IMG/VR virus record: IMGVR_UViG_3300047546_002133
Span: 1 to 22,820 of that record
Length of the DNA stretch: 22,820 nt
Origin: a virus
Strand: one strand, 5' to 3'
A program made the translations under genes and the position numbers. Of the stretch, positions 1 to 22,820 are shown piece by piece (the first letter of the stretch is position 1; every line of letters starts with the position of its first letter). Under the pieces are notes generated by a model. The model was not told the DNA's origin, ran no database searches, and saw only the letters and a list, made by a program, of their open reading frames with translations.

Positions 1-255
1 TTTATTGGTAACAAGTTCGTTACTTTATTTAAAACTTGGTTTAAATTTGTAGATGATTGGAATGGCACTGAAGATAAGCCTGGCGTTGTAGACAGACTTG
101 CTGATGGAAATGCAAGATTTGAAAAAATAGAATCAGAAATATCAATCATCAAAGCCGAGCTCTTTAATAATCATGGAACATCTCTAAGAGATGCTATTGA
201 TCGTATTGAAGAAGCTGTTGCTAAGAAGCCTCGTAAAAAGACCGAACGTATTTAA
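1..255 (+). CDS. C-terminal part of a small phage membrane/tail-associated protein (partial)
   Basis: This is the only plus-strand gene. It is open from the first base and ends at TAA 253-255; the start lies outside the window, leaving 84 residues. The visible part has a Trp-rich segment (DDWNG), then PGVVDRL, then a helical heptad stretch (RFEKIESEISIIKAEL) and the NNHGTSLRDAIDRIEEAV motif, ending in a Lys/Arg-rich tail. The order W-N-G, P-G-V, R-L, N-x-G-x-S-L-R-D-A resembles small actinophage proteins with an N-terminal membrane helix (DUF2746-like), often found near tail or lysis genes. That similarity is recalled, not searched. Its 3' end overlaps the convergent minus-strand gene by 35 bases. 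Confidence 0.7.
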   Translation, partial: FIGNKFVTLFKTWFKFVDDWNGTEDKPGVVDRLADGNARFEKIESEISIIKAELFNNHGTSLRDAIDRIEEAVAKKPRKKTERI

Positions 256-433
256 TAGCATAATCATAGGGAAATAAGTGGAAAAAGGTACTACTTTTCC
301 ATCCATCTCCATCCCAATATTGATCTTCTAAAACACTAAATAATTCAAATTGATAATTAGGGCTTTCATCTACTCTTTTTAAAAAAGCTTCAAATGATCT
401 TACTGGATGAGGACCATAGCAATTACTACCCAT
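221..433 (-). CDS. Small hypothetical protein, last gene of the left operon
   Basis: A 70-residue product starting at ATG 433 (MGSNCYGPHPVRSFEAFL). A longer frame reaches a TTG at 475, but ATG 433 gives an 8-base overlap with the TAG of the preceding gene, the usual spacing in this genome. The product is rich in aromatic residues (YQFELFSVLEDQYWDGDGW) with no cysteine cluster or membrane helix. I do not recognise it. It runs 35 bases into the end of the convergent plus-strand gene, so the two transcription units meet here without an obvious terminator. Confidence 0.55.
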   Translation of the reverse strand: MGSNCYGPHPVRSFEAFLKRVDESPNYQFELFSVLEDQYWDGDGWKSSTFFHLFPYDYAIKYVRSFYEAS

Positions 434-1151
434 AATTTTTTTTCTGCCAGAATGATTTCTTATAGTTATCTTCAATATATTTAGATGCTTCTAATATAGC
501 TGAATCAGTTGGTTTAAATGGTAACTTTTCTGAGCTCCAGTCCGCCCTCTTAAATGGAATAATCTGAACAACTGGAGTACCAAGATCAATCTTGCCAGTA
601 AATCCTTTCTTCATTAAGAATGGGAAATGAATAGGAGCTGGATGCTTATCTGTATCAACTACGCCCGATAAAGTATAAAATGGTAAATCTGTTCTATTAA
701 GTGGATGTGTAAATAAACATGACCATCCAGGTGGTGTTTTAATTATATTAAAGTTTCTCCACTTATATGCAACAGGAATATATTCATCTGTTGCTCCCCA
801 ACCCTCAATTTGAGCTGGTTCATGGAACTGTACTAATTCTGTATCTGGAAAATTAACAAACACTCCTGTAGAACCGTCAAACATAATTTCCATAGGAGTT
901 GAATATATATACCCTACACCGAATGCGTCAAGGACTGGGATGCATTTCTTTACCGTTCCCTGCGGAAGATATTTTACACGCCAGTTTCTTTCAATCTCTC
1001 TTTGAGATGGATCATAGTTTCTTTTTATATTTTTGTACCATTGTGGTACATGCCCAATACTTGGGGTTGGATGATTATCCGCATAGAAGTCATTAGACCC
1101 TATGGGCATAAATTTAATTATTTCTTTTGGATCTTTTCTAAAAAATTTCAA
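426..1151 (-). CDS. DUF6065-like conserved protein
   Basis: About 241 residues. I start it at TTG 1151, which overlaps the TGA of the thioredoxin gene (TTGA) and is preceded by GGAAG; this gives an N-terminus of the type MKFFRKDPKEIIKFMPIG. A TTG at 1172 and an ATG at 1109 are alternatives. The motifs TPPGWSCLFTHPLNR, LPFYTLSGVVDTD, HFPFLMKKGF and GTPVVQIIPFKR match my memory of the DUF6065 family, found in phages and bacteria and without known activity. Conserved His, Asp and Trp residues in the centre could form an active or metal site, but that is a guess. It is translationally coupled to thioredoxin. Confidence 0.75.
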   Translation of the reverse strand: MKFFRKDPKEIIKFMPIGSNDFYADNHPTPSIGHVPQWYKNIKRNYDPSQREIERNWRVKYLPQGTVKKCIPVLDAFGVGYIYSTPMEIMFDGSTGVFVNFPDTELVQFHEPAQIEGWGATDEYIPVAYKWRNFNIIKTPPGWSCLFTHPLNRTDLPFYTLSGVVDTDKHPAPIHFPFLMKKGFTGKIDLGTPVVQIIPFKRADWSSEKLPFKPTDSAILEASKYIEDNYKKSFWQKKNYG

Positions 1152-1492
1152 GGTCTTCCAGCATCTTTCCAAAACATTTCGCGTCCCATTGCGTCTGTTT
1201 CTTTAATCATGCCAGAATCAAAATGTGGCTCTACAGGATGTGTATACAACTCTTCTATACGAGCTTTTGGAACTGCGCCAAGAACTCTGTTTGATACCTC
1301 GCCATTAATTAATCCTACAAATGTTGGAACTGACATTACGTCATATTCTCTAGCAATATCAAATTCTGTATCAACATCTACTTTCTGATATTCAACATCT
1401 GGGTTTTCTTCTAAAAACAATTTAATTACTGGTTCCATCATTTGGCATGGCCTGCACCAGTCTGCAGTAAAATGAAGTAGTTTTCTATTCAT
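1148..1492 (-). CDS. Thioredoxin-like protein
   Basis: A 114-residue thiol-disulfide oxidoreductase. The active site WCRPC is at residues 12-16, after the first strand (KLLHFTAD). The cis-proline motif SVPTF follows DVDTEFDIAREYDV, as in thioredoxins. The thioredoxin fold ends near residue 85; about 30 extra residues (HPVEPHFDSGMIKETDAMG and onward) form a tail not typical of the family. The cytoplasmic role would be reduction of phage or host disulfides; some phage thioredoxins serve ribonucleotide reductase or polymerase, but neither partner is adjacent. ATG 1492 lacks a Shine-Dalgarno sequence and lies 6 bases after a near-perfect -10 box, so the mRNA is probably leaderless. Confidence 0.92.
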   Translation of the reverse strand: MNRKLLHFTADWCRPCQMMEPVIKLFLEENPDVEYQKVDVDTEFDIAREYDVMSVPTFVGLINGEVSNRVLGAVPKARIEELYTHPVEPHFDSGMIKETDAMGREMFWKDAGRP

Positions 1493-1498
1493 GATATA

Positions 1499-1527
1499 AG
1501 TATATCCTTATCTATAGGTATTGTCAA
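1499..1527 (-). promoter_or_regulatory. Promoter of the thioredoxin gene, predicted leaderless
   Basis: On the minus strand TTGACA (1527-1522), a spacer of exactly 17 bases, then TATACT (1504-1499). Only six bases (TATATC) separate the -10 box from ATG 1492, so the expected +1 is the A of the start codon. Confidence 0.8.
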
Positions 1528-1534
1528 TAGGTGC

Positions 1535-1560
1535 CAGGTAGGGCATTTCTGCCCTACCTG
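1535..1560 (-). terminator. Perfect 11-bp hairpin after hsp20, possible terminator
   Basis: Arms 1535-1545 and 1550-1560 pair perfectly; read on the minus strand the loop is GAAA. It lies 42 bases after the hsp20 stop codon and 7 bases before the -35 box of the thioredoxin promoter. No T-run follows on the minus strand, so classic intrinsic termination is doubtful; it could instead stabilise the 3' end of the hsp20 mRNA. Confidence 0.55.
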
Positions 1561-1601
1561 CGCTATTTAGTTGTATATTCTGATATTAGATCAGAACTCT
1601 A

Positions 1602-2021
1602 TTATTTGACCTTGATGGTCTTTGGTTTCTTTTCTTCTGGAATCTCAATTTCTACTGTAACATATAAGATTCCGTCTGTCAATTCAGCTGACTTTACAAA
1701 TGCATACTCACCGAGTGCAAAGGTTCTCTTAAATTTGCGAGTACCAATTCCCTTATGTAGATATTCAGTTGTAATTGTGTTGTCTTCTTTAGAACCTTCG
1801 ATGATTAGTGTACCATCTTGTTCTGTAACTGTAATCTGATCTCTTGAGAAACCAGCAACAGCCATTTCAACAACCCATGTCTCATTATCCTTTTTAACTA
1901 CATTATATGGTGGATAGTTATTAGGATTAGCTGTATGAACATGATTTAAGCGTTGTAGGGTATGATTAAACCCAATAAAAAATGGATCATTAAAAAGATC
2001 CAGTCCAAATGTGTGGACCAT
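1602..2021 (-). CDS. Small heat shock protein (Hsp20/alpha-crystallin family)
   Basis: A 139-residue ATP-independent holdase chaperone. The N-terminus holds the short IbpA-like segment around DPFFIGFNHTLQRL. The alpha-crystallin domain spans about residues 37-130, with WVVEMAVAGFSRDQITV, a GTLIIEG strand, the FALGEYAFVKSAELTDGILYV core and a closing KPKTIKVK, where an I-x-V/I-type C-terminal anchor would sit. Start ATG 2021 is fixed by a very strong AAAGGAGG eight bases upstream. It has its own promoter and a 5' hairpin. Hsp20 genes occur in several large phage groups, where they may assist folding of virion proteins. Confidence 0.93.
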   Translation of the reverse strand: MVHTFGLDLFNDPFFIGFNHTLQRLNHVHTANPNNYPPYNVVKKDNETWVVEMAVAGFSRDQITVTEQDGTLIIEGSKEDNTITTEYLHKGIGTRKFKRTFALGEYAFVKSAELTDGILYVTVEIEIPEEKKPKTIKVK

Positions 2022-2055
2022 ATTATTCCTCCTTTAAGCGAATAAATTAATATAT

Positions 2056-2074
2056 GGGCCCCCGAAGGCGACCC
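2056..2074 (-). promoter_or_regulatory. 5'-terminal hairpin of the hsp20 mRNA with UUCG loop
   Basis: Read on the minus strand, GGGTCGCC-TTCG-GGGGCCC folds into a stem with one bulged G and a cUUCGg tetraloop. Its first base, 2074, is the predicted +1 of the hsp20 promoter. The Shine-Dalgarno (about 2026-2034) lies outside the hairpin, so this is not an obvious fourU or ROSE thermometer. Confidence 0.6.
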
Positions 2075-2080
2075 ATATAT

Positions 2081-2110
2081 ATTATATCAAATTTTATATT
2101 TGTTTTGCAA
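2081..2110 (-). promoter_or_regulatory. Promoter of hsp20
   Basis: TATAAT (2086-2081) with TTGCAA (2110-2105) 18 bases upstream, both in the gap after the endolysin stop codon. The -35 box is imperfect, the -10 box perfect. The untranslated leader would be about 53 bases. Confidence 0.65.
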
Positions 2111-2112
2111 AT

Positions 2113-2724
2113 CTACTTGACTGTTTGTCCGCAAGTAGGGCAGCTCTTACCACTTACTGCTTTTGCAGAAGGTGAAGCTGTAGCTCCGCCTTTAAATTTT
2201 GGACGTCCAAATCCTACAATTGATACTTGAACTCCTGCTTTATTTTTCTTAAAGGCACGAAGCTTTTTACAAGCCTCTCCGCCGTTTCTTTGGCTTCCCT
2301 TTTTGCCGTCTCCAGTTGTATTGCCTTCAATACACCATACTGTTCCATCTTCGTTATCTTCAATAACAATTCCGACATGAGAAATACGATCAACGCCATC
2401 TGAGGGGAAATCAAAATAGGCAATATCTCCTGGCTCAGGATCAGCAATATCTCCGTCAATCCAAGAGTTTGCTTTCTTGAATGCTGCTGCTCCACCTGGT
2501 GTATATACTGTATTTGGAATCTTAACTCCTGCTTCGTTTGCACACCAATTTACGAAACTTCCACACCAAGGTTGGAAATTAGCCTTGGTGTATGCTCCAT
2601 ATTTTGTCTCGTTGTCTTTTGGACCTTCTACATATCCTACTTGAGATTTAGCAATTTGAATAAGACGAGCAGCAGTTCCTGCTGGCGCCTTTGCTGTTTC
2701 TGCTGGTACTGGAAAATCTGTCAT
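2113..2724 (-). CDS. Endolysin, CHAP-type amidase/endopeptidase with C-terminal zinc-ribbon-like tail
   Basis: A 203-residue peptidoglycan hydrolase. The CHAP (NlpC/P60-type) domain covers about residues 20-175: catalytic Cys54 in WCGSFVNWC, His116 in ISHVGIV, and an acidic/Asn third position near EGN (133-135). PEPGDIAYF is the usual pre-histidine strand. A low-complexity linker (GGATASPSAKAVSG) leads to SCPTCGQTVK, half of a zinc ribbon, perhaps completed by a partner or a dimer. There is no signal peptide, so release needs a holin, and holin-like genes lie just upstream. Start ATG 2724 has AGGA seven bases before it; the gap to the preceding stop is two bases. Confidence 0.88.
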   Translation of the reverse strand: MTDFPVPAETAKAPAGTAARLIQIAKSQVGYVEGPKDNETKYGAYTKANFQPWCGSFVNWCANEAGVKIPNTVYTPGGAAAFKKANSWIDGDIADPEPGDIAYFDFPSDGVDRISHVGIVIEDNEDGTVWCIEGNTTGDGKKGSQRNGGEACKKLRAFKKNKAGVQVSIVGFGRPKFKGGATASPSAKAVSGKSCPTCGQTVK

Positions 2725-2726
2725 AA

Positions 2727-3137
2727 TTAGTCCTTATCCCAATCTGTATCAACTGGTTGTTCTGCTGGCATTGCGCCATCTGGTTTCGCTTCAAGACGAG
2801 CACGAGTAGCATCAATTTCTGCTTCTAGTTTTTTGTCTGCTAATGTATTCTTAGCATCCATTTCTTTATTTGCTAATTGTGCTGACATAATATCTTTAGC
2901 GCCAGACTGACCAATTAGAAGTCCAGCTAATGTTCCTGTAATAAATGTTGCAACGCTTCCCAATACATTAAAGAACATCTTATCATTTTCTGACTGTGCT
3001 CCAATTGGTTGTGTCACAAAAATAAGAGCGTACAAAATTCCTAATGATGTACACAATAAAATTGTTCCAAGTGTGATGCCAAGAATAAATTTTAATCTTG
3101 CATCTAAATCTTGTGGTGTTAATCTTTCTCTAGCCAT
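2727..3137 (-). CDS. Two-helix membrane protein, holin-like
   Basis: A 136-residue protein. Hydrophobic segments at about 17-40 (FILGITLGTILLCTSLGILY) and 56-76 (NVLGSVATFITGTLAGLLIG) are followed by a highly charged helix (about 85-115, heptad-like KKLEAEIDATRARLEAK) and an acidic tail ending DTDWDKD. Two membrane helices plus a charged soluble tail, directly upstream of the endolysin, fit a holin or a phage membrane anchor. The start ATG 3137 shares a base with the previous stop (TAATG), so translation is coupled. Several membrane proteins sit in this cassette, so which one is the true holin cannot be told. Confidence 0.75.
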   Translation of the reverse strand: MARERLTPQDLDARLKFILGITLGTILLCTSLGILYALIFVTQPIGAQSENDKMFFNVLGSVATFITGTLAGLLIGQSGAKDIMSAQLANKEMDAKNTLADKKLEAEIDATRARLEAKPDGAMPAEQPVDTDWDKD

Positions 3138-3352
3138 TATTTATTGCCCTTCGTGTTTTGATACTCATCCCACACTTCTTGGCCTACCAAGTCTTTTGCA
3201 CATGTTCCAGTTGTTTGACAAACAGGTGGGTTACATTCTGCTTTCTCCCAATTTGCTGGATCTTGGCAGGAGTATCTAAATCCTCCATCACCACATGATG
3301 TAAGTGTGAGGGTTAAAACTACACTGGCCAAGGAGGCTGTTAATTTTTTCAT
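3137..3352 (-). CDS. Small lipoprotein of the lysis cassette
   Basis: A 71-residue product. The N-terminus MKKLTASLASVVLTLTLTSC is a lipoprotein signal with lipobox LTSC and lipidated Cys20. The mature part is about 50 residues with four Cys (SCQDP, AECNPPVC, GTCAK), probably two disulfides outside the membrane. It has the gene position of an Rz1-type spanin, but the putative host has no outer membrane, so it may instead act on cell-wall access or block superinfection. It has its own leaderless-type promoter. It ends in TAATG with the next gene. Confidence 0.8.
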   Translation of the reverse strand: MKKLTASLASVVLTLTLTSCGDGGFRYSCQDPANWEKAECNPPVCQTTGTCAKDLVGQEVWDEYQNTKGNK

Positions 3353-3358
3353 ATCTTT

Positions 3359-3367
3359 ATTATAGCA
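3359..3367 (-). promoter_or_regulatory. Extended -10 promoter of the lipoprotein gene, predicted leaderless
   Basis: TGCTATAAT (3367-3359) ends six bases before ATG 3352, so +1 should be the A of ATG. No good -35 box is visible, which fits an extended -10 promoter, and there is no Shine-Dalgarno. It starts right after the stop codon of the preceding gene. Confidence 0.65.
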
Positions 3368-3592
3368 TTATTCGTCTTTATCTTTAGAGCCTTTTGCTCC
3401 AAAATAGCCACCAATAATTCCTATAAGACCTCCAAGAGCTGTCTGAACAAGGGTCATTACCTCTGCTGAAACCTCTACAGGCTCACCTGTTTTAGAAGTT
3501 TCTAGGGCGGCAGTTACGTAATCTCCAACAATGGCAGTAATAATTGCAATACCCACCATCATAGATAACATTAAAATAACTCTATCTTTCAT
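3368..3592 (-). CDS. Two-helix membrane protein, holin candidate
   Basis: A 74-residue product from ATG 3592 (MKDRVILMLSMMVGIAIITA). The longer open frame is ignored because AGGAGG lies six bases before this ATG. Hydrophobic helices at about 5-25 and 48-65 (TALGGLIGIIGGYFGAKG) flank a short acidic loop, and the C-terminus is KGSKDKDE. Size, two helices and a charged C-terminus match class II holins. It begins two bases after the stop of the preceding membrane protein. Confidence 0.75.
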   Translation of the reverse strand: MKDRVILMLSMMVGIAIITAIVGDYVTAALETSKTGEPVEVSAEVMTLVQTALGGLIGIIGGYFGAKGSKDKDE

Positions 3593-3594
3593 TA

Positions 3595-3801
3595 TTATTC
3601 CTCCTTCCTTAATGGAATGCTTATGAGCCATATAACAGTGGTAGCAAGAGTGGCTATGCCAACTATATCCCTTGCTGACCCAGTAAGGGTAAGCCATGCA
3701 ATAAAAAAGCCTAATAGTGTAAATGCTTGAGCAATTACCTCTACACCTGCTTCCTTAAGCCATTTTAAAAACCCTTTAATTAGCTTTATAATTATTTTCA
3801 A
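3595..3801 (-). CDS. Two-helix membrane protein, holin-like
   Basis: A 68-residue protein starting at TTG 3801. TTG is accepted because a full TAGGAGG lies five bases upstream and overlaps the stop of the PA14 gene. An amphipathic basic N-terminus (KIIIKLIKGFLKWLK) precedes hydrophobic helices near 24-41 (AFTLLGFFIAWLTL) and 46-62 (IVGIATLATTVIWLIS), ending in PLRKEE. It may be a holin or an antiholin partner of the next gene. Confidence 0.75.
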   Translation of the reverse strand: MKIIIKLIKGFLKWLKEAGVEVIAQAFTLLGFFIAWLTLTGSARDIVGIATLATTVIWLISIPLRKEE

Positions 3802-3803
3802 TT

Positions 3804-5795
3804 TTACCTCCTAATTCCAATTGCTGTTGCTACAATATTAGAAACTAACACTACTGGAATAATTACTTCTTGTGCTTTTTCTCTCTGATCGTCAGTCATA
3901 TCCATACCTAGCTCAGAGAAATTAGATAGGAGTTCTAATGGATCCACATTAAATACCGCTCCAAGTGGGTTTGCTAAGAATGCCTCAGCTTGAACTTCAG
4001 TTGCAGCATCAGCTAATGTATATGGCATTGGTGCATCTAAATTAGCATTAGCACGATCACCAAATTCTTTTAGCGCTGTAGCAATAGTTGGATCAGATTT
4101 AGCTAATTCCGCAACTAATTTTAATTCCTGTGGGGCAACACCAAGTGTTTTTGATACAGCCAAAGCCTGTTCTGGCGTAAGTTTTGCTAATGTGTTAGAA
4201 TTTGTAAGGTCAGCAATTAAATTTGCCATTTCACTATTGACGGGAGTATTTTCTGTTTTATCAAAAATTTCAGTCTGATCTTGAGTTGGTTCAGGCTCTG
4301 GAGTTGGAGTTATATCCTCTGGCTGAGATGAAGGCTCTACAGAAGGCTCTGGAGAAGGCTCAGGAGTTGGGGTTGGATCTACAGTCTCCTCATCTGTGGT
4401 ATCAGTGGTTGGCTCTGGAGTGGGATCAACTTGTTCAGTTTGCTCAGGAGATGGCTCAGGGCTAGGTTCAGGAGAAATTTCTGGGGTTGGTTTTGGAGTT
4501 GGCTCTATGCTAGGTTCAGGTGTTGGTTGTGGCTGATTTGCCATAGCCTGTGCAATTGCTGCAGCAACTCTTTGTTTTTCTTCAAATTCAAACTGATTAT
4601 TATATGATTCCCATGCATCATCTATTGCATTATTCATATCAATAATTGCTTGATTATAGTTTGATGTAGCATTATTTTTAGCAGTCAAAGCATTTGCTGT
4701 ATTTGTTACTGCAGTATTATATGCAGTAGTTTTATTTGTTAATGTTTGATTATATGTAGTTAATGTAGAGTTTTCTGTATTGTATGTAGCAAGTTTATTA
4801 TTATAATTTGTTTGTGCCGTCGCTTGTGCTGTTACTGCTGAATTGTATGCATTAATTTGTGTTTGTGTTGCACTAACTCCATAAGAAAATGTGTTAGGAT
4901 TACAAGTAAAATCTACGCCCCATGTACTAGGATAGTAGCATCCAGCGCCAGTCCACCCACCAGGAATTGCCCATCCAAGGTGGAAATACCCTGGACCTCC
5001 ACCGTTATACCACCAAATTTCTACATCAAGTGTTTTATCTTGACTGACATCATAGACTGGTGAATATCCGCTCCATGTGCTTCCTTGCTCTCTCCAATTA
5101 TCCACAGCAAGCTGTCCATCAACATACATTCTAAATCCATCATCTGTATATCCTGCAAAATATGTTGATGTCCAATTAGATGGTACAGTAATGCGACCAG
5201 TAAATTTAACTACAATATTTTCATATCTTCCACATGTTGCAGAGCCAGGTGATAAGGAATTTGAAGTCAAAACTCCACTACATAAATATTGATCTGGAAC
5301 AGCAACATTTGATAACCATAAAAAAGAATATTGTCTAGCAAGAATATAGACATCATAGTGTAGTCCTGTACTGCCAGCATTTTGAACTATGGATTGTGTA
5401 TTTTGAAGGTTTATGTTTGCTATATCTAAAGCATCTTGAGCAGAATTCTTTTGAGTTAATGCTGTTGAAACTACAATTGTTTGTGAGTCTACCGATGCTT
5501 GAGCTAAATTTTTTTCTTCTAAGGCAGTAGCTTCTGCCTGTACAGCATCGTCATATGATTGATTTGCAGAATCCCTAACAGTCTTTGCTGATACTGCCAA
5601 TTCATATTTATTTTCTGCTATATCTATAAGGTCTTGGGTAGCCTTAGAGTCTGTTAAATTATTTACTCTTGAATTTAAGTCTGCTATTTCTTGGGCTGCT
5701 ATTGATAATGGATCATCAGCGCTTGCTGGTATTAAAAATAGCCAAGAAAATGCTATTAAACAAGCGGTTATGAATCTTGATATTTTGAACAACAA
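3804..5795 (-). CDS. Secreted PA14-domain protein with proline-rich linker and hydrophobic C-terminus
   Basis: About 663 residues. A signal peptide (FITACLIAFSWLFLIPASA) is followed by a coiled coil rich in Ala, Gln and Asn. Then comes a PA14-like beta domain, about residues 150-310 (FAGYTDDGFRMYVDGQLAVD, DVEIWWYNGGGPGYFHLGW), a carbohydrate-binding module type known from glycosidases, adhesins and toxins. A second Asn/Thr-rich coiled coil, a Pro/Glu/Thr/Ser linker, a helical domain (LTPEQALAVSKTLGV) and a hydrophobic C-terminus ending in GIRR follow. I prefer TTG 5795, with GGGGAGAG upstream, over TTG 5813, which has none. It is the first gene of the lysis cassette and may act at the cell surface. 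Its exact role is unknown. Confidence 0.8.
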   Translation of the reverse strand: MLFKISRFITACLIAFSWLFLIPASADDPLSIAAQEIADLNSRVNNLTDSKATQDLIDIAENKYELAVSAKTVRDSANQSYDDAVQAEATALEEKNLAQASVDSQTIVVSTALTQKNSAQDALDIANINLQNTQSIVQNAGSTGLHYDVYILARQYSFLWLSNVAVPDQYLCSGVLTSNSLSPGSATCGRYENIVVKFTGRITVPSNWTSTYFAGYTDDGFRMYVDGQLAVDNWREQGSTWSGYSPVYDVSQDKTLDVEIWWYNGGGPGYFHLGWAIPGGWTGAGCYYPSTWGVDFTCNPNTFSYGVSATQTQINAYNSAVTAQATAQTNYNNKLATYNTENSTLTTYNQTLTNKTTAYNTAVTNTANALTAKNNATSNYNQAIIDMNNAIDDAWESYNNQFEFEEKQRVAAAIAQAMANQPQPTPEPSIEPTPKPTPEISPEPSPEPSPEQTEQVDPTPEPTTDTTDEETVDPTPTPEPSPEPSVEPSSQPEDITPTPEPEPTQDQTEIFDKTENTPVNSEMANLIADLTNSNTLAKLTPEQALAVSKTLGVAPQELKLVAELAKSDPTIATALKEFGDRANANLDAPMPYTLADAATEVQAEAFLANPLGAVFNVDPLELLSNFSELGMDMTDDQREKAQEVIIPVVLVSNIVATAIGIRR
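4288..4533 (-). repeat. Degenerate proline-rich (PEP/PTP) coding repeats
   Basis: Tandem irregular repeats of the type Pro-Ser/Thr-Pro-Glu-Pro inside the PA14 gene, visible in DNA as recurring GGCTC(T/A)GGAG-like units. Such linkers span cell walls in Gram-positive surface proteins. The repeat number probably varies between related phages. Boundaries are approximate. Confidence 0.7.
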
Positions 5796-5822
5796 TCTGC
5801 ATTCTCTCCCCAATCTAATCTA

Positions 5823-5828
5823 ATTATA
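5823..5828 (-). promoter_or_regulatory. Likely -10 box of the lysis-cassette promoter
   Basis: Perfect TATAAT on the minus strand, between the terminator at 5848-5878 and the PA14 gene. No clear TTGACA lies 16-18 bases upstream. Predicted +1 is near 5816, about 20 bases before TTG 5795. Confidence 0.45.
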
Positions 5829-5847
5829 TCATTAAACATGTATAAAT

Positions 5848-5878
5848 AAAAAAAGAGCGGAGCATTTCTGCTCCGCTC
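5848..5878 (-). terminator. Intrinsic terminator after the secreted Ala/Thr-rich protein gene
   Basis: Arms 5855-5864 and 5869-5878 form a perfect GC-rich 10-bp stem with a GAAA loop on the minus strand, followed at once by seven T (5854-5848). This is the best intrinsic terminator in the window. It separates the secreted-protein gene from the lysis cassette. Confidence 0.92.
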
Positions 5879-5893
5879 AATTTTAAGTTAATA

Positions 5894-6985
5894 TTACTTA
5901 ACTAGTGTGACCTTAGCCTTTGGATTCTTTGCATTCCACTTTGCAGCGAGTGCATTGAAAGCCTTCTTTAGGTCTGCAAGTGCCTTAGCGTTATCCGCCT
6001 TAAGCTTAGCAATTTCTGCATCCTTTGCAGCGATTGTTACTGTTGCAGAATCTGTTGCAGCCTTTAGGTCTGCTGCTGCCTTTGCTGCTGCTGCAGCAGC
6101 GGTAGCGTTTGCTGTTGCAAGTGCTGCTTCGGCTGCTGCCTTTGCTGCAAGTGCTGCATCACGAGCAGCAGATACTGCTGCTAATTCGCCAGCCAAATCA
6201 CGAACTGTGATTGACTTAACTGTAGAAGATGTTACGGTATTGAAACCTGCTACTACTGTAGCAATATCTCCTGCTGCTGCTGAGACTACAAGTGTTGTTG
6301 TACCAGTTGTTGGTAGTGTAACCTTGAAATCTGCTGAGCCAAAGTTTGTTAGTGTTGCGCCTGTTGTGGCTGTTGTTGTGTCAACGGTTCCGTTAACTAC
6401 AAGTGCTGTCAGAGTCTTTCCAGAAACCTTGTTTCCAAATACGTCTGATGCTGTTGCTGTAACTGTTACAACGCTAGATGTTGAACCAGAATCATTACCT
6501 GTAAGAGCAACTGTATTGATCTTACCTGCAGTACCCTGTACATAATATGTAAGGGTTGTTCCCTGATTGTTTACAACTACTGTTCCAACTGCTGTTGTCT
6601 TTGTATATACATAGAAGGTAGCAGATGTTCCTGTACCTGTAGCAATTGTTAGTGATGCTGAACCAGATGATGCGTTTACTGGTGCTGCTGCTGCGTTTGT
6701 AGCAGATACAATTGTTGCATTTGTTGCAGTAACAGTTACTGATGTACCTGTGTCAACAGTAGCAACGAATCTAACAACATCGCTGTCGTCAATTACGTTA
6801 TCTTCTGGAACAGGACGAGTAATTGCTGTCGCTGCTGATGTTCCTGTAGTAACAGTTGTCCATGTGGTTACTCCACCTGCAACTGCACCTGTTGATGTTA
6901 CAACTGTCATTGGAGCTGCATGGGCTGGGCTTGCCATAAGAGCAAGACCTAGAGCAGATGCAACTAGAATTGATAGTTTCTTCAT
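5894..6985 (-). CDS. Secreted Ala/Thr/Val-rich protein with Ig-like region and C-terminal coiled coil
   Basis: A 363-residue protein. MKKLSILVASALGLALMASP, ending AHA-A, is a clear Sec signal with cleavage near residue 23. The middle (about 25-255) is Thr/Val/Ala-rich beta sequence resembling bacterial Ig-like or invasin repeats (SDVFGNKVSGKTLTALVVNG). Residues about 262-345 form an Ala-rich coiled coil (AARDAALAAKAAAEAALATA), and the C-terminus is basic (AKWNAKNPKAKVTLVK). It has its own promoter, inverted repeat, 5' hairpin and terminator, so it is an independent, probably strongly expressed unit. It is more GC-rich and repetitive than its neighbours. It resembles actinobacterial surface proteins, so host origin is possible. 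Function unknown. Confidence 0.85.
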   Translation of the reverse strand: MKKLSILVASALGLALMASPAHAAPMTVVTSTGAVAGGVTTWTTVTTGTSAATAITRPVPEDNVIDDSDVVRFVATVDTGTSVTVTATNATIVSATNAAAAPVNASSGSASLTIATGTGTSATFYVYTKTTAVGTVVVNNQGTTLTYYVQGTAGKINTVALTGNDSGSTSSVVTVTATASDVFGNKVSGKTLTALVVNGTVDTTTATTGATLTNFGSADFKVTLPTTGTTTLVVSAAAGDIATVVAGFNTVTSSTVKSITVRDLAGELAAVSAARDAALAAKAAAEAALATANATAAAAAAKAAADLKAATDSATVTIAAKDAEIAKLKADNAKALADLKKAFNALAAKWNAKNPKAKVTLVK

Positions 6986-7024
6986 AGTTTGTTTTTTATC
7001 CTCTTCAATTGATTTGGTTTATAT

Positions 7025-7043
7025 TTGTGTGTTTTCCACACAA
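7025..7043 (-). promoter_or_regulatory. 5'-terminal hairpin of the secreted-protein mRNA
   Basis: TTGTGTG (7043-7037) pairs perfectly with CACACAA (7031-7025) around a GAAAA loop. The first base is the predicted +1 of the promoter at 7078-7050. The hairpin lies about 40 bases before the start codon and does not cover GAGGAT upstream of ATG 6985. Confidence 0.55.
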
Positions 7044-7049
7044 GACTTA

Positions 7050-7078
7050 ATAATACCAAATTTGACGCTAGTCGTCAA
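7050..7078 (-). promoter_or_regulatory. Promoter of the secreted-protein gene
   Basis: TTGACG (7078-7073), 17 bases, TATTAT (7055-7050). The -35 box lies at the end of the upstream 45-codon gene. Confidence 0.72.
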
Positions 7079-7080
7079 AT
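7060..7080. promoter_or_regulatory. Inverted repeat over the -35 region, operator-like
   Basis: ATTTGACG (7060-7067) and CGTCAAAT (7073-7080) are perfect 8-bp arms around a 5-base centre. The repeat covers the -35 box and most of the spacer, where a dimeric repressor or activator would compete with or assist RNA polymerase. WhiB-like and HTH proteins are encoded in the window, but no link can be shown. Confidence 0.55.
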
Positions 7081-7205
7081 CGGTCATCTTCTTCTTCAGA
7101 TAGATCAATATCTATACTGTGAAATACCTGTGAATAAATCCAATCAAGACCTTTTTGGAATTGATATATTACCCACCAGTAAATCTCTACTATTGCTTTG
7201 GCCAT
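7068..7205 (-). CDS. 45-residue hypothetical protein
   Basis: ATG 7205 lies inside the end of the Nmad1-like gene (16-base overlap) with GGATGG just upstream; the stop TAG is at 7068-7070, within the operator-like repeat. The product has an aromatic, weakly hydrophobic half (IVEIYWWVIYQF, LDWIYSQVF) and an acidic tail (LSEEEDDRFDD), so it could lie on the membrane. No family is recognised. Overlap spacing and composition make it a likely real gene. Confidence 0.55.
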   Translation of the reverse strand: MAKAIVEIYWWVIYQFQKGLDWIYSQVFHSIDIDLSEEEDDRFDD

Positions 7206-7483
7206 GTTCCATCCAAATTCATAATTGCAATAGCAGAATAATTTAAATCATCAATAAATGTTTCCCTGAGAGTTTCGAATTGTGGCTCTTCATTTGGCTT
7301 ATTGTAAAATAAGTTTTTAATCCGCTCAAACTTATCATGCTTTCTTACAATAAGACCATTTATAGCTCCACCTGGAGCAGATGAAATATTTAGTGGCCCA
7401 TAATCTTTATGCTTACGCAAAAGTAATATGTATGCCTCATCAAAAATCTTTTTTACTTCTTTTTCAAAATCTGTATTATCCAT
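7190..7483 (-). CDS. Nmad1/DUF1599-like protein
   Basis: About 97 residues from ATG 7483 (MDNTDFEKEVKKIFDEAY). The motif LLRKHKDYGPLNIS, then GLIVRKHDKFERIKNL and ETFIDDLNYSAIAIMNL, follows the DUF1599 pattern (K-x-x-D-Y-G, R-x-x-D-K-x-x-R, D-D-L-x-x-Y), also called nucleotide modification associated domain 1. Such proteins occur in phages and are thought to act in nucleotide or DNA modification. Upstream in-frame ATG 7495 is possible. The chosen ATG overlaps the preceding gene by 8 bases. Confidence 0.75.
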   Translation of the reverse strand: MDNTDFEKEVKKIFDEAYILLLRKHKDYGPLNISSAPGGAINGLIVRKHDKFERIKNLFYNKPNEEPQFETLRETFIDDLNYSAIAIMNLDGTWPKQ

Positions 7484-7685
7484 TAGATTTAACATTCTCT
7501 GCAAGCTTATTGAATTGTTCCATAAAAACATTCAAAGCGAAAGTAACTTGATCTACAGAGTGTTTATATGCTAACTCCATCTCTGGTGGAGTTAATTTAT
7601 TTTCTGGATCTGGATAAAACTTGTTATGAAATTCACGAACAACTTCAATAACAATTGCCTCCATTTGTGTTGCATCTATTGCCAT
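7476..7685 (-). CDS. Small hypothetical helical protein
   Basis: A 69-residue mostly helical product (MAIDATQMEAIVIEVVREFH, then MELAYKHSVDQVTFALNVFM). There is no cysteine cluster or membrane helix. ATG 7685 forms TAATG with the stop of the HslV-like gene, so it is translationally coupled. I do not recognise a family. Confidence 0.7.
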   Translation of the reverse strand: MAIDATQMEAIVIEVVREFHNKFYPDPENKLTPPEMELAYKHSVDQVTFALNVFMEQFNKLAENVKSNG

Positions 7686-8236
7686 TATTGTTTCTCCTTC
7701 TTATTTAGAATACTTACTACATCTACTGGGCCCATACAGCTAGGACTATATTTAACCGCAGCCTCAATTGCTGTTCTTACTCTTTTTTTCCCATCAGCCC
7801 ATGCGCTTGTTGCATATAAAGAACCAAGTGCATATTCTGAACCGCTACCAACTGACAAATAATCTGTTTGAAAACGTGTCATTGACATGGTTCCAGCATC
7901 ATGCTCATAGATATGTGTGCCTATTACAATTATCATTCCGAAATCTGCTTCTTTATCTTGTGTAGCAAAAACAAAATGTTCATCATAAAAAGCTTTTAGT
8001 GCTTGCGTAAACTCTGTAAGCATAAATTTATCTAGATTACCTTTTTTAGGTGCTGGCGGATGAAAATTATACATAACTTTTTCGCCATCCATACTACCAT
8101 AATAACCAAATAAGTAAGGACCAGTCTGCCATACTTTTGCATGCGCTAGTGGAAATATAACATTATCGTCAGAAGCTCCACGATCACCTGCAATATAGGC
8201 ACCGTTTTCATTTACTATAGCAGCAATAACTGTCAT
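7685..8236 (-). CDS. HslV/proteasome-like Ntn-hydrolase peptidase
   Basis: A 183-residue member of the proteasome beta/HslV fold. It starts MTVIAAIV, so removing Met exposes Thr as nucleophile. With that Thr as 1, Asp17 (AGDRG) and Lys33 (AHAKVW) fall exactly where HslV has its catalytic Asp17 and Lys33. The motif VGSGSEYALGSLYAT matches the HslV G-S-G-x-x-Y-A-L segment, and RVRTAIEAAVKYSPSC the following helix. HslV normally works with the HslU ATPase; no unfoldase gene is in this window. Translation is coupled by ATGA to the gene before it. It may act as a phage regulatory or maturation protease, or assemble with a host ATPase. That part is inference. Confidence 0.82.
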   Translation of the reverse strand: MTVIAAIVNENGAYIAGDRGASDDNVIFPLAHAKVWQTGPYLFGYYGSMDGEKVMYNFHPPAPKKGNLDKFMLTEFTQALKAFYDEHFVFATQDKEADFGMIIVIGTHIYEHDAGTMSMTRFQTDYLSVGSGSEYALGSLYATSAWADGKKRVRTAIEAAVKYSPSCMGPVDVVSILNKKEKQ

Positions 8237-8457
8237 TTAGTAATCCAATCCAATACTTTACGAAATTGCTTTTTAAATGTGTTTACCTTTATAAGTATAA
8301 CGAAAACTAAAAGGAATGTCAAGATGGGAAATGGATCACCCGTATTTCTAAATATCCTATTAAACAATTCAATTATTATAAACCATATAAAAGAAAGCCA
8401 TATTAAAATACCAATCATTAAACCTAAAATATATCCAACACGTTCAGCTTTTTTCAT
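8233..8457 (-). CDS. Small two-helix membrane protein
   Basis: A 74-residue product with helices at about 8-30 (GYILGLMIGILIWLSFIWFI) and 44-58 (ILTFLLVFVILIKV), flanked by basic residues (MKKAER at the start, FKKQFRKVLDWITK at the end). Its ATG overlaps the previous TGA (ATGA). Function unknown; it lies away from the lysis cassette and next to the HslV-like peptidase. Confidence 0.75.
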   Translation of the reverse strand: MKKAERVGYILGLMIGILIWLSFIWFIIIELFNRIFRNTGDPFPILTFLLVFVILIKVNTFKKQFRKVLDWITK

Positions 8458-8693
8458 ACCAAAAGCTCCGTAGCACTGATTTCTTCACCATGATATAAAT
8501 GATCTATTACATATGTTTTTACAAGGTCTGACCCATATTGTCTACCAGCTAAAATAATTACCCATCTTGGCTCATACATAGATATATTACATCTATTGCA
8601 CATAAGAAGGTTTAAATTTTTAAATATTTTGGACTTTTTGACACGAATATCAGATTTATATTCCTCACAACTATAGCACTGTATTTGGCCCAT
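8454..8693 (-). CDS. Zinc-ribbon phage protein
   Basis: About 79 residues from ATG 8693 (MGQIQCYSCEEYKSDIRVKK), chosen because GAGGAGG lies just upstream. Two CxxC pairs (CYSC and CNRC, about 26 residues apart) should bind one zinc. The following EPRWVIILAGRQYGSDLV and YHGEEISATEL segments resemble small conserved actinophage proteins of unknown role. It overlaps the preceding gene by 23 bases and the next by ATGA. Confidence 0.75.
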   Translation of the reverse strand: MGQIQCYSCEEYKSDIRVKKSKIFKNLNLLMCNRCNISMYEPRWVIILAGRQYGSDLVKTYVIDHLYHGEEISATELLV

Positions 8694-8892
8694 CTTCCTC
8701 CTCCACATGCTCAAAACCAATTTCATCCATTACAATAAATTCATCATTCTCTAGATATACCTGATGATCAATACCATCTTTTTGATATCTAATTAGTGAA
8801 GCATAAACGCCTTCGCTTATAATGTTTCCATATACTGACTCTTCGTATATCCAAACAATTTGTATTCTTTCGTTATAATGCTTTTCTGCCAT
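8671..8892 (-). CDS. Small acidic hypothetical protein
   Basis: About 73 residues from ATG 8892 (MAEKHYNERIQIVWIYEESV); a GTG at 8916 would add eight residues. The predicted structure is beta-rich (IVWIYEESVYGNIISEGVY, DHQVYLENDEFIVMDEIGF) with an acidic end (EHVEEEDGPNTVL). No family is recognised. It overlaps both neighbours, which supports it as a true cistron. Confidence 0.65.
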   Translation of the reverse strand: MAEKHYNERIQIVWIYEESVYGNIISEGVYASLIRYQKDGIDHQVYLENDEFIVMDEIGFEHVEEEDGPNTVL

Positions 8893-9142
8893 TTCCTGGA
8901 ACTCCCTCGAACTCACATCTTACACCGAATGACTCTATTACTTTTCTAACTAAACCAATATAATCAGTTATTAGCACCCTTTGATTTACATCAAATGCCA
9001 TAATGTTATCTTCATACATTCTTATAGTTAAAAATTCTGGATATTTTACAATATCAATAATAATATTTGGAAATGGTTTCTTTACTTTTCTGACAGCATT
9101 AGCCATCTGTTTTGTGTAAATTACTCTTTTATTTTTGTCCAT
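8873..9142 (-). CDS. Small basic hypothetical protein
   Basis: An 89-residue product from ATG 9142. A Lys/Arg-rich start (MDKNKRVIYTKQMANAVRKV) leads to a compact alpha/beta region (PNIIIDIVKYPEFLTIRMYE, QRVLITDYIGLVRKVIESFG). There are no motifs or cysteine pairs. It starts 14 bases inside the end of the WhiB-like gene and is co-transcribed with it. Confidence 0.65.
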   Translation of the reverse strand: MDKNKRVIYTKQMANAVRKVKKPFPNIIIDIVKYPEFLTIRMYEDNIMAFDVNQRVLITDYIGLVRKVIESFGVRCEFEGVPGNGRKAL

Positions 9143-9443
9143 GCTTGGACTTCCATATCTTCCAAACTTCTTGTGTTTTATGCGAATTTCTGGTTTTATC
9201 CATTACGCCCAAACTTAAATATACTCCGCCCCAAACTCCATATTCTGAATTATCTATTCCAGAAGACAAACATTGTTTTGCAACTGGACAAACTAAACAC
9301 ATTTGATCTATATTTTTTGCTATAGTTTGATCAGCTTCATATGTATCAAAAAAGAAATCAGTTTCTATTCCATTACATGCTGCAAGATCTGTCCAGTGTA
9401 TATCTTCTGGGTCAATTCCCAATTCATCTAATATGCTTGACAT
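9129..9443 (-). CDS. WhiB-like transcription factor
   Basis: About 104 residues from ATG 9443. It has the four iron-sulfur Cys of Wbl proteins: Cys23 (LAACNG), Cys49, Cys52 and Cys58 (MCLVCPVAKQC), then the GVWGG turn at 69-73 and a basic tail (KIWKSKHGQK) suited to DNA. Wbl proteins bind a 4Fe-4S cluster and contact the primary sigma factor of Actinobacteria; phage copies can block or redirect host promoters. In-frame ATG 9470 and TTG 9482 are upstream alternatives; ATG 9443 gives the more usual overlap with the preceding gene (20 bases). It is the second gene behind promoter 9691-9663. Confidence 0.93.
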   Translation of the reverse strand: MSSILDELGIDPEDIHWTDLAACNGIETDFFFDTYEADQTIAKNIDQMCLVCPVAKQCLSSGIDNSEYGVWGGVYLSLGVMDKTRNSHKTQEVWKIWKSKHGQK

Positions 9444-9645
9444 ACTTATCGGGAATCCTCCATTTTCCATCGTCTGAAACAATAAATGTTTCTGCTATTC
9501 CCCAAGCTCCATTATGCCTTAATCCGTTAGTCTTATAAATAGCATTAATATCTTCACGCCAGAAAACTATCTTCCAGCCATCCCAAAAAAAATTTTTGTT
9601 ATTTGATACTAATACATGTGCTGTATTGTAATCTAAAACGGCCAT
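9424..9645 (-). CDS. Small conserved phage protein
   Basis: A 73-residue product from ATG 9645, with AAAGG seven bases upstream. The segment LVSNNKNFFWDGWKIVFWRE, then GLRHNGAWGIAETF and DGKWRIPDKYVKHI, is familiar from small actinophage proteins of unknown function. Its many Trp and Phe residues suggest a compact beta fold. It is the first gene after the promoter at 9691-9663 and leads the WhiB-like cluster. Confidence 0.75.
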   Translation of the reverse strand: MAVLDYNTAHVLVSNNKNFFWDGWKIVFWREDINAIYKTNGLRHNGAWGIAETFIVSDDGKWRIPDKYVKHIR

Positions 9646-9662
9646 AATGTGCCTTTCTATTA

Positions 9663-9691
9663 ATTATATCAGTTTGATAGTGGTTCGTCAA
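9663..9691 (-). promoter_or_regulatory. Promoter of the WhiB-like gene cluster
   Basis: TTGACG (9691-9686), 17 bases, TATAAT (9668-9663). The -35 box lies inside the end of the upstream gene and the -10 starts right after its stop codon. The leader would be about 11 bases, with AAAGG. Confidence 0.78.
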
Positions 9692-10082
9692 CACTTGTTG
9701 TATCAAACCAGTTTTCATCATCTTGATCGATGATTTCTTTAATAAAGATACCGTCCCAAACACTTTTATTAGCCTCTACAATTTTACGAGACCATGTAAA
9801 TCCTGCATCTCCGCCCCAAGCGTCCCACATTATTCTTCCATTTGATGGATTGCTTAGGTTATTAAAATCTTCACCCTTTTTGTCTACCTCATGTCTTGAA
9901 AAAAATGAATACATTCTTTTAACTACAGATAAAGACATTGATCTTCCAGCAACAATATCTGATGCTCTTCCCCATCCTACTGCTGTTCCAGCACCAGTTG
10001 CTTTTCCATCTTCTTTCCACTTAAGAGCTCGTCGTGCTGCAATTTTCATACCTTCTGTTGGAGCATATGTTTTTTCAGCCAT
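9669..10082 (-). CDS. Conserved phage protein with WGGDAG motif
   Basis: A 137-residue product. The core PTEGMKIAARRALKWKEDGK, then GAGTAVGWGRASDIVAGRSM, MYSFFSRHEVDK and GRIMWDAWGGDAGFTWSR, is a pattern I know from phage proteins, sometimes attached to or next to prohead or virion-associated genes. Its biochemical role is not established as far as I know. The last 35 residues are acidic and variable. TAATG overlap with the preceding small gene. Confidence 0.75.
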   Translation of the reverse strand: MAEKTYAPTEGMKIAARRALKWKEDGKATGAGTAVGWGRASDIVAGRSMSLSVVKRMYSFFSRHEVDKKGEDFNNLSNPSNGRIMWDAWGGDAGFTWSRKIVEANKSVWDGIFIKEIIDQDDENWFDTTSVDEPLSN

Positions 10083-10234
10083 TATTTTTTATCCTTATTC
10101 TTTTTATTATATTCTCCATACTTACCAAGTACGGCCTTTATTGTTCCATCTTTACGTAATCTAACAATCATACCGTCTTTAATCTGTACTGGATTAAACT
10201 TAACGTGCTTCTTATATGATCCGCTTGAAGCCAT
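10082..10234 (-). CDS. 50-residue basic protein
   Basis: ATG 10234 shares a base with the SNase stop (TAATG), and its own TAA shares a base with the next ATG (TAATG). The product is MASSGSYKKHVKFNPVQIKD, followed by GMIVRLRKDGTIKAVLGKYG and a Lys/Asn-rich tail. The VRLRKDGTIKAVLG part could be a small beta hairpin able to bind nucleic acid. The perfect coupling on both sides strongly supports it. Confidence 0.75.
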   Translation of the reverse strand: MASSGSYKKHVKFNPVQIKDGMIVRLRKDGTIKAVLGKYGEYNKKNKDKK

Positions 10235-10620
10235 TATACAAGTTTGACATCAATAGTTGTTTTAGCTAGTTCTGTTTCAGACCATAGCCCAACTTTTGAG
10301 TCTCCTCCGTAGCTTTTAGCAATTCCGTGTCTAAGCATTTGATCGTTAATGCTTTCATCAGAATTTAAATAAACTTTTCCTAAGTATCTTCCATATTTGT
10401 CTGGCTTTGAAACCTCAAGCTTGACTAATTTGCCTTCTAACGTATCAATTAAAAGCTTCTTAGTAGCCTTACCAAACTCTGTATTTTTTTCTGCTGTATC
10501 AACACCAGATAATCTGATACGCTCTTTGTGCCAAACGCTAAATCCTAGATCAATAAATACATCAACGGTATCGCCGTCAACCACCTTGTCTATTTTTGTA
10601 AAATATGTATACATTGCCAT
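10234..10620 (-). CDS. Staphylococcal-nuclease-like (thermonuclease) protein
   Basis: A 128-residue SNase-fold nuclease. VVDGDTVDV (residues 13-21) gives the calcium-binding Asp region, RIRLSGVDTAE gives Arg36, Asp41 and Glu44, and KYGRYLG gives Arg78, so the family's catalytic Arg/Glu/Arg set is intact. It lacks a signal peptide, so it should act inside the cell, for example on host DNA or RNA. An in-frame second ATG is at 10614. No Shine-Dalgarno is present; an extended -10 box ends seven bases before ATG 10620. Confidence 0.88.
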   Translation of the reverse strand: MAMYTYFTKIDKVVDGDTVDVFIDLGFSVWHKERIRLSGVDTAEKNTEFGKATKKLLIDTLEGKLVKLEVSKPDKYGRYLGKVYLNSDESINDQMLRHGIAKSYGGDSKVGLWSETELAKTTIDVKLV

Positions 10621-10629
10621 AATATATAA

Positions 10630-10638
10630 ATTATAGCA
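10630..10638 (-). promoter_or_regulatory. Extended -10 promoter of the SNase gene, near-leaderless
   Basis: TGCTATAAT (10638-10630) is the same nonamer as before the lipoprotein gene. It lies seven bases from ATG 10620 and six bases after the end of tRNA-Asp, so it restarts transcription after the tRNA cluster. Confidence 0.62.
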
Positions 10639-10643
10639 TCCAG

Positions 10644-10717
10644 CGATCCATAACGGACTTGAACCGTCGACCTCTACCGTGACAGGGTAGCGCTCTAACC
10701 AACTGAGCTAATGGACC
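10644..10717 (-). tRNA. tRNA-Asp(GTC)
   Basis: Acceptor GGTCCAT pairs with ATGGATC, discriminator G. D arm TAGCTCAGTTGGTTAGAGC, anticodon stem CTACC/GGTAG around CTGTCAC, and T arm GACGG-TTCAAGT-CCGTT are all present. CCA is not encoded. Confidence 0.95.
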
Positions 10718-10721
10718 ATGG

Positions 10722-10793
10722 AGCCCCATAACAGACTCGAACTGTTGACCTGCCGCTTACAAGGCGGCTGCTCTACCACTGAGCTAACAGGGC
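10722..10793 (-). tRNA. tRNA-Thr(TGT)
   Basis: Acceptor GCCCTGT pairs with ATGGGGC including G:U pairs; the anticodon stem GCCGC/GCGGC encloses CTTGTAA. It reads ACA, an AT-rich codon. Only four bases separate it from tRNA-Asp and from tRNA-Asn. CCA is not encoded. Confidence 0.95.
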
Positions 10794-10797
10794 TTGG

Positions 10798-10870
10798 CTG
10801 GACATCCAGGACTCGAACCTGGGACCTAGAAGTTAACAGCTTCCCGCTCTGCCGACTGAGCTAATGTCCA
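10798..10870 (-). tRNA. tRNA-Asn(GTT)
   Basis: Acceptor TGGACAT pairs with ATGTCCA, discriminator G; the anticodon stem GGAAG/CTTCT encloses CTGTTAA. It is the first tRNA of the three-gene cluster, six bases after the FmdB-like gene, and so is probably cut from the same transcript. Confidence 0.95.
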
Positions 10871-10876
10871 ATGTGG

Positions 10877-11053
10877 TTAGCCTCCCTTAGAGTACCAACC
10901 AGAACCCTTTAATTCAATTCCAAAAGTCCTATATATTTTTTTCATAATTTTATTACATTTTTGACAATTTGGAATTACCTCTGGGTCTAATATTGATCTT
11001 TGAATTTCAATAATTTCTTCAGAACACTCACATTGATATTCATATGTTGGCAT
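10877..11053 (-). CDS. FmdB-like zinc-ribbon protein
   Basis: A 58-residue product: MPTYEYQCECSEEIIEIQ, then PNCQKCNKIMKKIYRTFGIE and KGSGWYSKGG. The opening M-P-T-Y-E-Y-x-C, two Cys pairs (CEC and CQKC) and the end G-x-G-W-Y are the pattern of FmdB/CxxC regulatory-type zinc ribbons, common in actinobacteria and their phages; true function unknown. ATG 11053 shares a base with the previous stop (TAATG). Confidence 0.82.
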   Translation of the reverse strand: MPTYEYQCECSEEIIEIQRSILDPEVIPNCQKCNKIMKKIYRTFGIELKGSGWYSKGG

Positions 11054-11529
11054 TATCTACCTACATGTGTTGGCCAATAGTATTTACATCCTTCACAACA
11101 TGGATCATTAAGAATATCATCATATGCTGACTGAAACATTGCATACTCATAAGAATCTTTTAAATAAAGATTTGCTTGATGTGTAGTTGTAATTCTAGAA
11201 AGTATTGTTTTATCTTTCATCCAAAATGGTCTGCTATTTACTGATATATCATTAAAGTGTTGATAGCAAATATCATCTATGGCTTCCATATTCTTATCAT
11301 ATTTAATTCCACGAACTTTACATTCTTGTGCTATTGCAAATAAATATCTATGTAATATGCCTTCAGATCCAGCCCACATTTTAGTTGCTGGATGATTACG
11401 CCAGCCTTTGCTAATACCAGCTAAAGCAGACAAAATTTGTCTGCCTTCTAATAATTGTTTATTTAATCTTTTTGAATCTAATACGCTGGCGACTTCATGA
11501 AAATCGTCATACGGTAAAAAAGTTTGCAC
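11053..11529 (-). CDS. T4 endonuclease V-related (Pyr_excise / MSMEG_6728-like) protein
   Basis: A 158-residue product starting at GTG 11529, with AGGA about seven bases upstream. MQTFLPYDDF, LDSKRLNKQLLEGRQILSAL, GWRNHPATKMW and LHRYLFAIAQECKVRGIKY follow the MSMEG_6728-type pyrimidine-dimer glycosylase pattern: an N-terminal Thr-Phe, K-R-L-x-K-Q, and N-H-P-A-x-x-M-W. T4 endonuclease V uses the alpha-amino group of residue 2 to open damaged DNA; here residue 2 is Gln, and the activity is unproven. A Cys-rich end (CCEGCKYYW) might bind metal. Confidence 0.8.
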   Translation of the reverse strand: MQTFLPYDDFHEVASVLDSKRLNKQLLEGRQILSALAGISKGWRNHPATKMWAGSEGILHRYLFAIAQECKVRGIKYDKNMEAIDDICYQHFNDISVNSRPFWMKDKTILSRITTTHQANLYLKDSYEYAMFQSAYDDILNDPCCEGCKYYWPTHVGR

Positions 11530-11541
11530 CGCAGTTCCTAT

Positions 11542-11799
11542 CTACTCGTTTTCTTCTTGTACTTCCTTCTTATTAATTCTATCACGTTGATCAATGATTG
11601 TAAAGGCCCAATCGCCTAATTTATTTGAGTGTTGGGCATAATGATGCCCACAAAAATATAATTCTCCCTCTAAGCCCTTACAATAAACATATGCTTGGGC
11701 ACCACAAGAATCACATCTATCACTAACGCTTAAATCAATGTCAGTACTATCAGTGTTTTTATCTAATTGGAGCAAAACTACCTGCCCAAAACTTGCCAT
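11542..11799 (-). CDS. Zinc-binding DUF7455-like protein
   Basis: About 85 residues from ATG 11799, the nearest ATG; TTG 11775, preceded by GGCAGG, would shorten the overlap with the upstream gene from 41 to 17 bases. The core DRCDSCGAQAYVYCKGLEGE, then LYFCGHHYAQH, is the actinobacterial DUF7455 pattern: CxxCG, then CxHH, one zinc. The C-terminus is charged (NKKEVQEENE). Function unknown. Confidence 0.75.
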   Translation of the reverse strand: MASFGQVVLLQLDKNTDSTDIDLSVSDRCDSCGAQAYVYCKGLEGELYFCGHHYAQHSNKLGDWAFTIIDQRDRINKKEVQEENE

Positions 11800-12292
11800 T
11801 TTCGTCTGGTCTAACAGACGCATTTGGCTCTTCAAGTCTCATGTCAGCAAGTGCTGCTTCTGCTGCTGCACGATCTGGATAGCATAAAACACTTGTTCCA
11901 CTAATTTCAACGAGTGCTACGCCTTCACATTTAGGATGATTCATTCTTATTTCAAATCTATCGTCAGCAGACTTTTTAGTATCTTTTGGAATACAATTAG
12001 GGACACGCTTTCCATCTTTTTCTTTCCATCCAGCCATTTCATAGCCATCCCAACAAGGTCCTTGTGCCTTTTCTACATCAGAATCTGGACAGCAATTTTT
12101 AATAATTGCTGAATCTTCTGCATAGTATTCATATTTCTTAGATGACTCTGAAGCATAAATAGCTGCTTGCTGTGCTCTAGCCTGTGCTCTTGTCTTATGA
12201 CATCCATGCACCTTGCCTGTATCCCCAACTACTGGATATCCAGAGCATCCGTGTGTGCCTCTAGCACCAACTGTGTATCTTCCTTTTGGCAT
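11759..12292 (-). CDS. Conserved Cys/His-rich phage protein
   Basis: A 177-residue product from ATG 12292 with GGAGG upstream. Three segments are visible: RYTVGARGTHGCSGYPVVGD with KVHGCHKTRAQARAQQAAIY (a short motif found as a separate unit in actinophage proteins), then CWDGYEMAGWKEKDGKRVPN with CIPK (a motif seen at ends of phage structural proteins), then a third segment with a single Cys pair. It looks like a chain of short modules and may attach to a virion protein. Role not known. It is the first gene after promoter 12343-12315. Confidence 0.7.
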   Translation of the reverse strand: MPKGRYTVGARGTHGCSGYPVVGDTGKVHGCHKTRAQARAQQAAIYASESSKKYEYYAEDSAIIKNCCPDSDVEKAQGPCWDGYEMAGWKEKDGKRVPNCIPKDTKKSADDRFEIRMNHPKCEGVALVEISGTSVLCYPDRAAAEAALADMRLEEPNASVRPDENGKFWAGSFAPIR

Positions 12293-12314
12293 ATAAACCT
12301 CCGTGTATGTATTT

Positions 12315-12343
12315 ATTATACGCTACTATAAATTGATAGTCAA
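12315..12343 (-). promoter_or_regulatory. Promoter after tRNA-Arg
   Basis: TTGACT (12343-12338), 17 bases, TATAAT (12320-12315). The -35 box begins two bases after the tRNA-Arg gene ends. Predicted leader about 16 bases with GGAGG. Confidence 0.78.
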
Positions 12344-12345
12344 AG

Positions 12346-12418
12346 CGCCCCTGGAAGGAATCGAACCTCCGACGCAGGCCTTAGAAGAGCCTCGCTCTAT
12401 CCTCTGAGCTACAAGGGC
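12346..12418 (-). tRNA. tRNA-Arg(TCT)
   Basis: Acceptor GCCCTTG pairs with CAGGGGC (one G:U), discriminator G; the anticodon stem AGGCT/GGCCT encloses CTTCTAA. It reads AGA. It is one base from tRNA-Leu. CCA is not encoded. Confidence 0.94.
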
Positions 12419-12419
12419 G

Positions 12420-12492
12420 TAGCCAAAGTGGGATTCGAACCCACACTTGGAGAATTTTAAGTCCTCTGCCTCTACCGTTGGGCTATTTGGCC
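12420..12492 (-). tRNA. tRNA with TAA anticodon (Leu), short variable arm
   Basis: Acceptor GGCCAAA pairs with TTTGGCT (G1:U72), discriminator A; D arm GCCCAACGGTAGAGGC; anticodon loop CTTAAAA on stem GAGGA/TTCTC; variable loop of only five bases (CAAGT); T arm GTGGG-TTCGAAT-CCCAC. TAA would read UUA (Leu), but bacterial leucine tRNAs normally have a long variable arm. The 5' ten bases overlap the end of the upstream protein gene. Confidence 0.85.
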
Positions 12493-12716
12493 TTAACAAA
12501 TATATCTATAATATTATTTGATCTTAACCAATCAAATGTAGCCATTAAATATTCTCTACTATTACATGTATCACAACCACAATAAACATCATATGGCTGC
12601 CAGTCTTTTACATCCTCTTCATCATATAAATACATGGAGCATGCGTTAATATGGTCTTCTACAAACTTTTCTAACTCATGAGCTTGCTCAAATGACAATG
12701 CTATTTGTTGTACCAC
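12483..12716 (-). CDS. Small acidic Cys-containing protein
   Basis: A 77-residue product starting at GTG 12716, with GATAGGG four bases upstream. It is acidic (YDEEDVKDWQPYD) with YCGCDTC, a likely metal site, followed by EYLMATFDWLRSNNIIDIF. No family is recognised. Its stop codon TAG lies within the tRNA-Leu gene, so its mRNA is destroyed when the tRNA is cut out, a possible expression limit. It overlaps the HNH gene by 29 bases. Confidence 0.65.
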   Translation of the reverse strand: MVQQIALSFEQAHELEKFVEDHINACSMYLYDEEDVKDWQPYDVYCGCDTCNSREYLMATFDWLRSNNIIDIFVKAK

Positions 12717-13047
12717 TTACCCTATCCCTTCCAATCATAGATACCCAAGTTCTATGCTTATGACAATTAGAACATACTATGTCACACTTTTCAATCTCTT
12801 CTATAATTTCTTCCATAGTGTGTGTACGATACATTTTGGTTAATGTTCCACTTTTAGTCCCGCGAACATGATCATATTCCATTATATACCATGGATAGGA
12901 CATTCCGCAATCTGCACAGGGCCTATTATTTTTATTCTCTTGAATAAATCTTCGTTTCTTACCAGTCTTATCTTTTCTTTTTGTTGGTAATAGCTTATCT
13001 ACATCTTGATAATATTTTTCTCTTATATCAATCATTTGTTGGATCAT
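12688..13047 (-). CDS. HNH endonuclease
   Basis: A 119-residue product. After a basic helix (KRKDKTGKKRRFIQENKNN) it has CADCG (Cys44, Cys47), MEYDHVRGTK (Asp59, His60) and CDIVCSNCHKHRTW (Cys92, Cys95, His96): a full HNH beta-beta-alpha metal motif framed by a four-Cys zinc site. ATG 13047 has GGAG four bases before it. HNH enzymes near terminase genes assist DNA packaging in many phages, but others are free-standing homing or nicking enzymes; only the nuclease class is clear here. Confidence 0.88.
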   Translation of the reverse strand: MIQQMIDIREKYYQDVDKLLPTKRKDKTGKKRRFIQENKNNRPCADCGMSYPWYIMEYDHVRGTKSGTLTKMYRTHTMEEIIEEIEKCDIVCSNCHKHRTWVSMIGRDRVSGTTNSIVI

Positions 13048-13360
13048 CTAACTCCACATATCCTTTTTGCTGCATAATCTTTTTTGCCTCATCTGATATT
13101 TTCAGATTAGCATTTAATTCTTCATCATATTCTACTTCTATTAAATCTTTTTCAAATAGTTCAAGAAGTGCTTCGTCTACCATTTCATGGTGCATTGCCC
13201 ACAATTCTGGTGCAACTTCTCTAGCAAGGTCAGTTATTTTGTATATAAAGTTTCCGTTTTCATCAATACCATTGACTACTACCGCTCCAACTTCGATATA
13301 ATATTCCATTAAATTTTCAAAGTCTTCTTCGCTAAAATCAAAGTCTTCTTCTTTATCCAT
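13028..13360 (-). CDS. Acidic protein, possibly winged-helix-like
   Basis: A 110-residue very acidic product (MDKEEDFDFSEEDFENLMEY). The middle (NGNFIYKITDLAREVAPELW, then DEALLELFEKDLIEVEYDEE) has the feel of a winged-helix: helix, wing, helix. It could mimic DNA or bind a partner. It overlaps the HNH gene by 20 bases. A structured, GC-rich leader lies directly upstream (13381-13480). No family is recognised. Confidence 0.65.
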   Translation of the reverse strand: MDKEEDFDFSEEDFENLMEYYIEVGAVVVNGIDENGNFIYKITDLAREVAPELWAMHHEMVDEALLELFEKDLIEVEYDEELNANLKISDEAKKIMQQKGYVELDDPTND

Positions 13361-13380
13361 CTGCTTCTTTCTTATAGAGA

Positions 13381-13480
13381 CTGCCTGGCCTTTCGGCCAG
13401 GCAGCTGTAACTATTTCCCCACCCCAAGGTACCTACAAGCACGATGGCCAGGACCAGACGTGTCTCACACGGACTCTGGT
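13381..13480 (-). ncRNA. Candidate structured RNA (leader or small RNA)
   Basis: A GC-rich stretch in an AT-rich genome with no open frame. On the minus strand it begins at the predicted +1 (13480) with hairpin one: ACCAGA/TCTGGT, three-base bulge, CGTGT/ACACG, loop GAG (13480-13453). It ends with a perfect 10-bp hairpin with GAAA loop (arms 13395-13404 and 13381-13390). CCTGGCC occurs twice (13452-13446 and 13401-13395), so the last arm (13390-13384) can pair with either copy. A G-rich run (TTGGGGTGGGG) lies between. No T-run follows; the next ATG is 20 bases on. It may be a riboswitch-like leader or a separate RNA. I recognise no known family. Confidence 0.45.
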
Positions 13481-13486
13481 AATTTA

Positions 13487-13492
13487 ATTATA
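13487..13492 (-). promoter_or_regulatory. -10 box before the structured RNA
   Basis: Perfect TATAAT (13492-13487), six bases from 13480, the first base of the hairpin. No good -35 box or TG extension is visible. Confidence 0.45.
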
Positions 13493-13496
13493 CTAC

Positions 13497-13601
13497 TTAC
13501 TTCTTATCTTTCTTATCTCTTTTAGCTTCTCTTTTTTCCTTAAGAGTCATCTTAGGCTTCTTCTTTGCATTTGAATTGCCTTTTTGTTCTTTATTAGCCA
13601 T
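13497..13601 (-). CDS. 34-residue lysine-rich peptide
   Basis: ATG 13601 has GGAGG five bases upstream; stop TAA 13497-13499. The product MANKEQKGNSNAKKKPKMTL, then KEKREAKRDKKDKK, is about 40 percent Lys. Such peptides are common in small actinophage gene sets; they may bind nucleic acid. The strong ribosome site supports it. It is 13 bases after the tRNA gene. Confidence 0.7.
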   Translation of the reverse strand: MANKEQKGNSNAKKKPKMTLKEKREAKRDKKDKK

Positions 13602-13614
13602 TTTAACCTCCTTG

Positions 13615-13688
13615 TGCAACAGGTAGGACTTGAACCTACGACTACCGAATTATGAGTTCGGGGCTCTAACCAACTAAGCTACTGTTGC
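13615..13688 (-). tRNA. tRNA-Met or tRNA-Ile (CAT anticodon)
   Basis: Acceptor GCAACAG pairs with CTGTTGC, discriminator A; D arm TAGCTTAGTTGGTTAGAGC; anticodon stem CCGAA/TTCGG around CTCATAA; T arm GTAGG-TTCAAGT-CCTAC. It lacks the initiator marks (unpaired position 1, GGG/CCC anticodon stem), so it is elongator Met or lysidine-modified Ile2. Confidence 0.93.
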
Positions 13689-13702
13689 CCTACTACTCTA
13701 TT

Positions 13703-13948
13703 CTATAATAAAACTTTAGTTCTGTCTAGACTCTCTTTAACAATTTCTTGAACATATTCGCTAAAATGCTTACGTATATTTCCTGGTGGTTCACAACCAA
13801 GCACTTCCCACATCTTTTTATATTCTAATACATTAGCATATGTTGTTGGGCATAATGTATTACCATTATAGTCATGAAATGTAGTTGGCAAAGGCACGTG
13901 CTTACCTACACATTTACATTGACTTGCATTCTTTTGATATTTGTTCAT
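13703..13948 (-). CDS. Small conserved phage protein
   Basis: An 81-residue product. CKCVGKHVPLPTTF, NGNTLCPTTYANVLEYKKMW and EPPGNIRKHFSEYVQEIV resemble small proteins next to terminase in other actinophages; Cys11, Cys13, His17 and Cys33 may bind zinc. Its ATG overlaps the terminase TGA (ATGA). Function unknown. Confidence 0.7.
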   Translation of the reverse strand: MNKYQKNASQCKCVGKHVPLPTTFHDYNGNTLCPTTYANVLEYKKMWEVLGCEPPGNIRKHFSEYVQEIVKESLDRTKVLL

Positions 13949-15717
13949 AGCACCCTCATTCCTGATATAGCTTCGTATACGTCTTGCGGAATTGCTTTAG
14001 GAACACCGTCTTTTGTTTCATATACTTTGCCTTCTTCTTTAGTTTCTGACCACGTATGTATATCTATTTCTCTATCATCTTTTCTTGCCTTAGATATAGA
14101 GTTATATATAGATCCACATACTGCGTCCGCCAAGTCCTTGGATCCTTTTCTTGGGTGGTCTACTTTATCACGCATAATTCTTAGCTGTAATAATTCATCT
14201 ATTAATAATTTAATTTCTGGCCCAATAATTCTTTCTTCATGAATGCCTAGTGCCATATCTTCATAATGTCTTTTTGCTACAGATAAAATTTCTGTATGTA
14301 TATTATAGTTTTTAATCTGTTGCATCATATCATGCGAATTCCATCTGTCAAATGTAACTGCCCTAACATTAAATCCACGCTCACGAAGTGAAATTATATA
14401 ATCCTTAACTTCAGTAAAATCTACTGACTTATCTGAAGTTGGAGTCCACCATCTTACAGCATCAACCACAACAATAGGTGCAATTTGTTGATAATCATTA
14501 ATTGTTCTTATTTTTACCCATTCTTTAACATGACTTAATGCAACTGCACAATGGTCATGTTTTTGAGCAAGGTCTACGTGAACATAATAATCTTTTTCTG
14601 GTATTGGCTGAAACCAATCTTCAAATCTTCCAGTTTGATTATCAACACCATTTTTACTTACAAATGCTTTCTCTACCTTCTCTCTTGATTTAAAAAAGGC
14701 ATCCACAGCTTCTGGTGGCATACATGCAAATCTTGCAAGTGCATCTGTTGGATTAGTATAAAATGCAACTTTAAAATCATCGATGCTTCTTGTAGGATTT
14801 ACATCCCAGGTTGGCCTTCTGAGAGCAAATACTTTAGGTATCTTATATGAAACAATATTGTCTTCTTCCCAGTCTACAGAAAATTCATTTCCGTCTGTTC
14901 CATCTGCAAGATCGTCTACCATTTTAAATTTATGAGTTTTTATAGCAGTTTCTTTTTCTGCAATTACTGCCTCATATCTTTGCTGGATATAATCACCCTT
15001 ATATCTTGGAAATGATAGTAAAATAACTTTACCAAAATCTGGAAAACGAGAATCAACTGATGCTCTATACATATCATATATTGCTCCAGCAGTTTTTGCC
15101 TGCTCGTGTCCAGTAGTATTATCAATACTAAATCCAGAAATCTCATCAAGGATTACGACTAGTGCATTATATCCCTCAAAAGCCTCTCTTTCTGAGTGTC
15201 CTGAGTGACAACTAATGTTTTTATCAAATTCAATTACGTCTGCTTTTTCAACATACTTTCCAGCAAACCAAGGGGATTTATTTATTCTGTTTTTTAATCC
15301 CTTAAAGAAAACATTTTTGGCCTGCTGTGCGTTAATAGCAATATTAATAATATCAATTGAATCTCCAGGTGGCTTTCCGAAATATTTTGCTGGGTCTTTA
15401 AGGCATAATAGTAAATAAACTATATAGGCAACAGCAATTGTTGAACAGTAATCTTTGCCAGATCCTTTTCCTAATTGAGCAATAACCTCATTAACAGTTT
15501 CTTTCCATCGTTTTTCACCAGCTTCGTCACCATAAAGCTTCTCTAATGTTGACTTTCTATATATTTGTGAAGATGCACGTATTAATGTATATTGATATTC
15601 TGATAGTGGCGGAAGACCCAAGTAGTCTTCACTTGTAACAAATTTAGCAAGATCAACTGGACGCTCATCAAATTCTTCGCCGTCCAGCATGTCAATAATA
15701 TCATTGAAATCAAACAT
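13945..15717 (-). CDS. terL: Terminase large subunit
   Basis: A 590-residue DNA-packaging motor. The ATPase half has a Walker A-like loop QLGKGSGKDY (residues 81-90) and Walker B VVILDE (Asp191, Glu192 catalytic), followed by a coupling motif near ILLSFPR. The nuclease half shows the RNase H-like acidic residues: Asp382 in YVHVDLA, Asp457 in VTFDRW, and Asp528/Asp531 in KDLADAVCGS. It cuts concatemeric DNA and pumps it into the prohead together with the small subunit and a portal. ATG 15717 overlaps the small-subunit stop by eight bases. Full length. Confidence 0.95.
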   Translation of the reverse strand: MFDFNDIIDMLDGEEFDERPVDLAKFVTSEDYLGLPPLSEYQYTLIRASSQIYRKSTLEKLYGDEAGEKRWKETVNEVIAQLGKGSGKDYCSTIAVAYIVYLLLCLKDPAKYFGKPPGDSIDIINIAINAQQAKNVFFKGLKNRINKSPWFAGKYVEKADVIEFDKNISCHSGHSEREAFEGYNALVVILDEISGFSIDNTTGHEQAKTAGAIYDMYRASVDSRFPDFGKVILLSFPRYKGDYIQQRYEAVIAEKETAIKTHKFKMVDDLADGTDGNEFSVDWEEDNIVSYKIPKVFALRRPTWDVNPTRSIDDFKVAFYTNPTDALARFACMPPEAVDAFFKSREKVEKAFVSKNGVDNQTGRFEDWFQPIPEKDYYVHVDLAQKHDHCAVALSHVKEWVKIRTINDYQQIAPIVVVDAVRWWTPTSDKSVDFTEVKDYIISLRERGFNVRAVTFDRWNSHDMMQQIKNYNIHTEILSVAKRHYEDMALGIHEERIIGPEIKLLIDELLQLRIMRDKVDHPRKGSKDLADAVCGSIYNSISKARKDDREIDIHTWSETKEEGKVYETKDGVPKAIPQDVYEAISGMRVL

Positions 15718-16270
15718 CTGTATCTTTAACTAATCTAAGAGGTTCTTCTTGAACAACAGTAACTTCTTCTACACGGTTGCTAATTTTAGAAAGTCTTCTC
15801 ATTATTTCATCACGAACTTGAGGATATTCAGATGCAATATCTTTTAATATACCAACGAGGATGTCTTGCTTTCTTTCTGTTTCAGCAAGGTGGTTTGCAA
15901 GTTCTGCATTGTCCAATAGTCCAAGTTGTTGAAGCATTTGAATTCTTTTAGCCTCAATGTCAGCAATTAATTTTAATGTTGTTGCTTTAACATTTAGTTG
16001 ACCAGCTTGATCTGCATCGTCAACTGTTTTCCATGCTTCTTTAATTAGCATTGCATAATGTTGATCTGCTCCAGCAACCGCTTCTTTTGCACGTTCTCTT
16101 GCACTTTGATCATTGTGTACAAGAGACTTCCATTCGTCAATTAATTCTAAAACGTCTTTTCTTGGAATGTCTAATTGTTTAGATATTTGTGTCGGATTAT
16201 TACCCATAAGTAATTGTTCGACAACTTTATTCATTTTATCAAAGCGTTCTACTAATTCTATTTCTGACAC
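15710..16270 (-). CDS. terS: Terminase small subunit (probable)
   Basis: A 186-residue product starting at GTG 16270, with AGGAGA seven bases upstream. The N-terminal half carries a helix-turn-helix (LLMGNNPTQISKQLDIPRKD); the middle is a long helix and coiled-coil oligomerisation region (YAMLIKEAWKTVDDADQAGQ, LKLIADIEAKRIQMLQQLG), as in DNA-binding small terminases. Position and coupling to terL give the name. It would recognise the packaging site and load the large subunit. Confidence 0.85.
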   Translation of the reverse strand: MSEIELVERFDKMNKVVEQLLMGNNPTQISKQLDIPRKDVLELIDEWKSLVHNDQSARERAKEAVAGADQHYAMLIKEAWKTVDDADQAGQLNVKATTLKLIADIEAKRIQMLQQLGLLDNAELANHLAETERKQDILVGILKDIASEYPQVRDEIMRRLSKISNRVEEVTVVQEEPLRLVKDTDV

Positions 16271-16293
16271 AATATCTCCTATCTTATAGGTAA

Positions 16294-16322
16294 ATTTTAC
16301 TATTAGTCAACTAAAATGTCAA
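16294..16322 (-). promoter_or_regulatory. Promoter of the terminase operon with tandem AGTTGAC repeats
   Basis: TTGACA (16322-16317), 17 bases, TAAAAT (16299-16294). AGTTGAC occurs twice, 12 bases apart (16324-16318 and 16312-16306); the second copy sits in the spacer and could give an alternative -35 (TTGACT, 16 bases, TATAAG) or bind an activator. Confidence 0.75.
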
Positions 16323-16324
16323 CT

Positions 16325-17095
16325 TTAATTGACCGATTTTCTAAGCACAACATTTATAAATGCTGGAGCATTTAGAATATCTTGAACAGATATAGGCACT
16401 TCATCAAAATTTTCTAGCTTGAACATATTCCAGTCTTTAGCAATTTCCTCTAAAAATTCTTTGGAATGATAGTTTCCTAGCTCAATAATCATAGACTTTA
16501 CATTTGGAAGTATTGTTTTTAATGTTGGCCAAATTTTTTCTTCATGACCTTCTACATCCATTTTAATAAAATCTATTTCTTCACAAACAATTTCATCTAA
16601 AACATTTGTAATAACTTCTAATACAACTGGAACTGTTTCATAATTATCTAAAGGATCTTTATCGTCATATACAATTCCTGCTCCGCCGATATTGGCTTTT
16701 GGCACAAAAATATATGCCTCTCTTGATTCATCAGAAAGTCCTATAGGAAATAGATGTATAGTCGCTGTTGATTCATATTCATTTCCAGAATCAACTAAAG
16801 TTTTTTCATAAACATCTACTAAATTTGAGTTTGCTTCAAAGGCATAGACTCTACCGTATTGTCCAGAAAGTCTAGCCATAAGCTCAGTAAAATAACCAAT
16901 ATTGCTACCAATATCTAAACATGTATATCCTGGTTCTATGTTTTTACGCATCCAGTGTGTAACATCTGGTTCCCAAAAACCTTTTTCAAATATGTTTCTA
17001 CCTACATGCTCATCACCATCAACTACATAAATTTTAAATCCATGTACTGTATTTGCTAATGTTATAGGGTACTTTGGTTCTACTACTTGCTCCAT
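16325..17095 (-). CDS. FkbM-family methyltransferase
   Basis: About 256 residues from ATG 17095 (MEQVVEPKYPITLANTVHGF). An ATG at 17164 would add 23 residues, but that stretch is out of frame with a convincing HTH gene, so I take the shorter form. The SAM-binding motif CLDIGSNIGYFTELMA, acidic residue in VYAFEAN, and IDFIKMDVEGHEEKIWP are FkbM signatures. FkbM enzymes O-methylate sugars or polyketides; in phages they may methylate host or virion glycans. It lies at the end of the replication block, just before the terminase promoter. Confidence 0.88.
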   Translation of the reverse strand: MEQVVEPKYPITLANTVHGFKIYVVDGDEHVGRNIFEKGFWEPDVTHWMRKNIEPGYTCLDIGSNIGYFTELMARLSGQYGRVYAFEANSNLVDVYEKTLVDSGNEYESTATIHLFPIGLSDESREAYIFVPKANIGGAGIVYDDKDPLDNYETVPVVLEVITNVLDEIVCEEIDFIKMDVEGHEEKIWPTLKTILPNVKSMIIELGNYHSKEFLEEIAKDWNMFKLENFDEVPISVQDILNAPAFINVVLRKSVN

Positions 17096-17244
17096 TTGCG
17101 TTGATTCTTGATCAGGCCAAATTGCTCCAGGTACCTCTGGATTGTCATATGACTCACTTGACATTCTTCTGCTATCTCCTTTATGGTTTTCTTTTGAAGC
17201 ACATATCTTCTATATAAATACTCTTTACTTTGATAAAGTTTCAT
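17083..17244 (-). CDS. 53-residue helix-turn-helix protein
   Basis: ATG 17244 overlaps the RuvC-like gene's TGA (ATGA), typical coupling here; stop TAG 17083-17085. The product MKLYQSKEYLYRRYVLQKKT, then IKEIAEECQVSHMTIQRYLE and QFGLIKNQRKWSK, contains a textbook HTH: T-I-x-E-I-A, turn at CQVS, recognition helix HMTIQRYLEQFG. It probably binds DNA, as a small repressor or a fragment of a resolvase or homing-type DNA-binding module. It is hidden under the long form of the FkbM frame. Confidence 0.78.
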   Translation of the reverse strand: MKLYQSKEYLYRRYVLQKKTIKEIAEECQVSHMTIQRYLEQFGLIKNQRKWSK

Positions 17245-17810
17245 TTCACACCTATCATTTTTTCGTATGCATAGTGTGCAATTCCTATTGAATCTGCAAC
17301 ATCATAATCATCAATATCTATATTAAATTTTGACTTTACCCACGAAACAGTTCTTTCTTTTCTAATCTCACGCATTCTATTTTTATACCATGAGTCTACA
17401 TGTCCTGGATTTTCAAACCTTAACTTATCTTTTTCCATCTTAGTAAAATTTTTATTTCCAATAAATGACTGCCAAGATATTGGGGCAACAGTTATTACTT
17501 TAGGGTTATACTGCATTAATTCAGCAAGGACTACACCGTAAACGTACGATAATTTAATTACCGCATCTGCAGATTTAACCATAATTGCACCTTCCATAGC
17601 AATATAGTCAGCTTTTAAAACTTCACTAAATGAACTTACTTTATTTCTAGCATCAGCTATTCTTTCATATATATCTTGACCATTGAGTATCAGCTTGCCA
17701 TATTTATATGGCTTTCCATTTTTTAAAACACAAAATGCTATAGATCCAGTAGAGGCATCTATGCCTATTACCGTAGAAGCATTTGATTTACTTAGTTTGG
17801 CCAATGACAT
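17241..17810 (-). CDS. RuvC-like Holliday junction resolvase
   Basis: A 189-residue RNase H-fold nuclease. The four acidic residues are in place: Asp18 (IGIDAST), Glu73 (IAMEGA), and Asp170/Asp173 (DYDVADSIGIAHYA). It should cut branched DNA before packaging. Residues 119-152 are a basic insert (GNKNFTKMEKDK and following). ATG 17810 lies 23 bases within the preceding frame, with GGA nearby. Its neighbours are a Cas4/RecB-like nuclease and RecA, consistent with a recombination cluster. Confidence 0.87.
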   Translation of the reverse strand: MSLAKLSKSNASTVIGIDASTGSIAFCVLKNGKPYKYGKLILNGQDIYERIADARNKVSSFSEVLKADYIAMEGAIMVKSADAVIKLSYVYGVVLAELMQYNPKVITVAPISWQSFIGNKNFTKMEKDKLRFENPGHVDSWYKNRMREIRKERTVSWVKSKFNIDIDDYDVADSIGIAHYAYEKMIGVK

Positions 17811-18081
17811 TTATAATGTCCAATAACTCTTTTTTAGCACTAGAACGTTTTTTAGACTCACAGCCATAGCAAACGTTTGAATAGTTATATCTGCTCAAGA
17901 TTTCTCCGCAACCTTTACTTTTACAAATTCTTTTTGCCCCATTACGAATAGCTTTTTTCTCATAGTATTTTTCCATAATCCTTTTGTTTGTAGCAACACG
18001 GCAGCATTCGTCAGAACAATATTTTTGATTATGTGTTTTTTGAACAAACTCAATACCACAATCTTCTCTAGCACAAATCAT
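17788..18081 (-). CDS. Zinc-finger protein with two Cys clusters
   Basis: About 97 residues from ATG 18081 (MICAREDCGIEFVQKTHNQK), chosen because it forms ATGA with the preceding stop. Cluster one: C-x4-C ... YCSDEC-C; cluster two: CKSKGCGEIL ... VCYGC. The linker is basic (NKRIMEKYYEKKAIRNGAKR). It probably binds nucleic acid and may assist the nucleases beside it. The first cluster resembles zinc fingers of the F-x-x-x-x-x-N-Q-K-Y-C type seen in many phage proteins. Confidence 0.78.
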   Translation of the reverse strand: MICAREDCGIEFVQKTHNQKYCSDECCRVATNKRIMEKYYEKKAIRNGAKRICKSKGCGEILSRYNYSNVCYGCESKKRSSAKKELLDIINVIGQTK

Positions 18082-18851
18082 TTTGGAAGATCCAATGCAG
18101 CAATTTGTATATCTCCTACTTCTCCAGACCAACATTCTTTTCTTACTGGACAATACTTACAGGTGCTGCTTGATTTGGTAAATGGTCTTTCTGGAAGAAT
18201 GTCAGACTTATAATTTGCATAAACCTCTCGCATCCAAGCAATAACCTTTTCAATTAATTTTTCATATCTTTCATTCATCACAATTGGCATAATTAAAAGC
18301 TCATTGTTATTTTTATTTTCATACATAACAAATCCCTCTTTTATCTTTTCAACCCACATGTAAAGGAGAAGTTGAATTAAATGTGATGTTGTAGGTGACA
18401 TAGATGCCTGTCTTGCTGAAAATATTTCATCTTTTACAGTTTTAATTTCACCAATGACTTCTTGACCAGTCCATTCAAGAATTAAATCTGCAAATCCTCT
18501 AATTGGTGGATCATTTGAAAGAATTTCTCTTTCTACCTCTTTAAGAACACTTGTTGTTGATAAAAGTGCCTGCAATCTTTCATGTGCCTGTTTGCCGTTT
18601 TCCATATTAGCAATTGCAAGTGCGTCAAAATTATCTTCAAAGTCTGCTCCGTTGAAAGCAATAAACCAATATCTTGGACACATACCATGACCATAGCCAA
18701 CTGTTGATGGAGAAAACGTGTGCTTCTTTTGCCATCTATCTAAATTTCTTCCAACTAAATATGCATCATCAATAATTTTAGCAAAAGTATCTGGATCAAA
18801 GCTGCCTGTTATTTTTTTAAACTTTAAATTTGTTACTAAATCTCTTCCCAT
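18078..18851 (-). CDS. Cas4/RecB-like PD-(D/E)XK nuclease with iron-sulfur Cys set
   Basis: A 257-residue nuclease. Cys58 (GMCPRYWF), then GFADLILEW (Asp122), EVIGEIKTV (Glu135, Lys137) and QLLLYMW (Gln160) form the PD-(D/E)XK core with the RecB-type QxxxY motif. CKYCPVRKEC (Cys231, 234, 240) completes a four-Cys 4Fe-4S site, as in Cas4 and AddB. There are no CRISPR genes nearby, so it serves phage DNA processing, probably 5' end resection with RecA. ATG 18851 shares a base with the previous stop. Confidence 0.87.
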   Translation of the reverse strand: MGRDLVTNLKFKKITGSFDPDTFAKIIDDAYLVGRNLDRWQKKHTFSPSTVGYGHGMCPRYWFIAFNGADFEDNFDALAIANMENGKQAHERLQALLSTTSVLKEVEREILSNDPPIRGFADLILEWTGQEVIGEIKTVKDEIFSARQASMSPTTSHLIQLLLYMWVEKIKEGFVMYENKNNNELLIMPIVMNERYEKLIEKVIAWMREVYANYKSDILPERPFTKSSSTCKYCPVRKECWSGEVGDIQIAALDLPK

Positions 18852-19180
18852 TAGAAACTTCTCGCAGAATACTTTAATGCATCAACTAGTCTGTCGATGG
18901 CTTCCTTACAAGAATAATATATATTCTTTTTATTGTTATTCAATGTACCAGTCTTATCTCTAGCCACAGTCGTATAATAAGAAGCAAGTATGGCCAACTT
19001 TGCACTTATAGCCTGAAGCTCAATAATCAGCATTGGAGCCTTTGCTGAAGGAACATCAGGGTTCATAATCAATTTTACCACAATTGCTAATGCTTTATCT
19101 AGCTGCTCATCATTAAGATAATCATGTAGATCATTAAATTCTGTAATTGTGCTTATAAGTTCAAGCGTATTATCTGCCAT
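18851..19180 (-). CDS. Conserved helical phage protein
   Basis: A 109-residue all-helical product: LISTITEFNDLHDYLNDEQL, ALAIVVKLIMNPDVPSAKAP, LIIELQAISAKLAILASYY and KKNIYYSCKEAIDRLVDALK. I recall similar proteins beside Cas4-like and RecA genes in actinophages; a single-strand-binding or recombination accessory role is possible but unproven. Stop and next ATG share a base (TAATG). Confidence 0.75.
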   Translation of the reverse strand: MADNTLELISTITEFNDLHDYLNDEQLDKALAIVVKLIMNPDVPSAKAPMLIIELQAISAKLAILASYYTTVARDKTGTLNNNKKNIYYSCKEAIDRLVDALKYSARSF

Positions 19181-19286
19181 TTTTAGACTTCTCTTTCTTA
19201 TCTAAATAGTTTATAAATAATCCAAAGGGGTATCCGATGAGGAACCCCACTCCAATACCTAGTAAAAATACTGCTAACATTGTCAT
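19170..19286 (-). CDS. 38-residue single-helix membrane protein
   Basis: ATG 19286 overlaps the XapX-like gene's TGA (ATGA). The product MTMLAVFLLGIGVGFLIGYP, then FGLFINYLDKKEKSKNGR, has one Gly-rich membrane helix and a basic tail. Its last 11 bases overlap the next gene. The Gly spacing (GIGVG, LIGYP) suggests helix packing with itself or with the XapX-like neighbour. Confidence 0.65.
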   Translation of the reverse strand: MTMLAVFLLGIGVGFLIGYPFGLFINYLDKKEKSKNGR

Positions 19287-19438
19287 AAAAATCTTGCTAC
19301 CATTCCATAACCAAGCCATAGTCCAAAAATTCCCATTAGGCCTGCAAATACTGGTGGTGCTGGCACTGGAAGTTTAAATAATGCAAAAACAGCACCAACC
19401 CCAGCTCCAGTTAAAGTAGTCATTATGATTTCTTTCAT
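19283..19438 (-). CDS. XapX-like small membrane protein
   Basis: A 51-residue product from ATG 19438, which forms ATGA with the preceding stop; GGGAGG is about ten bases upstream. A second in-frame ATG is at 19423. The sequence LTGAGVGAVFALFKLPVPAP, then PVFAGLMGIFGLWLGYGMV, matches XapX-domain (DUF1427) proteins: G-x-x-F-x-x-x-x-x-P-x-P-A-P-P, then a second Gly-rich helix. Role unknown even in bacteria. Confidence 0.8.
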   Translation of the reverse strand: MKEIIMTTLTGAGVGAVFALFKLPVPAPPVFAGLMGIFGLWLGYGMVARFL

Positions 19439-19740
19439 TGATGGTTATCCTCCCAAAATGTTATTAATTCTTCAAGCATGGCCCATTCTACAATTCCTAG
19501 TCTAACTTTAGACTCAGTTCCTATAATTATTTTAAGGCATGGGTGCATGTTTCTATTTACAGCAAATGTGTCTGTACAAATTTTTGCCCAAATATCTTTA
19601 TTCATGGTAAAAGAAGAACTAGCTTCTTTATAATCTACTACAAATGAGTACCACTTTGCATCGCCTTTTTGGTATTTTCCTCTACCAGAATTTTTTTGTG
19701 CTTTAGCGCCGTCTCTTTTAATTTCACCACGTTCTGACAT
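19435..19740 (-). CDS. Putative PD-(D/E)XK-type nuclease (resolvase-like)
   Basis: A 101-residue product. NSGRGKYQKGDAKWYSFVVD, then YKEASSSFTMNKDIWAKI, has the layout S-G-R, K-G-D, V-D-Y-K-E of small archaeal/phage Holliday-junction-resolvase-type nucleases (Asp and Glu/Asp-x-Lys on successive strands). The rest (LKIIIGTESKVRLGIVEWAM) completes an alpha/beta fold. It would be a second structure-specific nuclease in the cluster. Remote assignment only. TAATG overlap with the zinc-ribbon gene. Confidence 0.6.
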   Translation of the reverse strand: MSERGEIKRDGAKAQKNSGRGKYQKGDAKWYSFVVDYKEASSSFTMNKDIWAKICTDTFAVNRNMHPCLKIIIGTESKVRLGIVEWAMLEELITFWEDNHQ

Positions 19741-19934
19741 TAAGATAAATTCACTTTCGATATATGATTATTTTCACATGTCCAAATAATTGTTCCTGCT
19801 GATTTATCAAACTCTGCCTCGTCTGATACAACGCTACATGTTTGACAAGAAAATGAACCTTCCATAGTCATAGTATTGACTGAAGGCTTTTCTTTTTTTG
19901 ACTTTTTACTAATTAAATCTTCAATTTTTGCCAT
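19740..19934 (-). CDS. Small zinc-ribbon protein after recA
   Basis: A 64-residue product. A Lys-rich start (MAKIEDLISKKSKKEKPS) leads to SCQTC and, after 18 residues, WTCENNH, probably a CxxC...CxxxH zinc site. It begins 14 bases inside the end of recA. Role unknown; perhaps a nucleic-acid-binding helper. Confidence 0.7.
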   Translation of the reverse strand: MAKIEDLISKKSKKEKPSVNTMTMEGSFSCQTCSVVSDEAEFDKSAGTIIWTCENNHISKVNLS

Positions 19935-20922
19935 AAATCTTTTCTCTAATGCTAGTTACAACATCAGGATTTTCTCTTAAGTATTGAACAGCTTTTGCAC
20001 GTCCTTGAAATCTTTCTTCTCCAATAGTATACCATGCTCCACCCTTTTCAATAATTCCATGCTGTTCTGCAACATCAAGAACTTCGCCAACCTGATCTAC
20101 ACCTATATTTTCCCCCTGAAAGTAGAAGTCATATTGTCCTGAAAGATTAGGGGGGCCGAGTTTGTTGTAATCAATAATCCAGTTAACTGGCCGTCCAACT
20201 CTTTGTTCAATGATCTTGTCGCCAACTTTAATCCCAGCCTTAATAGCATTTGCCTCAGCTTCAGACGACCAGAGTTTAATGACAGTGGAAGAGAAGAACT
20301 TGACAGCCATTCCGCCTGTGGGGATGTGACTAGCATGCATAGATCCAAATTGATTTCGTTGTTGTGAGATGAGAACAAGTAGTGTGTTTTTGTTTGCGTA
20401 GTTGAGCATTTTGACAGCATGTGTCATATCCTTTGCCTCTGCACCAATCTGCTTGGTGTCTTCTAATTTCTTTAAATCGGTACTATCTTTTTCAAAATAA
20501 ATTGCTGGAAGCAGTGCAGAAATAGAATCTACCACAATTATATCAACCTCTGCCTCCATTAATTGTGTAGCAACATCAACCATATCATTGACAGTTTTTG
20601 CAGAAGAATAAATTAGCTTATCAGAATCAACACCTAATTTTGCAGCCCATTCTGATGAATAGGAATGTTCAGCATCAATCCAAGCACAAGTCTTTCCTTC
20701 TTTTTGTGCTTCAGCAATCATTTGTAAACAAAATGATGATTTACCTGCTGATTTATTTCCCCATACTAATATTTGTCTTCCAAAGCCTAATCCACCTTGT
20801 AGGGCAAGGTTAAGACCTATGCTTGGTGTCTTTTGTTTTTCTACTTCCACTTCCATTGCTGACTGCACCCTTTGTCTTGTTTTTGGATCCAGTTTCGCTA
20901 GGATGTCTGTTATTCCTGTCAT
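19921..20922 (-). CDS. recA: RecA-like recombinase
   Basis: A 333-residue strand-exchange ATPase. The Walker A motif GNKSAGKSSF is at 55-64, Walker B VDIIVVDSISALLP near 130, then LLVLISQQRNQFGSM (loop 1 region) and the GGMAVKFFSSTVIKLW segment. The first 30 residues are a short helix for filament contacts; the bacterial acidic tail is absent. It should repair or recombine phage DNA with the nearby nucleases. ATG 20922 has no strong ribosome site; translation may depend on the overlapping upstream gene, which runs 113 bases into recA. Confidence 0.93.
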   Translation of the reverse strand: MTGITDILAKLDPKTRQRVQSAMEVEVEKQKTPSIGLNLALQGGLGFGRQILVWGNKSAGKSSFCLQMIAEAQKEGKTCAWIDAEHSYSSEWAAKLGVDSDKLIYSSAKTVNDMVDVATQLMEAEVDIIVVDSISALLPAIYFEKDSTDLKKLEDTKQIGAEAKDMTHAVKMLNYANKNTLLVLISQQRNQFGSMHASHIPTGGMAVKFFSSTVIKLWSSEAEANAIKAGIKVGDKIIEQRVGRPVNWIIDYNKLGPPNLSGQYDFYFQGENIGVDQVGEVLDVAEQHGIIEKGGAWYTIGEERFQGRAKAVQYLRENPDVVTSIREKIYGKN

Positions 20923-21133
20923 GTAAGTCCATTTCTAATCTTTTACTTATGATCTTCAACTCCTCAATTCTTGAGGTTCCGATCTTATCTATAACATTTT
21001 TTATCAGATGTTCATCTGTTGTCTTTACAACTAGTATAATTTGTCCATCAATTCCATGAAGGACATAACCATTTATTCTAGAAGAGATTTCCGTGTAAAG
21101 TTGGTCTAGTTCTGTTTTTGTTAATTTTTTCAT
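20810..21133 (-). CDS. Small protein overlapping the start of recA
   Basis: A 107-residue product from ATG 21133 with GAGG seven bases upstream. Residues 1-70 look folded (KLTKTELDQLYTEISSRING, GQIILVVKTTDEHLIKNVID, IEELKIISKRLEMDL). The last 37 are Ser/Thr/Lys-rich and disordered (SKNKTKGAVSNGSGSRKTKD) and are encoded in the alternate frame of recA. It overlaps MazG by 56 bases. Not recognised. Confidence 0.65.
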   Translation of the reverse strand: MKKLTKTELDQLYTEISSRINGYVLHGIDGQIILVVKTTDEHLIKNVIDKIGTSRIEELKIISKRLEMDLHDRNNRHPSETGSKNKTKGAVSNGSGSRKTKDTKHRS

Positions 21134-21419
21134 TCATAACCTCTTCAAGGGAATGCGATGTGATTCCCTCATTCTGCATCACTGCATATACATCAAGAAG
21201 TCTGATGATAACGTCTGCTATTTCTTCAACAATAGCCTGACTTCCTTTTGACTTTCTTAGTCCTTCTAAGACTTCTGTTACTTCTGAATGCACTAACGCA
21301 AGTTTATTTCCAAGCTTGTCGTAAGTTACTTCTCCGTCCCAGAATCCTTTTTCTTTTGCATTTTCATGTAAAATAGCTGCTAAGGCATCAATGCCATAGT
21401 CAGATAATATTGTATTCAT
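21078..21419 (-). CDS. MazG-like nucleotide pyrophosphohydrolase
   Basis: A 113-residue all-alpha NTP pyrophosphatase. Helix KLALVHSEVTEVLEGLRK supplies Glu46 and Glu49, and VEEIADVIIRLLDV supplies Glu65/66 and Asp69: the MazG E-x-x-E ... E-x-x-D magnesium site. Phage MazG enzymes remove non-canonical or alarmone nucleotides. ATG 21419 shares a base with the preceding TAA (TAATG). Confidence 0.88.
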   Translation of the reverse strand: MNTILSDYGIDALAAILHENAKEKGFWDGEVTYDKLGNKLALVHSEVTEVLEGLRKSKGSQAIVEEIADVIIRLLDVYAVMQNEGITSHSLEEVMNEKINKNRTRPTLHGNLF

Positions 21420-21655
21420 TATTTACTTTCTAATTGTTCTTTTTCTTCTGGAGAAATATTTTCTAGTGTTAAGATAAATACTTTCTCTTCATCATCATAT
21501 GATAATACTAGCTTTCTGTCAACTACCATAGACTTTGTAAATTGATCTGCAGGAATTCTAGCAGAGCCACCCATAAAATCCATAAGAATAGACAATACGT
21601 GACTAACATCAATCTTACCCTCAAAAATATTTGGGATATTTGTTTCTTCTGTCAT
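21419..21655 (-). CDS. Small acidic hypothetical protein
   Basis: A 78-residue product: MTEETNIPNIFEGKIDVSHV, then MGGSARIPADQFTKSM and RKLVLSYDDEEKVFILTLEN. A beta-rich acidic fold is likely. It is coupled to dnaE by ATGA. Not recognised. Confidence 0.7.
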   Translation of the reverse strand: MTEETNIPNIFEGKIDVSHVLSILMDFMGGSARIPADQFTKSMVVDRKLVLSYDDEEKVFILTLENISPEEKEQLESK

Positions 21656-22820
21656 TTTACACTCCTTAGTGAATATGTTCCGTCTTCTGTTTTTGTTACT
21701 TCTGGAATGTATATCATTCCATCTTTGATTCGACTCTTAATTTTATCATATACCTGTGGGAATACGATAGCACGAGTAAGTTCTTTAGTTTTATTACTCA
21801 TTATTAAGTGCCCCATAGACTTACCTTGTTTTGTTCTATATGGCAATAAACTAATTGTAAGCCTCATATTTTCTGGAATTTGTATTTCAGAAGCATGTAA
21901 AAACTTAGCAAACTCATCATTTTTATCGCCAACCATTTGATCAATAGTAATATATCTATGAATTCTATTATCTCCAATTAAAAAGAAATACATATTGCCA
22001 GTCTCTATTTGAGTTTGTTCTGTATGAAATACACCAATGGTGCCAGTTTCATCTACCATCTCAATACGAGACCAACCATTACCCTTTTTAATTCCTTTAA
22101 CCATAGCAAGAATTACGAAGGTTCCACGCTCATCAAAATCTTCAATAGAATTTATTTGAGATTTGATATGAGGAGGTACCTTACCTAAGTCAAACTTTGG
22201 AATACTTAAATATTCATATAAATTTTCTGTTTCTTGCCCAGTTCTAGGATTATCTTCAAATGCTGCTCCGCCAATAGCATTTAGTGCAGTAAGCGCTCTA
22301 GAATTAATACCACTTCCTTTTTTAGCAGCAACTTCTTGAAGATGTGCATAAGATTTATATGGTCCAGAAGCAATAATTTTTTTACCAATATTATCAGATA
22401 TAAACTTTACATTTGAAAGTCCAAATCTAATTGCATCTTTTTGAATTTTAAAATCTAAATCTGACTCATTAACATGTGGAAGTAGGATCTTAATACCTAG
22501 TCTTTTTGCTTCAATTAGGTATTCTGTACGTGCATCCTTATCTTGCTCATTACGCAATATGGCAAACATGAACTCAATTGGATAGTAGTGCTTTAACCAA
22601 GCTGTCCAATATGATAACAAAGAATAAGCAATAGCATGAGAGCGGTTAAACGAATAGCCAGAATGCGCTTCAAAGTCATGCCATAGAGCTTCAGCTGTTT
22701 TTGTTGGTACGTGTAAAGATGCACCCTGAATAAATTTATCTCTAAACTCATCAAACTCTTTAGCATCTTTTTTCTTGCCAATGATCTTTCTAACTTTATC
22801 TGCTTCCGACATGGACATTC
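21652..22820 (-). CDS. dnaE: DNA polymerase III alpha subunit (DnaE-like), C-terminal part
   Basis: The frame is open to the right edge, so the true start is outside; about 389 residues remain. MSMSEADKVRKIIGKKKD begins near the end of the palm/fingers region (family motif S-x-x-E-A-D-x-x-R-K-x-I-G-K-K). GYSFNRSHAIAYSLLSYWTA with WLKHYYPIEFMFAIL and LGIKILLPHVNESDLDF are DnaE landmarks. A helix-hairpin-helix region and an OB-fold-like end (WSRIEMVDETGTIGVFHT) follow. It is the phage replicative polymerase. The ATG at 22818 is only an internal Met. Confidence 0.93.
   Translation of the reverse strand, partial: MSMSEADKVRKIIGKKKDAKEFDEFRDKFIQGASLHVPTKTAEALWHDFEAHSGYSFNRSHAIAYSLLSYWTAWLKHYYPIEFMFAILRNEQDKDARTEYLIEAKRLGIKILLPHVNESDLDFKIQKDAIRFGLSNVKFISDNIGKKIIASGPYKSYAHLQEVAAKKGSGINSRALTALNAIGGAAFEDNPRTGQETENLYEYLSIPKFDLGKVPPHIKSQINSIEDFDERGTFVILAMVKGIKKGNGWSRIEMVDETGTIGVFHTEQTQIETGNMYFFLIGDNRIHRYITIDQMVGDKNDEFAKFLHASEIQIPENMRLTISLLPYRTKQGKSMGHLIMSNKTKELTRAIVFPQVYDKIKSRIKDGMIYIPEVTKTEDGTYSLRSVK

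Follow-up and report, generated by a model that had tools for sequence, protein, structure and literature searches.

A previously unrecorded structured noncoding RNA in Stanwilliamsviridae and related environmental phages

The 22,820-nucleotide stretch of viral DNA analysed here (positions 1 to 22,820 of the IMG/VR record IMGVR_UViG_3300047546_002133, hereafter the window) carries a structured noncoding RNA that was previously unrecorded and is not a product of chance. Judging from sequence comparison, this RNA is probably a stand-alone gene of approximately 105–115 nt, belonging to a family present across the Stanwilliamsviridae and related environmental phages and acting in trans. Noncoding RNAs of phages are rarely annotated, and the present one is nearly universal in a large, publicly sequenced and culturable group of Streptomyces phages.

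The preliminary description of this DNA had singled out the block as a gene-free and GC-rich region of an AT-rich genome, which was confirmed, as its G+C content is 59% (13381–13480) compared to 36% for the window, and no open reading frame of at least 40 amino acids in the list made for the window overlaps it. The block is located on the minus strand, downstream of tRNA-Met and the large terminase gene (Table 1), and its fold beats 200 of 200 shuffled sequences (z −3.45). Both hairpins that had been proposed were recovered, at 13480–13453 and, with a GAAA loop, at 13404–13381, as were the start of the block at the predicted +1 of a TATAAT box (13492–13487, placing the +1 near 13480) and the distance of 20 nt between the end of the last hairpin and the acidic-protein ATG at 13360. 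Regarding the conserved core, its last ten bases read CTTAGGATGG in the wider family, being common to the Streptomyces-phage copies and five divergent phages, and the second core piece, whose AGTTAC is invariant among the freshwater copies, reads UUAC[C/U]G in the wider family. The core scheme is then CUU[A/G]GG[A/G]UGG, a short linker and the UUAC motif, also written CUUAGGAUGG/UUAC. The terminal hairpin of the window has no T run on its 3' side, where the sequence is CAGTCTCTATAAG, and a terminator search returned no terminator-like site there. Elsewhere in the window, a strong promoter-like TTGACT-17-TATAAT (12343–12315, minus strand) precedes the open reading frame 12292–11759, downstream of tRNA-Arg.

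Table 1. Features of the window related to the structured RNA and its surroundings.
Feature	Position	Strand	Remarks
Structured RNA block	13480 to 13380	minus	GC-rich; between the lysine-rich peptide gene and the acidic-protein gene
5' hairpin	13480–13453	minus	minimum free energy fold
P1, ACCAGA/TCTGGT	13480–13475 with 13458–13453	minus	part of the 5' hairpin
P1b, CGTGT/ACACG	13471–13467 with 13463–13459	minus	part of the 5' hairpin
CCTGGCC	13446–13452	minus	alternative partner of the preliminary description; in the conserved, nearly invariant stretch GTCCTGGCCA
Conserved core, GGTCCTGGCCATCGTGCTTGTAGGTACCTTGGGGTGG	13419–13455	minus	from alignment A1 of freshwater copies
Second core piece, TAGTTAC	13407–13413	minus	just 5' of the terminal hairpin
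Terminal hairpin P3, GCTGCCTGGCC-GAAA-GGCCAGGCAGT	about 13380–13405	minus	GAAA loop in the window
Invariant GTAGTATAAT	13487–13496	minus	contains the −10-like box TATAAT
Acidic-protein gene	13360–13028	minus	downstream of the RNA
Lysine-rich 34-aa peptide gene	13601–13497	minus	upstream; ends at the RNA promoter
tRNA-Met	13688–13614	minus	upstream of the RNA block
Six tRNA genes (Asp, Thr, Asn, Arg, Leu, Met)	10643–10870, 12345–12492, 13614–13688	that of the RNA	three groups
Genes for a CHAP-domain lysin, an SNase-like nuclease, a pyrimidine-dimer glycosylase and a Cas4-like nuclease	2113–2724, 10234–10620, 11053–11529, 18078–18851	minus	

Relatives of the window were searched by terminase and by DNA patterns, resulting in an alignment (A1) of 11 distinct copies, here called freshwater copies according to the kind of metagenome contigs they come from, an origin that is putative for the window itself. 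The copies have lengths of 110, 114, 115 and 117 nt. GTAGTATAAT is identical in all 11, and the remaining invariant parts are ATTACCA, the long core GGCCA[A/T]CGTGCTTGTAGGTACCTTGGG and AGTTAC, in contrast to the variable hairpins. The stem of P3 changes with its pairing kept, as seen in CTGCCTGGCC/GGCCAGGCAG, CTGCCCAGCC/GGCTGGGCAG, CTGCCCAACA/TGTTGGGCAG and CTACCCAGCT/AGCTGGGTAG, and its loop alternates among the stable types GAAA, GCAA and UUCG. Thus, 5 of the 11 pairs of P3 show changes on both sides, with all cells pairing, and compensatory changes were also found in P1b. Over the whole alignment, both sides have changed in 7 of 21 pairs, and 99% of the cells pair, compared to 24–42% when the partners are slid. 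Stops occur in every frame across the homologs, and no coding frame is conserved through the block, whereas a conserved one had been named beforehand as able to overturn the RNA interpretation; together with the differing lengths, the stops in changing frames argue against coding, a leader peptide included. No copy was found near the terminase gene, or in the longer contigs searched, of freshwater relatives with a 69–75% identical terminase, which are fragments.

A covariance model built from the freshwater copies alone (R1) found its best match, of 20 bits, in the Streptomyces phage Gilson, in a gene-free gap of 155 nt between the endolysin gene gp25 and gp26. When this gap was used as a BLASTN query, the element was found in 123 phage records, all of them from Streptomyces phages of the Stanwilliamsviridae. 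As the terminase search returned 127 Streptomyces records (both counts including duplicates), the element is almost ubiquitous among these phages. These copies are 110–120 nt long, typically located between the endolysin gene and a gene with a LamG domain, and the RNA is unannotated in every annotated record examined. In an alignment of 19 of them, changes on both sides were seen in 12 of 26 pairs, and pairing reaches 94%, compared to 36–43% when slid. P1 covaries in these copies, and the outer helix of the 3' hairpin is supported as well, with CGAC/GTCG in some and CGTC/GGCG in others. Two further matches were not accepted as copies: the R1 match at 98769 of Circinus overlaps a gene, the real copy of this phage being at 10672, and that in the Rhodococcus phage Weasels2 (14.8 bits) overlaps the end of a capsid gene. 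Likewise, a pattern scan of bacterial genomes gave no convincing copy among the matches listed, at 80 loci or more.

The reverse comparison was performed with a model built exclusively on Streptomyces copies (R2), whose best nine matches in 377 kb are freshwater copies. R2 reaches the close relatives of the window but fails to reach the copy of the window itself, and its secondary matches in Streptomyces phage genomes (19–31 bits) are plain terminators, picked up mainly via the 3' hairpin. Since a strong 3' hairpin is common to both groups and attracts such terminators, the comparison was redone without it. The windows of the element then took the top rank both ways, out of about 7,600 genomic windows in one direction and 6,600 in the other, and the cross-group alignment scores exceeded those of dinucleotide shuffles by 4.6–6.8 standard deviations. 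For the 5' part, profile HMMs based on sequence only were too weak to reach significance across the groups. The two groups agree mainly in a UAC at the 5' end and in GUC, CUU[A/G]GGAUGG and UUAC[C/U]G. P1 covaries in the joint alignment as well, which was fitted by the model and therefore leans towards structure, and the compensatory changes in P1/P1b and P3 are far above the shuffled and slid controls in both groups. The middle of the core lacks covariation because it hardly varies, so that its fold is a candidate only. Altogether, the homology of the window's RNA and the Streptomyces-phage RNA, though distant, is well supported, and the conservation with covariation anticipated for related phages was found.

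More divergent members were retrieved by a search with the core pattern followed by a combined model (R3), which gave five further distinct copies with 29–48 bits; the other new contigs stay at 18 bits or below, except for a second match in L434 that covers the terminator only. As the core was built into the search pattern, its presence in these copies is not evidence, whereas their context is independent of the pattern. Where the contig reaches far enough, the RNA has a lysin-type gene on one side and, on the other, the gene for a LamG-domain protein that is approximately 25% identical to its homolog gp26 of Gilson. A B12-type ribonucleotide reductase gene is found further upstream in two of the five, and Gilson likewise has a ribonucleotide reductase gene before the endolysin. 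The maintenance of the RNA at a locus whose neighbouring proteins have fallen to such identity implies a function, and, as phages with the RNA grow in laboratory Streptomyces, this function is directly testable.

Concerning known families, the expectation that the block would match none of them stands, since a covariance search against Rfam 15 gave no match at gathering level there. At the curated thresholds, only tRNAs were detected in the window, and relaxed thresholds added only sub-threshold noise at the block and its relatives. No description of the RNA was found in the open literature; a paper on Coruscant, a related phage of the BE cluster, reports many tRNAs and mentions no noncoding RNA (PMC7650747).

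Regarding transcription, all 25 Streptomyces-type copies examined have a full promoter-like sequence of the sigma-70 type, with TTGnnn, a spacer of 17 (once 18) bases and TAnnnT, the latter located 2–3 bases before the modelled start of the RNA. These promoters score 9–11 of 12, compared to 6.0 ± 1.1 at random positions; both promoters and ends were called as consensus matches, and the ends are predicted. Of these two boxes, only the −10 is retained in the freshwater copies, where no match to the −35 consensus was found. The hallmark of intrinsic termination, a G+C-rich hairpin followed by a U run, is likewise divided, as the 3' hairpin is followed by a T-rich, terminator-like sequence in the Streptomyces copies and not in the window. 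The absence of the −35 consensus and the T run in the window's group weakens the reading as a stand-alone gene. A separate −10 box lies 6–10 bases before the ATG of the next gene in most Streptomyces copies, and in many of them, for instance at L115:1330-1380, the 3' strand TTGGCG of the RNA hairpin doubles as the −35 of this gene, which looks leaderless from its sequence. In addition, one and the same terminator hairpin, GGCCGGGTCTTCGGACTCGGCC-TTTTGCG, was seen both at the end of the RNA, in some phages of the Streptomyces type, and as a terminator on its own, in another (L202:3235-3348, L168:2434-2547, L185:4122-4216), suggesting that terminator hairpins are swapped between places.

The genes around the RNA are not constant. 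The acidic-protein gene, before whose ATG the preliminary description had placed the block, is not bound to it, since about 40 relatives have this gene and lack the RNA, the gene being placed directly or a few bases behind tRNA-Met in those inspected. Similarly, two freshwater phages have gp26 homologs that come right after the preceding gene, leaving no space for the RNA. The downstream gene differs between the window's clade and the Streptomyces group, and both types of gene also exist without the RNA. A general link with the lysine-rich peptide was rejected as well, because this peptide family (MANKEQKGNxNxKKEPKxxLKEKR) is widespread at many other loci without the RNA; 210 matching stretches were counted in phage contigs, mostly adjoining a MKAAARRALKWK... 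gene and once a CHAP lysin. An RNA bound to no single neighbour favours a stand-alone element acting in trans, and the context that differs by phage group, together with the promoter-like box of the next gene, makes this the best reading. The RNA would then be transcribed as its own unit during infection. Its hairpins would provide the scaffold and the 3' end, and its invariant core would be the working surface, which may bind a phage or host protein and thereby act in trans. Base pairing by the core would be a less likely alternative to protein binding; matches to the complement of the core show no coding-strand enrichment in four phage genomes. In the freshwater phages, having no obvious terminator, the RNA might be released from a longer transcript of the tRNA-bearing region or stay on it. 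As a tentative and rather doubtful extension, the invariant core could dock on a host or phage machine, such as the RNA polymerase, the ribosome or a defence or regulatory protein; if true, the complex would be a phage ribonucleoprotein of a new class that has persisted in the Stanwilliamsviridae and their distant relatives.

An attenuator acting in cis would explain part of these observations. In such a mechanism, P1 and the core sense a ligand or a protein, and the downstream gene is controlled through the 3' hairpin, a regulated terminator in front of it. This agrees with a riboswitch-like anatomy, in which the peripheral stems vary and the core, itself invariant, is directly followed by a terminator-like hairpin. 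Moreover, a cis role is still favoured in part by the position of the RNA before the same LamG gene in nearly all Streptomyces-type copies examined. We regard this mechanism as unlikely, as most copies have a −10 box dedicated to the downstream gene, the window's clade has a different downstream gene that exists without the RNA, the window's copy has no T run, and an anti-terminator pairing is not conserved. For the latter, a riboswitch-like choice between two partners had been suggested for the 3' arm of the last hairpin, and this arm (GGCCAGG, 13390–13384) is indeed exactly complementary to CCTGGCC at both 13401–13395 and 13452–13446. However, the second pairing has a probability of about 1e-8 in the window, where it costs 11.3 kcal/mol, and forcing it in ten relatives costs 11.9–17.1 kcal/mol. 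In most freshwater relatives, the alternative pairing persists only via G-U pairs; in L009 just 5 of 7 positions pair, and in L099 6 of 7. Among the Streptomyces-phage relatives, no alternative helix recurs at a conserved site. With this cost of 11–17 kcal/mol and no conserved equivalent in the Streptomyces copies, the switch is not supported; a rearrangement to the second partner driven by some factor is possible.

A less probable explanation still is that the upstream lysin transcript simply terminates at the 3' hairpin, with the conserved stretch before it contributing to the processing or stability of this mRNA or of the 5' UTR belonging to the next gene. With its T-rich tail, the hairpin does resemble a terminator, and similar hairpins are found elsewhere in the same genomes, but a promoter-like sequence is dedicated to the RNA, the invariant core exceeds what a terminator needs, the 5' hairpin covaries, and the freshwater copy has neither an adjoining lysin gene nor a T run. 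A site acting at the level of DNA, for packaging, replication origin or protein binding, might be imagined from the nearby terminase gene of the window and the palindromes GGTACC and TGGCCA, and is highly improbable considering the G-U pairs in the stems, the exchange of loops among the RNA-stable tetraloops GNRA and UUCG, the constant strand relative to the promoter and the Gilson copy at about 50 kb from the terminase gene.

Among known systems, the lysM-Prevotella RNA (RF03002) shows a weak similarity to the Gilson copy, which also adjoins a LysM lysin gene; the 15.4 bits against a gathering score of 66.6, with an E-value of 7.6, are at chance level, and this identity was rejected. Riboswitches and attenuators based on transcription termination share the arrangement of a conserved core followed by a terminator-like hairpin, although the present RNA has neither a conserved alternative pairing nor a fixed regulated gene. 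GOLLD and other orphan phage RNAs in Rfam are likewise structured RNAs of large phages, and GOLLD is found near tRNA genes, as is the present RNA in the window's clade; however, GOLLD is far larger, and its model was not among the matches when the window was scanned against all of Rfam. The stable RNAs C and D of T4, small and located among tRNA genes, belong to a different phage group and are alike by description alone. Unlike them, the present RNA comes with a promoter-like box of its own and, in the Streptomyces phages, with a terminator-like hairpin.
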